From Actinomycetospora cinnamomea (GTDB taxonomy: Bacteria > Actinomycetota > Actinomycetes > Mycobacteriales > Pseudonocardiaceae), in assembly GCF_003096675.1 (NCBI RefSeq), contig NZ_QEKW01000002.1:248001-312000 (forward strand): DNA of 64,000 nucleotides, written 5' to 3'. Below, piece by piece: positions 1 to 64,000 of the stretch. The notes beneath the pieces are model-generated. The model made no database searches, was not told the DNA's origin, and worked only from the letters and a program-made list of their open reading frames with translations. A program made the translations under genes and the position numbers. The first letter of the stretch is position 1. Each line of letters opens with the position of its first letter.

Positions 1-2
1 GT

Positions 3-467
3 CCCGGCCGTGCGGTGCCCGAGCGGCTCCCGCTGCGCGCCGGCGCCCCGCACCGCGAGCGCACGCCGATCTACGACGAGGTCGCGTCGGCGTGGTTCCG
101 CGAGGCGGCACCGTCGGCGGGCCCGGACGAGGCCGAGTGGGCCTCCACCTCGGGCGACGAGGGTTGGCGGGCCGCGGCCGCGACAGCGGAGGCGCTCGAC
201 GCGGGCGCCGGCGCGGGCACCACCGAGGCGGGCCTGCCCCGGCGTCGCCCGCGGGCTCACCTCGTGCCCGGGGCCGCCCGCACCGGGGGACCGGGCGAGG
301 GCCCGGCCCCCGGCGGAACGGGCCCGCGACGCAGCGCGGAGGCGATCCGTGGACGTCTCGCGAGCTACCAGCAGGGCGTGGCCGACGGCCGGACCACCCG
401 CCGCGCCCGACCGGCCGACACCGCGGGCGAGCCCGACGCGCGCCCCGGGGACAAGGAGGAGCAGTGA
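3..467 (+). CDS. cvnA: Conservon sensor kinase CvnA, C-terminal fragment
   Basis: The gene starts before the window and only its last ~154 codons are present. The tail is low-complexity and rich in Ala, Gly and Pro, but carries two short stretches typical of the C-terminus of conservon (Cvn) histidine-kinase-like proteins: [15 protein letters not shown] near residue 76 and [17 protein letters not shown] near residue 110. CvnA is a membrane nitrate-sensor-like kinase thought to act with CvnB, CvnC and CvnD as a receptor/G-protein-like complex. The stop codon overlaps the GTG of cvnB by 4 bp (GTGA), so translation is probably coupled. The sensor and catalytic domains lie outside the window. The assignment rests on the tail plus the perfect cvnB-C-D order that follows. 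Confidence 0.85.
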
Positions 468-886
468 CCGGAGCCCAGTCGCAGCCGAGCCGCTTCGGCT
501 GGTTGGTCTCGAACTTCGCCGAGCGGGTGCCCGGGGTGGCGCACGCGGTCGTGGTGTCGGCCGACGGGCTGCTGCTGACGGCGTCGAACCGCCTGCCCCG
601 CGACCGCGCGGACCAGCTCGCGGCCGTGGCCTCGGGGCTCGTGAGCCTCACGCAGGGCGCCGCGCGCTGCTTCGAGGCCGGCGAGGTCGTGCAGACGGTG
701 GTGGAGATGGAACGCGGGATCGTGCTGCTCATGTCCATCAGCGACGGCTCGTGCCTGGCCACCCTCGCCGCCCCGAACTGCGACATCGGGCTGGTCGGGT
801 ACGAGATGACGTTGCTGGTCGACCGGGTCGGCCAGCTGCTGACCCCGGAGCTCCGCGCCGAGCTGCAGGGGTCGGCCGTGCGATGA
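464..886 (+). CDS. cvnB: Roadblock/LC7 protein CvnB
   Basis: A 140-residue single-domain Roadblock/LC7 protein of the MglB/CvnB type. It is expected to modulate the nucleotide state of the partner GTPase CvnD at the membrane. The start is the GTG inside the cvnA stop overlap, giving [15 protein letters not shown], and the fold-defining pattern ([16 protein letters not shown], then [13 protein letters not shown], then [13 protein letters not shown]) runs through the whole chain. Length and order match other actinobacterial conservons. A 13-nt gap separates it from cvnC. No signal peptide or membrane segment is visible. The family assignment is secure; the signal sensed by this conservon is unknown. 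Confidence 0.93.
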
Positions 887-899
887 CCGCGTCGAGGGG

Positions 900-1610
900 G
901 TGACGACGGTGAGCGATGAACCCGAGGGGTCCTTCGCCGACGTCCTCAACGGGATCAGCGACTCCGCGCCGCGCCCGAAGGGGGGACGGCGGGGCCTGTT
1001 CCGGCGACGGCGCGCGTCCGAGGCGCCGGGCGAGCCGGACGTCCCGGACGTCACCGACGCACCCCCGGTAGCCGCGGCTCCCGAGGTCGACCCGCCGAGC
1101 GGGGGCACCGTCGCCGCCAACGGCTACCTCTACGGCGATGGGGTCGACGGTGCCGCGGGCGCGCACGCCCTGGCGCCCGGGGAGCCGCGCACCGCGCCGT
1201 ACGGTGTCCCCCGCCCGGGGCCCCCGCGGCACGAGCTCCCGGAGCCCGGGCCCCCGGGGGAGCGCGCCGACGACGTCGCGATCGTGCGCCCCTACGCCTG
1301 GACCGGCGGGCGGACCCGCCCGGTCTACGACCTCGCCGTCGAGACCCTGGTCTCGGTCGGCGCCGCGGGCCGCGACCCGTCGCGGATCCCCCAGTACGAG
1401 CACCGTGCCGTGGCCGAGCTGTGCCGCGAGCCCCGATCGGTCGCGGAGGTGGCCGCGTTGCTGTCGCTGCCGCTGGGCGTCGCCCGGGTGCTCATCGGTG
1501 ACATGGCCTCCCAGGGCACCGTCGTGGTGCACCAGACCGCCTCGACCTCGGGCGACGTCCCGGACCGGGCGCTGATGGAAAGGGTGTTGAGTGGACTTCG
1601 ACGGCTCTGA
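900..1610 (+). CDS. cvnC: DUF742 protein CvnC
   Basis: A 236-residue protein with two parts. Residues 1 to about 125 are charged, Pro/Ala-rich and probably disordered. Residues 128-236 form the DUF742 domain, beginning IVRPYAWTGGRTRP and containing a winged-helix-like stretch (SVAEVAALLSLPLGVARVL). DUF742 proteins are the third conserved member of conservons and are thought to scaffold the kinase, Roadblock and GTPase components. The N-terminal extension is longer than in many family members. The GTG at 900 is used because it opens the frame; a second GTG lies at 909. The 3' end overlaps cvnD by 20 bp, so the four genes form one transcript. Confidence 0.92.
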   Translation: MTTVSDEPEGSFADVLNGISDSAPRPKGGRRGLFRRRRASEAPGEPDVPDVTDAPPVAAAPEVDPPSGGTVAANGYLYGDGVDGAAGAHALAPGEPRTAPYGVPRPGPPRHELPEPGPPGERADDVAIVRPYAWTGGRTRPVYDLAVETLVSVGAAGRDPSRIPQYEHRAVAELCREPRSVAEVAALLSLPLGVARVLIGDMASQGTVVVHQTASTSGDVPDRALMERVLSGLRRL

Positions 1611-2196
1611 CGCAGCCCTCGTGGCCGAGCCCGTCCCGACGACCACCTCCGCCAAGATCGTCGTGGCCGGCGGGTTCGGGGTCGGCAAGACGACGTTCGT
1701 GGGCTCGGTCTCGGAGATCGACCCGCTGACCACCGAGGCGGTCATGACCGACGCCAGCGCGGGCGTGGACGACCTGTCCGCGGTGCCGAGCAAGCGCACC
1801 ACCACGGTGGCGATGGACTTCGGCCGCGTGTCGCTGGACTCCGACCTGATCCTCTACCTGTTCGGCACGCCCGGGCAGGACCGGTTCTGGTTCATGTGGG
1901 ACGACCTCGTGCGCGGCGCGATCGGCGCCGTGGTCCTCGCCGACACCCGCCGGCTGGCCGACTGCTTCGCCGCCGTCGACTTCTTCGAGGACCGTCGCCT
2001 GCCCTACGTCCTCGGGGTGAACTGCTTCGACGGCGTCCTGCGCCACGACCTCCAGGACGTGCGCGAGGCCCTGGCCATCGACCCGTCGGTGCCGATCCTG
2101 ACCGTCGACGCCCGCGACCGGGAATCGACGAAGGAGGCGCTCATCGCGCTGGTCGAGCACGCGATGCAGGTCTGGGCGGTCGGCGCCCGGGCCTGA
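1591..2196 (+). CDS. cvnD: Small Ras-like GTPase CvnD
   Basis: A 201-residue GTP-binding protein and the switch component of the conservon. The P-loop GGFGVGKT is at residues 27-34, a DxxGQ-like switch II motif (FGTPGQDRFW) near residue 90, and an N-x-x-D-like base-recognition element (NCFDG) near residue 145 in place of the usual NKxD. No lipidation motif is seen. The GTG start lies inside the end of cvnC. The frame closes at TGA, and the spacer that follows holds a large inverted repeat before the convergent helicase-like gene. Family membership is certain from the P-loop and gene order; the downstream effector is not encoded here. Confidence 0.93.
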   Translation: MDFDGSDAALVAEPVPTTTSAKIVVAGGFGVGKTTFVGSVSEIDPLTTEAVMTDASAGVDDLSAVPSKRTTTVAMDFGRVSLDSDLILYLFGTPGQDRFWFMWDDLVRGAIGAVVLADTRRLADCFAAVDFFEDRRLPYVLGVNCFDGVLRHDLQDVREALAIDPSVPILTVDARDRESTKEALIALVEHAMQVWAVGARA

Positions 2197-2219
2197 CGCA
2201 CCCCCGCCGCAGCCGTCGC

Positions 2220-2333
2220 AGCGAACGCGCTGTTCGCTGCTTCTAGGCGCGCGAACTCCCCGTTCGCATCCGGCCCAGCCGGTGATCAACGGGGACTTCG
2301 TACGCCTAGAAGCAGCGAGATACCCGTTCGCTG
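2220..2333. repeat. Inverted pair of family-1 intergenic repeats
   Basis: Two ~50-bp copies of one repeat face each other (2220-2267 inverted, 2283-2333 direct) between the convergent cvnD and helicase-like genes. The core reads TGATCAACGGGGACTTCG followed by a CTAGAAGCAGCGA segment and ends in CGTTCGCT. Further copies lie at 28787-28840 and 34514-34563. The pair could fold into a long stem with a ~15-nt loop and may serve as a bidirectional terminator or REP-like element. The short reading frame present in the copies (MINGDF...) is probably a by-product of the repeat. Confidence 0.8.
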
Positions 2334-2353
2334 CACCAAGGGCAGGCGGCCGG

Positions 2354-4726
2354 TCAGCGGTCGGCGAGCACGCTGACCGAGGTGATGCGGTGCAACGCGA
2401 AGGACAGCGGCGAGCTCCCCGACCCGCCGAGGACGTCGCCGTGGGTGTCCCCGTCGTCCTCGATGCCCTCGAGCACACCGCCGCCGACGCGCAGGGGGCG
2501 CACGACGCGCTGGGACGCCGTGCCGTGGGCGTCGACGTAGCCGATCCAGACGCTGCGGCCGGTGCGGGCGGCCTCGGCGAGGACGGCCACGGTCGCGGAG
2601 GTGGCCGAGCGCCCCGATACCCCGCCGGCGGCGGTGCGGCCCCGCGACGCGGCGGCGGCACGGTCGCCCGCGCGGAGCTGCGCGACGAGGGCGGTGACCT
2701 GGTCGTCGGACAGCGACGGGGTCCCCCCGTGCGCGCGCTCGGGGCGGCGGGCGGGGGCCCGCTTGCCGCGGGGGCGCAGGTCGAGCACGCCGCCGACGTC
2801 GTCCTCGGCGACCGGGGAGAGCCCCGCGGCGCGCAGGGCGTCGAGCACCTCGACCAGCGGCTGGGGGCTGACGAGCACGGTGGGCGCGATGCGGCGCAGC
2901 TCGAGGCGCTCGGCCTCGGGGTGGGCGAGCACCTCGGCGACGAGCGCCTCGTCCTCCGAGCGCAGGAACGACGCCGCGGCCCCGCCGCGCAGGCGCCCGT
3001 GGCGGCGGGCGACGTCGTCGACGAGGTAGGTCAGGCCCTGCGGCACCGGGGTGGCCGAGCGCGCGCGGAACAGCTCGTGCAGGTCGGCGGCCGTCTGCCC
3101 GAGATCGAGCGCGCGCCGGACGGTGGCCTCGGTGATGCGGTAGACCGTCGCCCCGCCGGCGGACTCGACGTCGGCGACACGATCGAGGGCGGCAGCGAGC
3201 TCGGGCTCGAGGCGCCCCGGGGCGACGGCGGTGAGGTCGGCCTGCAGGAGCACGTGGTCGACGGGCGCGGGCAGGGCGCGGCGCAGCGCGGCGGCCGCGG
3301 CCCCGTCCGGGTCGTCACCCGGGCCACGCGCGACGGCCAGCAGCTCCCGGGTCGCCGAGGTGACCGCGTCATGGGCCACCAGCCCCAGCGTCGTGGCCTC
3401 GCGCAGCACCGTGCGCACCATCTCGTCGCGCTGCCGCCCGCCCTTGCGCGGGGCGCGCCAGGCCAGGGAGGCGACGAGGTCGTCGGCGTGGGGCGGGCCG
3501 TCGCCGTCGTCGAACTCGCACAGCCGGTCGAGCACCCGGCGCCGCAGCGCGGGCGCCCACGGCCGGCGGGCCTCGTCCGACAGCGGGCCGATGAGCTTGT
3601 CCCCGCTGTCCCGCGCGCCCACCAGCGACGGCGCGCGGGGTGTCTCGAGCCATCCCCGGGCCAGGGCCACCCAGCGCACGTCGGGGCCGGAGGCGAGCCA
3701 GCGGTCGACGGTGACGGTCGGCGTCCACGCCGGGGCCCCACGTCCGTTCTCCGGGCCCTCGGAGACGGCGATCAGCCCGGCGCCGGCCAGCACCTCGACC
3801 AGCAGCGCGGCCCCGGCCTCGTCGAGCCCCAGCTCGCGGGCCACGCGGCGCAGGTCACGGACCCCGAGCCCGCCCGAGCGCAGCACCGCCGGCGGCTGCG
3901 ACGACCAGGCGGTGAGCACGGTCTCCGCGCGCCGGACGAGCTCGAGGACCTCGCCGGCGGCGGTGGCGTCGACGTCGGCGGGGTCGTGGGTGCGCGGCGG
4001 GGGCATGGGGTCGGCGACCGGCACGTCGCCCAGCGGCCGGTCGAGGCGCACCGCGAGGGCGGCCTCCCGGCTGAGCTCGACGGTCTCGTGGTCGACGCGG
4101 TGCAGCACGCCGGCGGCGAGCAGTCGCCCCACCGGCCCGTCGTCGGGACCCTGCGCGCGGCTGCGCCCGACCGGCCCGTCGGCGGCCAGGGCGTCGACCA
4201 CGGCCCTCTCGTCGGCGGGCAGCGCGGCGACGACGTCGGCGGGATCGTCCGCGGTGGCGATCGCGGAGAACTCGGGGGCAGGGCGCCCGAGCCCGCCGGG
4301 GTAGCGCACCGACACGTCGCGCAGCGCGGGCACCGCGCGCAGCCCGGCGGTGGCGTCGGGGTCGGCACGGGGCAGCGAGGGCGTCACCGTGGAGCCGTCG
4401 GGCCAGACCAGCGCGCGGAGCTCGAGATCGGCGAGCGCCGCGCGGCCGGCGTCGGCGCGGTCGGGCCCGAGCAGCGCGAGGACGTCACCGGTGGCGGCGG
4501 CCGCCTCGTCGGCGCGCACCACGAGCAGCGCGTCGACGACCTGCAGCGTGAAGGCGTCGAGGTCCTCGCACGCGCGACCCACCGACATCCGCACGCTCGC
4601 GCGGGTGGCCACGACGCCGGTGTCGGCCGGGGCGGGCAGCGCGAGGTCCGGGCGCGCACGCAGCAGCGCGCCCAGGGCGTCGTCGTCCCGGGCGCGCAGG
4701 TGGTCGAGGAGGGTCCGGCCGGACAT
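2354..4726 (-). CDS. Helicase-associated (Helicase_C_3/WYL-like) protein
   Basis: A 790-residue protein resembling the actinobacterial XPB/Ssl2-N-like 'helicase-associated domain' family. No Walker A or B motif is visible, so it is probably not a helicase by itself but a DNA-binding or partner protein. The N-terminal half is a series of winged-helix-like repeats (for example [19 protein letters not shown]). A Helicase_C_3-like block lies around residues 420-650, and the last ~75 residues, with [11 protein letters not shown] and VVRPLRV, resemble a WYL ligand-binding fold. The ATG at 4726 is chosen because the sequence becomes family-like from [16 protein letters not shown], while upstream residues are low-complexity. 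In related genomes this family often lies near an XPB-type helicase; none is seen here. Confidence 0.75.
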
Positions 4727-4826
4727 CGCCTCCCACGGTAGTCGGGGTCGGACGCGGGCACCCCCGAGGTGCGGCAGACTGGAGCCCCGCCGACCGGCGG
4801 GCGAGGACGGCGGGAGGAGCCCGGGC

Positions 4827-5033
4827 ATGGCCGACCACGACGAGGGCCGCGAGCAGTCGACCGTAGTGCCGCGCCAGGACCCCTGGTGGCCGGAGGTGGA
4901 GGGTGGCCACCCGATCACCGAGCTGATGGCGCCCACGCAGGGCTCGCCGTCGCCGTTCGGGGACACCGAGTTCCCGCTCCCGGCCGACCAGCTCGGCTAC
5001 GAGCACCCGGTCACCGAGATCAACCGCAGCTGA
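4827..5033 (+). CDS. Small acidic hypothetical protein, 68 aa
   Basis: A short frame beginning [15 protein letters not shown] and ending [10 protein letters not shown], rich in Pro, Glu and Asp, with no membrane segment or cysteines. It is supported by a good ribosome-binding site (GGGAGGAG about 7 nt upstream of the ATG) and by its position between the divergent helicase-associated gene and a nucleotidyltransferase gene. The paired phrases HPITELM and HPVTEIN suggest an internal duplication of a short motif. It is not recognised as a member of a named family. It may be a real small cytosolic protein; the ribosome-binding site is the main support. Confidence 0.6.
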
Positions 5034-5063
5034 ACCCCGGGACGTGAGCGGAGCCGGACCATC

Positions 5064-5672
5064 GTGACCGTCGCGGGCCTGCTCCTCGCCGCGGGCGGGG
5101 GTCGGCGGATGGGCCGGCCGAAGGCCGCGGTCGAGCTCGACGGCGAACCGCTCGTGGTCCGGGCGCTGCGGGCCCTGCACGCGGCGGGGACGGCGCCCGT
5201 CGTCGTGGTCCTCGGCGCCGGCCTGCCCGCCGTGGCGGACCTGCTGCCGGCCGGCACCCCGTGGGTCCCGGCCCCGGGCTGGGACACCGAGGGTCAGGCC
5301 GCGTCGCTGCGCGCCGGGCTGGACGCGCTGGCGGACACGGACGCGGACGCGGTGCTCGTGTCGCTGGTGGACACCCCGGGCATCGGGCCCGCGGCGCTGG
5401 CCCGGGTCGCGGCGCACGCGACGGGCCCGGACGCGCTGGCCCGCGGGGCCGTGGACGGGCGGGCCGGTCACCCGGTGCTGCTCGGCCGGGGGCACTGGGC
5501 GGCCGTGCGCGCGGCGGCCGCCGGCGACGCGGGCGCCCGGGGGTTCCTCCGGGGCCGCGACGACGTCGCGGTGGTGGAGATCGGGGACGTGGCGGTCGGC
5601 GACGACCTCGACACCCCGGAGGACCTGGAACGCTGGGCCGGGACGCGGAGCGGAGCCGAGCCGGCGTCGTGA
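5064..5672 (+). CDS. MobA/MocA-like molybdopterin nucleotidyltransferase
   Basis: A 202-residue nucleotidyltransferase of the MobA-like NTP-transferase family. The signature LLLAAGGGRRMGRPKA begins at residue 6, and the acidic metal-binding stretch is VSLVDTPGIG. Such enzymes transfer CMP or GMP to molybdopterin. The CTP-using MocA type makes the cytosine dinucleotide needed by xanthine dehydrogenase and CO dehydrogenase. The proximity of moaC, mog, moaE and of coxD/E/F-like maturation genes favours a MocA role, but base specificity cannot be read with confidence here. The GTG start follows a GAGCGGAG-like ribosome-binding site. The malic enzyme gene follows after 25 nt. Confidence 0.8.
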   Translation: MTVAGLLLAAGGGRRMGRPKAAVELDGEPLVVRALRALHAAGTAPVVVVLGAGLPAVADLLPAGTPWVPAPGWDTEGQAASLRAGLDALADTDADAVLVSLVDTPGIGPAALARVAAHATGPDALARGAVDGRAGHPVLLGRGHWAAVRAAAAGDAGARGFLRGRDDVAVVEIGDVAVGDDLDTPEDLERWAGTRSGAEPAS

Positions 5673-5697
5673 GGGCAGCACGAGAGGAGACAGCACG

Positions 5698-7164
5698 GTG
5701 ACCGTTCCCGGACCGGGGTACGCGATCACGGCCCGCGTCGAGGCCCCGGCGAGCGCGACCGCGGCGGGCGACCTCGCCGTCGCCGTCGGCCGCGTCGGCG
5801 GTGTGATGACCGCGTTCGACGTCGTCGAGTCGCGCACCGACTCGATCATCGTCGACATCAGCTGCAACGCCCTCTCCGAGGAGCACACCCAGCAGATCAC
5901 CCATGCGCTCGGCGCCCTCGACGGCGTGCGGGTGCGCAACGTCTCGGACCGCACGTTCCTCGTGCACCTCGGCGGGAAGATCGAGGTCAACCCCAAGGTC
6001 GGCCTGCGTACCCGCGAGGACCTCTCCCGCGCCTACACACCCGGCGTCGCCCGGGTCTGCCAGGCCATCGCCGCCCGGCCGGACGACGCGCGCAGCCTGA
6101 CCATCAAGCGCAACACGGTCGCGGTGGTCACCGACGGCTCGGCGATCCTGGGGCTGGGCAACCTCGGGGCCGCGGCCGCGATGCCGGTGATGGAGGGCAA
6201 GGCGGCGCTGTTCAAGCGCTTCGCCGGCGTCGACGCGTGGCCGGTGTGCCTGGACACCCAGGACACCGAGGAGATCATCCGCACGGTGCAGCTCCTGGCC
6301 CCGGTGTACGGCGGGATCAACCTCGAGGACATCGCCGCGCCCGCGTGCTTCGAGATCGAGGAGCGGTTGCGCGAGGCGCTGGACATCCCCGTCTTCCACG
6401 ACGACCAGCACGGCACCGCCGTCGTCGTGCTCGCCGCCCTGCGCAACGCGCTGCGCGTCGTCGGCAAGGAGATGAACGAGTGCCGCGTCGTCGTCTGCGG
6501 GGTGGGCGCGGCGGGCTCGGCGATCATCCGCCTGCTGCTGCCGCTGGAACCCGCCGACCTCGTCGCGGTGGACGTCGAGGGGATCATCCACCCCGAGCGG
6601 CCCGGGCTGCACCCGAGCCTGGAGTGGGTGGCCGAGCGCACCAACCGCGAGCGGCGCACCGGCGACCTGCACGACGCGATGCCGGGCGTCGACGTCTTCA
6701 TCGGCGTCTCGGCGCCGAACCTGCTGCGCGAGGCCGACGTGGCCGGCATGGCCGACAAGGCCGTGGTGTTCGCGCTGGCCAACCCGGACCCCGAGATCGA
6801 CCCCTCGATCGCCCAGCGGCATGCCGAGGTCGTCGCCACCGGCCGCTCGGACTATCCGAACCAGATCAACAACGTGCTGGCCTTCCCCGGCATCTTCCGT
6901 GGGCTGCTCGACGCGCACGCCCGGGGCATCACCGACGAGATGCTCCTCGCCGCAGCCGCGGCCATCGCCGACGTGGTCGCCGAGCCCAACCCGTTGTTCA
7001 TCGTGCCCAGCGTCTTCGACAGCACCGTCGCCCCCGCCGTGGCCGGGGCGGTGCGCAAGGTCGCCGAGCGCGTGCGGGAGCAGGGGCAGGGCCCCGTCGA
7101 CATCGGCGACGCGCTGGCGCTCGGCGAGGAGACCGCCCGCGCGGTGGAGACGTCGGATGAGTGA
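5698..7164 (+). CDS. NAD(P)-dependent malic enzyme with N-terminal ACT domain
   Basis: A 488-residue malic enzyme that oxidatively decarboxylates malate to pyruvate. Residues ~9-85 form an ACT-like regulatory domain (pattern GVMTAFDVVESRTDSIIVD), present in one class of bacterial malic enzymes. The catalytic core follows, with SRAYTPGVA holding the catalytic Tyr near residue 113, FHDDQHGTA near 233 and the dinucleotide-binding GVGAAGS near 263. Length is normal for the ACT-containing class. Start is the GTG at 5698 preceded by GAGAGGAGA. The stop overlaps the ATG of moaC by 8 bp, so an anaplerotic enzyme is co-translated with cofactor-synthesis genes; the functional link is unclear. Confidence 0.93.
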   Translation: MTVPGPGYAITARVEAPASATAAGDLAVAVGRVGGVMTAFDVVESRTDSIIVDISCNALSEEHTQQITHALGALDGVRVRNVSDRTFLVHLGGKIEVNPKVGLRTREDLSRAYTPGVARVCQAIAARPDDARSLTIKRNTVAVVTDGSAILGLGNLGAAAAMPVMEGKAALFKRFAGVDAWPVCLDTQDTEEIIRTVQLLAPVYGGINLEDIAAPACFEIEERLREALDIPVFHDDQHGTAVVVLAALRNALRVVGKEMNECRVVVCGVGAAGSAIIRLLLPLEPADLVAVDVEGIIHPERPGLHPSLEWVAERTNRERRTGDLHDAMPGVDVFIGVSAPNLLREADVAGMADKAVVFALANPDPEIDPSIAQRHAEVVATGRSDYPNQINNVLAFPGIFRGLLDAHARGITDEMLLAAAAAIADVVAEPNPLFIVPSVFDSTVAPAVAGAVRKVAERVREQGQGPVDIGDALALGEETARAVETSDE

Positions 7165-7657
7165 GCAGGGTCCCGGCCCGGGAGGCCTGACGCACGTCGA
7201 CGCGACGGGCGCGGCGCGCATGGTCGACGTCGGCGACAAGGAGGTCACGCGGCGCACGGCGACGGCGACGGGCGTGGTGCGCACGACCCCCGAGGTCACC
7301 GCGGCGCTGCGCGACGACACCGTGCCGAAGGGCGACGCGCTGGGCGTCGCGCGGGTCGCGGGCATCATGGGCGCGAAGCGCACCCCCGACCTCGTCCCGT
7401 TGTGCCACCCGATCCCGCTGGCCGGGGTGACGGTCGACCTCGCGGTCGGCGACGACCACGTCACCATCACCGCCACCGCGCGCAGCGCCGACCGGACCGG
7501 CGTCGAGATGGAGGCGCTGACGGCCGTGGCCGTCGCCGGGCTGACACTGCACGACATGATCAAGGCACTGGACCCGGCGGCGACGCTGGACGCGGTGCGC
7601 CTCGAGCGCAAGGAAGGGGGACGCTCCGGTGTCTGGACCCGCCCCGACGGACGGTGA
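7157..7657 (+). CDS. moaC: Cyclic pyranopterin monophosphate synthase MoaC
   Basis: A 166-residue MoaC, which converts the MoaA product 3',8-cyclo-GTP into cyclic pyranopterin monophosphate in molybdenum cofactor synthesis. The family signature GAKRTPDLVPLCHPI near residue 72 and SADRTGVEMEALTAV near residue 113 are complete, and the length is typical. The ATG at 7157 lies within the last codons of the malic enzyme gene. MoaC overlaps the next gene (mog/moaB) by 29 bp. MoaA is not in the window and must be elsewhere. The position suggests co-regulation of Moco synthesis with the molybdoenzyme maturation genes downstream. Confidence 0.95.
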   Translation: MSEQGPGPGGLTHVDATGAARMVDVGDKEVTRRTATATGVVRTTPEVTAALRDDTVPKGDALGVARVAGIMGAKRTPDLVPLCHPIPLAGVTVDLAVGDDHVTITATARSADRTGVEMEALTAVAVAGLTLHDMIKALDPAATLDAVRLERKEGGRSGVWTRPDGR

Positions 7658-8156
7658 CGACCCGATCGACCCGACGGACCCCACCCGGCGCGCCCGTGTC
7701 GTGACCGCGTCCAACCGCGCCGCCTCGGGCGTCTACGCCGACCGCGGCGGACCGATCATCGTCGAGTGGCTGCGCGGGTTGGGCTTCACCACGCCCGACC
7801 CCGTGGTCGTGCCCGACGGGGAGCCGGTGGCCGCGGCGCTGCGCGAGGCGGTCGCCGACGGCGCCCACGTCGTCCTCACCACCGGCGGCACCGGCATCGC
7901 CCCCACCGACGCGACGCCCGAGGCGACCCGCGCGGTCATCGACTACGAGGTGCCCGGCCTCGCCGACGCGATCCGCCGCGCCGGCGCGGACGCGGTCCCG
8001 ACCTCGGTGCTCTCGCGTGGCGTGGCAGGGGTCGCCCGGCGCACCCTGGTGGTGAACCTGCCCGGGTCCCCGGGCGGGGTGCGCGACGGCCTGGCCGTGC
8101 TCGAGCCCGTGCTGGCCCACGCCGTCGACCAGATCCTGGGAGGGGACCACCCGTGA
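7629..8156 (+). CDS. mog: Molybdopterin adenylyltransferase Mog/MoaB
   Basis: A 175-residue MogA/MoaB-type protein that adenylates molybdopterin before metal insertion. The signature elements are LTTGGTGIAPTD near residue 81, SRGVAGVARRTLVVNLPG near 126 and a final GGVRDGL helix. The first ~20 residues (PTDGDDPIDPTDPTRR) are an acidic extension with repeated DPTDPT that most family members lack. The GTG start at 7629 is inside moaC; a later start near VVTASNRAA would remove the extension but no codon is better placed. The stop overlaps the moaE GTG by 4 bp. Confidence 0.92.
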   Translation: MSGPAPTDGDDPIDPTDPTRRARVVTASNRAASGVYADRGGPIIVEWLRGLGFTTPDPVVVPDGEPVAAALREAVADGAHVVLTTGGTGIAPTDATPEATRAVIDYEVPGLADAIRRAGADAVPTSVLSRGVAGVARRTLVVNLPGSPGGVRDGLAVLEPVLAHAVDQILGGDHP

Positions 8157-8593
8157 GCACCGCCGTCCCGGCCCGCGTGCTGCGCGCGACCGTCACCGAG
8201 GAGCCCCTGGACGTCTCCGAGCATGCCGCGCTCGTCGACGACGCCGCGGCCGGCGCGGTGGTGACGTTCGCGGGTGTCGTGCGCGACCACGACCACGGCC
8301 GCTCGGTGACCGCGCTCGACTACGAGGGCCACCCGACCGCCGCGGCGGTCGTCGAGAAGGTGGCCGCCGAGGTCGCGGGCGGCTTCCCCGGCGTGCGCGC
8401 CCTCGCCGTGACCCACCGCGTCGGCCCCCTGGGGATCGGCGATGTGGCCCTGGCCTGCGCCGTCGCCGCCGAGCACCGCCGCGAGGCGTTCGACGCCTGC
8501 AGCGAGCTCGTCGACGCGGTCAAGCGCGAGCTGCCGGTGTGGAAGCGCCAGGAGTTCACCGACGGCACCGAGGAATGGGTCAACTGCCCCTGA
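8153..8593 (+). CDS. moaE: Molybdopterin synthase catalytic subunit MoaE
   Basis: A 146-residue MoaE, the large subunit of molybdopterin synthase, which transfers sulfur from MoaD to cyclic pyranopterin monophosphate. The conserved sequence ALDYEGHP, the RVGPLGIGDVA segment and the C-terminal active-site block VKRELPVWKRQEFTDG with its lysines are intact. No MoaD gene lies alongside, so the small subunit is encoded elsewhere or supplied by another ubiquitin-like protein. It is the last gene of the maeA-like/moaC/mog/moaE run. A palindromic family-2 repeat follows directly, before the convergent rpf gene. Confidence 0.95.
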   Translation: MSTAVPARVLRATVTEEPLDVSEHAALVDDAAAGAVVTFAGVVRDHDHGRSVTALDYEGHPTAAAVVEKVAAEVAGGFPGVRALAVTHRVGPLGIGDVALACAVAAEHRREAFDACSELVDAVKRELPVWKRQEFTDGTEEWVNCP

Positions 8594-8610
8594 GAGCGCA
8601 CCGGCTTGCG

Positions 8611-8668
8611 GAGCGAGGGCGTCCCTGACTGCGTGGGACGCAGCGAAGGCGTCCCTCGCTCCGCGGAG
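8611..8668. repeat. Family-2 palindromic intergenic repeat
   Basis: This repeat lies between the 3' ends of moaE and the convergent rpf gene. It reads GAGCGAGGGCGTCCC, a short spacer, GGGACGCAGCGAAGG and CGTCCCTCGCT, so two nested inverted repeats (AGCGAGG/CCTCGCT and GCGTCCC/GGGACGC) can form a cruciform. Nearly the same sequence recurs at 40786-40910. It probably works as a bidirectional terminator or belongs to a dispersed palindromic element. Confidence 0.8.
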
Positions 8669-8679
8669 CCGACGCCCGC

Positions 8680-9387
8680 TCAGGCCATCGACAGCGTCTG
8701 CCCCGGGAAGATGAGGTCCGGGTCGGTCGCGACGTCGGGGTTGGCCTGCGCCAGCGAACGCCACGACGACCCGTTCGCGGCCGCAATGGAGCTGAGCGTG
8801 TCGCCGGCCTTCACGGTGTAGGAGCCCGCGCCCGAGGAGCCGGTGTCGCGCACCGTACGGGTCTGGGCCGAGCCGGAGTCGGACCCGGAGTCGGAGTCGT
8901 CGGAGGAGGACGACGACGAGGACGAGGACGACGAGGACGAGGACGACGAGGACGACGAGGACGACGAGGACGACGAGGACGACGAGGGCACGTCGCTGTT
9001 CGGGGAGTTGTCGGTCTGCCCCGTCTTGCGCGAGCAGGTCGGCCAGGCGTTCATGCCCTGCCCGGCCTTGACGCGCTCGGCGACGCGGATCTGCTCCTCG
9101 CGGCTGGCGTCCTCGGGCTGGCCGGAGCCGCCGAACGCTCGCCAGGTCGAGTCGGTGAACTGCAGGCCGCCGCCGAAGCCGTTGCCGGTGTTGATGCTCC
9201 AGTCGCCGCCGCTCTCGCACTCGGCGAGCGCGTCCCAGTCGGTGTCGGCGTGCGCGGCGGGGGCGGCGAGCAGGGCCGCCGGGATGACGGGCGCGCCCGC
9301 GGCGACGAGGGCGAGCCCGGCGCGGCCGAGGCGCCCGGGGCGGCGGGGCGCGCGGTGACGGGCGGGTCGGGATCGGGCGTGGTCCAC
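8680..9387 (-). CDS. Resuscitation-promoting factor-like muralytic protein with LysM
   Basis: A 235-residue secreted protein. A signal peptide with hydrophobic core [17 protein letters not shown] and cleavage near AAHA-DTD precedes an Rpf catalytic domain (residues ~49-118) with the acid residue Glu58 in AECESGGDW, the GLQFTDSTW segment and a Cys pair. Residues 135-162 are a run of 28 serines, followed by a Ser/Asp/Gly-rich linker and one LysM peptidoglycan-binding domain ([13 protein letters not shown], ~190-234). Rpf proteins cleave peptidoglycan and promote exit from dormancy or spore germination. The gene sits beside a paralogue with the same layout, pointing to tandem duplication. Confidence 0.93.
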
Positions 9388-9742
9388 GGGTCTCCTCGGG
9401 GCCGCGTCGAGCCGCCGTACCGGGCCGTCGCGGAAGGGGGAGCGGACGGCGGGTCCGGTCGTCGGGTCCTGTCCGGGCGGGGAGCCGGGGGATCGGGGCC
9501 CGCCGGACAGGACGCGCTCGGGCTCCGGTCGGCCCCGCCGTACGGGCCGACGCGACGAGGCTAGATCCGTGCGGGCGTCACGGCGGGTGGCTCTCAGCTT
9601 CGTGAGGTGGCGAGGAGATCACGGCCGAGTGACGAACAGGCAGCTCCGCGGTCACACGATCACTGAGTGCGACGATCTGCGTGCGGACCGTACCTGAGAC
9701 GGAGTGACCGGTCTCACATCGCATTTCCCGGAGGCCGACGCA
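9388..9742. other. Spacer upstream of the first rpf gene
   Basis: No gene is supported in this 355-bp spacer. It holds the upstream region of the rpf gene ending at 9387 (minus strand) and a dyad at 9695-9716 (TGAGAC, 10 nt, GTCTCA) that could bind a regulator. A leader of this size is compatible with long regulatory 5' UTRs known for actinobacterial rpf genes, but no riboswitch core could be recognised by eye. Confidence 0.5.
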
Positions 9743-9780
9743 CGACGACCCCGGCCCCACGCGGGGGACCGGGGTCGTCG
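9743..9780 (-). terminator. Strong hairpin terminator of the second rpf gene
   Basis: A perfect 12-bp inverted repeat, CGACGACCCCGG and CCGGGGTCGTCG, encloses a further CCCC/GGGG pairing and a short loop. It lies 18 bp beyond the stop of the rpf gene at 9799-10449. There is no T-run, as is usual in this phylum. Confidence 0.8.
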
Positions 9781-9798
9781 CGGGAACGAGCGAGGGCG

Positions 9799-10449
9799 TC
9801 AGACCGAGAGCGTCTGCCCCACGGAGAGCTCGTCCGGGTTGCTGAGGCCGTTGGCCTCGGCGAGCGACTTCCACGAGACGCCGTGCGCCGAGGCGATCTC
9901 GCTCAGCGTGTCGCCACTGGCGACCGTGTACGAGCCGGAGCCCGACCCGGAGGTGGACGACACGCTCTCGGTCTCCGCCGAGGAGTCGGAGGAGTCCGAG
10001 GAGCTCGAGGAGCTCGAGGAGTCCGAGGAGCTCGAGGAGCTCGACGACTCCGAGGAGCTCGACGAGCCCGAGCTCCCGGTGTTGGCCGAGTTGTCGGTGT
10101 TGCCGGTCTTCTTCGAGCACGTCGGCCAGGCGTTCATGCCCTGCTCGGCCTTGACGCGCTCCGCGACCTGGATCTGCTCCGACCGGCTGGCGTTCTCCGG
10201 CTGGCCGGAGCCGCCGAAGGCCTTCCACGTGGAGTCGGTGAACTGCAGGCCGCCACCGAAGCCGTTGCCGGTGTTGATGCTCCAGTCGCCGCCGCTCTCG
10301 CACTGGGCGAGCTCGTCCCAGTCGGTGTCGGCCGAGGCGATGCCGGTGCCGAGCGCCAGCGGGGTCGCCGCCACCGCGCCCACGAGCACGAACTGCGCCG
10401 CTCGCCGTCCGAGGGCGCGCGTCAGCGACTCATCAGTGTTCCGAGCCAT
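9799..10449 (-). CDS. Resuscitation-promoting factor-like protein with LysM (paralogue)
   Basis: A 216-residue secreted Rpf protein close to the neighbour at 8680-9387. The order is a signal peptide ending near GIASA, the Rpf domain (~41-113) with Glu51 in AQCESGGDW, a Ser-rich linker (~126-168) interrupted by Glu and Asp, and a LysM domain beginning SYTVASGDTLSEIAS. The catalytic domains of the two proteins are almost the same, while the linkers differ in length and composition, as expected for slippage-prone repeats after duplication. The ATG at 10449 follows AGAGAGGTC. A long leader upstream has features that may belong to a c-di-AMP riboswitch. Confidence 0.93.
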   Translation of the reverse strand: MARNTDESLTRALGRRAAQFVLVGAVAATPLALGTGIASADTDWDELAQCESGGDWSINTGNGFGGGLQFTDSTWKAFGGSGQPENASRSEQIQVAERVKAEQGMNAWPTCSKKTGNTDNSANTGSSGSSSSSESSSSSSSSDSSSSSSSSDSSDSSAETESVSSTSGSGSGSYTVASGDTLSEIASAHGVSWKSLAEANGLSNPDELSVGQTLSV

Positions 10450-10451
10450 GA

Positions 10452-10640
10452 CCTCTCTCCGTACCGCGCCTTGGTGGGCCGGGCCTCACGGGCGGATCGC
10501 CGGCCGGTTCCACGCGGCCTCACCGCCCGGGGTGTGGTGCACCCGGGCTCCTCGTCCTCACGCCCGTCCGGTCCGCAACTTTCTGCTCGGGTCTCCCGGG
10601 GCCGCTGGACGGGCGCTCGGCGCGGCGACCCCGGGGGTGT
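10452..10640 (-). promoter_or_regulatory. Structured leader of the rpf gene, candidate c-di-AMP riboswitch
   Basis: The ~190 bp upstream of the second rpf gene read, on the minus strand, as dense G/C-rich inverted repeats (for example GCCCGGGTG with CACCCCGGGC). They end in GGTACGGAGAGAGG next to the start codon, which recalls the 3' end of ydaO-type leaders. Actinobacterial rpf genes are known to carry such leaders. The match was judged by eye and the canonical GGGGTGAAT box is not clear. The rest of the spacer to 10978 shows no gene. Confidence 0.3.
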
Positions 10641-10978
10641 GCGACTCCCCGCGGGGCAGGACCGGTCCGGTCCTCGGTGGGAGCCGTTGGCGAAGGTACG
10701 GAGCCCACAACAGGTTTCAACCCGGGCGCCGTGCGACCGCCGTCACCCCATCGCGACCTTCTCGTGACCAGCGAGGGCGGAGAATCGCTGCTCACGAGGC
10801 GAGTCGATCACGGCGACGCAAGCGTTTCCGCGGTGTGTCGCAGATCCGATCTGTGCCTGGCCTCACGGCTGCGGCGCGGCCGTTCGGAGCAGGCAACCTG
10901 AGGACGCCCAGGTCGGTGGGGGTCATCCTGCCCGGTCGTCCGGTGGCTGCGCGATCAGGGCGGGGGCATGCTGGACGG

Positions 10979-11872
10979 GTGACCGCACCGACCGCCACCA
11001 GCCCGGACGACCTCGCGCGCGCCCTCGACGAGACCGGCTACCTCGCCGATGCGGGCCTGGCGTCGGCGGCCTTCCTCGCCCTGCGCATGGGCCGGCCGCT
11101 GTTCTGCGAGGGCGAGCCGGGCACCGGCAAGACCGCGCTGGCGCAGGCGCTGTCCGAGGCGCTGGGTCTGCCGCTCGTGCGGCTGCAGTGCCACGAGGGC
11201 ATCGACGCGGCGCAGGCGCTCTACGACTGGGACTTCCCGCGCCAGCTGCTGCACCTGCGCGCGCTGGAGGCCGCGGCGAGCGCGTCGCACACCGAGCTCG
11301 ACGTCGACGCCGTCGAGTCCTCCCTCTACGACCGTCGCTTCCTGCTCGCGCGCCCGGTGCTGCAGGCCATCCAGGAGGCGCCCTGCGTGCTGCTCGTCGA
11401 CGAGGTCGACCGGGCCGACGACGAGTTCGAGGCCTTCCTGCTCGAGGTGCTCGCCGAGAACTCGGTCACGATCCCGGAGGTCGGGGTCGTCAAGGCCGCG
11501 ACGCCGCCGCTCGTGGTGCTGACGTCCAACCGCACGCGCGAGGTGCACGACGCCCTCAAGCGCCGCTGCCTCTACCTCTGGCTCGAGCACCCCGACCTCG
11601 CCCGCGAGACCGCGATCCTGCGCCGCCGCCTGCCCGACCTGCCCGAGGAGCTCGCGGCCCAGGTCGCGCAGGCCGTGCAGGGGCTCCGTGGGCTGGACCT
11701 GCTCAAGCCGCCCGGGGTCGCCGAGTCGATCGACTGGGCGCAGGCCCTGCAGCTCGTCGGCGCCCGCCGGCTCGACCTCGCCTCGGCGACGGCCACGCTC
11801 GGCGCGGTGCTGAAGTACCGCGAGGACGCCGACCGGGCCCGCGACAAGCTGGACGCCCTGCTCGCGTCATGA
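10979..11872 (+). CDS. MoxR-family AAA+ ATPase, CoxD-like
   Basis: A 297-residue MoxR AAA+ ATPase with Walker A GEPGTGKT at residues 45-52, Walker B VLLVDEVDRADDE near 138, sensor-1 VLTSNRTRE and an arginine-finger region LKRRCLYLWLEHP. MoxR ATPases act with VWA-domain partners as chaperones that insert metals or cofactors. CoxD of the CO dehydrogenase system is the closest functional model, because coxE-like and coxF/xdhC-like genes follow. The GTG at 10979 is the first start giving a normal length; an ATG at 10968 closes at once. The stop overlaps the next ATG by 4 bp. The Cox large, medium and small subunits are absent from the window. Confidence 0.88.
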   Translation: MTAPTATSPDDLARALDETGYLADAGLASAAFLALRMGRPLFCEGEPGTGKTALAQALSEALGLPLVRLQCHEGIDAAQALYDWDFPRQLLHLRALEAAASASHTELDVDAVESSLYDRRFLLARPVLQAIQEAPCVLLVDEVDRADDEFEAFLLEVLAENSVTIPEVGVVKAATPPLVVLTSNRTREVHDALKRRCLYLWLEHPDLARETAILRRRLPDLPEELAAQVAQAVQGLRGLDLLKPPGVAESIDWAQALQLVGARRLDLASATATLGAVLKYREDADRARDKLDALLAS

Positions 11873-13005
11873 CCGCCGCCGCGCCACCGGACGGTGACGC
11901 CGTCCTCTCGGACTTCGTCGCCTTCACCCGCCTCGTCCGCAACGCCGGCGTCCCGGTCACCACCGACCGTGTCGCGGCCTACCTGCAGGCGCTGCGCCTC
12001 TCCGACCTCGCCAGCGAGGTCGCCACCTACTGGGCCGGGCGCCTGACGCTGTGCGCCGACCCCGACGACGTCGCGCGCTACGACCACGCGTTCGCCGCGT
12101 GGTTCTCCGCCGACCCGCGCGACCAGCGCATGGGCCGCCCGGCGCCGCCCAAACCGCGCATCTCGACGATGGCCGCGCTCACCGACCCGCCGCCGGGATC
12201 GGGCGCCGACGGCGACGAGGAGACCCCGGAGCTGCGCGTCGCGGCCTCGGGGGAGGAGATCCTGCGCGACCGCGACATCGCCGAGCTCTCGATCGGCGAG
12301 CGCGAGCACCTCAGGCAGCTGCTGGCGCTGCTGCGTCCCGCCCCGCCGCGGCGCCGCGCTCGGCGCCGGGGCCCGGCCCGCCGCGGCGAGCCGGACCCGC
12401 GGGCCACGCTGCGCGCGGCGCTGGCCAACGGCGGCGAGATCGGCGACCTGCGCCGCCGCGCGCGCCGGGTGCGCCCGCGCCGGGTCGTGCTGCTCATCGA
12501 CGTGTCCGGCTCGATGAGCCCGTACGCCGACACCCTGCTGCGCTTCGCCCACGTCGTCACCCGCCGCACGCCGAGCGCGGTGGAGACGTTCACGCTCGGC
12601 ACCCGGCTGACCCGCGTGACCCGCGAGCTGCGCCAGCGCGACCCGGAACGGGCGCTGGCCGACGCCGGCCGCGCGATCCCGGACTGGTCGGGCGGCACCC
12701 GGCTCGGCGAGGTGCTGCGCGCGTTCCTCGACCGCTGGGGCCAGCGCGGCGTCGCCCGCCGGGCCGCGGTCGTCGTCTTCTCCGACGGCTGGGAGCGCGG
12801 GGGTGCCGACCTGCTCGGCGAGCAGGCGGCGCGGCTCGCGCGCCTGGCGCACTCGGTGGTCTGGGTCAACCCGCACGCCGGCAAGAGCGGCTACGCGCCC
12901 GTGCAGGGGGGAATCGCGGCCGCCCTCCCGCACGTTGACCGGTTGCTGGCGGGTCACTCGCTGGCCACGTTGGCGGAACTGCTGGAGGTGCTGCGGGATG
13001 CGTGA
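11869..13005 (+). CDS. VWA domain protein, CoxE-like
   Basis: A 378-residue CoxE-type VWA protein, the usual partner of the MoxR ATPase before it. The N-terminal helical half (~1-150) is followed by an Arg-rich stretch (RRRARRRGPARRG) and a C-terminal VWA domain with an intact metal-ion-dependent adhesion site, DVSGSMS, at residues 211-217 and SGGTRLGEV further on. In the oligotropha-type CO dehydrogenase system CoxD and CoxE work together in assembling the Cu/Mo centre. The start overlaps the ATPase stop and its own end overlaps the XdhC-like gene by 8 bp, so the three proteins are made together. Confidence 0.88.
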   Translation: MTAAAPPDGDAVLSDFVAFTRLVRNAGVPVTTDRVAAYLQALRLSDLASEVATYWAGRLTLCADPDDVARYDHAFAAWFSADPRDQRMGRPAPPKPRISTMAALTDPPPGSGADGDEETPELRVAASGEEILRDRDIAELSIGEREHLRQLLALLRPAPPRRRARRRGPARRGEPDPRATLRAALANGGEIGDLRRRARRVRPRRVVLLIDVSGSMSPYADTLLRFAHVVTRRTPSAVETFTLGTRLTRVTRELRQRDPERALADAGRAIPDWSGGTRLGEVLRAFLDRWGQRGVARRAAVVVFSDGWERGGADLLGEQAARLARLAHSVVWVNPHAGKSGYAPVQGGIAAALPHVDRLLAGHSLATLAELLEVLRDA

Positions 13006-14182
13006 CGTGCTGCCGACGCTCGAGAGCTGGTGGGCCGAGGGCCGACCGGCCGCCCTGGCCACCGTGGTCGGGACCTTCCGTTCCGCGCCACGCCAGCCCG
13101 GCGCGTCGATGCTCGTCGGGGACGACGGCCAGGCGGTGGGCAGCGTCTCCGGGGGCTGCGTCGAGGGTGCCGTCTACGAGCTCGGCTCCGGCATCCTCGA
13201 GGGCACGGATCCGGCGACCCTGCAACGCTACGGCGTCTCCGACGACGACGCCTTCGCCGTCGGCCTGACCTGCGGCGGCATCCTCGACGTCTACGTCGAG
13301 CGGGTCGACCGGGAGTCGTTCCCGCAGCTCGGCGAGATCGCGGCCGCGGTGCGCGAGCACCGGTCGGTGGCCGTGGCCACCGTCGTGTCCGGGCCCGCCG
13401 AGCGCGTCGGGCGCCGCCTGGTGGTCTGGCCCGAGTCGGTCGAGGGCACGACGGGCTCGGCGCGCCTCGACGACGCCCTGCGCGACGACGTGCGCGGGCT
13501 GCTCGCCGCCGGGCGCTCCGCGCTCGTGTCCTACGGCACCGACGGTGAGCGCCGCGGCGAGGGCCTGCAGGTGTTCGTCGAGTCCTTCGCCCCGCCGCCC
13601 CGGCTGATCGTCTTCGGCGCGATCGACTTCGCTGCCGCGGTCGCGCGGATCGGCACGTTCCTCGGGATGCGGGTCACCGTCTGCGACGCCCGGCCCGTGT
13701 TCGCGACGTCGAGCCGCTTCCCGGAGGCCCACGAGGTCGTCGTCGAGTGGCCGCACCGGTACCTGGCCAAGGAGGCCGAGGCCGGGCGCATCGACTCGCG
13801 CACCTCGCTGGCCGTGCTCACCCACGACCCCAAGTTCGACGTGCCCCTGCTCGAGGTGGCCCTGCGCCTGCCCGAGATCGGCTACATCGGCGCCATGGGG
13901 TCGCGGCGCACCCACCTCGACCGCCGCCAGCGCCTGCTCGACGCCGGCGTCACCGAAACCGAGCTGGCCCGGATGTCCAGCCCGATCGGCCTCGACCTCG
14001 GCGCCCGCACCCCCGAGGAGACCGCGGTGTCCATCGCCGCGGAGATGATCGCCCAGCAGTGGGGCGGCCGGGGCACACCGCTGTCGGATCGCGAGGGCCC
14101 CATCCACTCCGAGTCCAACGTCGAGCCGGCGGTGTCGGCCGCCTCCCTGTCGGCGGCCCTGTCCCCGACGGCCCAGGCCTGA
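12998..14182 (+). CDS. XdhC/CoxF-family molybdenum hydroxylase maturation protein
   Basis: A 394-residue XdhC/CoxI protein. These proteins bind the molybdenum cofactor, help sulfurate it and hand it to xanthine dehydrogenase or CO dehydrogenase. The N-terminal XdhC_CoxI domain has GTFRSAPRQPGASMLV and GSVSGGCVEGAVYE; the C-terminal Rossmann domain has LIVFGAIDFAAAVARIG and YIGAMGSRRTHLDRR. Glycines of the usual dinucleotide-binding loop are partly replaced (GAIDFA in place of GAGHVA), which may affect nucleotide binding. The last ~45 residues are a disordered Ser/Ala tail. It is the third gene of the coxD/coxE-like set. Confidence 0.9.
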   Translation: MRDVLPTLESWWAEGRPAALATVVGTFRSAPRQPGASMLVGDDGQAVGSVSGGCVEGAVYELGSGILEGTDPATLQRYGVSDDDAFAVGLTCGGILDVYVERVDRESFPQLGEIAAAVREHRSVAVATVVSGPAERVGRRLVVWPESVEGTTGSARLDDALRDDVRGLLAAGRSALVSYGTDGERRGEGLQVFVESFAPPPRLIVFGAIDFAAAVARIGTFLGMRVTVCDARPVFATSSRFPEAHEVVVEWPHRYLAKEAEAGRIDSRTSLAVLTHDPKFDVPLLEVALRLPEIGYIGAMGSRRTHLDRRQRLLDAGVTETELARMSSPIGLDLGARTPEETAVSIAAEMIAQQWGGRGTPLSDREGPIHSESNVEPAVSAASLSAALSPTAQA

Positions 14183-14197
14183 CGCCGGATCCCGCCG

Positions 14198-15061
14198 TCA
14201 GGCCGTGACGCGGGCGGTGAGCAGCAGGTACTCCCAGTCCATCACCGTCGTACCCGTGCCGCGGTCGTGGCGGGCGGCGACCGCGGCGATGTCGCGGTCG
14301 AGCGCGGCGGTGCGCTTGGGGTCGTCGGCGACGTTGCGGTAGGCGACGATCGTCGGCCCGTAGGTCTCCCGCCAGTAGGCCCGGAACGTCTCCGGGGACT
14401 CGAACGCCGTGACCGTCACCGTTCGGGTGCGGGTCTCGACGTCGGTGACGCGGTCGCCGAGCAGCGTGCGCACGTGCTCCTCGTCGCCCCACAGCGGTGG
14501 CGGCTGCGCGCCCGGCGGGGGCGGGGGCATGTACGGCTTCATCGTCCGGAAGAGGTCGCCGATGAAGCCCGTGGGCGTCCAGCTGATCAACCCGATGCGC
14601 CCGCCCGGGCGGCACACGCGGACGAGCTCGTCGGCCGCCAGCTGGTGGTGCGGCGCGAACATGACGCCCACGCAGGACAGCACCGCGTCGAAGGTGTCGT
14701 CTCCGAAGGGGAGCGCCTCGGCGTCGCCCTCCTGCCACTGCACCGCGACGCCCGCGCGCTCGGCGGACGCCCGGCCGGCGTCGAACAGCTCCGGGGTGAG
14801 GTCGGAGGCGACGACGTCGGCGCCGGCCCGCGCGGCGGGTACGGCGACGTTGCCGGTGCCGGCGGCGACGTCGAGCACGCGGTCGCCGGGGCGGATGCCG
14901 GCGGCGGTGACGAGGACCGGGCCGAGCTCGGGGATCAGCCGCGCGGCGACGTCGGGGTAGTCGCCCATCGCCCACATCGCGCGGTGCTTCGCCTTGAGCG
15001 TGCGGTCGGCGTCGGTGGCGGTGATCGGGGTCGTCGCCGTGATGTCGGTCGTGTCGGTCAT
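14198..15061 (-). CDS. Class I SAM-dependent methyltransferase
   Basis: A 287-residue methyltransferase of the Methyltransf_11 type. Motif I VLDVAAGTGNVAV is at residues 62-74, an acidic ribose-binding residue follows in VVASDLTPE, and the post-I motif is FDAVLSCVGVMF. The N-terminus is Thr/Asp-rich (DTTDITATTPITATDADR). The start at 15061 follows a good ribosome-binding site (GAGGAGAC). The substrate cannot be inferred; the active-site pocket segment YMPPPPPGAQPP is unusual in its proline run. The gene is divergent from a large LuxR-type regulator, which is the obvious candidate for its control. Confidence 0.8.
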   Translation of the reverse strand: MTDTTDITATTPITATDADRTLKAKHRAMWAMGDYPDVAARLIPELGPVLVTAAGIRPGDRVLDVAAGTGNVAVPAARAGADVVASDLTPELFDAGRASAERAGVAVQWQEGDAEALPFGDDTFDAVLSCVGVMFAPHHQLAADELVRVCRPGGRIGLISWTPTGFIGDLFRTMKPYMPPPPPGAQPPPLWGDEEHVRTLLGDRVTDVETRTRTVTVTAFESPETFRAYWRETYGPTIVAYRNVADDPKRTAALDRDIAAVAARHDRGTGTTVMDWEYLLLTARVTA

Positions 15062-15226
15062 CGTCGTCTCCTCGGTGTCACCGGCCGGGGTCGCCCCGAC
15101 CGCCACCAGGAGGGTGCGCGTGATCACGTACCGGGTCCATGGGGGACTCCTCCCCATGTTCTGTTGACGCCTACTGCTCTGTTCAGGTCATATCCGGACC
15201 CCTGCCCATCACCTAACGTGAGTAGG
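15062..15226. promoter_or_regulatory. Divergent promoter region, methyltransferase and LuxR-ATPase
   Basis: This 165-bp intergenic region serves two divergent genes. A TAACGT element (TANNNT) at 15214-15219 lies 7 nt before the GTG at 15227 and fits a leaderless promoter for the LuxR-type regulator. The minus-strand side has a ribosome-binding site for the methyltransferase. No clear inverted-repeat operator was seen. Confidence 0.5.
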
Positions 15227-17857
15227 GTGCAGTTGCTCGAGCGCGACGACGAGCAGCGCCTCCTGGAGCGGGCCTGGCGGGAGGCGCGGTCGGGCGCGGG
15301 CTCCGTCGTCCTGCTGGCGGGCGAGTCGGGCATCGGCAAGACCTCGCTGGCCCGCCACGTGGCGGACGGCCTGGAGGGGGCCGAGGTCCTGTGGGGAGTG
15401 TGCGACCCGCTGGGGGTGCCCCGGCCGCTCGGCCCGCTGCACGACGTCGCCGCCGACCTCGGCGAGCCCGTGGCCGGGCTGCTCCATGCGGGCGCCCCGC
15501 CGCACGAGATCCACCGCGCGCTGCTGGAGGTGCTGACCGCCCGACCGGTGCTGCTCGTCGTCGACGACCTGCAGTGGGCCGACGAGGCGACGATCGACCT
15601 CCTGCGCTTCCTCCTGCGCCGCATCGCCCGCTCCCGCTCGCTCGTCCTGGCCACCTACCGCGCGGACGAGCCGGACCCGCAGCCGGCGCTGCGGGCCCTG
15701 CTCGGCGACGTGGCGCGCACGCCCACCGCGACCCGCGTGGAGCTCGGGCCGCTGTCGGTCGCCGCGGTGACGGCGCTGGTGGGCGAGCGGGACATCGACC
15801 CCGCGGACGTGCACCGGATCACCCGCGGCAACTCGTTCTTCGTCACCGAGGTGATCTCCCAGGACGGGGCCCTGCCGGTCTCGGTCCGCGACGCCGTCCT
15901 CGCCCGCACCGCGGGGCTCGACGCCGACGCCCGCGACCTCGCCGATCTGCTGGCCTGCGCGCCCGGTGCCGTCCCCGAGGCGCTGCTGCCGGCCCTCGGC
16001 GTGGGGATCGGCCCGCTGCGTGCGCTCCACGGCGCGGGCCTGATCGCGCGTGACCGGCGGGGCATCACCTACCGCCACGACATCTGCCGGCTCGCGGTCG
16101 CCGGCGCCCTCCCACCCGGCGGCGAGATCGAGCTGCACCGGCGGATGCTCGAGGCCTTCGAGACGCTGCCCGACCCGGACCCGGCGCTGCTCGCCCACCA
16201 CGCCCTGGCGGCGGGCGACGACTCGCGGGTCTTCCGCTACGCCGCGCGGGCCGGCCGCGTCGCGGCTGCGTCGGGCGCCCACACCGAGGCCGCGAGGTTC
16301 TTCTCCACGGCCCTCGACCGGGCGCCGCGCGACGCGCTCGGTGCCCGGGCGGGGCTCTGCGAGCTGCTCTCGAGCGAGCTCTTCCTCACCAACCGCCTCA
16401 CCGAGGCGATCGCGACGGGCCATCGCGCGATCGGGTGGCGGCAGGCCGAGGGCGACCTCGACGGCGTCGGCGCCGGGCACCGGTCCCTGGCCGCGTACTC
16501 CTGGTACCACGGCGACCGCCCGGGCGCGGTGGCGCACGCGGCCACCGCCGTTGCGGTGCTCGAACCCCGCGCCACCCCCGGCAGCCGCAGCGCCGCCCTG
16601 CTCGGCCACGCCCTCGCGACCCAGGCCTTCCTGTCCGTGCAGGACAGCGACCTGCCGACCGCGGTCGCCCGCCTCGACCGGGCCCGCGCCGTCGCCGCGG
16701 GCGCGGTGGACGACCAGCTCACCGTCCGGCTCACCGTCGTCGACGCGATGATCGGCATGATGACCGGCGACGGGACCGCCCGGGACCGGCTGCACACGTT
16801 CCTCGACGCCGTGGGCGAGGACATCGAGGTGGAGCACTCGACGGGGTGGAGCAACCTGGCCAACCTCGACGTCGAGTGGCGGCGGCTCGACGCCGCGGAG
16901 AAGGCGCTCGACCGGAGCCTGCCGCTGACCGTGCAGTGGGAGTACCCGTTGTGCCACGACTGGCAGCGCGGCGTGCGGGCGCGTCTGCGGATGCTGCGCG
17001 GCGCGTGGGACGAGGCCGCGCACGACGCGACCGCCGTGCTCGCCGAGAGCGGCTCGCTGCTGACCCACACCTGGCCCTCCCTGGTCCAGGGGCTCGTCGC
17101 GCTGCGCCGCGGCGTCCCGGGCGCCGACGCCCACCTCGAGCGCGGCCACGACCTCGCCCAGCTCTTCGGTGAGCCGCTGCGCCTCCTCCCCGCGGTGTCG
17201 GCCCTCGCCGAGCGTTCCTGGGTGACGGGGCGGCCCGACCCCCGCCTGGAGGGGGCCGCGGCGCTGCTGGCCGACGGCGGGTCGCGCCCGGGCAGCGCGT
17301 GGTCGGGCGGGGAGCTCGCCGTGTGGCTGGCGCGCCTCGGTCACGTCGTCGAGGCCCCGCCCCTTCCCGAGGACTCCCCGTACCGCCTGGCGCTCGCCGG
17401 CCGGGCGCGGGCGGCCGCGGAGCGCTGGCACGAGCTCGGGTCGCCGTACGAGGAGGCCCTCGCGCTGGTGGACACGGGCGAGACCGACGCGGTGTTCGCG
17501 GCGCTGGAGCTGCTCGACCGGCTCGGCGCGGACGCGGTCGCGGCCAAGGTCCGTCGCGACCTGCGTGCCCGCGGTGTCAGCGGCGTGCCCGCCCGACCGC
17601 GGGCCACCACCCGCACCAACCCGGCCGGGCTCACCGCGCGTCAGGTCGACGTGCTGCGCCTCGTCGCCGAGGGGCTGACCAACGCGGAGATCGCGTCACG
17701 GCTGTTCATCTCGGAGAAGACCGCGGACCACCACGTGTCGGCGATCCTCGCGAAGCTCGACGTGCCCACCCGGCGCGAGGCCGCGGTGGCCGCGCGGGCG
17801 CTGGGGCTCCTGCCCGAGCGGCGCCGCGGCTCGCGCGACGCGACGGTCACCACCTAG
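15227..17857 (+). CDS. LuxR-family ATPase regulator (LAL/MalT-like)
   Basis: An 876-residue regulator. An N-terminal NTPase has Walker A GESGIGKT at residues 32-39 and Walker B VLLVVDDLQWADEA near 110. A central ~500-residue TPR-like helical region follows, and a C-terminal LuxR helix-turn-helix spans about 805-865 (LTARQVDVLRLVAEGL, NAEIASRLFISEKTADHH). Large LAL regulators bind a ligand and ATP and activate neighbouring genes, often catabolic or secondary-metabolite operons. The start could also be the GTG at 15218; 15227 is preferred because a TANNNT element sits 7 nt upstream. The likely target is the divergent methyltransferase gene. Confidence 0.88.
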   Translation: MQLLERDDEQRLLERAWREARSGAGSVVLLAGESGIGKTSLARHVADGLEGAEVLWGVCDPLGVPRPLGPLHDVAADLGEPVAGLLHAGAPPHEIHRALLEVLTARPVLLVVDDLQWADEATIDLLRFLLRRIARSRSLVLATYRADEPDPQPALRALLGDVARTPTATRVELGPLSVAAVTALVGERDIDPADVHRITRGNSFFVTEVISQDGALPVSVRDAVLARTAGLDADARDLADLLACAPGAVPEALLPALGVGIGPLRALHGAGLIARDRRGITYRHDICRLAVAGALPPGGEIELHRRMLEAFETLPDPDPALLAHHALAAGDDSRVFRYAARAGRVAAASGAHTEAARFFSTALDRAPRDALGARAGLCELLSSELFLTNRLTEAIATGHRAIGWRQAEGDLDGVGAGHRSLAAYSWYHGDRPGAVAHAATAVAVLEPRATPGSRSAALLGHALATQAFLSVQDSDLPTAVARLDRARAVAAGAVDDQLTVRLTVVDAMIGMMTGDGTARDRLHTFLDAVGEDIEVEHSTGWSNLANLDVEWRRLDAAEKALDRSLPLTVQWEYPLCHDWQRGVRARLRMLRGAWDEAAHDATAVLAESGSLLTHTWPSLVQGLVALRRGVPGADAHLERGHDLAQLFGEPLRLLPAVSALAERSWVTGRPDPRLEGAAALLADGGSRPGSAWSGGELAVWLARLGHVVEAPPLPEDSPYRLALAGRARAAAERWHELGSPYEEALALVDTGETDAVFAALELLDRLGADAVAAKVRRDLRARGVSGVPARPRATTRTNPAGLTARQVDVLRLVAEGLTNAEIASRLFISEKTADHHVSAILAKLDVPTRREAAVAARALGLLPERRRGSRDATVTT

Positions 17858-17967
17858 CCCACACCTCGCCCGCCGGCCGGCCCCCGCCCCGCGTGGGGGG
17901 TGACGCAGAGCAAGGTGGGGAGCGGTCGCCGATGCCGTGACCGGGCGCTCGGCGGCACCGTCGGCGC

Positions 17968-18669
17968 ATGGACATCACCCTGCGTCACTCGCCCACCGTC
18001 GAGGTGCGGGCCGCGCTGCGCGACCTCGCCCCGGTGATGGTCGGCCTGGCGCCCTTCGCGCTCCTGATCGGCGTGACCGGCGTCCGGTCCGGTGTCGGCG
18101 GCGGCACCGGGGTGCTCTCGTCCGCGGTCCTGCTCGGGGGGAGCGCGCAGCTCACCGGGCTCACGATGCTCGCCGGCGGCGCCGCACCGCTCGCGCTGGT
18201 CGCCGCGGTCACGCTCGTCAACGCGCGTTTCCTGCTCTACGCCGCGGCGATCGAGCCGAGCTTCCGCGACCAGCCGCGGTGGTTCCGGTGGGTCGGCCCG
18301 CAGTTCGTCGTCGACCCCACCTACGCGATGGTCACCCGCCGCGGCGATCTCGCCGACCCGGGCCGGTTCCGCCGCTACTGGCTGACCGCCGGCGTCGGGC
18401 TCGCCGCCGCCTGGGTGGGTCTGACGGTGCTGGGGGTCGTGCTCGCCCCCGTCCTCCCGGACTCGGCGGCCCTCGACGTCGCCGCGCCGGCGATGTTCCT
18501 GGCCGTGCTCGTCCCCCAGCTGCGCGCCCGGCCCGCCCGCGCCGGCGCGTCGGCCGCGGCCGTCACCGCCGTGGTCGCCTCACCCCTGCCCGACGGGATC
18601 GGCCTGCTGTGCGGCATCGCCGTCGGCGTGCTCGCGGCCACCCTCAGCGACCGGAGCCCGTCGTCATGA
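17968..18669 (+). CDS. azlC: AzlC-family branched-chain amino acid exporter, large subunit
   Basis: A 233-residue membrane protein of the AzlC family with several hydrophobic helices and the family pattern SSAVLLGGSAQLTGLTML followed by NARFLLYAAAIEP near residues 90-103. AzlC works with AzlD to export branched-chain amino acids or analogues. The gene is followed by azlD with an ATGA overlap. A ~110-bp spacer separates it from the LuxR regulator. The substrate is inferred from the family only; the pair is common and not tied to the C1 genes. Confidence 0.9.
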   Translation: MDITLRHSPTVEVRAALRDLAPVMVGLAPFALLIGVTGVRSGVGGGTGVLSSAVLLGGSAQLTGLTMLAGGAAPLALVAAVTLVNARFLLYAAAIEPSFRDQPRWFRWVGPQFVVDPTYAMVTRRGDLADPGRFRRYWLTAGVGLAAAWVGLTVLGVVLAPVLPDSAALDVAAPAMFLAVLVPQLRARPARAGASAAAVTAVVASPLPDGIGLLCGIAVGVLAATLSDRSPSS

Positions 18670-18989
18670 CCTCCACCCTGATCCTGCTCGCCGCGGCCGT
18701 CGCGACCTACGCGCTGCGGACCGTGCTCATCACCGTCGTGCCCGCCCACCGCCTGCCCGCAGCCCTGCGCCGGGGGCTGGGCCACCTCGCCCCGGCCGCC
18801 CTCGCCGCGCTCGTCGCGACGGCCGTCGTGGGCCGCGGCGGGCTGCCCGTGCTGTTCGTCCCCGGCCCGGTGCACGCCGCGCTCGTCGCCCTCGCCGTCG
18901 CCGCGCTCGTCGCGTGGCGGACCCGCAATCCCGCCCTGCCCGTCCTGGCCGCCGTCGCGGTCCTGCTCTGCTGGGAGGTCCTGCCGTGA
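18666..18989 (+). CDS. azlD: AzlD-family small transporter subunit
   Basis: A 107-residue protein with four hydrophobic helices, as usual for AzlD, starting MTSTLILLAAAVATYALRT and containing GLGHLAPAALAALVATA. It forms the small partner of AzlC. The ATG overlaps the azlC stop by 4 bp, and its own stop overlaps the GTG of the PIG-L gene, so the three genes are translationally coupled. Family assignment rests on size, helix pattern and the azlC neighbour. Confidence 0.88.
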   Translation: MTSTLILLAAAVATYALRTVLITVVPAHRLPAALRRGLGHLAPAALAALVATAVVGRGGLPVLFVPGPVHAALVALAVAALVAWRTRNPALPVLAAVAVLLCWEVLP

Positions 18990-19690
18990 CCCGCACCCTG
19001 CTCGGCGTCTGGGCCCACCCCGACGACGAGACGTTCCTGTCCTCCGGCCTGCTGCTCGACGCCCGTGCGCGCGGTGACCGGGTCGTGCTCGTGACCGCCA
19101 CCCGCGGCGAGCACGGCACCGACGACCCGGCCCGCTGGCCGCCGGACCGGCTCGGCGCCCACCGCGCCCGGGAGCTGGACGCCGCGCTCGCCGTCCTCGG
19201 CGTCACCGAGCACCGCTGGCTCGGCTACACCGACGGCACCTGCCCGCTCGTGCCCGAGCGGACGGCGGCCGAGCGGATCGCGGCGATCGTCGACGAGATC
19301 GGTCCGGACACGATCGTCACCTTCGGCCCCGACGGGGTGACCGGGCACGCCGACCATCGCGCCGTCGGGCGCTGGGCCCGCCGGGCCTGGCGGGCCGCGG
19401 CGCCCGGCGCCACGCTGCTCGAGGCGGTGCTGCCCCGCGGCTTCGCCCGTCGATTCGCGGAGATCAACGAGACGTTCGGCGTCTTCATGGACGGGCCGGC
19501 GCCCGAGGTCGAGGCGGACCTGCACCTGCGCCTCGACGGTGAGCGGCTGGACCGCAAGATCGCTGCGATGCTCGCGCAGGACAGCCAGACGCGGCGCCTC
19601 GTCGAGGGGGTCGGGCTCGCGACCTTCCGGAGCTGGTGGGCCGAGGAGGCGTTCGTCCGGCGAACGTTGGCCGGTGCGCAGGCGGCCTGA
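18986..19690 (+). CDS. PIG-L/LmbE-family deacetylase
   Basis: A 234-residue zinc-dependent deacetylase of the PIG-L family. The metal motif AHPDDE is at residues 10-15 and the second metal-binding histidines are in TGHADHR near residue 118. In actinobacteria members include MshB and Mca (mycothiol metabolism) and deacetylases acting on sugar amides. The segment TRGEHGTDDPARW differs from standard MshB and Mca, so the substrate is left open. The start is the GTG overlapping azlD. It ends 123 bp before the ADH gene and shows no signal peptide, so it acts in the cytosol. Confidence 0.85.
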   Translation: MTRTLLGVWAHPDDETFLSSGLLLDARARGDRVVLVTATRGEHGTDDPARWPPDRLGAHRARELDAALAVLGVTEHRWLGYTDGTCPLVPERTAAERIAAIVDEIGPDTIVTFGPDGVTGHADHRAVGRWARRAWRAAAPGATLLEAVLPRGFARRFAEINETFGVFMDGPAPEVEADLHLRLDGERLDRKIAAMLAQDSQTRRLVEGVGLATFRSWWAEEAFVRRTLAGAQAA

Positions 19691-19813
19691 CGGTGCTGAT
19701 CGATCGGGCGCCTCGTACTCCGAACGGAGCAAGACCGAACTCATCGGTCACCCTGCCGTCCCCCGCTGTCCGTCTGTAACGTGGGCAACCAAACGTCCTG
19801 AGAAGGGGGCAGC

Positions 19814-21118
19814 GTGGTCCTCGTCGACAGCGTGACCCGCGCGGGGGACTCGGTCATCGCGCGCCGCCGCCCCGAGGAGGCCCCGGTCGACGCGACCGTC
19901 TCCCCGACGCGGCGCCCGGCCGACCGGGCCGCGAGCCGTCCGCGCGCCGCCACGCCGCGGCTCGCGAAGTTCCACGTGCCGGAGATCCTCTTCGGGCCGG
20001 GGTCGCTGCCCGAGGCCGCGCACGCCGCGGTGCGCCTGGGCGCGCGGCGCCCGCTGCTCGTCACCGACCCCGGGCTCGTGGACGCCGGGTGGCCGGCACA
20101 GCTGTGCGCCCACCTCGCCGACGCCGGACTGCGCGCGTCGGTGTGGGACGGCGTCACGCCCAACCCGAAGGACCACGAGATCGCCGCGGGGCACCTGGCC
20201 TACCTCGAGCAGCGCTGCGACGTGATCGTCGCGCTCGGCGGCGGCTCGGTGATCGACGCGGCCAAGGGCATCGCGCTGCTCGCCGGCAACGGCGGCACCA
20301 TCCTCGACTACGAGGGCGTCGACCGGATGGCCCTGCCCATCCCGCCGCTGGTGATGGTGCCCTCGACCTCGGGCACCGGCGCCGACGTCTCGCAGTTCTG
20401 CATCGTCACCGACACCCGGCGCAACACCAAGATCACGATCCTGGGCCGCGCGCTGGTGCCCGACGTCTCGGTGGTCGACCCCCACCTGCTGGTCACCATG
20501 CCCGACTGGCTGAACGCGGCCACGGGGCTCGACGCGCTCACCCACGGCATCGAGGCCTACGTCTCCCGGGCGCACAACCCGTTGACCGACCACCACGCGC
20601 TGCAGGCCATCGCCCTGGTCGGCGAGCACCTCGAGCGCACGATGGACCACCCGTCCGAGGAGGCCGCGCGCACCTGCATGGCGCAGGCCGCCCTCGAGGC
20701 GGGGCTCGCGTTCACCAACGCGATCCTCGGGGCCGCCCACGCGATGAGCCACCAGGTCGGTGGCCTGCTCGACCTGCCGCACGGCGTCATCAACGGCGTG
20801 CTCCTGCCGCACGTGATCCGTTTCAACGCCGAGCCGGACCCCCACCGCTTCGTCCCGATCGCGCAGGCGCTGGGTCTGCCCGGCGACATCACGCCGGACT
20901 CGACGGCCGGCGCCGCGGAGGCCGCCGAGTGGGCCGCGTGCGAGGTCCGCCGCCTCGCCGACGAGCTCGGCGTGCCGAAGGGCCTGGGCGAGATCGGTGT
21001 CACCGAGTCCGACGTCGGGCTGCTCTCGGCGATGACGCTGGCCGACGCGTGCCTGTCGACCAACCCGCGCGAAGCAGACCAGGCCGACATCGAGACGCTG
21101 TTCCGGGCGGCGCTGTAG
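19814..21118 (+). CDS. Iron-containing alcohol dehydrogenase, ErcA-like
   Basis: A 434-residue group III alcohol dehydrogenase. The NAD-binding LGGGSVIDAAKG is at 141-152, and the four metal ligands fit the family spacing exactly: Asp240, His244, His309 and His323. The first ~50 residues are an Arg/Pro-rich extension absent from typical members. The gene leads a three-gene unit with a GAF histidine kinase and a LuxR-type response regulator, resembling the ErcA-ErcS organisation in which the dehydrogenase has a regulatory role in alcohol oxidation. A TAACGT element lies at 19777-19782, with GAGAAGGGGG before the GTG. It is only distantly like the Mno-type enzyme at 38519-39811. Confidence 0.88.
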   Translation: MVLVDSVTRAGDSVIARRRPEEAPVDATVSPTRRPADRAASRPRAATPRLAKFHVPEILFGPGSLPEAAHAAVRLGARRPLLVTDPGLVDAGWPAQLCAHLADAGLRASVWDGVTPNPKDHEIAAGHLAYLEQRCDVIVALGGGSVIDAAKGIALLAGNGGTILDYEGVDRMALPIPPLVMVPSTSGTGADVSQFCIVTDTRRNTKITILGRALVPDVSVVDPHLLVTMPDWLNAATGLDALTHGIEAYVSRAHNPLTDHHALQAIALVGEHLERTMDHPSEEAARTCMAQAALEAGLAFTNAILGAAHAMSHQVGGLLDLPHGVINGVLLPHVIRFNAEPDPHRFVPIAQALGLPGDITPDSTAGAAEAAEWAACEVRRLADELGVPKGLGEIGVTESDVGLLSAMTLADACLSTNPREADQADIETLFRAAL

Positions 21119-21140
21119 TGACCGTGTCTGGGGCTCCTGC

Positions 21141-22529
21141 ATGAGCAGCCGGATCTCCCCCGACCACCACGACCTCGACCAGCTCACCGGCATCCGGTCG
21201 GGCAAGCCCTCCTTCTACGTCGAGTACCTGGCCTCGGCCGAGCGGCTGCGCCGGGTGATCCACGCCCTCGACCGCATCTCGCGTGCGCTGGTGCGCACCA
21301 CCGAGGGCCCCGGCACGCTGGTGCGCTCGGTCGCCGAGGCGGCGGCCGACCACCTCACCGCGCACTGGGTGGTGTTCGCGCTGGCCGACGGCGCGCTGCC
21401 GGAGGCGGCGCCGCGCCACCTCGTGCTCGGGCCCGTGGGCGACGAGGTCGACGCCCACGACCCGTCGGTGCCGCCGTGGGTCGCAGCCCACCTCGACGCG
21501 GTGCGCTCGGGGCACGGGCATCGCCACGGCGCGTCCGGGCCCGACGAGCAGGACCCGCACCACCTGCACGTGCCGGTGCACCTCGACGGCGACGTCGTCG
21601 GCGAGATCGTCGCCTGGACCGGCGCCGAGCGGGCCATCGACGCCACCGACGCCTCGGTGCTGCGCGTCCTCGCGGGCCAGACCGCGGCCGCGTTGCAGAA
21701 CTCCGCGCTGCACCAGCGCACGATGCGGCTCTACGGCGAGGCCAGCCGGCACGCCGACGACCTCGCCGCGCGCAACGAGCAGCTCCAACGCACGCGGGAC
21801 GCGCTGACGGTCGCCCGCCAGCGCGAGGTCCTCGACTCCGAGCGCCACCGCATCGCCCGCGAGCTGCACGACTCGGTCACCCAGTACGCGCTGTCGGCCG
21901 GGATGCAGATCGAGGTCGTGCGCTCGGAGATCCGCGACGAGCGGCAGCGCGAGCGCCTCGAGACGGCGAAGGCACTGACCCGCCGCGCCGTCGAGCAGCT
22001 GCGGTCGGCGATCTACGCGCTCAACCACTCCGCCGACGACCGCGGACGCCAGTCGCTGCCGGCCATGCTCGAGGAGCTCTCCACGGTGCACATGCCGTCG
22101 GACCTGCGGGTGGAGGTGCGCATCGAGGGCCGCCCGGTGCCGCTGCCCTCGGCCGCCGAGCGCTCGCTGTTCCGCGTCGCCGGCGAGGCCCTGTTCAACG
22201 CGGCCGTCCACGCCGAGGCCGGCGTCGCCGTCGTGCGCCTGGCCTTCCGCAAGGACCGTCTCGTGCTCTCGGTGTCCGACGACGGCACCGGCGACCCCGA
22301 GCACGTGCGGCGCTCGCTGCGCGTCGCCGCCGCCGGCGACCTCGACGGCTCGCACCGCGGGCTGGTGAACATGGCCGACCGCGCCCGCGAGATCGGCGGC
22401 ACCCTGCGCATCCGCCGCGCGCCGCAGGGCGGCATCCGCGTCGAGGTCGGCGTCCCCCTGCCCCTGCCCGCCGCCGCCACGCCGGCGGGCGTCCCCGATC
22501 CCGCCGAGCCATCCGGGAGCCGGTCATGA
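21141..22529 (+). CDS. GAF-domain sensor histidine kinase (NarL-type partner)
   Basis: A 462-residue cytosolic kinase. A GAF-like sensor region (~35-190) contains SVAEAAADHLTAHW and GEIVAWTGAE. It is followed by a coiled-coil stretch (~195-235), a HisKA_3 dimerisation domain with the phosphorylated histidine in RIARELHDSVTQ, and an HATPase domain with FRVAGEALFNAAVHA and DDGTG. There are no membrane helices, so it senses a cytosolic signal, possibly an alcohol, aldehyde or redox state given the ADH just upstream. The gap from the ADH gene is 22 nt and the stop overlaps the response regulator ATG by 4 bp. The His-rich insert HGHRHG near residue 127 is unusual. Confidence 0.88.
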   Translation: MSSRISPDHHDLDQLTGIRSGKPSFYVEYLASAERLRRVIHALDRISRALVRTTEGPGTLVRSVAEAAADHLTAHWVVFALADGALPEAAPRHLVLGPVGDEVDAHDPSVPPWVAAHLDAVRSGHGHRHGASGPDEQDPHHLHVPVHLDGDVVGEIVAWTGAERAIDATDASVLRVLAGQTAAALQNSALHQRTMRLYGEASRHADDLAARNEQLQRTRDALTVARQREVLDSERHRIARELHDSVTQYALSAGMQIEVVRSEIRDERQRERLETAKALTRRAVEQLRSAIYALNHSADDRGRQSLPAMLEELSTVHMPSDLRVEVRIEGRPVPLPSAAERSLFRVAGEALFNAAVHAEAGVAVVRLAFRKDRLVLSVSDDGTGDPEHVRRSLRVAAAGDLDGSHRGLVNMADRAREIGGTLRIRRAPQGGIRVEVGVPLPLPAAATPAGVPDPAEPSGSRS

Positions 22530-23203
22530 CCGACATCCGTGTCCCCGCCCGCGCCACCGCCCGCCGGGGCGAGGTCCGCATCGTGCTGGTCGACGACCAC
22601 GCGATCGTCCGCCGGGGCCTGCGCTCCGTGCTCGAGCGCGAGCCGCAGTTCGCCATCGTCGGCGAGGCCTCCAGCGCGCCCGAGGCCCTCGCCGTCGTCG
22701 CGCACCAGCGGCCGTCGATCGTGCTGCTCGACCTCAAGCTCTCGACCAGCTCCGACTCCGAAGGCCTGCAGCTGTGCCGCCAGCTGACCCAGGCCCACCC
22801 CGGCGTCGGGGTGCTCGTGCTGACGACGTTCCTCGACGACCGGCTCGTCGTCGAGGCGGTGCACGCCGGGGCCCGGGGCTACGTGGTCAAGGACGTCGAC
22901 ACCACCGAGCTCACCGGCGCCATCCGCGCGGTCTCGCGCGGCGAGTCGGCGTTCGACTCGCGCTCCGCCGCCGCCGTCGTCCGCTCGCTCAACGGCCAGC
23001 AGCCCCACGGCGACCCGCTGACCGGCCGCGAGCTCGACGTCCTGCGCCTCCTCGCCCGCGGCATGTCCAACCGCACCATCGGCCGCGAGCTGTTCATCTC
23101 CGAGACGACGGTGAAGTTCCACGTCGGCAACCTCATGCGCAAGCTCGACGTCACCCGCCGCGCCGAGGCCGTCTACGCCGCCTCGAAGATGGGCCTGATC
23201 TAG
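22526..23203 (+). CDS. LuxR/NarL-type response regulator
   Basis: A 225-residue response regulator. The receiver domain (~17-135) has the acidic pair in VLVDDHAIVRRG, the phosphorylated Asp in IVLLDLKLS and the switch Lys in YVVKDVD. A C-terminal LuxR helix-turn-helix follows (LTGRELDVLRLLARGMS, ELFISETTVKFHVGNL). It is the partner of the GAF kinase that it overlaps and probably controls the ADH operon itself or other alcohol-oxidation genes such as mno. A cluster of three small hairpins follows the stop. Confidence 0.92.
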   Translation: MTDIRVPARATARRGEVRIVLVDDHAIVRRGLRSVLEREPQFAIVGEASSAPEALAVVAHQRPSIVLLDLKLSTSSDSEGLQLCRQLTQAHPGVGVLVLTTFLDDRLVVEAVHAGARGYVVKDVDTTELTGAIRAVSRGESAFDSRSAAAVVRSLNGQQPHGDPLTGRELDVLRLLARGMSNRTIGRELFISETTVKFHVGNLMRKLDVTRRAEAVYAASKMGLI

Positions 23204-23208
23204 GCACC

Positions 23209-23253
23209 GCACCTGCCGGTGCGAGCAATGCGGCTTTGCTGGCGTCAGACGCC
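23209..23253 (+). terminator. Hairpin cluster ending the ADH-kinase-regulator operon
   Basis: Three adjacent stem-loops follow the response regulator stop: GCACC/GGTGC (23209-23222), AGCAA/TTGCT (23224-23240) and GGCGTC/GACGCC (23241-23253). No T-run is present. They also lie beside a degraded gene, so a repeat-remnant origin is possible. Confidence 0.55.
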
Positions 23254-23268
23254 AGGATCGCCACATCC

Positions 23269-23628
23269 TCACCCGCGCGACACGCCGGGGCCGCGCGCTG
23301 ACGCGAGCTGCTCGACGTCCAGGTCGGCGCGGACGTCGGGGTGGGCGATCACCTCGATCGCAGCGATCCGCCGTCGGCGACGACGAGGTCGAAGGCGGAG
23401 AACACGCGCCCGCCCGGGGCGAACACCGCGCCGACCACCCCGCCCAGCAGCGCCGGGTGCGCGCGCCCCTCGCCCGGCCGCCGAACACCCGGGCGACGGC
23501 CTCCGCGCCGTGCACCGTCTCGGCGAGCTCGCGCGCGCGGCCCCGGTCCGCCTCCGCGCAGGCGCCGGCGGGGCCGCGCTGAAGAGCCGGCGGGACTCGT
23601 CGCCCGAACAGCGGCGAGCATCGCTCAC
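23269..23628 (-). pseudogene. Remnant of an ECF41/SigJ-type sigma factor C-terminus, frameshifted
   Basis: Three minus-strand frames hold consecutive fragments that line up with the SnoaL-like C-terminal domain of ECF41/SigJ-type sigma factors. The first fragment is AETVHGAEAVARVFGG, then ALLGGVVGAVFAPGGRV in a second frame, then RRIAAIEVIAHPDVRADLD in a third. Joined, they give the expected order (VHGAEAVAR, then a GAPG-like strand, then IAAIEVIADP). At least two frameshifts separate them and no sigma2/sigma4 domain is present, so the gene is decayed. No complete reading frame explains the stretch 23254-23634. The family assignment rests on fragment order and is moderately sure. Confidence 0.55.
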
Positions 23629-23634
23629 ACAGGC

Positions 23635-24174
23635 TCAGGGGAGAGGCGTCAGCAAGCGGTGGGGCCGGCGCAGGGCCCGGCTGACGGCGTCGTCGCGCTC
23701 CGGGCGCGTGCCGTCGTCGGCGTCCGGGTCGAGCGAGCGCGTCTCCAGCGACCCGGGTGCCGGCAGCGTCCCGCACGCCGGGCACATCCCACCTTCGGCG
23801 AGGTCGGCGCCGCCGGCGGGGCAGTCGGCGTGGCGGAAGCGCCGGCGCCCGCCGCCGGGACCCACGCGGTGCCGGTCGCCCCACCGGGCGAGCGTGAAGA
23901 GCGCGGGCCAGAGGTCGAGCCCCGCCTCGGTGAGCACGTACTCGTCGCGCCCGGGCGCGTAGGGACGCCGTTCGAGCACCCCGGCCTCGACGAGCGTGGC
24001 GAGCCGGTCGGAGAGCACGGCGCGCGGGACGTCGAGGTGGGCGCGCAGGTCGGCGAACCGGCGTACCCCGAAGAAGCAGTCGCGCAGCACGAGCAGCGTC
24101 CAGCGCTCGCCGAGGACCTCGAGGGCGCGGGCGAGGGCGCAGTCCTGGCGGTCGTAGTCACGGCCGAGCGGCAC
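23635..24174 (-). CDS. HxlR-family transcriptional regulator
   Basis: A 179-residue winged-helix regulator. The conserved start region RDYDRQDCALARALEVLG is followed by GERWTLLVLRDCFFGVRRF and the wing segment LERRPYAPGRDEYVLTEAG. A C-terminal part has CPACG and other cysteines that could bind metal. HxlR proteins often sense electrophiles through a Cys near the N-terminus, here Cys9. The GTG at 24174 is preferred over 24183 because the family usually begins M-P-L-x-RDY and a TAGGGT element sits 7 nt upstream. It is divergent from an MFS exporter, with a perfect operator between them, so it probably represses that gene and itself. Confidence 0.9.
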   Translation of the reverse strand: MPLGRDYDRQDCALARALEVLGERWTLLVLRDCFFGVRRFADLRAHLDVPRAVLSDRLATLVEAGVLERRPYAPGRDEYVLTEAGLDLWPALFTLARWGDRHRVGPGGGRRRFRHADCPAGGADLAEGGMCPACGTLPAPGSLETRSLDPDADDGTRPERDDAVSRALRRPHRLLTPLP

Positions 24175-24181
24175 GGGCCAC

Positions 24182-24227
24182 ACCCTAGCCGCTTTCGGTT
24201 CAATCAACGAACCGAACCTGTTAGCGT
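24182..24227. promoter_or_regulatory. Divergent HxlR/MFS promoters with 8-bp inverted-repeat operator
   Basis: The operator is TTCGGTTC, 7 nt, GAACCGAA (24194-24216), a perfect dyad. It lies between TAGGGT (minus strand, 24182-24187) for the regulator and TAGCGT (24222-24227) for the exporter, each 7-8 nt from a GTG, so both transcripts look leaderless. Binding would block both promoters. Confidence 0.75.
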
Positions 24228-24235
24228 CCGCACCC

Positions 24236-25627
24236 GTGACCACGGATGAGCGCCCCCGCGCCACCCTCGCCGTCGCCGGGACGGCCACCTTCCTCGCGCT
24301 CGTGGTCTTCACGGTGCCGCTCGCGACGTTGCCGTCGACGGCCACGGCGCTCGGCGCCGGGCCTGCGGCGCAGGCCTGGATCCTCAGCTCGATGAGCGTG
24401 GGCCTGGGCGTCGCGCTGCTGTCGGTCGGCGCGCTGGGCGACGACGTGGGGCGGCGCCGCGTCCTGGTGCTCGGCGCGCTGGTGGTGGCCGCGTCGTCGG
24501 TGCTCGGGGCCCTCGCGCCGTCCGCGCTCGTGCTCGTGGCCGCGCGCATCCTCCAGGGCGTCGGCGCCGCGGCCCTGGTCGCGTGCAGCCAGGGGCTGCT
24601 CGGCCACGCGTTCCCGGCCGGCACCCCGGCCGCGCGCACCGCCAGCAGCGTCTGGGGCGCGAGCCTCGGCGCGGGGATCGCCGCCGGCCCGTTCCTGGCC
24701 TCCGGTCTCGACCGCCTCGTCGGCTGGACCGGGGCCTACTGGGCGAGCGCGGTCGCGGCCGTCGTCCTGGCGCTGGTCGCCCGGTCGCTCGTGCCCGAGT
24801 CACGGGCCGCCCAGCCGCGCCCGATCGACCTGCCGGGCGTGCTCGTGCTCGCGGCCGGTCTCGCCGCACTGCTGGCCGGGCTCGTCGAGGGACGGGCGGG
24901 CTTCGATCGGCCGGTGGTCCTCGCGCTGGTCGGGGGCGGGGCCGCGCTGCTCGTGGCCTTCGTCGTGCTCGAGCGGCGGCGCGCGGCGCCGATGCTCGAC
25001 ATGGCCCTGTTCACGTCGCCGGCCTTCGTCGCCGCCACGGTCGGCGCGCTCGCGACCGGTACGGGGATCATCGCCACCACCTCGTTCCTGCCCACGGTCG
25101 TCGAGCGCGGGCTGGGCAGCACCGCGCTGGCCGGGGCGCTGCTGCTGTTCGCCTGGTCGGGCACGAGCGTCGTCACCGCCGTGCTCGCCCGGCGCCTGCC
25201 CGCCGCGTGGCCGGGGCGGCTGCAGATGGCCGCGGGCCTGCTGGTGGTCGCGGCCGGCCAGCTGCTGCTCTTCGGGCTGGCGACGGGCGACGCGCCCGCC
25301 TCGCTCGTCCCCGGCCTCGTGCTGGCGGGTGCGGCGAGCGGGGTGGTGAACGCCGCCCTCGGACGCGAGGCCGTGGCCAGCGTGCCACCCGGCCGCGGCG
25401 CGATGGGCGGGGGCGCCAACAACACCGCGCGCTACGTCGGGGCGGCGATCGGCGTCACGGTCATCGCCGTCGTGGCCACGCGCCCGTCCCTGGGCGGCGG
25501 CGCCCAGGGCCTCGTCGCGGGCTGGAACGACGCGCTGCCGATCTCGGCGGCGTTCACGCTGGTCGGGGCCGCCGCGGTGGCCGCCTGCCGACCCCGGCGG
25601 GTGCGGACCCCCGTGACCAGCGGGTGA
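24236..25627 (+). CDS. MFS efflux transporter (DHA2-like)
   Basis: A 463-residue major facilitator protein with about 14 hydrophobic segments, the motif-A-like GALGDDVGRRRVLVLGALV between helices 2 and 3 and a motif-C-like GASLGAGIAAGPFLASG. The number of helices fits the DHA2 drug:H+ antiporter type. Only a few charged residues occur inside the helices. The divergent HxlR gene and the operator in between point to induction by a toxic or reactive compound that the pump removes. The start is a leaderless GTG 8 nt after TAGCGT. The substrate is unknown. Confidence 0.88.
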   Translation: MTTDERPRATLAVAGTATFLALVVFTVPLATLPSTATALGAGPAAQAWILSSMSVGLGVALLSVGALGDDVGRRRVLVLGALVVAASSVLGALAPSALVLVAARILQGVGAAALVACSQGLLGHAFPAGTPAARTASSVWGASLGAGIAAGPFLASGLDRLVGWTGAYWASAVAAVVLALVARSLVPESRAAQPRPIDLPGVLVLAAGLAALLAGLVEGRAGFDRPVVLALVGGGAALLVAFVVLERRRAAPMLDMALFTSPAFVAATVGALATGTGIIATTSFLPTVVERGLGSTALAGALLLFAWSGTSVVTAVLARRLPAAWPGRLQMAAGLLVVAAGQLLLFGLATGDAPASLVPGLVLAGAASGVVNAALGREAVASVPPGRGAMGGGANNTARYVGAAIGVTVIAVVATRPSLGGGAQGLVAGWNDALPISAAFTLVGAAAVAACRPRRVRTPVTSG

Positions 25628-25659
25628 CGATCGCCGCCGGCCGGGGGAGGATCGCGGGC

Positions 25660-26184
25660 ATGGACAAGACGAAGCTCGCCGAGACCCAGGGTCCGCTCAA
25701 GTCGCAGTACAAGGAGGACCCCGAGGCGGCGGTCGTCACGCTCAAGGCCGACGGCGACGTCGACGGCTCGGGCATCGCCTGCCGGGTGCAGACCGCCCAG
25801 GCGATCGCGGAGGCCGGCCTGCACCCCGCCACCGGCGGCGACGGCACCCAGCTGTGCTCGGGCGACATGCTGCTCGAGGCCCTCGTCGCGTGCGCGGGTG
25901 TGACGCTGCGGGCGGTGTCGACGTCGATGGGCGTCGAGGTCCGGGGCGGCAGCGTGCACGCCGAGGGCGACCTCGACTTCCGTGGCACCCTCGGCGTGGC
26001 CAAGGACGCGCCGGTCGGGTTCCGCGAGATCCGCCTGCGCTTCGACCTCGACACCGACGCCGACGCCGACACCCTCGCGACGCTGCACAAGCTGACCGAG
26101 CGCTACTGCGTCGTCTTCCAGACCCTCGCGAAGCCGCCGGAGCTCTCCGTCGAGATGGCCCCGCGCCAGACCGCGAGCGCCTGA
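25660..26184 (+). CDS. OsmC/Ohr-family protein
   Basis: A 174-residue OsmC-family protein. The two redox cysteines are in LCSGDMLLEALVACAG near residues 66-80, with the typical helix between them, and the C-terminal YCVVFQTLAKPPELSV strand follows. OsmC proteins reduce organic hydroperoxides. It starts at the ATG at 25660, 32 nt after the MFS stop, preceded by GGGGGAGG, so it may share the HxlR-controlled transcript. That would fit a redox- or electrophile-stress function for the whole unit. The two Cys spacing is normal and no signal peptide is visible. Confidence 0.88.
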   Translation: MDKTKLAETQGPLKSQYKEDPEAAVVTLKADGDVDGSGIACRVQTAQAIAEAGLHPATGGDGTQLCSGDMLLEALVACAGVTLRAVSTSMGVEVRGGSVHAEGDLDFRGTLGVAKDAPVGFREIRLRFDLDTDADADTLATLHKLTERYCVVFQTLAKPPELSVEMAPRQTASA

Positions 26185-26194
26185 GGACGAGCGC

Positions 26195-28615
26195 TCAGAG
26201 GCGCGAGACCTCGCACACCGACGCCCGCAGCGGCGAGCTGCCGCTGACGGGATCGCTGGGCTCCTGGCGCAGCACCAGGTTGAGGTTCGCGCTGCCGGGG
26301 CCGAAGGGCGGGTAGCCGGGCAGGCCCAGCTCGTCGCACGCCTGCCACCATCCGTGCTGACCGAACACCACCTGCGGGTCGAGGGTGCTGCGCAGCTTCG
26401 CGCGGGCCCGGACGTCGCCGTGCGGCGTCGCGATCCGCACCCAGTCCCCGGTCGCGATGCCGCGGGCGGCGGCGGTGCGGGGGTTCAGCTCGACCTGGGG
26501 GTCCGGGGCGCCCTTGCGCAGGCTCGCCATGTTGCGGTTCTGGCTCTCGCAGAACCACAACGACTTCGCGCAGCTGAGGATCAGCGGGAACCGGTCGGCG
26601 AGATCGGGCCGCGACCTCGGGCTCACGCCCGGCTCGGAGAACTCGGCGAGCGGCGGGTAGCCGTGCTCGAGGAGCACCTCCGAGTAGAGCTCGACCTTGC
26701 GCGTGGGCGTGGCGAAGCCGCGGGGGATGCCGTCGACCGGTTCGGCGTACTTGCGGTGGCGGGTCACGAGCGGCACCCGCACGCCCGCCGGCTCCGCGCG
26801 GAGCTGCTCGAGGCTCACCCCGCTCGGCTCCAGCTGGTGGCGGAACGCGGCCTCGACGTCCCCGTCGAAGAAGTGCTCGCCCAGCCCGAGGCGCACCGCG
26901 AGGTCGAAGATGATCTGCAGGTCCGAGCGCGCCTCCCCGCGGGCCGGGGCCAGGGGCTCGCGCAGCTGCACCAACGACTGGGCGTCCTCGCTGACCTCGA
27001 ACCCGACGCGCAACGCGGTTGCCTCGAACGCGCTGGTCACCGGCAGGACGATGTCGGCCTGCTCGGCCGTCGGGCTCATGAACATGTCCGCGTGCACGAC
27101 GAAGTCCAGAGCGCGCAGCGCGTCGCGTCCGCGGGCGCTGTCGCCGTGGGCCATCACGAGGTTCGAGCCGAAGTTGACGAACCCCCGGGCGCGGTACGGG
27201 CGGCCCTCGATCGCGGCGGTGAAGAAGTCCTCCCCGGTGACGAACTCGAAGCGGGCGGGGCCCAGGGGGCGGTGCTCCACCCCGAGGGCCTTGGCGCGCT
27301 GGGCGCGGGACAGCAGGGCCGCGCCGCCGATCGGGTTCGTGGGCACCGCGGGGAAGGCGACGTTGCCGCCCGGGGCGTCGAGGCAGCCGCTGAGCGCGTA
27401 GAGCTGGTTGACCGCGCGGATGATCTGCGTCGTACCGCTCTGCTGCTCGAGGCCCGACCACGTGTAGAAGGCGAGTGGCCGCGCCTCCCACAGGGTGCGG
27501 GCGGTGGCCTCGATGTCGGCGGCCGGCACCGTCGTGATCGCCTCGGCGACGCTCGGCTCCATCGCCCGGCACTGCTCGGCGACGAGGTCGAAGGCGGGTC
27601 GGCAGATGACCGGGCCGTCCGTGGTCCGGACCCGGCGTGCGCCGAAGAGCGCGAGCCGGTCCTCGTCCGCGGCGTAACGTCCGCGCGTCGGGTCGTACCC
27701 GACCGGCGCCCCGTCGGCCTCGTCCCAGGCGACGAGGTGATCCGGGTCCTCGCCGACCTCGCTGCCGATCTGGCTGCCGATCTCGCTGGCGGTCTCGCTA
27801 CCGCGCAGGAAGCGGCCCGTGTCCTCGCGCACGAGGAGCGGCGCGTTGGTCCAGCGCCGCACGAAGTGCTCGTCGTACCAGCCGCGCTCGATCATGACGT
27901 GGGTGAGGGCGAGGGCCAGGGCGGCGTCGGTGCCCGGCCGCACCCGCAGCCAGTGGTGCGCCTTGCTCGCCAGCCCGGCCCGCCGCGGATCGACGACGAC
28001 CAGGCGCGCGCCCCGCTCGAGCGCGGCGACCGTGCTCGTCGCGTGAACGAGACGCGCGATCGAGGGGTTGTACCCCCAGAAGAGGATGGCGCCGGCACGG
28101 TCGAGGTCCGGCATGTACACGCCCGGCACCGAGTCGCCGTAGGTGTAGATCGACGCCAGGTACCGGCCCCACCCGCACAGCTCCATCGACACACACAGGT
28201 TGGGACTGCCGAACGCACGTTTCAGCCGCATCACCCAGTCGACCGCGTCGGACATCGCCGAGGTCGAGGGCGAGGCGCTGCCGAAGACGACGGACTCGGG
28301 GCCGTGGTCACGTGCCAGCGCCCGGAGGCGGGTCGCGACCGTGTCGAGCGCCTCGTCCCAGCCGATCCGGCGCCAGCCCGGGTCGGCCGCGCCCTTGGGG
28401 TTGGTCCGCGCGAGCGGGTGCAGCAGCCGCTCGGGATGGTTCACCAGCTCGGGGGCGGCCTTGCCCTTCACACACAGCGCCCGCCCCGTCGGGTGCGCCG
28501 GGTCCGGCCCGAGGGCCACGAACGCCCCGTCACGCAGGGTGGCGGTCGCGCCGCAGCGCGACACGCACAGCGGGCAGAACGTGGCGACCTGTCTGGTCGG
28601 TGCGACGCGCGTCAT
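26195..28615 (-). CDS. Molybdopterin-dependent oxidoreductase, formate dehydrogenase-like
   Basis: An 806-residue member of the DMSO-reductase superfamily. An N-terminal 4Fe-4S motif is present as FCPLCVSRCGATA with a fourth Cys in ALCVKGK near residue 48. The molybdopterin domains follow (ILFWGYNPSIARL, FVNFGSNLVMAHGD, VDPRRAGLASKAHHW), and the C-terminal dinucleotide-binding barrel includes CESQNRNMASLRKG. No Tat signal is present, so it acts in the cytosol. A likely Mo ligand is Cys in SMELCGWGR. Residues ~268-283 hold a short Ser-Glu-Ile-Gly repeat seen in few relatives. Formate dehydrogenase would suit the C1 context, but nitrate or other oxidations cannot be excluded. It stands alone without electron-transfer subunits. 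Confidence 0.75.
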   Translation of the reverse strand: MTRVAPTRQVATFCPLCVSRCGATATLRDGAFVALGPDPAHPTGRALCVKGKAAPELVNHPERLLHPLARTNPKGAADPGWRRIGWDEALDTVATRLRALARDHGPESVVFGSASPSTSAMSDAVDWVMRLKRAFGSPNLCVSMELCGWGRYLASIYTYGDSVPGVYMPDLDRAGAILFWGYNPSIARLVHATSTVAALERGARLVVVDPRRAGLASKAHHWLRVRPGTDAALALALTHVMIERGWYDEHFVRRWTNAPLLVREDTGRFLRGSETASEIGSQIGSEVGEDPDHLVAWDEADGAPVGYDPTRGRYAADEDRLALFGARRVRTTDGPVICRPAFDLVAEQCRAMEPSVAEAITTVPAADIEATARTLWEARPLAFYTWSGLEQQSGTTQIIRAVNQLYALSGCLDAPGGNVAFPAVPTNPIGGAALLSRAQRAKALGVEHRPLGPARFEFVTGEDFFTAAIEGRPYRARGFVNFGSNLVMAHGDSARGRDALRALDFVVHADMFMSPTAEQADIVLPVTSAFEATALRVGFEVSEDAQSLVQLREPLAPARGEARSDLQIIFDLAVRLGLGEHFFDGDVEAAFRHQLEPSGVSLEQLRAEPAGVRVPLVTRHRKYAEPVDGIPRGFATPTRKVELYSEVLLEHGYPPLAEFSEPGVSPRSRPDLADRFPLILSCAKSLWFCESQNRNMASLRKGAPDPQVELNPRTAAARGIATGDWVRIATPHGDVRARAKLRSTLDPQVVFGQHGWWQACDELGLPGYPPFGPGSANLNLVLRQEPSDPVSGSSPLRASVCEVSRL

Positions 28616-28786
28616 CCGGACTCCCGCCCGGGTCCGTCGCAGCGACCTCTGCGCACGGACCGGGAGCGGCAGTGTGGGCCATCCGGGCCGTCGGGTCCAC
28701 GGACCGGCACGAACGACGGCCGAACGGCCCAGGGAGTTGGGCTGCGGGATGACGCGCGTGCGAAGGAACGAGCGAGCGTCCCCTCG

Positions 28787-28840
28787 TGATCAACGGGGAC
28801 TTCGGGCGCGTAGGAGCAGCGAACAGCACGTTCGCTGCTT
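28787..28840. repeat. Family-1 intergenic repeat, copy B
   Basis: This copy lies downstream of the globin-reductase gene. It reads TGATCAACGGGGACTTCG, then a GCGTAGGAGCAGCGAACAG segment, then CGTTCGCTGC, with an internal AGCGAAC/GTTCGCT dyad. It matches the copies at 2220-2333 and 34514-34563. Confidence 0.8.
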
Positions 28841-28852
28841 CCCGAGCCTCGC

Positions 28853-30514
28853 TCAGTCGGTGTGGTAGGGGTCGTAGTGGATGTTGCGGAACGGCGTGCC
28901 CGCGTCGAGCAGCGCGTTGACCGTCGCGCGCACCATGGGCGGCGAGCCGCTGATGGTGATCTCGCGGTCGGCCCAGGCGCCGTAGCGGGCGACCACCTCG
29001 GCCAGCGTGCCCGTCTCGGCGCCGTGGCGGCGGCCGTCGTCCTCGACCACGGGCACGACCGTGAGCCACGGGAACTCCTGCGCGCTGCGGCGCAGGCCCT
29101 CGATGTCGTAGAGGTCGCTCCACGTCCGGCCGCCGACGAACAGGCAGACCTTGCGGTCGGTGCCCTCCATCATGAGCTGCTCGATGATCGCGCGCGCCGG
29201 GGCGAGACCGGTGCCGCCGGCGACCATGAGCAGGTCCGAGCGCCGACGCGGGTCGAGCGTCATCTGGCCCATGGGCGGACCGATGCGCCAGACGTCGCCG
29301 ACGCGGGCGTGGGAGACGATCGCGCGGCTCACCCACCCGCCGGGCACGGTGCGGACGTGGAACTCGAGCACGCAGTCCGGGCCGGGGGCGTTGGCCGGCG
29401 ACATCGAGCGCCACATGCGCGGGCGCTGCGGGGTCTCGACGCTGACGTACTGGCCGGCGAGGTAGGGCACGGGCTGGCTGGTCTGCACCCGCACCACGGC
29501 GAGGTCCTGGTTGATCCGCCGGTGCTCCATCACCCGCGCCATCCAGACTGCGGGTCCGCGCTCGCCCTCGGCGGCGTCGAGCATGATCGAGGCCGTCAGG
29601 GAGTACGCCCCCAGCCAGGCCTGCTCGATCTCGTTGTTCCACCGCTCGCCGGTGACCTCCTTGAGGGCCCCGACGAGGGCTTCGCCAACCTGATCGTAGT
29701 GCTTGTCGACCACGCCGAACTTTCGGTGGTCCCGGCCGAGCTGGCGCAGGAAGACCGACAGCTCCTCGGGCCGGTCGACCATCTGGATGACGTGCAGCAG
29801 GCCTCGCAGGAACCGCGTTCGCTGCAACTCCATGGTCACTGGGAACAGCTCGCGGGTCTCCGGTGAGAGGCGGAAGAGCCACGCGTAGAAGAGCTTGGTG
29901 AGCTCGTCGGACCGGTGCTGGATCGAGGCCCAGCTCTGCCGGATCAGCGAGACCATGTCGTTGACGTCGTTGGACACCGCCGACTCGCGGGGCGCGGGCA
30001 TGCCGAGACCCTCGGGGGTCCCGGCCGCCGATGCCGGCATCGGGGGCGGAGGTGCGGTGGGGACCATGGCGCCCCCGGGTCCGGACGGCATCGCGGAGGT
30101 GGTCTGGCTCGACCCGTACGACGGCGGCACCGGCGCGCCGCCGGGGCCCAGGGGGCGTGCGCGCAGGCCGGCGGGCGGGCCGGACGGCCCGGACGGGTAG
30201 GTCATCGAGCTCCCATCGGACGCGGAGCGGTACGGACCCGTGGCATCGAGTCCGGTGCGGGACGCCCCGTACGGGGCCTCCCGCCGGTCGTCGGCGATGT
30301 CGAAGACCGAGCTGTCGGTCTCCTCCGGCCCCCTGGGACGCCCGGCGCCCAGGTGCCCGTCCGGGCGTGCGGACGTCTCGTAACCGTCGGGCTCGGCGTG
30401 CCCGGGGTACCAGCCCTCCCCGGAGCGGGGGTCACGGTCGGGGTGGGTGCCCGTACCGCGGGACCGCCCGTCGGGTCCCCCGGCCAGGGAACGGTCGTCC
30501 CTCGCTGCGGTCAC
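28853..30514 (-). CDS. Globin-FAD/NAD(P) reductase (flavohaemoglobin-like) with long N-terminal extension
   Basis: A 553-residue protein. The first ~180 residues are Gly/Pro/Ser/Asp-rich and probably disordered. A globin domain follows (~185-320), with LIRQSWASIQHRSDELTK and the proximal-His segment GRDHRKFGVVDKHYDQV. Then a ferredoxin-reductase-type domain spans ~330-553, with RMWRSMSPAN (FAD), VAGGTGLAPARA (NADPH) and GSPPMVRA. Flavohaemoglobins detoxify nitric oxide or act as NAD(P)H oxidases. The extension is unlike standard Hmp. The GTG start has a TAGGGT element at 30566-30571. Its neighbour three genes away is a nitric oxide synthase. Confidence 0.87.
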   Translation of the reverse strand: MTAARDDRSLAGGPDGRSRGTGTHPDRDPRSGEGWYPGHAEPDGYETSARPDGHLGAGRPRGPEETDSSVFDIADDRREAPYGASRTGLDATGPYRSASDGSSMTYPSGPSGPPAGLRARPLGPGGAPVPPSYGSSQTTSAMPSGPGGAMVPTAPPPPMPASAAGTPEGLGMPAPRESAVSNDVNDMVSLIRQSWASIQHRSDELTKLFYAWLFRLSPETRELFPVTMELQRTRFLRGLLHVIQMVDRPEELSVFLRQLGRDHRKFGVVDKHYDQVGEALVGALKEVTGERWNNEIEQAWLGAYSLTASIMLDAAEGERGPAVWMARVMEHRRINQDLAVVRVQTSQPVPYLAGQYVSVETPQRPRMWRSMSPANAPGPDCVLEFHVRTVPGGWVSRAIVSHARVGDVWRIGPPMGQMTLDPRRRSDLLMVAGGTGLAPARAIIEQLMMEGTDRKVCLFVGGRTWSDLYDIEGLRRSAQEFPWLTVVPVVEDDGRRHGAETGTLAEVVARYGAWADREITISGSPPMVRATVNALLDAGTPFRNIHYDPYHTD

Positions 30515-30798
30515 GTCTGGTCGACTCCTCGTCCCGGATGACTGGACACCCCTCGGCGTCGCGCCACCCTAGCGGTTGTCCCCGACCCGGGAACGCTACT
30601 CCGCGTCGCGCTCCGCGCCGCTCGGTCGCGTGCTGGTGCGGCCAGCGTAGGGCCGGGTCCGGTGAGCGGGACGGGCAGGCACCCGGATCGGGTGACGCGT
30701 CCGAACGGCGGCGTCACCCGTCGTCGCCGATCGACCGCTCCCCGCGACCCCCCGCGGCCGCCCCGTGGACGTGGCCCGGCCGCCGCGCCGGGCGGCGG
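30515..30798. other. Upstream region of the globin-reductase gene
   Basis: No gene is supported in this spacer. On the minus strand a TAGGGT -10-like element lies at 30566-30571, about 50 nt before the globin-reductase start. No repeat or operator was noticed. The membrane-protein gene at 30799-31614 points in the same direction and ends here, so the two genes may also be read through. Confidence 0.4.
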
Positions 30799-31614
30799 TC
30801 AGCCCGCGCCGGTCCCGCCGCCCTCGGCCGGGCTCGAGCCGGCTGCGGGTCCGTCGAGCCCCGGGTCCTCGGCGCTCGTACCCCGCCCCGCCCCGTCGGA
30901 CTCCGCGCGGGTCGAGGGGCGGGACGGCGACGTGGACCGCGGGGTGCTGCGTGACGAGGTCGGGTCGTCGGCGGTCGTCGGGGTGGTGGTGCGGGAGCGC
31001 GAGGTCGTGCCCGGGGACGGGGCTCCACCACGGGTCTCGCGGGGTGTCGCCGCCGAGGACGGGGCGGCCCGGGCGGACGGTCGCGCCCCGTCCTCGGGGT
31101 CGTCCGCCTCGAGCGGGCCCGTCCCCGCCGTCGAGGTGGTGCCGCGGTCGGTGACGGGCCCGCCACCCGCCGGCGGCCTCTCGTCGGGCACGTGCGGGAC
31201 CCGGGGCAGGGCGAGCTGCTGGCCGGTGCGCTGCGCCTCGAGGCCGAGCGCGATGCCGACGCCGCCGACCGCCACCGCGGCCATCACCGCGGCCGCGGCC
31301 GGGACCGACGACAGGCCGCGTCGCGACACCCTCGGCGTCCCCCGGGACAGCACGCGCGCCATCTCGTCGGCTCGCGCGCGCATCCGCCGCGACGGGCGTG
31401 GCCGGCGGCGGGCCGGGGGCGGGTCGGGGGTGAGGACGGCCTCGACGCCCGGGCGTCCGGGCGCCGCGAGGTCGGCGATCGCGGGGACCTCGGGCACCGC
31501 GGGCCCCGGGCGGGCCCGGCAGGTGGCACCGAACGACGGCAGGACCGCGGTCTCGCGGTCGTCGGCGACCGGCCCGTCCGGGTCGTGGCTCGCGGGCCCC
31601 GGGGCTCGCGTCAC
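30799..31614 (-). CDS. Single-pass membrane protein of unknown function
   Basis: A 271-residue hypothetical protein with an Arg/Pro-rich cytosolic N-terminus (~1-100), one membrane segment at ~103-124 (VPAAAAVMAAVAVGGVGIAL), and a Ser/Thr/Pro-rich tail with several RST and TSS patterns that is probably outside the cell. It is not recognised as a named family. The GTG at 31614 is chosen for a clean GGGAGG 6 nt upstream. The layout resembles anti-sigma-factor or cell-wall-associated proteins, but no zinc or peptidase motif is seen. It is co-directional with the globin-reductase gene and divergent from the MFS gene. Confidence 0.6.
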   Translation of the reverse strand: MTRAPGPASHDPDGPVADDRETAVLPSFGATCRARPGPAVPEVPAIADLAAPGRPGVEAVLTPDPPPARRRPRPSRRMRARADEMARVLSRGTPRVSRRGLSSVPAAAAVMAAVAVGGVGIALGLEAQRTGQQLALPRVPHVPDERPPAGGGPVTDRGTTSTAGTGPLEADDPEDGARPSARAAPSSAATPRETRGGAPSPGTTSRSRTTTPTTADDPTSSRSTPRSTSPSRPSTRAESDGAGRGTSAEDPGLDGPAAGSSPAEGGGTGAG

Positions 31615-31804
31615 GGTGCACCTCCCGGCCCCGCGAGCGCGTCGTCCCCGACGACGTGACGCGCTGTGCACGAAGCCATCACACGTTGTCGACCGGAGAG
31701 GGTGCCAGACGCGTTCGACCGACGACGGACGACCCGGTGTTCTCGATCACCACGCGGCGGCCCCGGGACCTCCGGTGTGTGCGTGACGTGTCCGGAGCAC
31801 CCTC

Positions 31805-31810
31805 TACAGT
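31805..31810 (+). promoter_or_regulatory. -10 element of the MFS gene
   Basis: TACAGT (TANNNT) lies 8 nt before the GTG at 31819, consistent with a leaderless transcript. The upstream -35 region is not distinctive. Confidence 0.5.
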
Positions 31811-31818
31811 GGGCTCAC

Positions 31819-33075
31819 GTGGAGCCGACACGGGGCGCCGGGACGCGCGCGGAGCCGTCCACGGCACGCCGCGTGGCCTTCGTGGTCGTCGCGTACTCGT
31901 TCGTGGTCACCATGCTCGGTACCACCCTGCCGACGCCGCTCTACCCCATCTACCAGGAGCGATACGGCTACAGCGGCCTGCTCGTCACGGTCATCTTCGC
32001 CGCGTACGCCGTCGGTGTGATCGCCGCGCTCCTCCTGCTGGGGCGCCTGTCGGACCAGATCGGCCGTCGACCGGTGCTGCTCCTCGGGCTCGGCCTCTCG
32101 GCGCTGTCGGCGGTCGCGTTCCTGGCCCCGCTCCCTGCCCCGCTGGACCTGCCGGGCCTGTTCGTCGGTCGCGTGCTCTCCGGGCTCTCGGCCGGGGTGT
32201 ACACGGGCACGGCGACGGCGACGCTGCTCGACCTCGTGCCCGACGAGGGCCGCGCCCGCGCCTCGCTGGTGGGCGCGGCGGTGAACATGGGCGGCCTGGG
32301 GCTCGGGCCCGTCGTCGCCGGTGTGCTGGCGCAGTACGCCCCGGCGCCGCTGGCGCTGCCCTACGTCGCCTCGCTCCTGCTGCTCGTGCCCGCCGCGGTC
32401 GGCGTCGCGCTGATCCCCGAGCCGGTGCCGGGTGCGGGCGGGTGGCGCGGGGCGAGCCTGCGCCCGCAGCGGCTGCGCGTCCCCGCGGCGGCGCGCCCGG
32501 TGTTCGTGCGCGCGGTGATCGCCGGGTTCGCGGGGTTCGCGGTGCTCGGCCTGTTCACGTCGGTGTCGCCGTCGTTCCTGGGCGAGGTGCTCGACATCCG
32601 CGACCACGCCGTCGAGGGTCTGGTCGTGTTCTCGTTGCTGGCCGCGTCGACGGTCGGGCAGCTGGCGTCGGCGCGCCTGGGCGAGCGGACGTCGCTGGTC
32701 GGGGGTTCGGCGGTGCTCGGGGTGGGGGCGCTCGGCATCGCGCTGGCGCTGCTGCTCGCGTCGCTGCCGGTGCTCGTGGCCGCCGCGGTGGTGGCCGGGC
32801 TCGGCCAGGGCGCGAGCTTCCGGGCGGGCCTCGGCGCGGTCGGCGCGGCGAGCCCCGCCGAACAGCGCGCCGAGGTGTCCTCGAGCTTCTTCGTGGTCGT
32901 CTACGTCGCCCTGTCGGTGCCGGTCATCGGCGTCGGGGCGGCCGCGCAGGGCTTCGGTCTCACGACCGCGGGCGTGGTGTTCTCGGTCGCCGTGGCGGTC
33001 CTCGCCGCGGTGGCGGTCGGGGCGCTGCTGCGCCGAACAGACCATCAGGGTTCGGACGCGATCCCGAGTGATTGA
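31819..33075 (+). CDS. MFS transporter
   Basis: A 418-residue 12-helix major facilitator with motif A GRLSDQIGRRPVLL between helices 2 and 3 and DEGRARASLVGAAVNMGG. The N-terminal ~20 residues are hydrophilic. The leaderless GTG at 31819 is preferred over longer upstream starts. The frame ends in a polar tail, and the stop lies 85 bp before the NOS start. The substrate is unknown. Being directly upstream of the NOS gene, it could handle arginine, nitrite or a NOS-related metabolite, but that is only a position argument. Confidence 0.85.
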   Translation: MEPTRGAGTRAEPSTARRVAFVVVAYSFVVTMLGTTLPTPLYPIYQERYGYSGLLVTVIFAAYAVGVIAALLLLGRLSDQIGRRPVLLLGLGLSALSAVAFLAPLPAPLDLPGLFVGRVLSGLSAGVYTGTATATLLDLVPDEGRARASLVGAAVNMGGLGLGPVVAGVLAQYAPAPLALPYVASLLLLVPAAVGVALIPEPVPGAGGWRGASLRPQRLRVPAAARPVFVRAVIAGFAGFAVLGLFTSVSPSFLGEVLDIRDHAVEGLVVFSLLAASTVGQLASARLGERTSLVGGSAVLGVGALGIALALLLASLPVLVAAAVVAGLGQGASFRAGLGAVGAASPAEQRAEVSSSFFVVVYVALSVPVIGVGAAAQGFGLTTAGVVFSVAVAVLAAVAVGALLRRTDHQGSDAIPSD

Positions 33076-33160
33076 TCCGAACGGCGAGATCCGCTCCCGG
33101 CGACGGGGCGGCACAGTGGGTACCGCGCCGCACGGGACGGCACGACGACTCGGAGGTGGC

Positions 33161-34495
33161 ATGACGCGCGGCGTGGCGATCGACGTCGTCGGCACCGGGG
33201 ACCAGCTGGTCCCCACCCCGCATCCGCGGGACGGCCGGCCCCGTCCCGGACCCCGGGTCCCCACCCCCGTCGCCGCCGGCGACCCGGTGGTGCCCACCGA
33301 CAACCCCCCGCCCTCGCCGCGCGAGGGTGACGACGACGCGCCGGCGACCCCGGAGGCCGGGCCCACCGCGGTGCGGGGTGTCGACCCCGACGAGGCCGAG
33401 GAGTTCCTCCGGCTCTTCCACACCGAGAACCCGGCGTCGGGGCCGGTCGAGCCGCGGATCGTCGCGGTCCGTGAGGAGATCGACCGCACCGGCACCTACG
33501 TCCACACCCACGACGAGCTCGAGTTCGGGGCGCGGGTGGCCTGGCGGAGCTCCGCGCGCTGCATCGGGCGGCTCTACTGGCGCAGCCTGCACCTGCGCGA
33601 CCGGCGGCACGTCACCGCGCCCGAGGAGGTCGCCGCCGAGTGCGTAGGCCACCTGCGCGAGGCCACGCGTCGCGGGCGCATCCGCTCCACCATCACGATC
33701 TTCGCGCCCGACGGCCCGTCCGGCCCGGGACCGCGGGTGTGGAACGAGCAGCTGATCCGCTACGCCGGCTACCGCGCCGGCGGGCGGGTGCTCGGCGACC
33801 CGCGCTACGTCGGGTTCACCGACACCGCCCGCTCGCTGGGCTGGCTGCCGCCGAGCCCGATGGGGCGCTTCGACGTCCTCCCGCTCGTCGTCACCGGCGG
33901 CGGGGAGCACGCCGCGGCCGGTCCGCAGGTGCACGAGGTGCCCCGCGATGCGGTGATGGAGGTGGACCTGCACCACCCCGAGCACGCGTGGTTCGCCGAG
34001 CTGGGCCTGCGCTGGCACGCGCTGCCCGTCATCAGCAACATGCGTCTCGACATCGGCGGCATCTCCTACCCGGCGGCGCCGTTCAACGGCTGGTACATGG
34101 CCACCGAGATCAGCGCGCGCAACCTGGCCGACGCCGACCGCTACGACATGCTCGCCGAGGTCGCCGACGCCATGGCGCTCGACACCTCCAGCGACCGCAC
34201 GCTGTGGCGCGACCGCGCGGCCATCGAGCTCACCGCCGCGGTCCAGCACTCCTTCGACGAGGCCGGCGTCTCCCTCGCCGATCACCACGGCGAGTCGCAG
34301 CGCTTCCTGCGTTTCGTGGAGAAGGAGGAGGCGGCCGGGCGCCACTGCCCCGTCGACTGGAGCTGGATCGTCCCGCCGATCTCCGGCGGCCTCACCCCGG
34401 TGTTCCACCGGTACTACGACGAGCCCACCGACACCGGCCCGATGTTCCGCCTCGACGACCAGGCCAAGGCGCGTGGGCGGGGGTGCCCGGTCTGA
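33161..34495 (+). CDS. nos: Bacterial nitric oxide synthase oxygenase
   Basis: A 444-residue NOS oxygenase domain protein that oxidises L-arginine to citrulline and NO. The heme-ligand motif WRSSARCIGRLYW carries Cys134, and the substrate-binding helix FNGWYMATEISARN has the Arg-binding Glu. The region from about residue 75 (DPDEAEEFLRLFH) matches the family; residues 1-70 are a Pro-rich extension not seen in typical Bacillus enzymes. The reductase domain is missing, as in other bacterial NOSs, so electrons must come from a separate flavoprotein. The ATG at 33161 has GGAGG 5-6 nt upstream. A family-1 repeat follows the stop. Confidence 0.95.
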   Translation: MTRGVAIDVVGTGDQLVPTPHPRDGRPRPGPRVPTPVAAGDPVVPTDNPPPSPREGDDDAPATPEAGPTAVRGVDPDEAEEFLRLFHTENPASGPVEPRIVAVREEIDRTGTYVHTHDELEFGARVAWRSSARCIGRLYWRSLHLRDRRHVTAPEEVAAECVGHLREATRRGRIRSTITIFAPDGPSGPGPRVWNEQLIRYAGYRAGGRVLGDPRYVGFTDTARSLGWLPPSPMGRFDVLPLVVTGGGEHAAAGPQVHEVPRDAVMEVDLHHPEHAWFAELGLRWHALPVISNMRLDIGGISYPAAPFNGWYMATEISARNLADADRYDMLAEVADAMALDTSSDRTLWRDRAAIELTAAVQHSFDEAGVSLADHHGESQRFLRFVEKEEAAGRHCPVDWSWIVPPISGGLTPVFHRYYDEPTDTGPMFRLDDQAKARGRGCPV

Positions 34496-34513
34496 CCCGA
34501 CCCCGAGTCGCGA

Positions 34514-34563
34514 TGATCAACGGGGACTTCGCGCGCGTAGAAGCAGCGAACAGCCCGTTCGCT
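34514..34563. repeat. Family-1 intergenic repeat, copy C
   Basis: This copy lies between the convergent NOS and methyltransferase genes. It reads TGATCAACGGGGACTTCG, then a GCGTAGAAGCAGCGAACAG segment, then CCGTTCGCT. The core is nearly identical to copies at 2220-2333 and 28787-28840. Position between convergent genes suits a bidirectional terminator. Confidence 0.8.
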
Positions 34564-34579
34564 CCATCCCGCGGCCGCG

Positions 34580-35521
34580 TCAGCCCACCTCGACCACGAG
34601 CCAGCCGCCGTGGTCGTCGGCGACGGTGAAGGGGCGGCCGGAGCGCTCGCCGAGGGCGTGCAGGGCGGCGTGGTCGAAGGTCCTCAGGTGCCCGTACACG
34701 GGCTCGGGGACGTCCTCGTAGGGCACGGCGACCACGACGCGGCGCCGGGCGACGCGGAGCATCTCGTCGAGCACGGGGACGGTGTCGGCCGCGGGCAGGT
34801 GCTCGAGCAGGTGCACCGCGGTGACGGTGTCCACGGAGCGGTCGGCGGCGGGCAGGGTGCGGGCGTCGGCGACGACGGTGCGCACGGGCTCGCCGCGGCG
34901 GCGGGCGACGGCGCCGAGCAGGCCCATCGTCCCCGGCGTGTGGTCGGTGGCGACGACCTCGAACCCCTCCTGCGCCAGCCGCAGCGGCAGGAAGCCGAAG
35001 CACGAGCCGACGTCGAGCACCGTCCGCCCGCGGAGCTCGGAGAGAACGCGCTCGTGGACCGGGGCGAACGCCGCCAGCGACGACTCCGGGGCCACCGTCG
35101 GGTCGACGGGGTGCGCCGGTGAGCGCAGCGCGGCGAGGCTGTTGGCGTAGAACGTCGACCACGCCGTCAGCGGGTCGCTGATGGTCGAGCGGACGACGCC
35201 GGTGAACACCCGCTCGAAGTCGCCGGCCGACGCGACGAGGCCGGAGAGCTCGCCGGCGATGAGCCCGGCGATGTCGTCGTCGAGCTCGTCGGGGCGCAGC
35301 CGGTGCAGCACGAGCAGCCGGTCGCCGGGCAGGTGGACCTCGAAGTGCTCGGTGACGCGCTCGGGCGGGCGGGCCGCGACCAGGCGCACGGGGACGGGCG
35401 CGCGGTCGACGTGACACACGACCACCCGGGCGTCCTCCCAGCGCCCGGGGTGCGACGGGGCGAGCGGGTCGATGCGCACGGTGCCCGCAGTGCCCGCGGG
35501 GACGTCGCGGACGCCGGTCAC
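34580..35521 (-). CDS. SAM-dependent methyltransferase, probable mycofactocin methyltransferase MftM
   Basis: A 313-residue class I methyltransferase with SAM motif VLDVGSCFGFLPL near residue 165 and acidic residue in VVATDHTPG. An N-terminal region of ~120 residues (TVRIDPLAP, LRPDELDDDIAGLIAGEL, FERVFTGVVRSTISDP) resembles, from memory, the MftM family that methylates the mycofactocin oligoglucoside. It follows the VWA gene by 19 nt and shares its strand with moxR and mno, which fits a mycofactocin-related role. Specific MftM identity is a family-memory call without an alignment; a generic methyltransferase is the alternative. Confidence 0.6.
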   Translation of the reverse strand: MTGVRDVPAGTAGTVRIDPLAPSHPGRWEDARVVVCHVDRAPVPVRLVAARPPERVTEHFEVHLPGDRLLVLHRLRPDELDDDIAGLIAGELSGLVASAGDFERVFTGVVRSTISDPLTAWSTFYANSLAALRSPAHPVDPTVAPESSLAAFAPVHERVLSELRGRTVLDVGSCFGFLPLRLAQEGFEVVATDHTPGTMGLLGAVARRRGEPVRTVVADARTLPAADRSVDTVTAVHLLEHLPAADTVPVLDEMLRVARRRVVVAVPYEDVPEPVYGHLRTFDHAALHALGERSGRPFTVADDHGGWLVVEVG

Positions 35522-35540
35522 GGCGGACCCCCACCCACCC

Positions 35541-37088
35541 TCATCGCCCGATCATCTCGGCCGCCATGTCGTGGCTGACCTCGGAGAGTCCGGTGAGGTC
35601 GCGCACGACCCGGATGCGGTCGCAGTACTCGGCGTAGCGCGGCAGGTCGCACGCCCCGAGCCCCCAGGAGTAGCGCGGCTCCGGGGTCAGCCAGATCGTC
35701 TCGCGGGCCCGGCGGGTGATCTCGGCGAACGCGTCGGTGTTCGGGTCGTTGCCGTTGCCCCGCCCGTCGCCCAGCACGATCACGGTCGAGCGGCGGTTCA
35801 CCGCCGACCCGTGGTCTTCGAGGAAGGTCCCGAACGACGTCCCGTAGTCGGAGTTGGCGTCGACGTCGAGCAGGTCGCCGCCGAAGATCAGGCCGAGGGC
35901 GTCCTCGACGGTGTGGTCGGCGAACAGGTCGGTGACCTCCATGAGGTCGGCGACGAACGCGAACGAGCGCACCTGCCCGAACATGTCCTGCAGCCCGTGG
36001 ACCAGGTGCAGGGTGAACCGCGCGGTGGCGCGCACCGACAGCGAGACGTCGGCGAGGATCACCAGCCGCGGCTTGTCCTCGGTGCGCGCGACCGTCACGG
36101 GCCGGAACGGGACGCCGTCGAAGCGCATGTTGCGCCGCATCGTGCGGCCGGGGTCGATGCGCCCGCGCGGCGACTCGCGGCGCTTGTGGGTCAGGGCGCC
36201 GTGCAGCGTCTTGGCCAGCCGGCGCAGCGAGTCCTCGAGCTGCTGGCGCTCGTGCTCCTCGGCCCGGTCGACCTCGGCGCGCCGGGCGTCCTCGCCGCCC
36301 GTCCCGTCGTCGACGATGCGCTGCTCGATCTCGAGCAGCCGCTCGAGGTGGCGCTTGATGGCCTCCGGGAGGTTCTCCAGCATCCCGGCCAGGCGGCGTC
36401 GCAGCGCCATGGCGTCGGTCTCGTCTCCGGCGGCGCCCTCGGCGTCCTCCTCGACGCCCTGCAGCCACCCCAGCAGCGCCTCCTGCTGAGCGACGTTGAG
36501 GTCGGCGTCGACCTTCGTGCCCGATGCGGCGGCGATGTCGCCGGGCAGGCCGCCGCCGTGCAGACGGTCGGTCTCGATCTGCACCTTCTCGCCGGTGCCG
36601 GTCTGGTCGGTGGCCCCGTCCTTGGAGAAGACGATCTCGTCGGTCATCGCGGCCAGGTCGATCTTGTTGGCCTCCTGGTGCAGGTTGTACTGCTGGGCCA
36701 TGTCCTCGGGGTCGAAGAACTCCTTGATGTCGACGGGCGTGCCGTGGTCGTGGCCCTGCTGGGGGGTCTCGCTCGGCTCCTCGGACAGCGTGAAGTCCTC
36801 GAGGACGCCGTCGTCGGACAGGTCCTCGTGCCCGTGCCCGTGGCCGTGGCCCCGGTCCTCGGCGCCGATGCGCACCAGCGCGAAGAACGCGTCGAAGATC
36901 TCGTCGTAGGTGTGCTCGTCGCGGATGTCCTTGACGAGCGCCACGCGCAGCGCGGCCTTGAGCGTCTCGCGGTCGGCGAGCACCCCGGGCTCACGCGCGC
37001 AGCGCATCGCGTCGAGGACCTCGGAGGTGGAGATCCGCACCTGACGGATGCGGAGCAGGCGGACGAAGCGGTGGATGCTGGCCTCCAC
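35541..37088 (-). CDS. VWA-domain protein of the methanol dehydrogenase operon, His-rich insert
   Basis: A 515-residue CoxE-like VWA protein. The N-terminal helical region (~1-75) is followed by a His-Gly segment (RGHGHGHGHEDLSDD) and a second short His stretch (QQGHDHGTP). A long charged coiled-coil-like part runs ~215-320. The C-terminal VWA domain has a metal-ion site in ILADVSLSVRATA, with Ser replacing the usual Gly (DVSLS instead of DxSGS). It follows the MoxR gene by 24 nt. Together they look like an AAA+/VWA chaperone pair for the methanol dehydrogenase upstream. The His-Gly runs in both proteins suggest metal binding, which is inferred. Confidence 0.85.
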   Translation of the reverse strand: MEASIHRFVRLLRIRQVRISTSEVLDAMRCAREPGVLADRETLKAALRVALVKDIRDEHTYDEIFDAFFALVRIGAEDRGHGHGHGHEDLSDDGVLEDFTLSEEPSETPQQGHDHGTPVDIKEFFDPEDMAQQYNLHQEANKIDLAAMTDEIVFSKDGATDQTGTGEKVQIETDRLHGGGLPGDIAAASGTKVDADLNVAQQEALLGWLQGVEEDAEGAAGDETDAMALRRRLAGMLENLPEAIKRHLERLLEIEQRIVDDGTGGEDARRAEVDRAEEHERQQLEDSLRRLAKTLHGALTHKRRESPRGRIDPGRTMRRNMRFDGVPFRPVTVARTEDKPRLVILADVSLSVRATARFTLHLVHGLQDMFGQVRSFAFVADLMEVTDLFADHTVEDALGLIFGGDLLDVDANSDYGTSFGTFLEDHGSAVNRRSTVIVLGDGRGNGNDPNTDAFAEITRRARETIWLTPEPRYSWGLGACDLPRYAEYCDRIRVVRDLTGLSEVSHDMAAEMIGR

Positions 37089-37112
37089 GCGGGCCTCCTC
37101 TCGCGGTCGGCG

Positions 37113-38408
37113 CTACAGCGCGCGGCGCTTGCCGAGACCGGCGCCGAACGAGCGGCTGCCCTGGCCCGAGCTGACCGGGCGCTTCTTGGCCGGCTCGGCC
37201 TCGCCGGAGCGCGCCTTCTCCTGGTACTCGCGCCCCGGCGCGCCGTAGACACCGGCGTGGCGGCCCTCCTGGTCCTTCGCCGCGCGCACGGCCCGGCCGT
37301 CGGGGCCGTCGTCGGCGTCGTCGTCGACGCGGCGGGACGTGGCCGGCGCCGGACCCGCGGAGTGGCCGTCGTCGTGGCCGTGCCCGTGGCCGTGCCCGTG
37401 GCCGTGGCCGTGGCCGTGGTCGTCGATCTCGGCGTTCGGGTCCACGAGCTTCGGCAGCGCGCCGAGGGCCTTGGTGACGTCCTTGTCGTACTTCACGACG
37501 ACGCTCACGGTGTCCGACAGGATCGAGCTCGACAGCTCGTCCACGCCCAGCACGGCCAGCGTCCGGGCCCAGTCGATCGTCTCGGAGATGCTCGGCGCCT
37601 TGCGCAGCTCGAGCTCGCGCAGCCCGCGCACCACCTCGACCAGCTCGCGCGCGGCGGCCTCGGGGAGCCCGGTGCCCTTCGAGCGCACGATCTCCAGCTC
37701 GCGCTCGGCGGTCGGGTAGTCGAGGAACAGGTGCAGGCAGCGACGCTTCAGGGCGGCGGCCAGGTCGCGCGTGTTGTTGCTGGTCAGGATGACGTAGGGC
37801 GCGTTCTTGGCCGAGAACGTGCCGACCTCCGGGACCGAGATCTGGTACTCGCCGAGGGTCTCGAGCAGCACCGCCTCCAACGCCTCGTCGGCGCGGTCGA
37901 CCTCGTCGATGAGCAGCACGACCGGCTCGTCGGAGCGGATGGCCTCCATCAGCGGGCGCTCGGCGAGGAACTCCTCGGAGAAGAAGACGCTGTCCTGCGC
38001 CGCGATGCGCTCGACCGAGGTCTTGATGTCGGGGGCGTCCTGGACGATCTCACTGATCTTCTCGCGCAGCATCTGGGTGTAGAGCAGCTGCTTGCCGTAG
38101 TCCCACTCGTAGAGGGCCTTGGTCTCGTCCTGGCCCTCGTAGCACTGCAGGCGCAGGAAGCGCCGGCCCGTCGCGAGCGCGAGCATCTTGGCCAGCTCGG
38201 TCTTTCCGACGCCGGCCGGGCCCTCGAGCAGCAGCGGCTTCTCGAGACGGGTGAGCAGGAAGACGGTGGTCGCGAGGCGGCGGTCCGCGATGTAGCCCTG
38301 CGCGGCGAGCGCGTCGACGACCTCGTCGACCGATCCGAACGGGAAGTCCTCGTCTCCCGAGCCTCCGCACGGGGAGTGGTCGGTCGCGGTGTCGACGGTC
38401 GTGCTCAC
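37113..38408 (-). CDS. MoxR-family AAA+ ATPase with C-terminal His-Gly repeat
   Basis: A 431-residue MoxR ATPase. Walker A GPAGVGKT is at 63-70 and Walker B VVLLIDEVDRADEA near 165, with sensor-1 VILTSNNTRD. The last ~110 residues are an unusual extension: a run of nine HG pairs (about 320-337), then acidic and basic low-complexity sequence ending GSRSFGAGLGKRRAL. The GTG at 38408 fits the family length. The gene is separated from mno by a strong hairpin. A second MoxR-VWA pair is at 10979-13005. The His-Gly run could bind Zn, Mg or Fe for delivery to Mno. Confidence 0.88.
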   Translation of the reverse strand: MSTTVDTATDHSPCGGSGDEDFPFGSVDEVVDALAAQGYIADRRLATTVFLLTRLEKPLLLEGPAGVGKTELAKMLALATGRRFLRLQCYEGQDETKALYEWDYGKQLLYTQMLREKISEIVQDAPDIKTSVERIAAQDSVFFSEEFLAERPLMEAIRSDEPVVLLIDEVDRADEALEAVLLETLGEYQISVPEVGTFSAKNAPYVILTSNNTRDLAAALKRRCLHLFLDYPTAERELEIVRSKGTGLPEAAARELVEVVRGLRELELRKAPSISETIDWARTLAVLGVDELSSSILSDTVSVVVKYDKDVTKALGALPKLVDPNAEIDDHGHGHGHGHGHGHGHDDGHSAGPAPATSRRVDDDADDGPDGRAVRAAKDQEGRHAGVYGAPGREYQEKARSGEAEPAKKRPVSSGQGSRSFGAGLGKRRAL

Positions 38409-38473
38409 GCGGGGGTGTCCTCTCTGGAGGTGCCGGGCCGGCCGGGCGGTCCCGGCCGGAGGTGCGGGACGCA

Positions 38474-38512
38474 CCGGGGCCCGGCGGAGGACTTCCCTCC
38501 GCCGGGCCCCGG
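38474..38512 (-). terminator. Strong hairpin between mno and moxR
   Basis: A perfect 15-bp stem, GGGGCCCGGCGGAGG (38476-38490) pairing with CCTCCGCCGGGCCCC (38496-38510), extended by one or two pairs on the outside, with a 5-nt loop. It lies 7-45 bp beyond the mno stop. It should end most mno transcripts, with limited read-through into moxR. Confidence 0.85.
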
Positions 38513-38518
38513 GACGCG

Positions 38519-39811
38519 TCAGCTCAGCAGGTCGTCGAGGTCACCGTTGAGGCAGTGGTCGACGACGGGGCGCACCGTCGTGAAGGTGCACTCCTTGGGG
38601 TTGCCGGGGGTGCAGGCGTCCCCGAGGACGTGGTTGGTGATGCGGTCCACGTCGGCGTCGTTGCCCGTGATGGTCTTCTCGTTCTCGTAGAACTTCGTCG
38701 GGCCCTTGCCCAGGCGGTTCTTGGAGTACGAGTCCTGGGTGACGTCGGTGAACTTCTCCGGGATGCCCACGTCGCGCAGCAGGCGGATGGACGCGGCGAG
38801 CGCGGCCTCCGCGGCCTGGACGTCGGTCATGTGCGTGGTGTCCACGCCCATGGCCTGGGCGATGCGCGCGAAGCGCTTGTAGGCCACCGGCATGTTGAAC
38901 GCCCACACGCGGGGCAGCGCGACGGCGTTGTTCAGGCCGTGGTGGGTGTCGTAGAACGCCGACACCGCGTGCGAGATCGAGTGGATGATCCCGAGGCCAC
39001 CGGAGTTGAAGGCCTGCGCGGCGATGTACTGCGCGTACATCATGCCCTGCCGGCCGGGGAGGTCCTGGCCGTTCCAGACTGCCTCGCGCAGGTGGTTGTT
39101 GGTCAGCTCGATGGCGTGCAGGGCGTTGCCCAGGCTCGGCTCGAAGTTGAGCCGCGAGACGTAGGGCTCGGAGGCGTGTGCGAGCACGTCGAAACCGCAC
39201 TGCGCGGTGAAGTCGACCGGGCAGTCGTAGTAGAGCACCGGGTCGTCGATCGCCAGGCTGGTGACCGAGGCGTCGTCGAACGCGACGTACTTGTGCGGTT
39301 TGTTCGGGTCGGTCGTGGTGTCGGTGATGACGTAGGCCCACGACGTCTCCGAGCCGGTGCCGGCCGTCGTCGAGACCGCGATGTGCGGCGGGTTCTTCGG
39401 GTTCTCGGACTGGTTGAAGCCCTCGAACTCGTTGACGTTGCGGCCGTCGTGGGCCACCGAGACGCGGGCGCCCTTGCAGGCGTCGTGCGAGGAGCCGCCG
39501 CCGATGGAGACGAAGCTGTCACAGGAGTTCTCCTGGTACAGCTTCACCGAGTCCATGACGTTGTAGTCCTTGGGGTTGGACTCGACCTGGTCGTAGATGA
39601 CCGTCTCGATCCCGTGCCACTTCATGGACTCGGAGATCTTGTGGACGATGTCCGTGCCGCGCAGACCCGAGGTCATGATCAGCGTCTTCTTGAAGCCCAT
39701 CTTCAGGGCCTCGGGGCCGATCATCTCGTGCGAGCCGGGCCCCAGCAGCGCCCGAGGGAACGGGTGGAATTCCTTGATCGGGAACGGCTTGAGCAGCTCG
39801 TCTACCTGCAT
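38519..39811 (-). CDS. mno: NDMA-type (nicotinoprotein) methanol dehydrogenase
   Basis: A 430-residue group III alcohol dehydrogenase of the actinobacterial Mno/MDO type, which oxidises methanol with tightly bound NAD(P)H and passes electrons to a mycofactocin-type carrier. IGGGSSHDACKG is at 103-114, and the metal ligands Asp208, His212, His277 and His291 keep the family spacing (4, 65, 14). The Asn-, Lys- and Tyr-rich composition (WAYVITDTTTDPNKPHKY) differs from the Arg/Ala-rich neighbours, as expected for a highly expressed enzyme. A TAGCGT element lies at 39869-39874 (minus strand), with GAGAGGA before the ATG. It is co-directional with moxR, vwa and the methyltransferase, and next to the mft locus. 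Confidence 0.92.
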   Translation of the reverse strand: MQVDELLKPFPIKEFHPFPRALLGPGSHEMIGPEALKMGFKKTLIMTSGLRGTDIVHKISESMKWHGIETVIYDQVESNPKDYNVMDSVKLYQENSCDSFVSIGGGSSHDACKGARVSVAHDGRNVNEFEGFNQSENPKNPPHIAVSTTAGTGSETSWAYVITDTTTDPNKPHKYVAFDDASVTSLAIDDPVLYYDCPVDFTAQCGFDVLAHASEPYVSRLNFEPSLGNALHAIELTNNHLREAVWNGQDLPGRQGMMYAQYIAAQAFNSGGLGIIHSISHAVSAFYDTHHGLNNAVALPRVWAFNMPVAYKRFARIAQAMGVDTTHMTDVQAAEAALAASIRLLRDVGIPEKFTDVTQDSYSKNRLGKGPTKFYENEKTITGNDADVDRITNHVLGDACTPGNPKECTFTTVRPVVDHCLNGDLDDLLS

Positions 39812-40020
39812 GGCGGTCCTCTCGTCGACTCCGGGTACCGAGGGCGCGGGCCCTCGTGATCCGGCGCGACGCTAGGCGTGGCGCGGGTCACCGCAGAAGG
39901 GCCATGCGGTGATCCCGGCCACGGCGACGGTGGCCGCCCTGCACCATCGGGCAGGTGCCCCGCCTGGCCATCGTGCGGCGTTGTCATCGTTCTGTTGTTG
40001 CCTCTATTTTGTGATAGTCG
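39812..40020. promoter_or_regulatory. Divergent mno/SDR promoter region
   Basis: On the minus strand TAGCGT (39869-39874) is the probable mno -10, with a ~58-nt leader. On the plus strand TTGTCA (39981-39986) and TATTTT (40005-40010), 18 nt apart, form a near-consensus promoter leading to GTG at 40021, which may be leaderless. The stretch 39981-40020 is markedly A/T-rich for this genome. Confidence 0.6.
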
Positions 40021-40764
40021 GTGCGGGTGGGCGAGGACGCGGCAGGGAACCTGCGGCGGGTGGGCGAGCTGGCCGGGCGCACGGCGCTGGTGACGGGAGC
40101 GAGCCGCGGGCTGGGCCGGGCGATCGCCGCGGGGCTGGCCGGCGCGGGCGCGCACGTGATCGGGATGGCGCGCGACGCCGAGGCGCTCTCCGCGGCCGTG
40201 GACGCGTACGGCGGGGTGGCGCTGCCCCACGACCTGGCCGACGTCGACGGGATCGCCGCGCGCGTCGACGGCCTCGAGGTCGACGTGCTGGTCAACGCCG
40301 CGGCGGTGATGAGCTCGCGGCGGTCGAAGACCCTCGACGCCTCGCTCGACGAGTGGCGCGATGTGCGCGCGGTCGACCTCGACGCCCCGTTCGCGCTGGT
40401 GTCCGCGCTGGTCCCGGGGATGGCGCGGCGGCGATGGGGCCGGGTGGTGAACCTGAGCGCCTGCCTGGGGCGGATGTCCGGGCCGGGCACGGCGGGCGGG
40501 CTGGCGCCGTACCGGGTGGCCAAGGCGGGGCTCAATGCGCTGACCCGCAACCTGGCCCACGAGCTGGCCCTCGGGCGGCGGGGCGTGCTGGTCGACGCGA
40601 CGTGTCCGGGCCACTGCCGCACCGACATGGGCGGCCCCGACGCGCCACGCTCGGTGGAGCAGGGCGCCGACACCGCCCTGTGGCTCGCCCTGCGCGACTC
40701 CACCCTCTCCGACCCCGTGCCCACCGGGCGACTGTGGGAGGACCGGGCCGAGGTGCCGTGGTAG
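40021..40764 (+). CDS. Short-chain dehydrogenase/reductase
   Basis: A 247-residue SDR. The cofactor loop TGASRGLGRAI is at residues ~26-35, the NAA segment LVNAAAVMS near 96, the catalytic Ser in VVNLSACLG near 144 and Tyr-x3-Lys in PYRVAKAG near 165. It lacks a membrane segment. It is divergent from mno and may oxidise or reduce a small alcohol or aldehyde linked to methanol use, but the substrate is not visible. A near-consensus promoter precedes the GTG. The 3' end lies against a family-2 repeat and a broken GntR gene. Confidence 0.85.
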   Translation: MRVGEDAAGNLRRVGELAGRTALVTGASRGLGRAIAAGLAGAGAHVIGMARDAEALSAAVDAYGGVALPHDLADVDGIAARVDGLEVDVLVNAAAVMSSRRSKTLDASLDEWRDVRAVDLDAPFALVSALVPGMARRRWGRVVNLSACLGRMSGPGTAGGLAPYRVAKAGLNALTRNLAHELALGRRGVLVDATCPGHCRTDMGGPDAPRSVEQGADTALWLALRDSTLSDPVPTGRLWEDRAEVPW

Positions 40765-40785
40765 GTGGCAGCGCCGCCCCGGAAG

Positions 40786-40910
40786 GAGCGAGGGCGTCCC
40801 CCGCTGCGTGGGACGCAGCGAAGGCGTCCCTCGCTGCGTGGGGGCGCGCGACGGTCCCGGGAGCGAGGGTGTCCCTGGCTGCGCAGGACGCAGCCAGGGC
40901 GCCCCTCGCC
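40786..40910. repeat. Family-2 palindromic repeats, tandem copies
   Basis: Two adjacent copies (40786-40840 and 40861-40910) carry GAGCGAGGGCGTCCC, a spacer, GGGACGCAGCGAAGG and CGTCCCTCGCT (second copy with changes such as GTGTCCCTGG). The first closely matches 8611-8668. They sit between the convergent SDR and GntR-remnant genes. Confidence 0.8.
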
Positions 40911-40928
40911 CCGGTGGCCCCGGTCTCG

Positions 40929-41291
40929 CTACTTCTCGGCCAGGGCCGCGCGGGCCAGGTCCAGCGCGCGTTCGGGCGAGACGCCGAGGGCGGTGACGCG
41001 GCGGGCGTACTCCGCCGCCAGCTCGCGGGCCGGGTCGGCGGCCGCGTCCGCGCCGACGACGAACGTGCCCAGCCGCCCGCGGGTCTCGACGACGCCCGCG
41101 GCCTCGAGCTCGCGGTAGGCGCGGGCGACCGTGCCGGGGGCGAGGTTCAGGTCGGTCGCGAGCCGGCGGACCGCGGGCAGGCGCGTGTGCGGGGCCAGCT
41201 CGCCGGTCCGGGCGAGCTCGGTGATCCGCGCGCGCAGCTACTCGTAGGGCGGGTCGGTCGAGTCGGGGTCGAGGTCGATCAGCTCGCTCAC
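40929..41291 (-). pseudogene. GntR/YtrA-type regulator interrupted by an in-frame TAG
   Basis: The minus-strand frame encodes a 120-residue GntR/YtrA-type regulator: MSELIDLDPDSTDPPYE, then a stop at codon 18 (TAG, 41238-41240), then LRARITELARTGELAPHT and a winged helix (LNLAPGTVARAYRELEAAG) to the normal end. Relatives usually read PPYEQL at this place, so a single C-to-T change of CAG to TAG explains the stop. The start overlaps the mftR stop by 4 bp (GTGA), and no later ATG or GTG precedes the helix-turn-helix. A sequencing error or amber read-through cannot be ruled out; otherwise the gene is inactive. Confidence 0.85.
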
Positions 41292-41872
41292 CGCGCCGAG
41301 AACCCCCGGGCGAGCAGGTCGAACGCCTCGTCCACCAGCCCGCCGAGCGCGGCGGCGTCGGCCTCCGGACGCGCGTGCCAGGCGCTGAACACCGCGCGCA
41401 TCGAGGCCACCACGGCGCGCCCGAACACCTGCGCGCGCAGCGACCCGGCGTCGACGTCCCAGCGGCGCGCGGCGTCGCCGGCCAGCGCGGACTCCCAGTC
41501 GCGGTAGCGGACGGTGGCGCGGGCGGCGAGCTCGGGCACGTCCTCGATGAGCCCGAGGCGCCGGCGCAGGGCGGGCAGCTCGCCGTCGGCGTAGCGGTTG
41601 ACCGCGAGGAACGCCGCGCGGGCCGCGGCCACGGGGTCGGCGCCGGGCTGCGTGGCCAGCGCAACGACGAGCGCGGCCAGTCCTTCATCGAGCTCGCCGA
41701 GCACCACGTCGAGCTTCGTGGGGAAGTACCGGAAGAACGTGCGCCGGCCGACCCCGCCGGCCGAGGCGAGCTCGTCGACGGTCGTCTCGTCGAACCCCTG
41801 GGTCGCGAACAGCTCCAGCGCGACGTGCTCGAGGCGCCGGGCGACCGGCGCCCGGCGCGCGCTCCTCGTCAC
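41288..41872 (-). CDS. mftR: TetR-family regulator, mycofactocin-type MftR
   Basis: A 194-residue TetR-family repressor. The N-terminal helix-turn-helix includes RRLEHVALELFATQGFDETT and GVGRRTFFRYFPTK, and a helical ligand-binding part follows with RRRLGLIEDVPELAARA. In mycofactocin loci MftR represses the mft genes and responds to long-chain acyl-CoA. It is divergent from mftA with an operator-like dyad (GGCACCGAGTGCC) in the shared promoter. The GTG at 41872 is the start matching the family length; 41875 is equally possible. Its stop overlaps the broken GntR gene, suggesting both were once co-expressed. Confidence 0.88.
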   Translation of the reverse strand: MTRSARRAPVARRLEHVALELFATQGFDETTVDELASAGGVGRRTFFRYFPTKLDVVLGELDEGLAALVVALATQPGADPVAAARAAFLAVNRYADGELPALRRRLGLIEDVPELAARATVRYRDWESALAGDAARRWDVDAGSLRAQVFGRAVVASMRAVFSAWHARPEADAAALGGLVDEAFDLLARGFSAR

Positions 41873-41958
41873 CACACCAGCATCCCCTACCAAGTCGTCG
41901 TCGTGCCCACCCCCACCGAACGGAGGGGCGGGTCCCGCCCGGTGAGCGTGTGGTGGGT

Positions 41959-41980
41959 GGCACCGAGTGCCGCTTAGCGT
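41959..41980 (+). promoter_or_regulatory. mftA promoter with operator-like dyad
   Basis: GGCAC-CGA-GTGCC (41959-41971) lies just before TAGCGT (41975-41980), the likely -10 of mftA, about 38 nt from the ATG. A repressor bound here would block transcription. MftR is the natural candidate. Confidence 0.6.
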
Positions 41981-42018
41981 TCGCAGCGCCCGAGGCACCC
42001 GCAGGTGAGGAGGACGCG

Positions 42019-42114
42019 ATGGAGATCAAGGACGAGCACGCCGACAGGGAGCAGCTGGTGGAGGAGACCCTCGTCGAGGAGGTCTCGATCGACGGCATGT
42101 GCGGCGTCTACTGA
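42019..42114 (+). CDS. mftA: Mycofactocin precursor peptide MftA
   Basis: A 31-residue peptide ending in the canonical mycofactocin precursor tail, EEVSIDGMCGVY. The last two residues, Val30 and Tyr31, are the substrate: MftC decarboxylates Tyr and crosslinks it to Val. The N-terminal leader (MEIKDEHADREQLVEETL) is acidic and binds MftB. Ribosome-binding site GTGAGGAGG lies 5 nt upstream of the ATG. The stop overlaps the mftB ATG (TGATG). The gene is short enough to be missed in routine annotation. Confidence 0.97.
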   Translation: MEIKDEHADREQLVEETLVEEVSIDGMCGVY

Positions 42115-42458
42115 TGTCGACGACGGCGGCGGGGGCCGGCCCGCAGGGTCAGATCTCGGGCTCAGCCCCCGCCGGCGTCGGTGACTTCGACGCCGGCCGG
42201 CCGTACCGGATCTCCGGTTCGGTGTCGGTGCGACCGGAGTCGTTCGGCGCCCTCGTCTACGACTTCCACACGCGGCGGCTGTCGTTCCTCAAGACCCGCC
42301 CGCTCGTCCGGGTCGTCGAGTCCCTCGCCGACCACCCCGACGTCCATGGCGCCCTCGAGGCCGCCGAGGTCCCTGCACACCAGCGGGAGCAGTACCTGAA
42401 GGCCCTCGCCGGCCTCGCGCAGGCGGGGACGATCAAGCCCCGGGAGGACGCGCCATGA
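42114..42458 (+). CDS. mftB: Mycofactocin peptide chaperone MftB
   Basis: A 114-residue RiPP recognition protein that holds the MftA leader and presents it to MftC. The pattern RPYRISGSVSVRPESFGALVYD is followed by RRLSFLKTRPLVRVVESL and a final alpha-helical part (HQREQYLKALAGLAQAG). The first ~25 residues are a Ala/Gly-rich extension. The ATG overlaps the mftA stop by 1 nt and its own stop overlaps mftC by 4 bp, so the three are made together. Confidence 0.95.
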   Translation: MSTTAAGAGPQGQISGSAPAGVGDFDAGRPYRISGSVSVRPESFGALVYDFHTRRLSFLKTRPLVRVVESLADHPDVHGALEAAEVPAHQREQYLKALAGLAQAGTIKPREDAP

Positions 42459-43681
42459 AGCTCGTCGAACACTTCACCCACGGCCTGAACTCCCCGATCT
42501 GCCTGACCTGGGAGCTCACCTACGCCTGCAACCTGTCCTGCGTGCACTGCCTGAGCTCCTCCGGCCGCCGCGACCCCCGCGAGCTGTCGACCGAGGAGTG
42601 CAAGGCGGTCATCGACGAGCTGCAGCGGATGCAGGTCTTCTACGTCAACATCGGCGGCGGCGAGCCGACGGTGCGCAGCGACTTCTGGGAGCTGCTGGAC
42701 TACGCGATCGCCCACGACGTCGGCGTGAAGTTCTCCACCAACGGGGTCAAGCTCGACAAGGCTCGCGCCGCGCAGCTCGCGGCCACCGACTACGTCGACG
42801 TCCAGATCTCCCTCGACGGCGCGACGGCCGAGGTCAACGACCACGTCCGCGGCCCCGGCTCGTACGCCACCGCGATCCGGGCGATGGAGAACCTGTACGA
42901 GGCGGGCTTCGGCCAGTTCAAGATCAGCGTGGTGGTGACCCGCCACAACGTCGACCAGCTCGACGACTTCAAGGCCATCGCCGACCGCTACGGCGCCCAG
43001 CTGCGGATCACCCGCTTCCGCCCGTCGGGGCGCGGCGCCGACTCGTGGGACGAGCTGCACCCCACCCGCGAGCAGCAGCGCCAGCTCTACGACTGGCTCG
43101 TCGCCCGCGGCGAGGACGTCCTGACCGGTGACTCGTTCTTCCACCTCTCCGCGTACGGCCAGGAGCTGCCGGGGCTCAACCTGTGCGGGGCCGGGCGCGT
43201 GGTGTGCCTGATCGACCCGGTGGGCGACGTCTACGCCTGCCCGTTCGCCATCCACGACCAGTTCCTCGCGGGCAACGTCCGCTCGCCGGGCGGCTTCGAC
43301 ACGGTGTGGAAGTCCTCCGAGCTGTTCGCCGAGCTGCGCGGACCGCAGTCGGGCGGGGCGTGCACGAAGTGCTCGCACTACGACGCCTGCCAGGGCGGGT
43401 GCATGGCGGCCAAGTTCTTCACCGGCCTGCCGCTCGACGGCCCCGACCCGGAGTGCGTGCTCGGCAACGGCGAGCGGGAGCTGGCCAAGCTCCAGGTGGA
43501 CGGTGATCCGCAGCGGGTCATCCCCAAGCCGTCGCTGGACCACTCGCACCGCACGACGCCGCGGGATCGCCGCGAGCCGGTCCCGCTGACGCTGTCGGTG
43601 CGCCGACCCGACCGGGCGTGCGACTCCGACCCCCTCGGCGGCGAGGGCACCCGCCTGCCCGCCGGCATCCGGGTCGGCTGA
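42455..43681 (+). CDS. mftC: Mycofactocin radical SAM maturase MftC
   Basis: A 408-residue radical SAM enzyme with a SPASM domain. The SAM cluster motif is CNLSCVHC (Cys25, Cys29, Cys32), the SAM-binding glycines are in GGGEPTVRSDF, and the auxiliary-cluster cysteines lie in YACPFAIHD, CTKCSHYDACQGGC and the last Cys near 343. MftC catalyses oxidative decarboxylation of the MftA tyrosine and ring formation with valine. The last ~50 residues (from SHRTTPRDRRE) are a charged tail beyond the usual end. The gene ends before a strong terminator; mftD, mftE and mftF do not follow. Confidence 0.96.
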   Translation: MKLVEHFTHGLNSPICLTWELTYACNLSCVHCLSSSGRRDPRELSTEECKAVIDELQRMQVFYVNIGGGEPTVRSDFWELLDYAIAHDVGVKFSTNGVKLDKARAAQLAATDYVDVQISLDGATAEVNDHVRGPGSYATAIRAMENLYEAGFGQFKISVVVTRHNVDQLDDFKAIADRYGAQLRITRFRPSGRGADSWDELHPTREQQRQLYDWLVARGEDVLTGDSFFHLSAYGQELPGLNLCGAGRVVCLIDPVGDVYACPFAIHDQFLAGNVRSPGGFDTVWKSSELFAELRGPQSGGACTKCSHYDACQGGCMAAKFFTGLPLDGPDPECVLGNGERELAKLQVDGDPQRVIPKPSLDHSHRTTPRDRREPVPLTLSVRRPDRACDSDPLGGEGTRLPAGIRVG

Positions 43682-43686
43682 GACCT

Positions 43687-43722
43687 CCCCCGGTGCCGCG
43701 GGCGACCCCCGCGGCACCGGGG
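43687..43722 (+). terminator. Terminator of mftABC
   Basis: CCCCCGGTGCCGCGGG pairs with CCCGCGGCACCGGGG around a short loop (about 15 bp), beginning 6 bp after the mftC stop. Strong hairpin, no T-run. It shows that the mft transcript ends after mftC. Confidence 0.85.
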
Positions 43723-43926
43723 TGAGTCCACTCGCGGCCTCACCGGTCGGTGCGGCACCGGCAGGTCGGGACGCGTCAGGGCCGAGTGGTGGCGCGAGAC
43801 GGACCGTTGGACTCTGAGGGACTCGGCGTTCACGGGGCTGGCTGGACGGCGTGCACGACGCGGGGAGCGGCGGCCCATGACCCGTGGGTCGGCTGCCTCC
43901 GCCCCACACCCCGGAAGGGCTGCGCC

Positions 43927-44208
43927 ATGAGTCTCAGGGACAAGGTCCAGACCGGCGCCGATGCTCTGGCCCGCAAGAGCATGGACGCCGCCGCGAAGGG
44001 TCAGGCCAAGGTCGAGGCCATGCAGGCGAAGCGTCGAGGCGACGCCCTGCTCCACGATCTCGGTGCCGCGGTCTACCTCGAGCACCAGTCCGGGCGGACC
44101 ACCGAGACCTCCCGGGCGCTGCTCGCCGAGCTCGATCAGCACGCCGCCGAGCACGGCCTGGACACCTCCCCGGACGTCACGCGTCCGGCGGCCTCGTCCG
44201 GGAGCTGA
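43927..44208 (+). CDS. Small hypothetical protein, 93 aa
   Basis: A short protein, MSLRDKVQTGADALARK... through VTRPAASSGS, Ala- and Lys-rich in the first half with probable amphipathic helix, Glu/Asp-rich in the second. No signal peptide, membrane segment or cysteine. A ribosome-binding site GGAAGGG lies 7 nt upstream of the ATG. It is not recognised in a named family. The spacer 43723-43926 has nothing else. The gene is not obviously tied to mycofactocin, because a terminator separates it. Confidence 0.6.
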   Translation: MSLRDKVQTGADALARKSMDAAAKGQAKVEAMQAKRRGDALLHDLGAAVYLEHQSGRTTETSRALLAELDQHAAEHGLDTSPDVTRPAASSGS

Positions 44209-44241
44209 CCGGCGGGTGCCGGTGCCGCCGGGCCGCTGCCG

Positions 44242-44904
44242 TCAGGACGACCCGGGGGTGACCAGACCCGTCTCGTAGGCGAGGACGACCAGTTGCGCGC
44301 GGTCGCGAGCGTGGAGCTTGGTCATGGCCCGGTTGACGTGGGTCTTCGCCGTGAGCGGGCTGATCACCATGCGGTCCGCGATCTCGTCGTTGGACAGGCC
44401 GTGCGCGACGAGAGCGACCGCGTCCCGTTCCCGGTGGGTCAGCTCCCGCAGCGCCGTGTCTCTCCGGGTGGCCGGTGGGTGGGTGACGTACTGGTCGATG
44501 AGCTTGCGGGTGATCGACGGGGCCAGCAGGGCGTCCCCGCGTGCGGCGACCCGCACGGCGTGCAGGAAGTCCTCCGGCAGGATGTCCTTCACGAGGAACC
44601 CGGCCGCGCCGGCCCGCAGCGCCTCGAAGACGTACTCGTCCAGGCCGTAGTTGGTCAGGATCACGACGTGCACCGGGGCCAGGGCCGGGTCCGCCGCGAT
44701 GTGGCGGGTGGCCTCGATGCCGTCGACGCCCGGCATCTGGATGTCGACGAGCGCGACGTCGGGCAGGTGTTCGCGCGCCAGCGCCACGCCCTCGCGACCG
44801 TCGCCGGCCTCGGCCACCACCTCGATGTCGTCCTCGACGTCGAGCAGCGCGCGGAACCCGCTGCGGATGAGCGGCTGGTCGTCGACCAGGAGGACGCGGA
44901 TCAC
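44242..44904 (-). CDS. LuxR/NarL-type response regulator
   Basis: A 220-residue response regulator with receiver motifs VLLVDDQPLIRSG, ALVDIQMPGVDG and FLVKDIL, and a C-terminal LuxR helix-turn-helix (ELTHRERDAVALVAHGLS, RMVISPLTAKTHVNRAM). It is the partner of the kinase at 44901-46028, whose stop it overlaps by 4 bp. The GTG at 44904 is the start giving a normal receiver domain. Nothing in the sequence says what it controls; the nearest other gene is the small DUF6223-like membrane protein. Confidence 0.9.
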   Translation of the reverse strand: MIRVLLVDDQPLIRSGFRALLDVEDDIEVVAEAGDGREGVALAREHLPDVALVDIQMPGVDGIEATRHIAADPALAPVHVVILTNYGLDEYVFEALRAGAAGFLVKDILPEDFLHAVRVAARGDALLAPSITRKLIDQYVTHPPATRRDTALRELTHRERDAVALVAHGLSNDEIADRMVISPLTAKTHVNRAMTKLHARDRAQLVVLAYETGLVTPGSS

Positions 44905-46028
44905 GACGTGTGCCCCGTCGGGAGTTCGGCGTGGACGCTGAACCCGCCCCCGCCGCGCGGTGCCGCGGTGAGCGAGCCACCGAGCGCCGTGACCCGTTCC
45001 CGCATGCCGAGCAGCCCGACACCGGGCACCGGCGGGGAGGACGGGGTCGCTGGTCCGTCGTCGTCGACGCGGACGACCAGGGCGTCGGGCCGGTGGTCGA
45101 TCAGCACCCTGGTCCTGGCCGCGGCCGCGTGCCGGGTGATGTTGGTGAGTGACTCCTGGACGATCCGGTACGCGGTCCGGTGCACGGCGACCGGGACGTC
45201 GTGTCGATGTCCCTCGATCGTCAGGGTCGCGTCCAGACCGCACGTCCGAGCTCGTTCCACGAGCTCCGGGATGTCGTCCAGCCCGTACGGCGGGTTCTTC
45301 CCGTCCGTCCCGTCGTCACGCAGCGCCTGCAGTGTCGCGCGCAGTTCCCGAGCCGCCTCCCGCCCGGCCTCCCGGATCGCGAGCAGGGCCTCCGGCACCT
45401 GTTCCCCGCGTTTGCGGGCCAGGTGCACGGCGACCTCGGCCTGCACCGTGACCACGGAGATCTGGTGGGTGAGCGAGTCGTGGAGCTCCCGCGAGATGTG
45501 CAGCCGTTCCTCGTCGGCGCGCCGGCGCGCGGTCTCCTCACGGGTGCGCTCGGCGTCCTCGGCCCGGCGCTCGGCCTGTCGCAGCGCCTCACCGGCCGCT
45601 CCGGCGGCGACCAGCCAGGCCAGGGGGAGCACGTCCCGCGCCTGGGTGAGCGCCTCGCCCACGGGCCAGCCGCGCGGAGAGGCCAGCATCGCGAGCGGGA
45701 CGGCAGCCAGCATGATCACCGACGCCGCGATCGTGACGACACGGTGCCCCGCCCGCACGGCGGCGTACACCGCGACCAGGAACGCGACGGCCGGCACCTC
45801 GAACCCGACGGCGAGCTGACCCAGCGCGCACGACCCCGTCACGGCCAGCACGACGAGGGGAGCCCGCCGGCTCGCGACCAGGGACAGCCCCCCGGCGATC
45901 AGGAGCAGGTAGCCGACCGGGGCCAGCTCCGTCGCGGGGTGCTGGCCGAGCAGCTCGGCGGCCAGCAGGAACGCCACCACACCGACGGCGATCGCCCCGT
46001 CCCGGACCCCCGTCCACCCCCGGCCCAC
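44901..46028 (-). CDS. Membrane sensor histidine kinase (HisKA_3)
   Basis: A 375-residue kinase. The N-terminal ~150 residues have four to five membrane helices (AIAVGVVAFLLAAELLG, LLLIAGGLSLVASRRAP). Then comes a HisKA_3 domain with the phosphorylated His in HISRELHDSLTHQISV, and an HATPase domain ending VDDDGPATP and GLLGMRERVTALGG. It has no large extracellular sensor, so it probably senses within the membrane, like DesK or LiaS-type kinases. The GTG start is at 46028. A response regulator follows with a GTGA overlap. Confidence 0.88.
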   Translation of the reverse strand: MGRGWTGVRDGAIAVGVVAFLLAAELLGQHPATELAPVGYLLLIAGGLSLVASRRAPLVVLAVTGSCALGQLAVGFEVPAVAFLVAVYAAVRAGHRVVTIAASVIMLAAVPLAMLASPRGWPVGEALTQARDVLPLAWLVAAGAAGEALRQAERRAEDAERTREETARRRADEERLHISRELHDSLTHQISVVTVQAEVAVHLARKRGEQVPEALLAIREAGREAARELRATLQALRDDGTDGKNPPYGLDDIPELVERARTCGLDATLTIEGHRHDVPVAVHRTAYRIVQESLTNITRHAAAARTRVLIDHRPDALVVRVDDDGPATPSSPPVPGVGLLGMRERVTALGGSLTAAPRGGGGFSVHAELPTGHTS

Positions 46029-46245
46029 GGGAGCACGCTAGCGCCGTGCGCGCGTCGGCGACTCCCGCGCGCGGACCATCGGGCGTCTACTGCGCGGGCG
46101 GTATGTCCGTGCTTCCTGCGGCGCGCGCGGCAGCGGGCTACGGCGCGGCCGGCAGGGCGGGATGTCGGCGCCGGGACGACGTCCGGGCCAGGGGGACGGG
46201 GCGACGATCGGCCGTGTCGAAGCCCGCGAGGACGAGGAGCACCTC

Positions 46246-46635
46246 ATGTCCGTCCATCAACTGCTGGCCGTCGGTGCCTACACCCTCACCCCCGGACGGT
46301 TCTGGTCCCTGGTGGCGATGCCGGTCGGACTGGCCGGCGTGGTCCTCGGCGGGTGGGCCCTGGTCCGCTCCGGCCGTGGTGCCCGGAGGAACCGGGCGAT
46401 CGTGGCCCTGGCGGCGGGCCTCGTCGCGACGGTCGTCGGCGCGGTCGTGGTGGCCGCCGCCGACGGCGGCCCCGGCACCGGCCACGGGATCGTGGGGGGT
46501 GTCCTGGCGGTGGTCGTCGGGCTCGCCGCCGTGCTCCTCGGCGGAGCGGCGCTGGTCCGCTCCCGACGCGCCGCCGGGCGGGGGGCCGGTGGTGGGGCGG
46601 GCACGGGCGGCCGCGCCCGAATGAGCGGGCCGTGA
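46246..46635 (+). CDS. Small membrane protein, DUF6223-like
   Basis: A 129-residue membrane protein with three hydrophobic segments, beginning MSVHQLLAVGAYTLTPGRF and continuing with VGLAGVVLGGWALVRSG, AIVALAAGLVATVVGAVVV and GVLAVVVGLAAVLLGGAALV, separated by DGGPGTGHGIVG. It resembles streptomycete DUF6223 proteins. The start at 46246 follows GAGGAGC. It is divergent from the sensor kinase, so it could be the target of that two-component system. Function unknown. Confidence 0.7.
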   Translation: MSVHQLLAVGAYTLTPGRFWSLVAMPVGLAGVVLGGWALVRSGRGARRNRAIVALAAGLVATVVGAVVVAAADGGPGTGHGIVGGVLAVVVGLAAVLLGGAALVRSRRAAGRGAGGGAGTGGRARMSGP

Positions 46636-46645
46636 CCGTCTGCGC

Positions 46646-46828
46646 TCACGGCCCGTCCTCCGGGGCGGCCGGGCGGTAGTGCTCGGCGGCGACGACGGCG
46701 GCGATGACCGCGGCGCGGGTGATGATCCGGTCGCGGACCTCCGGGTCGGTGGAGAGGGCGATCTCGGTGTCGTCGGCGAGCGCGGCGCGGATGGCGGCGA
46801 ACAGCTCGGACGACGGGGTGGTGGTCAC
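46646..46828 (-). CDS. Small hypothetical protein, 60 aa
   Basis: A short frame, MTTTPSSELFAAIRAAL through AAVVAAEHYRPAAPEDGP, with a GTG start preceded by GGAGG (CGGAGGTG) about 7 nt upstream. It is predicted to be helical and cytosolic and lies tail-to-tail with the DUF6223-like gene, 10 bp apart. No named family is recognised. It is supported only by the ribosome-binding site and its open frame, so confidence is moderate. Confidence 0.5.
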   Translation of the reverse strand: MTTTPSSELFAAIRAALADDTEIALSTDPEVRDRIITRAAVIAAVVAAEHYRPAAPEDGP

Positions 46829-46970
46829 GGGGCACCTCCGGGTCGCCGCGGCACCGAGCCCCGGTCGAGCGTGTGGCGTTGCGGACGCCCAGTGTCTGCG
46901 ATGGCCCACCGCTGACACATCCCCCGCCCGCTCCACCGCGGAGGGGACGCGGCGAGGCCGCGGGCGTTCC

Positions 46971-46976
46971 TAGCGT
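46971..46976 (+). promoter_or_regulatory. -10 element of the aldolase gene
   Basis: TAGCGT lies 30 nt before the fba GTG, with GAGGGAGA as the ribosome-binding site in between. It matches the elements before mno, mftA and cbbP. Confidence 0.5.
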
Positions 46977-47006
46977 CGGCGGCGCACCCGAGCGAGGGAG
47001 ATCGCC

Positions 47007-48035
47007 GTGACGACGACCGCTGCGCCGACGCCGACCACCACGACCGCCGACCGCGCCGGGACCGCGCCGCTGCGCGCCACCGCCGCGGAGCTCGTCACCG
47101 GCGGGCGCGGCATCCTCGCGGCCGACGAGAGCCCGCGGACGATGTCGCAGCGCCTCGAGAGCGCCGGCGTCGAGCCCACCGAGGAGCACCGGCGGGCGTA
47201 CCGCGAGCTGCTCGTGACCGGCGAGGGCCTGGCGGACGGGATCAGCGGGGTCATCCTGTGCGACGAGACGCTACGCCAGCGGGTGGCCGACGGGCGCCCG
47301 TTCCCCGCGGCGCTCGCCGACGGCGGGCTGCTGACCGGGATCAAGGTCGACACCGGGACGGCCGCGCTGGGCGGGGGCGACGACGGCGAGACCCTCACCG
47401 GCGGGCTCGACGGGCTCGCCGACCGGGTCGCCGAGTACGTCGCGCTCGGCGCCGCGTTCGCCAAGTGGCGGGCGGTCCTGCACCTCGGCGCGGGCCGTCC
47501 GTCGGCGCGGGCGCTCGAGGCCAACGCCGAGGCGCTCGCGTCCTACGCCAGGACCTGCCAGGACGGCGGGCTCGTCCCGATCGTCGAGCCCGAGGTGCTC
47601 GCCGCGGGCGGGCACCGGATCGAGGTGTGCGCGGCGGCGACCGCCCGCACGCTGGCGACGCTGGCCCGGGCGCTGGACGCCGTCGGGGTCGACGCGGCGG
47701 CGATGGTGCTCAAGCCGAACATGGTCACCGCCGGCGAGGGCACCCGGGCGCCGTCGGGCCCCGACGAGGTCGCCCGCGCGACCGTCGACGTCCTGCGCGC
47801 GACGATGCCCGCGGACCTCGCGGGCGTCGCGTTCCTCTCGGGCGGCCAGTCGTCGGAGACGGCGGCGGCGAACCTCGCCGCGATCCGCCGGCGTGGCGGG
47901 CCGTGGCCGCTGACGTTCTCGTTCGGGCGGGCGCTGGTCTCGCCGGCGCTGTACGCGTGGCGGGGTGATCCGGCACGGGTGGCGGAGGGCCGGTGCGCCC
48001 TGCGCCGCGAGGTCGAGCGCAACGTCCCGGCCTGA
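47007..48035 (+). CDS. fba: Class I fructose-bisphosphate aldolase
   Basis: A 342-residue class I aldolase of the animal-like type. RGILAADESPRTMSQRLES near residue 33 is the family signature, TGIKVDTG near 110 and KWRAVLHL near 150, and the Schiff-base lysine is in AAMVLKPNMVTAGE near 234. The first ~20 residues are Thr/Pro/Ala-rich. Aldolases of this type serve the Calvin cycle and gluconeogenesis (FBP and sedoheptulose bisphosphate). It is convergent with cbbR (1 nt apart), with a TAGCGT element upstream, and belongs to the cbb region by position. Confidence 0.92.
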   Translation: MTTTAAPTPTTTTADRAGTAPLRATAAELVTGGRGILAADESPRTMSQRLESAGVEPTEEHRRAYRELLVTGEGLADGISGVILCDETLRQRVADGRPFPAALADGGLLTGIKVDTGTAALGGGDDGETLTGGLDGLADRVAEYVALGAAFAKWRAVLHLGAGRPSARALEANAEALASYARTCQDGGLVPIVEPEVLAAGGHRIEVCAAATARTLATLARALDAVGVDAAAMVLKPNMVTAGEGTRAPSGPDEVARATVDVLRATMPADLAGVAFLSGGQSSETAAANLAAIRRRGGPWPLTFSFGRALVSPALYAWRGDPARVAEGRCALRREVERNVPA

Positions 48036-48036
48036 C

Positions 48037-48912
48037 TCACGCCCGGCGCCAGCCGAGCTCCTCGTCGTCGAGCAGGTGGGCGACGAGGAGCTCGGTGCTC
48101 GCCGTCGCGTCCGGATGGGTCACGACGTGCCAGGGACGTGACAGCGGCACGCCCGGCATCGCGAGCTCGACCAGCGTGCCGTCGTCGAGCAGGCGGGCCA
48201 CGCCCTCGCGGGCCGCGAGCGTCACGCCGAGCCCCGCGCGGGCGGCGGCGATCGTCGCCGCGTGCGAGCCCAGGACCAGGCGCGGTGGGTCGGCCGGCAG
48301 CTCCTCGAGCAGCGCGGTGAGCGTCGCCCGGATGCCCGAGCCCGCCTCGCGCAGCAGCCACGTCGCGGTCGCCGGGTCGAAGGCCGGGGCCGCGGCCGGC
48401 GCGCCGACGACGGTGAGGATGTTGTCGCGGACGGCACGCACGCGCGCGCCGAGGTCGCCCGGCGGGCTGCCGGCGACGACGACGTCGACCTCGTGGTGGC
48501 GCAGCATCGGCCAGACGACGGCGCTGGGAGCGACGTCGACGCCGAGGCTCACGTCGGGGTGGCGGTCGCGGAACGAGGCCAGGAGGGCGGGCAGGAGGTG
48601 CTCGCCGGCGGTGGTGACCGCGCCGAGGCGCACGTGCCCGCGCTCGGGGTCGGCCTCGCCGCGAGCGGCGGTCGTGGCCTCGTCGAGCAGCCCGAGGATG
48701 CGCCGGGCGTAGCCGGCGTAGCGCGCGCCGGCGGGGGTGAGTCGGACGCCGCGGCCTTCGCGCTCGACCAGCGCGACGCCCACCTCCTCGCCCAGCGCGC
48801 GGACCGCGGCGGAAACCGTGGACTCGGTGACGACCAGCGCCGCCGCGGCCCCGCGCACCGACCCGTGGTCGGCGAGGGCGACGAACGCGCGCAACCGGGC
48901 CGTGGTGGTCAC
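48037..48912 (-). CDS. cbbR: LysR-family regulator CbbR
   Basis: A 291-residue LysR-type regulator. The N-terminal winged helix is FVALADHGSVRGAAAALVVTEST, and the effector domain shows the usual pattern ending ARAGLGVTLAAREGV and STELLVAHLLDD. In autotrophs CbbR senses Calvin intermediates and controls the cbb operons. Here it is the last gene of the cbbL-cbbS-cbbX direction rather than divergent from it, which is unusual. A 26-bp perfect palindrome lies 24 bp before its start and could be its operator. CbbR identity is inferred from family and position. Confidence 0.85.
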   Translation of the reverse strand: MTTTARLRAFVALADHGSVRGAAAALVVTESTVSAAVRALGEEVGVALVEREGRGVRLTPAGARYAGYARRILGLLDEATTAARGEADPERGHVRLGAVTTAGEHLLPALLASFRDRHPDVSLGVDVAPSAVVWPMLRHHEVDVVVAGSPPGDLGARVRAVRDNILTVVGAPAAAPAFDPATATWLLREAGSGIRATLTALLEELPADPPRLVLGSHAATIAAARAGLGVTLAAREGVARLLDDGTLVELAMPGVPLSRPWHVVTHPDATASTELLVAHLLDDEELGWRRA

Positions 48913-48935
48913 GCGGCCACCCTCCTACGTGCGCA

Positions 48936-48961
48936 ATCTTCTGAGCTATAGCTCAGAAGAT
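48936..48961. promoter_or_regulatory. 26-bp perfect palindrome upstream of cbbR
   Basis: The perfect palindrome ATCTTCTGAGCTA-TAGCTCAGAAGAT has no loop, and near-matching CGTGCG/CGCACG flanks extend it. It lies between the cbbX stop and the cbbR start, upstream of the cbbR ribosome-binding site. An operator for a dimeric regulator or an RNA hairpin in the leader are both possible. It is markedly A/T-rich relative to its surroundings. Confidence 0.7.
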
Positions 48962-48973
48962 CACGCACGTGGG

Positions 48974-49984
48974 TCAGGTGGCCATGTGACCGCCGGCGAA
49001 GACGCGGGAGGCGCGCAGGTCGGCGGCCTCGAGGGTGGTGAGGTCGTGCAGGCCGACCTCGCCCCCGCCCTCGCCGAGGCGGCGGGCCTGGCGCATCCGG
49101 GCGCGGTCGAGGGCGTTGCGCACGCTGCGCGCGCCCGCGAACCACGGCTGCTCGCGGCGCAGGGCGAGGTACTCGCGCAGGGCGGCATGGGCCTTGTCGG
49201 ACAGCGCCAGGCCCTGCTCGGCGACCATGCCCTCGGCGATCGTCACGAGCTCGTCGGCGGTGAAGTCCGGGAAGTCGACGTGGTGGGCGATCCGGCTCTG
49301 CATCCCCGGGTTGGCCTCGAAGAACGTGGCCATCCGGTCGGCGTAGCCGGCGAGCACGACGACGAGGTCGTCGCGGTGGGACTCCATCGCCTGCAGCAGG
49401 ATCTCGATGGCCTCGCCGCCGTAGTCGCGCTCGTTGCCCGGCCGGTGCAGGTAGTAGGCCTCGTCGACGAACAGCACGCCGCCGCGGGCCTTGCCCACGA
49501 TCTCCTTGGTCTTCGGCGCGGTGTGTCCGACGTACTGGCCGACCAGGTCGTCGCGCGTCGCCGTGACCAGGTGGCCGCGGCGCAGGTAGCCCAGCCCGTG
49601 CAGCAGGTCACCGATCCGCTGCGCAACGGTCGTCTTGCCCGTGCCCGGGTTGCCGGTGAAGCACATGTGCAGCGTCGGACGGTCGGTCGTGACCCCGAAG
49701 CGCTCGCGCACCCGGTCGACGACCAGCAGCGCCGCGAGCTCGCGCAGCCGCTCCTTCACCGGCGACAGCCCGACCAGCTCGCGGTCCAGCGCGTCGAGGA
49801 CGTCGTCGACGCCCGCGTCGCGGCGCACCGCGTCGAGGTCGACGGTGTCGTCGGGGGCGAGGGCCTCGGCGTCCCGCCGGCGCGCCTCGGCCTCGGCTCT
49901 GGTCGACTCGTTCGTGGCTGCCTCCTCGGAGACGGCCGCCGACCGGCCGGAGGTGCCGAACGCGATCCTGGTGTCAGCCACCAT
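48974..49984 (-). CDS. cbbX: Red-type RuBisCO activase CbbX
   Basis: A 336-residue AAA+ protein. Walker A GNPGTGKT is at 111-118, Walker [15 protein letters not shown] near 168 and the pore-loop region YVGHTAPKT near 150; the C-terminal arginine-finger and sensor-2 parts are intact ([24 protein letters not shown]). CbbX remodels red-type RuBisCO to release inhibitory sugar phosphates. The first ~65 residues are an Ala/Glu-rich extension. The ATG overlaps the cbbS stop by 11 bp, so activase is made with the RuBisCO subunits. Confidence 0.95.
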
Positions 49985-50438
49985 GACCGTTGCTCCGGGC
50001 CCCGTCGCCCGAGCCGCCGCTCGCGTAGCGCCGGCCCGCCGGACGTTCGGTGGCGTACGGGTGGACCGTGTAGCCGATCTGCCGGTCGCGGCCCTCCTGG
50101 CGGTCCAGGCGGAACCCCGGCTCGTGGGACGGCCGGTTGACCAGGAACGAGAGCGCGACCGTCTGCCGGCCCAGGCTCGCGTCGTAGGCGTTGACCCGGA
50201 CGTAGTGCTCCGGGTGCTCCTCGCGGCAGGCGCGGACCTCGTCGAGCACGGCCGCCGGGTCCTGCAGGTCGAACATCGGCAGCCCCCACATCTCCCAGTA
50301 GGTGTTGCGGGGGTGCGGGTCGTCGGTGAACTCGACCGACAGCGGCCAGCCGCGGGTGAGCGCGTAGTCGATCTGCAGCCGGATCTCGTCGTCGGTGAGG
50401 TCGGGCAGGAACGAGAAGGTGCCCTGGGTGAGTCTCAC
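49974..50438 (-). CDS. cbbS: RuBisCO small subunit, red type
   Basis: A 154-residue red-type small subunit, starting [19 protein letters not shown] and containing [16 protein letters not shown]. The C-terminus has an extra Gly/Arg-rich tail of ~20 residues ([18 protein letters not shown]). Red-type small subunits assemble with the large subunit to L8S8. It lies 10 nt after cbbL and overlaps cbbX by 11 bp. The length matches red-type subunits from proteobacteria and actinobacteria. Confidence 0.95.
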
Positions 50439-50448
50439 GGTCGTCTCC

Positions 50449-53122
<2,674 letters not shown>

Positions 53123-53126
<4 letters not shown>

Positions 53127-53797
53127 CGGAACACCCCCTCGCGCAGCGCGGCGGCCACGGCTGCCGTCCGGTCGGGGACCTGCAGCTTGCGCAGCAGCGA
53201 GCGCACGTGGCTCTTGACTGTCTCGTCGCCGATGACGAGCTGGGCGGCGATGGCCCTGTTGCTGTGCCCGGCGACGAGCAGGGCGAGGACCTCGCTCTCG
53301 CGCTGGGTGAGGCCGAGGTGCGCGCCGGGCCAGAACTCGTCGCGCTCGAGGCGGGCCGCCGACGCCGCCGCCCGCCCGGCCATCGTCGCGTCCACGACCG
53401 TCGTCCCCGCCGCGGCGAGCTCGAGGTGGCGGACGAGCTCCTCGCCGCCGATGTGCTTGAGCAGGTAGCCCGCCGCCCCGGCCCGCAGCGCCTGGTAGAG
53501 GTACTGCTCGTCGTCGTAGACCGAGAGCAGCACCACCTTCTGGCCGGGCGCGCGCTCGCCCAGGTTGCGGCACAGGTCGAGCCCGCTGTCGCCGCGCAGG
53601 CGCACGTCGCACAGCACGATGTCCGGCGCCAGGGACAGGGCGACGTCGAGGGCCTCGTCGGCGCCGTGCGCCGTGCCGACCACGCGCACCCGGCCGGAGA
53701 ACGGGGCGAGCATGGCCTTGAGCCCCGCCACGACCATCTCGTGGTCGTCGACCAGCACCACCCGCAGCGGTCCCGCCCGCGGGGTGGTCGAGGTCAT
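53123..53797 (-). CDS. LuxR/NarL-type response regulator upstream of RuBisCO
   Basis: A 224-residue response regulator with receiver motifs VVLVDDHEMVVAGLK, IVLCDVRLRGDSG and YLLKHIGGEE, and a C-terminal LuxR helix-turn-helix (LTQRESEVLALLVAGHS, QLVIGDETVKSHVRSLL). The ATG at 53797 gives a normal length; an in-frame upstream GTG/ATG exists. It is the partner of the overlapping GAF kinase and leads the run RR-HK-cbbL-cbbS-cbbX-cbbR. It is divergent from cbbP, so it could control both sides of the Calvin cluster. Confidence 0.92.
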
Positions 53798-53870
53798 GCC
53801 GACCACAGTGGTGGATCCGCTCCCCCGTCGCACCCCCCGTCACGGGGGAGAGCCGCGGCGCCGGCGGCCC

Positions 53871-53876
53871 TAGCGT
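53871..53876 (+). promoter_or_regulatory. -10 element of cbbP
   Basis: TAGCGT lies 24 nt before the cbbP GTG, with GAGAGGAGA as ribosome-binding site. It matches the -10 elements of mno, mftA and fba. The divergent response-regulator gene shares this 102-bp spacer. Confidence 0.5.
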
Positions 53877-53899
53877 GCGGGGCGACGAGAGGAGACCTC

Positions 53900-54868
53900 G
53901 TGCCCGACAAGGCCCTGCGCATCCGGCGCGCCGGCAGTCGCGAACACCCCGGCGCACCGCCCCGTCGCCCCGTCATGCTCGCGATCGCCGGGGACAGCGC
54001 CGCCGGCAAGACGACCATGACCCGCGGCCTGGTCGAGGCCCTCGGGCCCGACCGGTGCGTCTCCCTGTGCACCGACGACTACCACCGCTACGACCGGGAG
54101 GAGCGCAAGGAGCTGCCGTTCACCGCGCTCCACCCGGACTGCAACCACCTCGAGATCATGGAGCAGCACCTGCAGCTGCTGGCCACGGGCGCCCCGGTGC
54201 TCAAGCCCGTCTACGACCACGGCACCGGGCAGCTCGTGCGCCCCGAGCTGGTGGAACCGGCCGAGTTCGTCATCGTCGAGGGGCTCTTCCCGCTGTGGAG
54301 CAAGCTCTCGCGGGCGTGCTTCGACGTGACCGTGTTCCTCGACCCGCCCGAGGACATCCGGCGTGGGTGGAAGGTCCAGCGCGACACGAGCAAGCGCGGC
54401 TACACCGAGGAGAAGGTGCTCGCCGAGCTCGAGCGGCGCGAGCCGGAGTCGGAGGCCTACATCCGCCCGCAGCGCGCGGTCGCCGACCTCGTCGTGCGGT
54501 TCGCGCCGATCGAGAGCCGCGACGACCCGGAGGGCACGCCGCTGTCGGCGACGTTGACGATGCGCCCGACCATCGACCACCCCGACCTCGGCGAGGTCCT
54601 CGCGCCCGGGCTCTCCCGGGCGATGCATCTCAAGCTCGAGCGTGACCCCGACGGGCGCCCCGCCGAGACGCTGCACGTCCACGGCTACGCGCCCCGGGAG
54701 GAGAGCATCGCGGTGGAGAAGGCCATCTGGACCGCGCTCGGCGCGCCCGACACCGAGACCCCCGAGTGCCTCGGGCGCCTGGGTGGGTCCTCGGGCGACG
54801 CCCGCAGTGAGCCCCTGGCGATCGCCCAGCTCCTGCTGCTCTACCACCTCACCGACGCCGCGCGATGA
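53900..54868 (+). CDS. cbbP: Phosphoribulokinase
   Basis: A 322-residue phosphoribulokinase of the type found in proteobacteria and actinobacteria. The P-loop AGDSAAGKTTMTRG is near residue 36, the substrate-binding DDYHRYDREERK near 57 and the catalytic region VYDHGTGQLV near 102. It phosphorylates ribulose-5-phosphate and gives RuBisCO its substrate. Two marker enzymes of the Calvin cycle therefore lie in one locus. The GTG start has a strong ribosome-binding site; the stop overlaps the next ATG by 4 bp. The C-terminal portion (SEPLAIAQLLLLYHL) is typical. Confidence 0.95.
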   Translation: MPDKALRIRRAGSREHPGAPPRRPVMLAIAGDSAAGKTTMTRGLVEALGPDRCVSLCTDDYHRYDREERKELPFTALHPDCNHLEIMEQHLQLLATGAPVLKPVYDHGTGQLVRPELVEPAEFVIVEGLFPLWSKLSRACFDVTVFLDPPEDIRRGWKVQRDTSKRGYTEEKVLAELERREPESEAYIRPQRAVADLVVRFAPIESRDDPEGTPLSATLTMRPTIDHPDLGEVLAPGLSRAMHLKLERDPDGRPAETLHVHGYAPREESIAVEKAIWTALGAPDTETPECLGRLGGSSGDARSEPLAIAQLLLLYHLTDAAR

Positions 54869-55566
54869 GCTCGCCGGGACCGTTGGCAGCCGTCGTCTTC
54901 GACGTCGACGGCACCCTCGCCGACACCGAGCGCGACGGGCATCGCGTCGCGTTCAACGACGCGTTCGCCGCGCACGGGGTCGACCTGCACTGGGACGTCG
55001 AGCGCTACGGCGAGCTGCTGGAGATCACCGGCGGCCGGCCGCGGATCGAGGCCGACCTGCGCGCGCACGGCCTCGACGACCCCGCGGCGCTGGCGGCGGC
55101 GGTGCACCGGACGAAGACCGAGCTGTTCGCCGACGTCGCCCGCCGCGGGGCGATCGCGCCGCGCCCGGGGGTGCGCGAGCTCGTCGAGGACCTGCGCACC
55201 CACGGCGTGCGGATCGCCGTCGCGACGACCGGGCAGCGGGCGTGGGTGGAGCCGCTGATCGCGCACCTGCTCGGCGCCGGCACCGCCGAGGTCGTCGTGT
55301 GCGGTGACGACGTCGCCGAGCTCAAGCCCGACCCCGAGGCCTACCTGCTGGCCCTCGACCGGCTCTGCCTGGAAGCCGGGGAGGTCGTGGCCGTCGAGGA
55401 CTCGGGGCCGGGCCTGCGGGCCGCCTGCGCCGCGGGGCTCGCGACCGTCGTGGTCACCAACGGCTACACCGCCGGCCACGACCTCAGCGGTGCCGCGCTG
55501 GTGCGTGACGCCTTCGACGAGCCGGACCAGCTCACGGCGGCGGGCCTCGCTGTGATGGCGCTGTAA
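54865..55566 (+). CDS. cbbY: HAD-family phosphatase, CbbY-type
   Basis: A 233-residue HAD hydrolase. The nucleophile motif FDVDGTLADTE has Asp14 and Asp16, the Thr/Ser motif is VATTGQR near 123, and the Lys and acidic motifs are in ELKPDPEAYL and VEDSGPGL. CbbY phosphatases remove misfire products such as xylulose-1,5-bisphosphate that inhibit RuBisCO. It is co-translated with cbbP. Other HAD phosphatases such as phosphoglycolate phosphatase are alternatives, though the overlap with cbbP favours CbbY. Confidence 0.88.
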   Translation: MSSPGPLAAVVFDVDGTLADTERDGHRVAFNDAFAAHGVDLHWDVERYGELLEITGGRPRIEADLRAHGLDDPAALAAAVHRTKTELFADVARRGAIAPRPGVRELVEDLRTHGVRIAVATTGQRAWVEPLIAHLLGAGTAEVVVCGDDVAELKPDPEAYLLALDRLCLEAGEVVAVEDSGPGLRAACAAGLATVVVTNGYTAGHDLSGAALVRDAFDEPDQLTAAGLAVMAL

Positions 55567-55611
55567 GGGGCTGTGTTGGGGCTGTGATGGGCCCCGTGAG
55601 TGACCGGGTCG

Positions 55612-57144
55612 TCACGGCGACGCGGCTGGCTCCCCAGCGCCGGAGGCGCCCTCGGGGTCGCCGCCGTCGTGCTCGGTGTCGTGGGCGGTGTCGTGGGCGG
55701 TGTCGTCGGCGGTGTCGTCGGCGGTGTCGACGTGCCGGGTGTCGTCGTGCCCGGTGTCGTCGCGGGTGTCGTGGTGGCCGCCGTCCGACGGGGGGCGGGG
55801 AGTCGAGTTCCCACCGGCCGCCGGCGCCGCCGGTTCCGGCGTCGAGGTCGAGGTCGGGGTCGAGGTCGGTGTCGGGGTCGGTGTCGAGGTCGGTGTCGAG
55901 GTCGCCGAGCTGCTGGTCGGGACGGCGACGGCCCGCGCGGTCACCGGCGCCGCGCTCGCCGGGGCGGCCTCGGCCGTGACCTCGACGGGGGCAGGGGCCT
56001 GCGGCGACGGGGCGGCCTGCGACGCCGTCGACACCACCGGCACGGGTGTGGCGACGGCGGGAGACGCGGCGCCGGCCAGGGCGATCGCCCCGCCCCCCAG
56101 GACGCCGAGGGCGACCGCGCCGGCGGCCAGGACCGCGGCGAGCCCGCGACCGCCCGAGCGGTGAGTGCCCGTCCGGGGTGCGGCGAGCGCGGGCGGCGGC
56201 GCGGCGCCGAGGGGCGAGGATGCGGCGAGCGTGGGGCCGGTGTGCGGAGCCGCGACGCCGCCCAGCGGAGCCGTCGGCGCGACGGCGACGGCGCGGGTGG
56301 CGCCGTCCTCGGCCGACCGCGCGGCGAGCCGGGCGGCGCCGAGCGCGACCGCGTACTCGGGCTCGGTGTCCACCGCGACGGGGACGTCGAGCGCGTCGGC
56401 GACCGCCGCGGCGACCGAGCCGAGGCGGGTCGACCAGCCCGCGAGCACCACGACGTCGAGCTCGCCCGGCCCGACCTGCGCCGAGGCGAGCGCACGCTGC
56501 AGCCCGGCGACGACGTCCTCGTCGGCGGCCTGCCCGTCGGTGGGATGGGTGATGCTCTCGGGACGCCCGAGGACCGTGAACGCGCCCGCGTGGTACAGCA
56601 GCACCGCGGCGTCGACGCTGCCACCACCCAGGTCGACCACGGCGACGGCCGCGCCGTCGCGCAACTCGTGGTCGGCCACGTGCTGGCGGGCGGCCGCCTC
56701 CGGCTCGCCGACGAGCGTGACCTCGCCGAGCCCGAGGCTCGCGGCCACCCCGGCGAAGGCCACGCGCTCGGCGGCACCCCAGCTCGCGGGGTGGGTCAGC
56801 ACGGTGGCGGCGGGCGCCCCGCCCTCCTGCGTGGCGACGAGGTCGACGACCCGGCGGAGCAGGACCCCGAGCAGCGCCCCCGCGGCGAACGGGGCGCCGT
56901 CGAGCAGGAACGGTGCGGGGTCGGCCAGCCGCGCGCGGATGGCCCGGGCCGCGCGGGTCGGTTCGTCGACCGCGCCGCGTTCGGCGGCGTCCCCGACCAG
57001 CGGGGGGCCCTCGGCGCTCCAGAGCACGACCGAGGGCATCGCCGCGGTGTGCTCCCCCAGGGCGGCGACGGAGACCCGGCCGTCACGGTGCACGGCGGCC
57101 GTGGTGATCGTCGTGCCGAGGTCGATGCCGAGGTGGTAGCTCAC
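55612..57144 (-). CDS. Membrane-anchored Hsp70-like protein
   Basis: A 510-residue protein with an Hsp70/MreB-like ATPase domain (~1-280): GIDLGTTITTAAVH and VVDLGGGSVDAAVLL carry the phosphate motifs. There is no Hsp70 substrate-binding domain. Instead, a membrane segment lies at ~335-362 (VLAAGAVALGVLGGGAIALAG), followed by a Pro/Ala/Ser/Thr-rich tail ending in a 15-residue-plus Asp-Thr-Ala-His repeat (TADDTADDTAHDTAHDT). Similar anchored Hsp70-like proteins occur in actinobacteria and are often near cell-envelope genes. The GTG start is at 57144. Function unknown. Confidence 0.8.
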   Translation of the reverse strand: MSYHLGIDLGTTITTAAVHRDGRVSVAALGEHTAAMPSVVLWSAEGPPLVGDAAERGAVDEPTRAARAIRARLADPAPFLLDGAPFAAGALLGVLLRRVVDLVATQEGGAPAATVLTHPASWGAAERVAFAGVAASLGLGEVTLVGEPEAAARQHVADHELRDGAAVAVVDLGGGSVDAAVLLYHAGAFTVLGRPESITHPTDGQAADEDVVAGLQRALASAQVGPGELDVVVLAGWSTRLGSVAAAVADALDVPVAVDTEPEYAVALGAARLAARSAEDGATRAVAVAPTAPLGGVAAPHTGPTLAASSPLGAAPPPALAAPRTGTHRSGGRGLAAVLAAGAVALGVLGGGAIALAGAASPAVATPVPVVSTASQAAPSPQAPAPVEVTAEAAPASAAPVTARAVAVPTSSSATSTPTSTPTPTPTSTPTSTSTPEPAAPAAGGNSTPRPPSDGGHHDTRDDTGHDDTRHVDTADDTADDTAHDTAHDTEHDGGDPEGASGAGEPAASP

Positions 57145-57257
57145 GGTGGCCTCCGGGGCGCGTCGGGCGGGACGACCACGAGCCTCCGGTACCCGGGCCC
57201 CGCGCGGAGTGGGGTGCGCCCCACCCCGGACGGGGGCGGTCCCGAGAGTTCCGGGCT

Positions 57258-57354
57258 CAGCCCTCAGCCCTCAGCCCTCAGCCCTCAGCCCTCCGCCCTC
57301 AGCCCTCCGCCCTCAGCCCTCAGCCCTCCGCCCTCAGGCCCCAGCCCCCAGCCC
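57258..57354. repeat. Heptanucleotide tandem repeat CAGCCCT
   Basis: About 13-14 units of CAGCCCT, with CCGCCCT variants, lie directly beyond the stop of the acyltransferase-like gene. The last units drift (CCAGCCCCCAG). The array is between the genes, not coding. Confidence 0.85.
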
Positions 57355-58605
57355 TCAGCCCCCGGCCCACCGCGCCCCGCGGGCGCCGGCGGCCGAGGCC
57401 AGCGCCTCCAGGGGGCCGCGCCCGGCGCTGGCCCGCCAGCCCAGGCCGAGCAGGAGGACGAGGACCACCTGCACGACGTAGCCGGTGACCGGCGAGTACT
57501 CGTCGAGCGAGGAGTTGAGGAACAGCACGTGCAGGGTGTAGCAGGTCAGCGCCAGCGCGCCGGCCGCGGCGAGCGGCGCCCGCACGGCGGCCACCGTCGC
57601 GCGTACCGCGGGGCGGCCCCGTCGTCCCAGCTGGTCGAGCAGGAGCAGCAGGCCGATCACCGCGAGCGCGATGCCGGCGGTGCGGGCGAGGTCCAGCGGC
57701 GTGGACGAGTGCGGGGCGTCGACGGCCAACCACCACCACGTCGAGGTCGGGGTGACGCCGTCCGGCCCGGCGCCGAGGTACTCCCGCAGCGTGGCCGCGT
57801 CGAGCCCGGTGGCCGTCGAGGCGGCCGTGATCCCGGCGAGCCCGCCACCGGGCCCGAGCAGGAGGGTCGAGAGCCCGGCGGCCGCGGCCGCGAGCGCCGC
57901 CCCGCCGGCGGCGAGCCCCGCGGCGAGGCGGGGCGAGCGCAGCGGCGCGCGACCGAGCGCGAGCCCGACCGCGACGTAGGGCACCCAGGACAGCGCCGGG
58001 TAGTAGCCCGTGAGCAGCAGCTCGCGCAGGAGACCCAGCGGGTCCTCCACGACCCACGCCAGCGACGGGTTGTCCCCGCGTGGGGCGGGCAGCTGCGCGC
58101 GCACCAGCTGGCTCAGGACCGGGGTGCCGACGGCGCCGGCGACCGCGCCCCCGACGAGCACCGGGGTCGGCAGCAGCACGAGGGGGACGGCGAGCACGAA
58201 CAGGACGGCGTAGAAGGGCAGGATCACCGCCGCGACCTCGGCGTCGACGACCGTACCGAGGGCCAGCCCGATGAGGCCGATCACGATTCCGCGCGCGACG
58301 AGGCCGCCCGCGGCGCGGCGCGCGGCGGCGCCGCCGGTCACGCGGGCCCGGCCGGTCGTGAACGCGATGCCCACGCCGGCGAGCACGGCGAACAGTGCGG
58401 CGGCGTTGCCCGAGGCGACGAGGCCGACGGCGGTCGGTGCGCCCTGCGCGTCGATCACCCACAGGGCGTGGACGGCCATCATCCCGAGCAGGGCCACGCC
58501 GCGGGCGGCGTCGATGGCGGGCAATCGCCCGGGCGGGCCGTGGGCCTGCGGTGCGGGCGGGTCGGCGGCGGGGATGCGGGCCGTGGGGGCCTCGATGCTG
58601 GACAC
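57355..58605 (-). CDS. Multi-pass acyltransferase-like membrane protein (DUF418/DUF1624-like)
   Basis: A 416-residue membrane protein with about ten hydrophobic segments. The N-terminal cytosolic part ends with RLPAIDAARGVALLGMMAVH, the typical start of DUF1624/heparan-acetyltransferase-like proteins, and HALWV holds a conserved His. The loop PRGDNPSLAWVVEDP and the STWWWLAVDAPHSSTPLD segment look extracytoplasmic. It may acylate a cell-surface glycan, but the substrate is unknown. The ~20-bp gap to the M1 peptidase gene suggests a shared transcript. Confidence 0.7.
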   Translation of the reverse strand: MSSIEAPTARIPAADPPAPQAHGPPGRLPAIDAARGVALLGMMAVHALWVIDAQGAPTAVGLVASGNAAALFAVLAGVGIAFTTGRARVTGGAAARRAAGGLVARGIVIGLIGLALGTVVDAEVAAVILPFYAVLFVLAVPLVLLPTPVLVGGAVAGAVGTPVLSQLVRAQLPAPRGDNPSLAWVVEDPLGLLRELLLTGYYPALSWVPYVAVGLALGRAPLRSPRLAAGLAAGGAALAAAAAGLSTLLLGPGGGLAGITAASTATGLDAATLREYLGAGPDGVTPTSTWWWLAVDAPHSSTPLDLARTAGIALAVIGLLLLLDQLGRRGRPAVRATVAAVRAPLAAAGALALTCYTLHVLFLNSSLDEYSPVTGYVVQVVLVLLLGLGWRASAGRGPLEALASAAGARGARWAGG

Positions 58606-58626
58606 GGGAAGGCTCCTGATCGGTCG

Positions 58627-60021
58627 TCAGCCGGGCGGGGGCAGCGCGCCGGCGCGGGTCAGTGCGTCGGTCACCTCGGGCAGGTCGGCGAAGGCGCGCG
58701 AGACGTCGGCGGGCGCGGCGACGCCGTGGGCGTGGGTCGCGAGGTAGTCCCGGACGGCCTCGTCGAAGCGCTCGGCGCCGGCGCGCTCGCGGGCGGCGAG
58801 CAGGACCGCGGCGCCCTGGGTGTAGACGCCGACGTTGTAGGCCCCGAAGCCGCGGTCGGCCCACTCGCGCATCGGGTCGCCCAGGTCGCCGCGGACCCCG
58901 TCGGGGACGTCGTCGAGCTGGTAGCGGCCGGTGGTGTCGGTGGCGACGGCCTGGGCCCACGTCGTGAAGGCCTCGTCGATCCACGGGTCGCGGGCCTGGT
59001 TGTTGCCGACGAGTGCGTAGAACCACTGGTGGCCGAGCTCGTGGGTCACCAGCTGGGCGAGATCGCCGGGCGCGGTGTCGCCGAACTGCAGCGCGCCGGG
59101 GTACTCGAGGCCCGACGACTGCGACGGCGCGATCGCGACCCACAGATCCCGGTAGGGCATCGGTCCGAGGAGGTCCTGCAGCCGCCCGAGCGCGCGGTCG
59201 ATCTCGGCGGCCCACCGCTCCGGGTCGGCGCGGGTCCCCGCGGCGGGGGTGAACAGGTGCAGCCGGGTGCCGGCGACCTCCCGCTCCAGGACCCGGTAGT
59301 TCCCCACCGCGACGGTGACGTCCCGCACCGCGTCGGCGCGGAACACGTGGGTCGTGGTGCCCGGCCGCGGCCCGGGTGCCGGCGGGTCGGCGCGCCCGGC
59401 ACCGGACACGGCGGCGCCCTCAGGAGCGGTGACGCGCAGCGCGTCGAGGCGGAACTCCTCGCTCACCGCGGTCTCGCCGGGGATTCTCACGGCGTCGTCG
59501 CGGACCCAGCCCTGGCCGCGGACCCACGCGAGCAGCGGGAACCCCGAGCCCCACCAGGCGGTGCCCGCGGCGGGGGAGACGCCGAGGCGCTCGTCGGCGT
59601 CCACCCCCAGCGTCAGGGTGAACCCGAGCTCGGCGCGCACCGTCTCGCCGGCTGCGACGCAGGTGGGCAGCGGCAGCTCGATCAGCGTGCCCGGCGCGCC
59701 GGACGGCGCCCCGGCGGGCCGGATGACGGGAACGGTGGGCCGGCCCTGCACCACGGCGTCGGTGACGGTGAGCGCGTTGCCCTCCCGCGCGGGCGACGGC
59801 GCGTTCGGCCAGGCCCGGAACACCAGCTCACAGATCGGGAGGTCGGGGGTGAAGGTCAGGGTCTCGCGTCCGGTGGCGCTGCGCAGGTCCGGCGCCACGT
59901 CGAACGCGAGGTCGACGGCCGGGCGTTGCGGCCAGGGCGCGGCCTCGGCCCGGGGCGCACCGCACCCGACGAGTGCGAGCAGCGTGGCGACGAGGACCGC
60001 CAGCAGGGATCGGGACGGCAC
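58627..60021 (-). CDS. M1-family lipoprotein metallopeptidase
   Basis: A 464-residue secreted zinc peptidase. A lipoprotein signal peptide ends at the lipobox LVGC (Cys20), so the protein is anchored outside the membrane. The zinc motif is THELGHQW near residue 327 and the third ligand Glu lies in DEAFTTWAQ, giving the HExxH-x18-E spacing of M1 enzymes. The N-terminal beta domain has FRAWPNAPSP. M1 aminopeptidases of this type include those that degrade epsilon-poly-lysine. The Pls-like gene in this block makes that idea attractive, but it is an inference. Confidence 0.85.
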   Translation of the reverse strand: MPSRSLLAVLVATLLALVGCGAPRAEAAPWPQRPAVDLAFDVAPDLRSATGRETLTFTPDLPICELVFRAWPNAPSPAREGNALTVTDAVVQGRPTVPVIRPAGAPSGAPGTLIELPLPTCVAAGETVRAELGFTLTLGVDADERLGVSPAAGTAWWGSGFPLLAWVRGQGWVRDDAVRIPGETAVSEEFRLDALRVTAPEGAAVSGAGRADPPAPGPRPGTTTHVFRADAVRDVTVAVGNYRVLEREVAGTRLHLFTPAAGTRADPERWAAEIDRALGRLQDLLGPMPYRDLWVAIAPSQSSGLEYPGALQFGDTAPGDLAQLVTHELGHQWFYALVGNNQARDPWIDEAFTTWAQAVATDTTGRYQLDDVPDGVRGDLGDPMREWADRGFGAYNVGVYTQGAAVLLAARERAGAERFDEAVRDYLATHAHGVAAPADVSRAFADLPEVTDALTRAGALPPPG

Positions 60022-60026
60022 GGGCG

Positions 60027-60707
60027 TCAGCCCTCCAGCACGTGGTCGACGAGGTCGCGGGCGAGATCGCGGGCGAGATCGTCGCCGCCCTCGGCGGGGA
60101 CCGGCAGCCCCGCGTCGGTGAACCAGTCGATCGTGGCCTCCGGGTGGGGGCCGACGACACCGACCCGTCCCGCGCCGTAGGGGGTGACCAGCGCCGCGGG
60201 TGCCCGGTTCGGGTAGCGGGCGAGCACCGTGGTGTCCGGGCCGGCGCGCTCGTCGAGGTGGAACGTCGTCGGGTCCTGGGCGTAGACGCCCCGGCGCCGC
60301 CCGCCCCAGTCGACGTCGACGACGGCGTCACCGTCGTGGTCGATCTGCGCGCCGTCCGTGGCCAGGTACTGGTCGGTGTCACCGGGCAGCAGCCCGAATC
60401 CCGGGGACTCGCCGGCGAGGTAGGCGCCGAGGCAGAAGCCCAGGTAGCGACCCCCGCCCGCCACCCAGCCGGTCAGGTCCTTCCGGTGGCGGCGCATCTT
60501 GCGCCACGCCGGGCGCAGCGTCCCGCCGCCGGGCTGGGCGTAGAGCACGGCGCCGGCGAGGACGTCGGCGGTCAGCCGGAGTTCCTCTCGCGGCCCGACG
60601 TAGCGCACGTCGAGGTCCCGGCCGGTCTCCCGCAGGAGCGAGGCCACGGCCTCGGGGCAGCCCGGCAGGGTGGCGGGGCCGCGGTGGACGAGGGCGAGGA
60701 CGCTCAC
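60027..60707 (-). CDS. Amidotransferase-like (BPL_N-type) protein
   Basis: A 226-residue protein with a class I glutamine-amidotransferase-like fold of the BPL_N type: YAQPGGGTL near 57 and the nucleophile elbow YLGFCLGAYLAG with the reactive Cys near 93, then GAGRVGVVGPHPEAT. It may cleave or modify an amide bond of a peptide or amino acid. The ATG at 60707 overlaps the DDAH-like stop by 4 bp, so the two proteins are probably a functional pair. No membrane segment. Confidence 0.75.
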   Translation of the reverse strand: MSVLALVHRGPATLPGCPEAVASLLRETGRDLDVRYVGPREELRLTADVLAGAVLYAQPGGGTLRPAWRKMRRHRKDLTGWVAGGGRYLGFCLGAYLAGESPGFGLLPGDTDQYLATDGAQIDHDGDAVVDVDWGGRRRGVYAQDPTTFHLDERAGPDTTVLARYPNRAPAALVTPYGAGRVGVVGPHPEATIDWFTDAGLPVPAEGGDDLARDLARDLVDHVLEG

Positions 60708-61537
60708 GCCGCCGCCTCCCCGGGAACGGGCGCCGGGGCGTCGAGGGTGAGCGCGGTGCAGCGCACCCCGCCGCCGCTCTTGGCGAGCTCGGTGGTGACG
60801 AGCTCGTGGACGACGAGCCCGCGCGCCCGCAGCGCCCCGGCCAGGCGGGGGCAGCCCCGGGTCAAGGTCACGGTGGTGCCGTCACCGACGAGGTTGAGCG
60901 CGAACCGCTGGGCCTCGTGCGGCGCCACCTCGACGAGCTCGAGGCCGCGACCGCGCAGGGCGCGCACCCGCCGGCGGCTGGGCCCGTCGAGGGCCTCGGG
61001 GCACCAGGCCAGCAACCGGTCGGGGTCGACGACGCCGACCGCGAGGTCGAGGTCGTAGAACAGTGCCGACGACGTGCGCAGCGGCACGACCTCGTAGTCG
61101 AGACGCTCCGCGAGCACCGGGTGCACCGCCGGGTCGGTGCGCTGCCCGTGGCCCGCGAGCAGCACGTCGCCGAGCACCGGCAGCGCGTCGCCCTGCCCAC
61201 TGAACGCGGCCGGGGGGTCGTCGACGGTGAACCCGCGGCCCTCGAGCCAGGCGCGGTGGTGGGCGATCTCACCGGCGCGGGCGGCCGGGGGCCGTCCCAG
61301 TACGGCGCGCTCGCCCCGCACCAGGGCGGCGTTGGCGGTGAACACCATGTCCGGGCAGTCCGGGGCCGACGCCACGCGCTCGACGGTGCGCCCGGCGTCG
61401 CGGTGCGCGGCGACGAGGGCGTCGTGCTCGGCGCGCGCCCCGGCGGGGTCGGGCTGGTCGGTGCGGTCCATCCACGGGTTGATCTCGTCGGCTACCCGGA
61501 AGTGGTCGGCGTCGGACACCAGCAGGTGGCGGTGCAT
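60704..61537 (-). CDS. DDAH/arginine-deiminase-family amidinohydrolase
   Basis: A 277-residue amidinohydrolase of the dimethylarginine dimethylaminohydrolase/guanidino-group family. The first conserved part is PDMVFTANAALV, the second FSGQGDALPV, then the catalytic His in ERLDYEVVPL and the catalytic Cys in SGGGVRCTALTL near residue 264. It removes a guanidino or methylguanidino group from arginine or a derivative, giving citrulline or ornithine-type products. The ATG has GAGGAG upstream. In this cluster it may feed citrulline or ornithine to, or process the product of, the Pls-like synthetase; a NOS in the same window could also be linked. Confidence 0.75.
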   Translation of the reverse strand: MHRHLLVSDADHFRVADEINPWMDRTDQPDPAGARAEHDALVAAHRDAGRTVERVASAPDCPDMVFTANAALVRGERAVLGRPPAARAGEIAHHRAWLEGRGFTVDDPPAAFSGQGDALPVLGDVLLAGHGQRTDPAVHPVLAERLDYEVVPLRTSSALFYDLDLAVGVVDPDRLLAWCPEALDGPSRRRVRALRGRGLELVEVAPHEAQRFALNLVGDGTTVTLTRGCPRLAGALRARGLVVHELVTTELAKSGGGVRCTALTLDAPAPVPGEAAA

Positions 61538-61611
61538 CGGTGCTCCTCGGGGTGGGGCCGCTCGGGGTGGGGCCTCGGGGACGGTCGGGGACGGGACCTG
61601 GGGCGCGCGCG

Positions 61612-64000
61612 TCACGCGGCGGCCGCGGGCAGCTCGACGGTCGCGTCCCGCGATCCGACCGCGGCGAAGGCGTCGGTGTCCGGCTCGGCGATGCCGCGGG
61701 CGGGGATGCCGCGCCAGCGCGTGCCCCCGCTCAGCTCCTCGCCCTTCATCAGCAGCGACAGCCCGTCGAGGTCCACCTGCGACCCCACGGTGGCGTCGTA
61801 GAGCACGATCGCCCGCGTGCCGACGGTGGCGCCGGCCTCGACCCGGACCGTCGACATCTTCATCACCCGGTCCTCGAACAGGTGGGTCTGCAACGAGACG
61901 CCGGGGCCGACCGCGGCGTCGTCGCCGATCTCGACGAGGTCGAACTCGGTGAGGTAGGTGGTCGCGAGGTGGACCCGGCGCCCGATCCGCGCGCCGAAGC
62001 GGCGCAGGACCATCGGCAGGAACGGCGTCCCGACCAGCAGGCCGAGCATCGTGGGCACCGCTGCGGCCTCGTAGAGACCGGTGACGAACTCGGTGCGGCG
62101 CACGAACGGGTCCCACAGCGGGGCGACCCGCGGCCGGTACCGCCCGACGACGTGCCGCTTGACCGCGACGACGTAGGCGACGACGGCGAGGCTCGCGGCG
62201 GCGGCGAGGACCGGGGCGCCGAGCGCGGTGGGCAGCAGGGCGCGGCCGTCGGCCAGCGCCGAGAGCGCCAGCAGGTAGAGGTAGAGACCGAGCCCGAGCA
62301 GCGAGGCCGGCAACGTGGCACGGACGAACTCGACGGCCAGGCGGTGGCGGACGCGGCGGCGGCCCGGGCGGAAGGTCTCCTGCTCGTCGTAGTCGCCGGA
62401 GTCCTGGCGCTGGGGCAGGTGCATCGCCGGCGAGCCCAGCCACGACGAGTCGGCGGGCACGCCCTCCGGCGGCGGCACCGTGTGCACGCCGACCAGGGAG
62501 CCGGTGCCGGTGCCGGTGCCCGAGGGCACGATCGCGGCGTTGCCGACGAAGGCCCGGTCGCCGACCTGGGTGGGGCGCAGCAGGACGCGGCCGTTCGCGA
62601 AGGTCGCGGCGCCGACGCTGGCCATGTCGGCGACGAAGCTCCCGTCGCCGAGGGTGAGCAGGTCGGGGTCGAGGTGCGCCGCGGTCGAGACCTCGGCGCC
62701 GGTGCCCACGCGCGCCCCGAGCAGGCGCAGCCAGGTGGGCGTGTACAGCGTCGCGTAGAGCGAGTTGGTGAACGTCAGGCTCTGGGCGAGCAGCGCGTCG
62801 GCGACCCACTTGCGCAGGCCGAGACCGGAGTGCACCGGGTGGATGCCGACCGGCGTGCGCGGCAGCACCGCGCGGCGCCCGAGCGCGACGAGCGCGCACA
62901 CGGTCAGCACGAACACCGGCCCGGCGAGCAGGGTGGCGACGAGGCCGGCGAGCACGCCGAAGGCCAGCAGCGCGCCCCACACGACCAGCACCGCGGGCAC
63001 CACCATGGCCACCGCGGCCACCTCGAGCCCGAGGAGCCCGGCCAGCGCGCCGGGCAGGTGGCGCGCCCGCCAGCCCGGCAGCGGGTCGGCCCCGCGCATC
63101 GCGTCCAGCGCCGCGTCGGTGACCTCCCGCGGCGCGGGCGGCGAGCCCGCCCACGCCTCCCCGGCCGGGACGGCCTCGTCGCGCCCGAGGGCGGACTGCT
63201 CGGCGAGGTACCCGCCCGCGCCGATCCGGCTGCCCGGGGCGAGCACCGTGTTGGCCCCGGCGACGGCGCCGCGCTCGACGTGCACCGGGCCCACGACGAC
63301 CCAGCCGTCCTCCACCGCCCACGGGTGCAGGGCGGCCCCGTAGCCGACGTCGGCGTCGTCGTCGAGGTGCAGCAGGCGCGGCAGCGTCACGTCCGCGGTC
63401 GCGACGTGCGTGCGCCGCCCGACGCGGGCGCCGAGCAGGCGCAGGTAGGGCGCGAGGAACGGCGAGCCGGCGAGCACCGGCAGCGGCGCGAGCCGCAGCA
63501 CCAGGTCCAGCGTCCAGAGACGCAGGTGGGTGGGACCCCACAGCCGGTACCGGCCGGTCCGGACCCCCGCGGCGAGCGGGCGGGCGAGCAGCACGGGCAG
63601 CACCCAGCGCACGCCGAGCCAGGCGACCGCGCCGGCGGCGAGGACCTGGGCGAGCACGGACGTCGAGACCGTGCCGTCGTTGGCCGTGTAGACCCAGCTC
63701 ACCGGCAGCGTCACCGCGAGCAGGAACAGGTAGAGCACGACGGCCTGGACCGCGCCGGCGGCCGCGACCCGGCGGGTGCGGTGGCGCACCGGGCCGGGCC
63801 GCGGGGCCGCCGAGGTGGCCTCCTGCGACCCCGCGCCCGCGAGGTGCGAGGCCAGCGCGCGCACCGAGGGGTGCGCGTAGAGGTCGCGCACGGCCGGACT
63901 CCCGCCGACGCCGCGCTCCCGCATCAGCGTCACGGTGGTGGCCGCCAGCAGGGAGTGTCCGCCGAGGTCGTCGAAGAAGTCGGCGGTCACCGACAGCTCG
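61612..64000 (-). CDS. Pls/PosA-type peptide synthetase, carrier and C-terminal domains, 5' partial
   Basis: About 796 residues of a gene that starts beyond the window. It begins with the end of a carrier domain (phosphopantetheine site FFDDLGGHSLLAAT), followed by a membrane region of ~6 helices (AVVLYLFLLAVTLPVSW, AVAMVVPAVLVVWGAL) and three left-handed beta-helix-like repeats with VGRRTHVA, VGTGAEVS and IGRRVHLA that carry TIGR02353-type signatures (HTVPPPEGVPADSS). This layout matches Pls (epsilon-poly-lysine) and PosA (poly-ornithine) single-module synthetases that elongate cationic poly-amino acids. The adenylation domain, which would show the amino acid, lies outside. Confidence 0.85.
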   Translation of the reverse strand, partial: ELSVTADFFDDLGGHSLLAATTVTLMRERGVGGSPAVRDLYAHPSVRALASHLAGAGSQEATSAAPRPGPVRHRTRRVAAAGAVQAVVLYLFLLAVTLPVSWVYTANDGTVSTSVLAQVLAAGAVAWLGVRWVLPVLLARPLAAGVRTGRYRLWGPTHLRLWTLDLVLRLAPLPVLAGSPFLAPYLRLLGARVGRRTHVATADVTLPRLLHLDDDADVGYGAALHPWAVEDGWVVVGPVHVERGAVAGANTVLAPGSRIGAGGYLAEQSALGRDEAVPAGEAWAGSPPAPREVTDAALDAMRGADPLPGWRARHLPGALAGLLGLEVAAVAMVVPAVLVVWGALLAFGVLAGLVATLLAGPVFVLTVCALVALGRRAVLPRTPVGIHPVHSGLGLRKWVADALLAQSLTFTNSLYATLYTPTWLRLLGARVGTGAEVSTAAHLDPDLLTLGDGSFVADMASVGAATFANGRVLLRPTQVGDRAFVGNAAIVPSGTGTGTGSLVGVHTVPPPEGVPADSSWLGSPAMHLPQRQDSGDYDEQETFRPGRRRVRHRLAVEFVRATLPASLLGLGLYLYLLALSALADGRALLPTALGAPVLAAAASLAVVAYVVAVKRHVVGRYRPRVAPLWDPFVRRTEFVTGLYEAAAVPTMLGLLVGTPFLPMVLRRFGARIGRRVHLATTYLTEFDLVEIGDDAAVGPGVSLQTHLFEDRVMKMSTVRVEAGATVGTRAIVLYDATVGSQVDLDGLSLLMKGEELSGGTRWRGIPARGIAEPDTDAFAAVGSRDATVELPAAAA

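Follow-up and report, generated by a model that had tools for sequence, protein, structure and literature searches.

What do a MoxR-family AAA+ ATPase and its VWA partner, both carrying histidine-rich segments, do directly downstream of a methanol dehydrogenase gene in Actinomycetospora cinnamomea? A preliminary description of this locus had proposed a dedicated metal-loading chaperone for the dehydrogenase. Here we compare the pair with its counterparts in other mno loci, with MoxR genes located elsewhere and with AAA/VWA pairs found beside other mycofactocin dehydrogenases.

Results and discussion

The mno operon

The window analysed is a 64,000-nt stretch of the A. cinnamomea genome (GCF_003096675.1, NZ_QEKW01000002.1, positions 248,001-312,000), and all coordinates given below are relative to it. 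As the preliminary description had it, the ORF coordinates place mno, the MoxR gene, the VWA gene and a methyltransferase gene in this order on one strand (Table 1). Mno passes the curated cut-off of its family model, and its translation contains GFDVLAH and HSISH...H, stretches similar to the family's metal-ligand motifs; the methyltransferase also passes its curated cut-off and is MftM of the mycofactocin system. The two ORFs between them have the make-up of a MoxR + VWA pair, with an AAA domain encoded next to a VWA gene. Judged from the sequence, the likelier start of moxR is the GTG at 38408, 22 codons into the listed ORF and placed after GAGAGGA. The stem-loop between mno and moxR may serve as an attenuator or as a stabiliser of the mRNA 3' end; a stem of at least 10 pairs is present within the first 75 bases after mno in 57 of 78 mno loci, in a survey whose shuffles preserved single-base composition only.

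Table 1. Features of the mno region and of the comparison pair (positions within the window)
Feature	Position	Strand	Evidence
mno/mdo, NDMA-dependent (mycofactocin-type) methanol dehydrogenase, Fe-ADH fold, 430 aa	38519..39811	-	TIGR04266 672 bits, cut-off 625
Stem-loop directly 3' of the mno stop codon, 5' of moxR	38468..38520	-	-53.3 kcal/mol, z -6.6
MoxR-family AAA+ ATPase, His-rich C-terminal tail	37113..38474 (listed ORF)	-	PF07728; NF047784 MadB 386 bits, below cut-off 475
His-rich segment of MoxR, seven HG pairs, nine His	37362..37418	-	sequence
Degenerate 6-bp tandem repeat under the MoxR His segment	37362-37423		10.3 copies, 83% matches
VWA (CoxE-like) partner, 515 aa	35541..37088	-	PF05762 120 bits; NF047783 MadC 268 bits, below cut-off 600
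GHGHGHGH motif of VWA, residues 80-87	36828..36851	-	H83, H85, H87 invariant 28/28
Second VWA His pair, HDH (H113, H115)	36744..36752	-	invariant 28/28
mftM, mycofactocin oligosaccharide methyltransferase	34580..35521	-	NF041255 330 bits, cut-off 200
mftR-like TetR regulator	41288..41998	-	TIGR03968 162 bits, below cut-off 225; PF17754
mftB	42099..42458	+	TIGR03967 106 bits, cut-off 33
mftC radical SAM maturase	42455..43681	+	TIGR03962 653 bits, cut-off 265
Comparison pair, coxD/coxE-like MoxR + VWA, then XdhC/CoxI gene	10979..13005	+	His runs absent

Linkage of the pair to mno

The genes for MoxR and VWA follow mno across Actinomycetota. Of 80 named mno loci, 77 have an adjoining MoxR gene (partial in one case); these loci are the top 80 of 360, share at least 85% identity with A. 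cinnamomea Mno and are biased to the His type. Two of the three remaining loci (L018 and L058) end at a contig edge, and the third (L031) duplicates a locus that is complete elsewhere in its genome (L032). In a sample of 396 genomes, for which adjacency was judged by eye from the listed rows, 18 Mno matches exceeded 450 bits and two more were split (G200 and G145); a MoxR gene adjoins all 20 except G155, which the contig edge cuts off. The VWA gene accompanies 98 of 99 mno-linked MoxRs (the exception is L113), and on plasmids MoxR and VWA follow mno in all four regions inspected, out of 56 matching records. Ten neighbours of three MoxRs unlinked to mno (L124, L129 and L142) include HD-domain, sigma factor and other genes, with no common enzyme among them. 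This linkage, together with the specificity of the His segments described below, supports the dedication of the pair to Mno.

Histidine-rich segments

The preliminary description had placed nine HG pairs near residues 320-337 of MoxR. The run is indeed there (HGHGHGHGHGHGHGH-DDGH), with seven pairs instead of nine, and spans residues 353-371 of the listed ORF or 331-349 if the GTG is the start. The GHGHGHGH reported for the VWA protein was recovered, as was the lack of His-Gly runs in the coxD/coxE-like pair, whose MoxR tail (L003) has no histidine and whose VWA translation has no His run.

Among 126 MoxR genes compared, a His-enriched C-terminal tail is present in 92 of the 100 that adjoin mno and in none of the 26 located elsewhere, by a threshold (4 or 6 His in 24 residues) fixed after inspection of the data and against a nonrandom unlinked set, of which 20 were picked as high-scoring matches (12 from a few related families), three are paralogues of the A. 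cinnamomea genome and three were incidental in fetched stretches. L111 was moved from the unlinked to the mno-linked group on finding a truncated mno at its contig end, and the reading frames of L076 are broken. When genomes were drawn evenly, 12 of 19 mno-linked MoxRs reached the threshold, the window's own excluded, eight of the 12 mainly by virtue of a short C-terminal HKHxH-type end. At least six His per 24 residues were found in 97 of 1431 coding-like ORFs of mno neighbourhoods, picked by codon-position GC and not by gene calling, and 71 of these 97 belong to an 85-member MoxR cluster, a concentration beyond chance. In the VWA partner, six His between residues 83 and 137 are invariant in all 28 aligned proteins. 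The segments are therefore conserved among relatives and, within the MoxRs compared, specific to those linked to mno. Only four changes on the tree are needed to account for the His label, which indicates few independent events. These sequence data give good support to a chaperone pair that is dedicated to Mno and probably binds metal.

Such runs might also arise as neutral repeat expansions in a GC-rich genome, since the DNA beneath the MoxR run is a 6-bp tandem repeat and another A. cinnamomea ORF (L005), which matches the MoxR query solely over its His run, carries a His-Gly run as well. However, His is retained across families although its neighbours differ (D, E, S, T) and both His codons are used, the runs are missing from 26 of 26 unlinked MoxRs, and the VWA partner has conserved matching motifs. 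Because relatives vary both neighbours and codons, and only 48 of 84 strong tails contain at least five consecutive HG, simple slippage is unlikely; we regard neutral expansion as largely refuted and highly improbable.

The tails differ in more than His content. Their median length is 96 residues in mno-linked MoxRs with His, 51 in those without and 16 in unlinked MoxRs, and a loosely defined C-terminal F motif occurs in 80 of 92, three of eight and none of 26, respectively. The long tails, and a motif that resembles a docking element apart from the His run, would suit a chaperone that folds or assembles the Mno decamer, in which the His segments would act as pH- or metal-responsive regulatory tails and not as donors. 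This proposal leaves unexplained the retention of His in both partners as well as the similar pairs on dehydrogenases of unrelated folds, and we consider it improbable.

The AlphaFold2 model of the VWA protein (mean pLDDT 58, pTM 0.42) can be read for rough domain boundaries only. It places four of the six invariant His within a low-confidence, probably flexible segment (residues 74-118) behind a predicted N-terminal helical domain, with H113 and H115 inside and H137 outside. Foldseek against the PDB returned no match at E 0.001 or better; most of its top rows were phosphosugar isomerases, and some VWA domains appeared below them. The VWA profile matched none of the solved-structure chains at E 0.01.

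A second subfamily beside other mycofactocin dehydrogenases

A second MoxR/VWA subfamily adjoins mycofactocin dehydrogenases of two other folds, the zinc-ADHs and the SDRs, the latter not known to require a catalytic metal. In 246 genomes, with adjacency compared by eye on the listed rows, 25 genes of this subfamily were distributed as follows: 18 directly after a zinc-ADH, four after SDRs, one beside mftE and two near neither. One SDR with MoxR/VWA neighbours lies on a Rhodococcus qingshengii plasmid (L269). No zinc-ADH or SDR was recognised around the pair beside mftE in G099, and the fetched stretches of the low-scoring members G042 and G032 (201 and 181 bits) hold no zinc-ADH, SDR or mftC. 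The pair does not accompany every member of either class: an AAA gene lies within about 1.5 kb at only 17 of 30 zinc-ADH loci and six of 30 SDR loci, and re-fetching 16 of the 24 SDR loci without one, with wider flanks, brought up none. Some loci were entered twice in one comparison.

A role of the pair in mycofactocin biosynthesis is disfavoured. Plasmid-borne mno-MoxR-VWA clusters (L145-L147) have no mft gene in their annotated stretches, the PLSDB tables being incomplete, and several zinc-ADH-AAA-VWA loci (L259-L262, L265-L267) lack mftC, the sole mft gene scanned, within the fetched 12-14 kb. Counter to this rejection, the G099 pair lies beside mftE, and mftC is near in L263, L264, L268, L250, L252 and L253.

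Comparison with known systems and the case for metal insertion

A MoxR/VWA pair beside mno was partly anticipated by the NCBIfam models MadB (NF047784) and MadC (NF047783), which cover the two proteins, AAA ATPase and VWA, encoded in mno operons of the mycobacterial type and share with the A. cinnamomea pair both the folds and the site after mno; our literature search for the publication behind these names did not find it. MoxRs of L120 and L121 pass the MadB cut-off (547 and 545 bits against 475) and the VWA protein of L121 that of MadC (792 bits against 600), whereas the A. cinnamomea pair falls below both and adds the His-rich tail and linker motifs that the mycobacterial-type pair lacks. 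In metallochaperones of the HypB, UreE and CooJ type a His run binds Ni, Zn or Co for delivery, and the mno pair has, at the sequence level, conserved His-rich segments.

NorQ and NorD are likewise a MoxR ATPase and VWA partner for a metalloenzyme, and the MoxR profile gives a weak sequence match to NorQ chains (E 5e-7). Their target is a membrane NO reductase, whereas the operon neighbours here are mno and mftM. PMC13036017 describes the linker of NorD as indispensable to metal insertion, in a text where the words 'histidine' and 'His-rich' do not occur; the His segments are a feature of the A. cinnamomea pair.

Metal insertion might accordingly be the core job of a NorQD-like loader for Mno, with the His segments as metal reservoir. 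NorQ and NorD are reported to be essential for non-haem iron insertion (PMC9976466; PMC13036017), and the decameric Mdh of B. methanolicus, a relative of Mno within a metal-dependent family, has a Zn and 1-2 Mg per subunit (PMC3602061); the His segments are, moreover, exclusive to mno-linked MoxRs among those compared. Against this, the 16 ORF clusters that recur in at least 14 mno loci, inspected by eye over their first 110 residues, include no gene recognisable as a metal transporter or metal sensor. Metal loading as the main job, as the preliminary description had it, is unsupported because mycobacterial-type mno operons (L118-L121, L144) have the pair but no His tail, and the second subfamily adjoins SDRs; the dedication to Mno that it also claimed stands. 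We thus judge metal insertion as the core function unlikely, though clearly more credible than a decamer assembly chaperone.

CoxD/CoxE-type pairs, among them MSMEG_0748/0751 and the pair at 10979-13005, share a MoxR and a CoxE-like VWA domain (PF05762) with the mno pair; the former is tied to CO dehydrogenase, and the copy in the window is without His runs. Reciprocal co-immunoprecipitation of MSMEG_0748 and MSMEG_0751 of M. smegmatis is reported in PMC12657314, which also mentions the MoxR/VWA Rubisco activase CbbQ/CbbO. This ATP-driven enzyme remodeller is our favoured model for the shared function; its target differs, and its mechanism would carry over by analogy.

A proposed remodelling mechanism

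We infer that MoxR and VWA may work together as an AAA+ machine dedicated to remodelling Mno, in which a role shared by captive-NAD(P) enzymes is joined by a His-dependent metal function, a reading whose chances of being right and wrong we hold to be about equal. The VWA protein would recognise the Mno oligomer, and the MoxR ring would spend ATP and strain Mno through the VWA linker, so that the strained enzyme might open for maturation or re-activation. The shared job of such pairs would be to load, free or repair the locked cofactor site of captive-NAD(P) dehydrogenases that donate to mycofactocin; SDRs of the mycofactocin class hold non-exchangeable NAD, according to PMC5264612. In part of the Mno lineage the histidines of the MoxR tail and of the HGHxH/HxH motifs in the VWA linker would be an addition to this job: they may capture divalent metal and make more of it available to the active site once that is open.

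More tentatively, and leaning somewhat against it ourselves, we suggest that captive-NAD(P), mycofactocin-feeding dehydrogenases may own an AAA+/VWA activase class, drawn from the MoxR superfamily on two or more occasions (an mno branch and a zinc-ADH/SDR branch), in which ATP would open the locked site; part of the Mno branch would have gone on to acquire a His-rich tail and to load metal as well as activate. Under this activase-class reading the opened site would load NAD(P), expel a damaged or dead-end cofactor, or admit mycofactocin.

Conclusion

Mycofactocin enzymes are usually described as a dehydrogenase plus a cofactor. An ATP-driven, gene-linked partner on three unrelated enzyme folds would, if true, represent a missing and unstudied activation step for these enzymes, could account for the trouble in moving them to other hosts, and would offer a soluble, readily assayed system for the mechanism of MoxR/VWA motors. 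If the His segments load metal, the Mno pair would in addition be a MoxR machine with a visible metal store of its own.

Organization of the mno locus

The window corresponds to G000:C2:248001-312000 in the 5.97 Mb genome of A. cinnamomea. There mno encodes a protein 99% identical to the Mno of Actinomycetospora lutea and A. straminea, and its surroundings constitute a mycofactocin locus, as mftM and the mftR-like, mftB and mftC genes adjoin it. The methyltransferase encoded after the VWA gene, left unnamed in the preliminary description, is the known mycofactocin methyltransferase MftM. A stem-loop of -53.3 kcal/mol (z -6.6) extends from the mno stop codon and precedes moxR. Stems of at least 10 pairs, variable in sequence, occur within the first 75 bases 3' of mno in 57 of 78 mno loci, and in 53 of the 78 the stem exceeds the length in all 20 shuffles; this structure probably keeps the level of mno mRNA above that of the chaperone mRNA. 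The listed start of the MoxR ORF lies inside the hairpin; a likelier start is the GTG at 38408, preceded by GAGAGGA. The nitric oxide synthase gene is convergent with the mno operon, and the nearest MoxR match to the further Fe-ADH gene is about 8 kb away.

Features of the mno region (window positions) and the zinc-ADH gene of the same genome
Feature	Position	Strand	Model match
mno	38519-39811	minus	TIGR04266, 672 bits (cut-off 625)
Stem-loop	38520-38468		
MoxR ATPase ORF as listed	37113-38474	minus	
MoxR tail past the His run	37113-37361		
CoxE-type VWA protein	35541-37088	minus	
mftM	34580-35521	minus	NF041255, 330 bits (cut-off 200)
mftR-like, mftB, mftC	41288-43681		
Bacterial nitric oxide synthase oxygenase	33068-34495		PF02898, 469 bits
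Further Fe-ADH	19973-21001		TIGR04266, 161 bits (under cut-off)
NDMA-type zinc alcohol dehydrogenase	G000:C2:183871-184974		TIGR03989, 545 bits (cut-off 440)

Linkage of the MoxR/VWA pair to mno

Among 80 named mno loci, a set skewed towards close relatives, 77 carry a MoxR gene (partial in L069) and 76 a VWA gene (in pieces in L076). The exceptions are loci cut by a contig end (L018 and L058, and L069 for VWA) and L031, a second mno copy lacking both genes. In 396 evenly drawn genomes we found 18 Mno matches above 450 bits and two split ones (G200 and G145); MoxR adjoins 19 of these 20, the remaining one (G155) being cut by a contig end. A VWA gene is present for 98 of 99 mno-linked MoxRs. 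The proposal of a chaperone pair dedicated to Mno is thus supported.

Pairs of the mycobacterial type already bear NCBI names, MadB and MadC. The MoxRs of loci L120 and L121 match MadB (547 and 545 bits; cut-off 475), and the VWA protein of L121 matches MadC (792 bits; cut-off 600). The M. smegmatis mno operon is reported as msmeg_6242-6238, including a putative 1,3-propanediol dehydrogenase (6239), with MnoSR (6238, 6236) as regulators (PMC11303327), and growth on ethanol is reported to need MSMEG_6242 (PMC6529628). On a Tsukamurella plasmid the order is similar, with both remaining genes assigned: mdo is followed by genes for MoxR, VWA, an Fe-ADH, a histidine kinase and a regulator, then by mftM on the opposite strand. 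We infer that the MoxR and VWA genes of the M. smegmatis operon correspond to 6241 and 6240. Plasmid-borne mdo-MoxR-VWA of Mycolicibacterium chubuense NBB4 (L145) and Rhodococcus sp. WAY2 (L147) lies near annotated methane/ammonia monooxygenase subunit genes. In genome G464, an mno-type MoxR match (250 bits; L238, 1-606), cut at the stretch edge, lies near mftC and mycofactocin SDRs.

Histidine-rich segments

Both His-Gly runs noted in the preliminary description are present, the VWA protein containing GHGHGHGH, but the MoxR run, HGHGHGHGHGHGHGHDDGH, holds seven HG pairs (nine His) rather than nine pairs. We compared 126 MoxR genes, 99 adjoining mno and 27 elsewhere. At least 4 His per 24 residues occur in the tails of 91/99 mno-linked versus 1/27 unlinked MoxRs; because the sole unlinked positive (L111) has a truncated mno at its contig end, it was counted as linked, giving 92/100 versus 0/26. 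The stricter threshold of at least 6 His is reached by 84/99 linked tails. These vary in sequence (HGHG, HHHHDHH, HDHDH and others) while retaining His; only 48 of the 84 strong tails have at least five HG in a row, and their His codons are 675 CAC and 106 CAT. In the VWA protein, H83, H85, H87, H113, H115 and H137 are invariant in 28/28 aligned proteins. This pattern goes beyond chance, and the objection foreseen in the preliminary description, that relatives would not share the His segments, is not borne out.

In the even sample the pattern is weaker: of 19 mno-linked MoxRs fetched (L111 included, the window left out), 12 reach the lower threshold, eight of them mainly through a short HKHAH-type C-terminal end, and seven miss it (L109, L116, L118-L122). 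A tree built from the cores of 77 MoxRs, tails excluded, requires four changes of the His label and two of the unlinked label, so that independent events are few and near relatives lend no independent support.

Past the His run, the MoxR tail bears partly conserved motifs, GR..RAAKD.PGRH...YYG and a C-terminal F motif. These motifs, found in mno-linked MoxRs and absent from the 26 unlinked ones, form a candidate docking element.

A second AAA/VWA type beside zinc-ADHs and SDRs

Directly behind the zinc-ADH gene of the same genome lie genes for a MoxR-like AAA protein and a VWA protein (dehydrogenase, AAA and VWA genes together at 5846-9038 of L148, G000:C2:176000-190000). At 39 bits with the profile of mno-type MoxRs, this AAA falls in another branch. 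Of 246 evenly drawn genomes, 30 have TIGR03989 above cut-off and 21 have the second-type AAA, which is matched 25 times. Comparison by eye places 18 of these matches at most 126 bases downstream of TIGR03989 on the same strand; four follow mycofactocin-type SDRs (tandem pairs in G051 and G208), one, with a VWA gene, adjoins mftE (G099; TIGR03964, 286 bits, cut-off 172), and two weak matches (G042, G032) have none of the scanned genes nearby. Counting one locus per genome, the second-type AAA lies within about 1.5 kb of 17/30 TIGR03989 and 6/30 SDR (TIGR03971) loci; wider flanks, refetched for 16 of the 24 AAA-free SDR loci, held none. A plasmid search at E 1e-30 returned only two records, from Rhodococcus qingshengii and R. 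ruber, in both of which annotated MoxR and VWA genes adjoin mycofactocin-coupled SDRs (in R. ruber, on the opposite strand). In the region examined, none of 43 AAA and 26 VWA ORF matches of this second type exceeds 4 His per 24 residues. L254, L255, L263 and L264 show either two copies of the AAA gene or a single open frame behind the dehydrogenase that holds both AAA and VWA matches.

Discussion

As ATP motors, MoxR/VWA pairs remodel a partner enzyme, and the pair behind mno would do likewise. One such pair, NorQD, reportedly drives metal insertion, for which the NorD linker is essential (PMC13036017). Metal loading, the role first proposed for the pair behind mno, is plausible as part of its work; as its main job it is at odds with mycobacterial-type operons lacking the His tail and with pairs beside SDRs. 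The trait that the partner enzymes share is probably captive NAD(P) rather than metal. SDRs need no catalytic metal. For SDRs of the mycofactocin class, non-exchangeable NAD has been reported (PMC5264612). We therefore favor a remodelling step that would load, free or repair the locked cofactor site. Mno is additionally metal-requiring. Each subunit of the related B. methanolicus Mdh is described as containing Zn and 1-2 Mg (PMC3602061).

At most Mno loci seen, His-rich segments occur in both motor and partner protein, those of VWA largely in a probably flexible stretch, predicted at low confidence, past the N-terminal domain. In the simplest account they would hold metal close to the site opened by the motor. 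The lack of a His tail in mycobacterial-type mno operons points to the segments being an aid, not the engine.

A literature search covering few subscription papers gave no publication joining mycofactocin, ATPase and VWA; mycofactocin and MoxR co-occur in one publication, whose title deals with M. chelonae, its prophages and its antibiotic resistance. Of the present results, the recurrent AAA/VWA partner of mycofactocin dehydrogenases is the more interesting.
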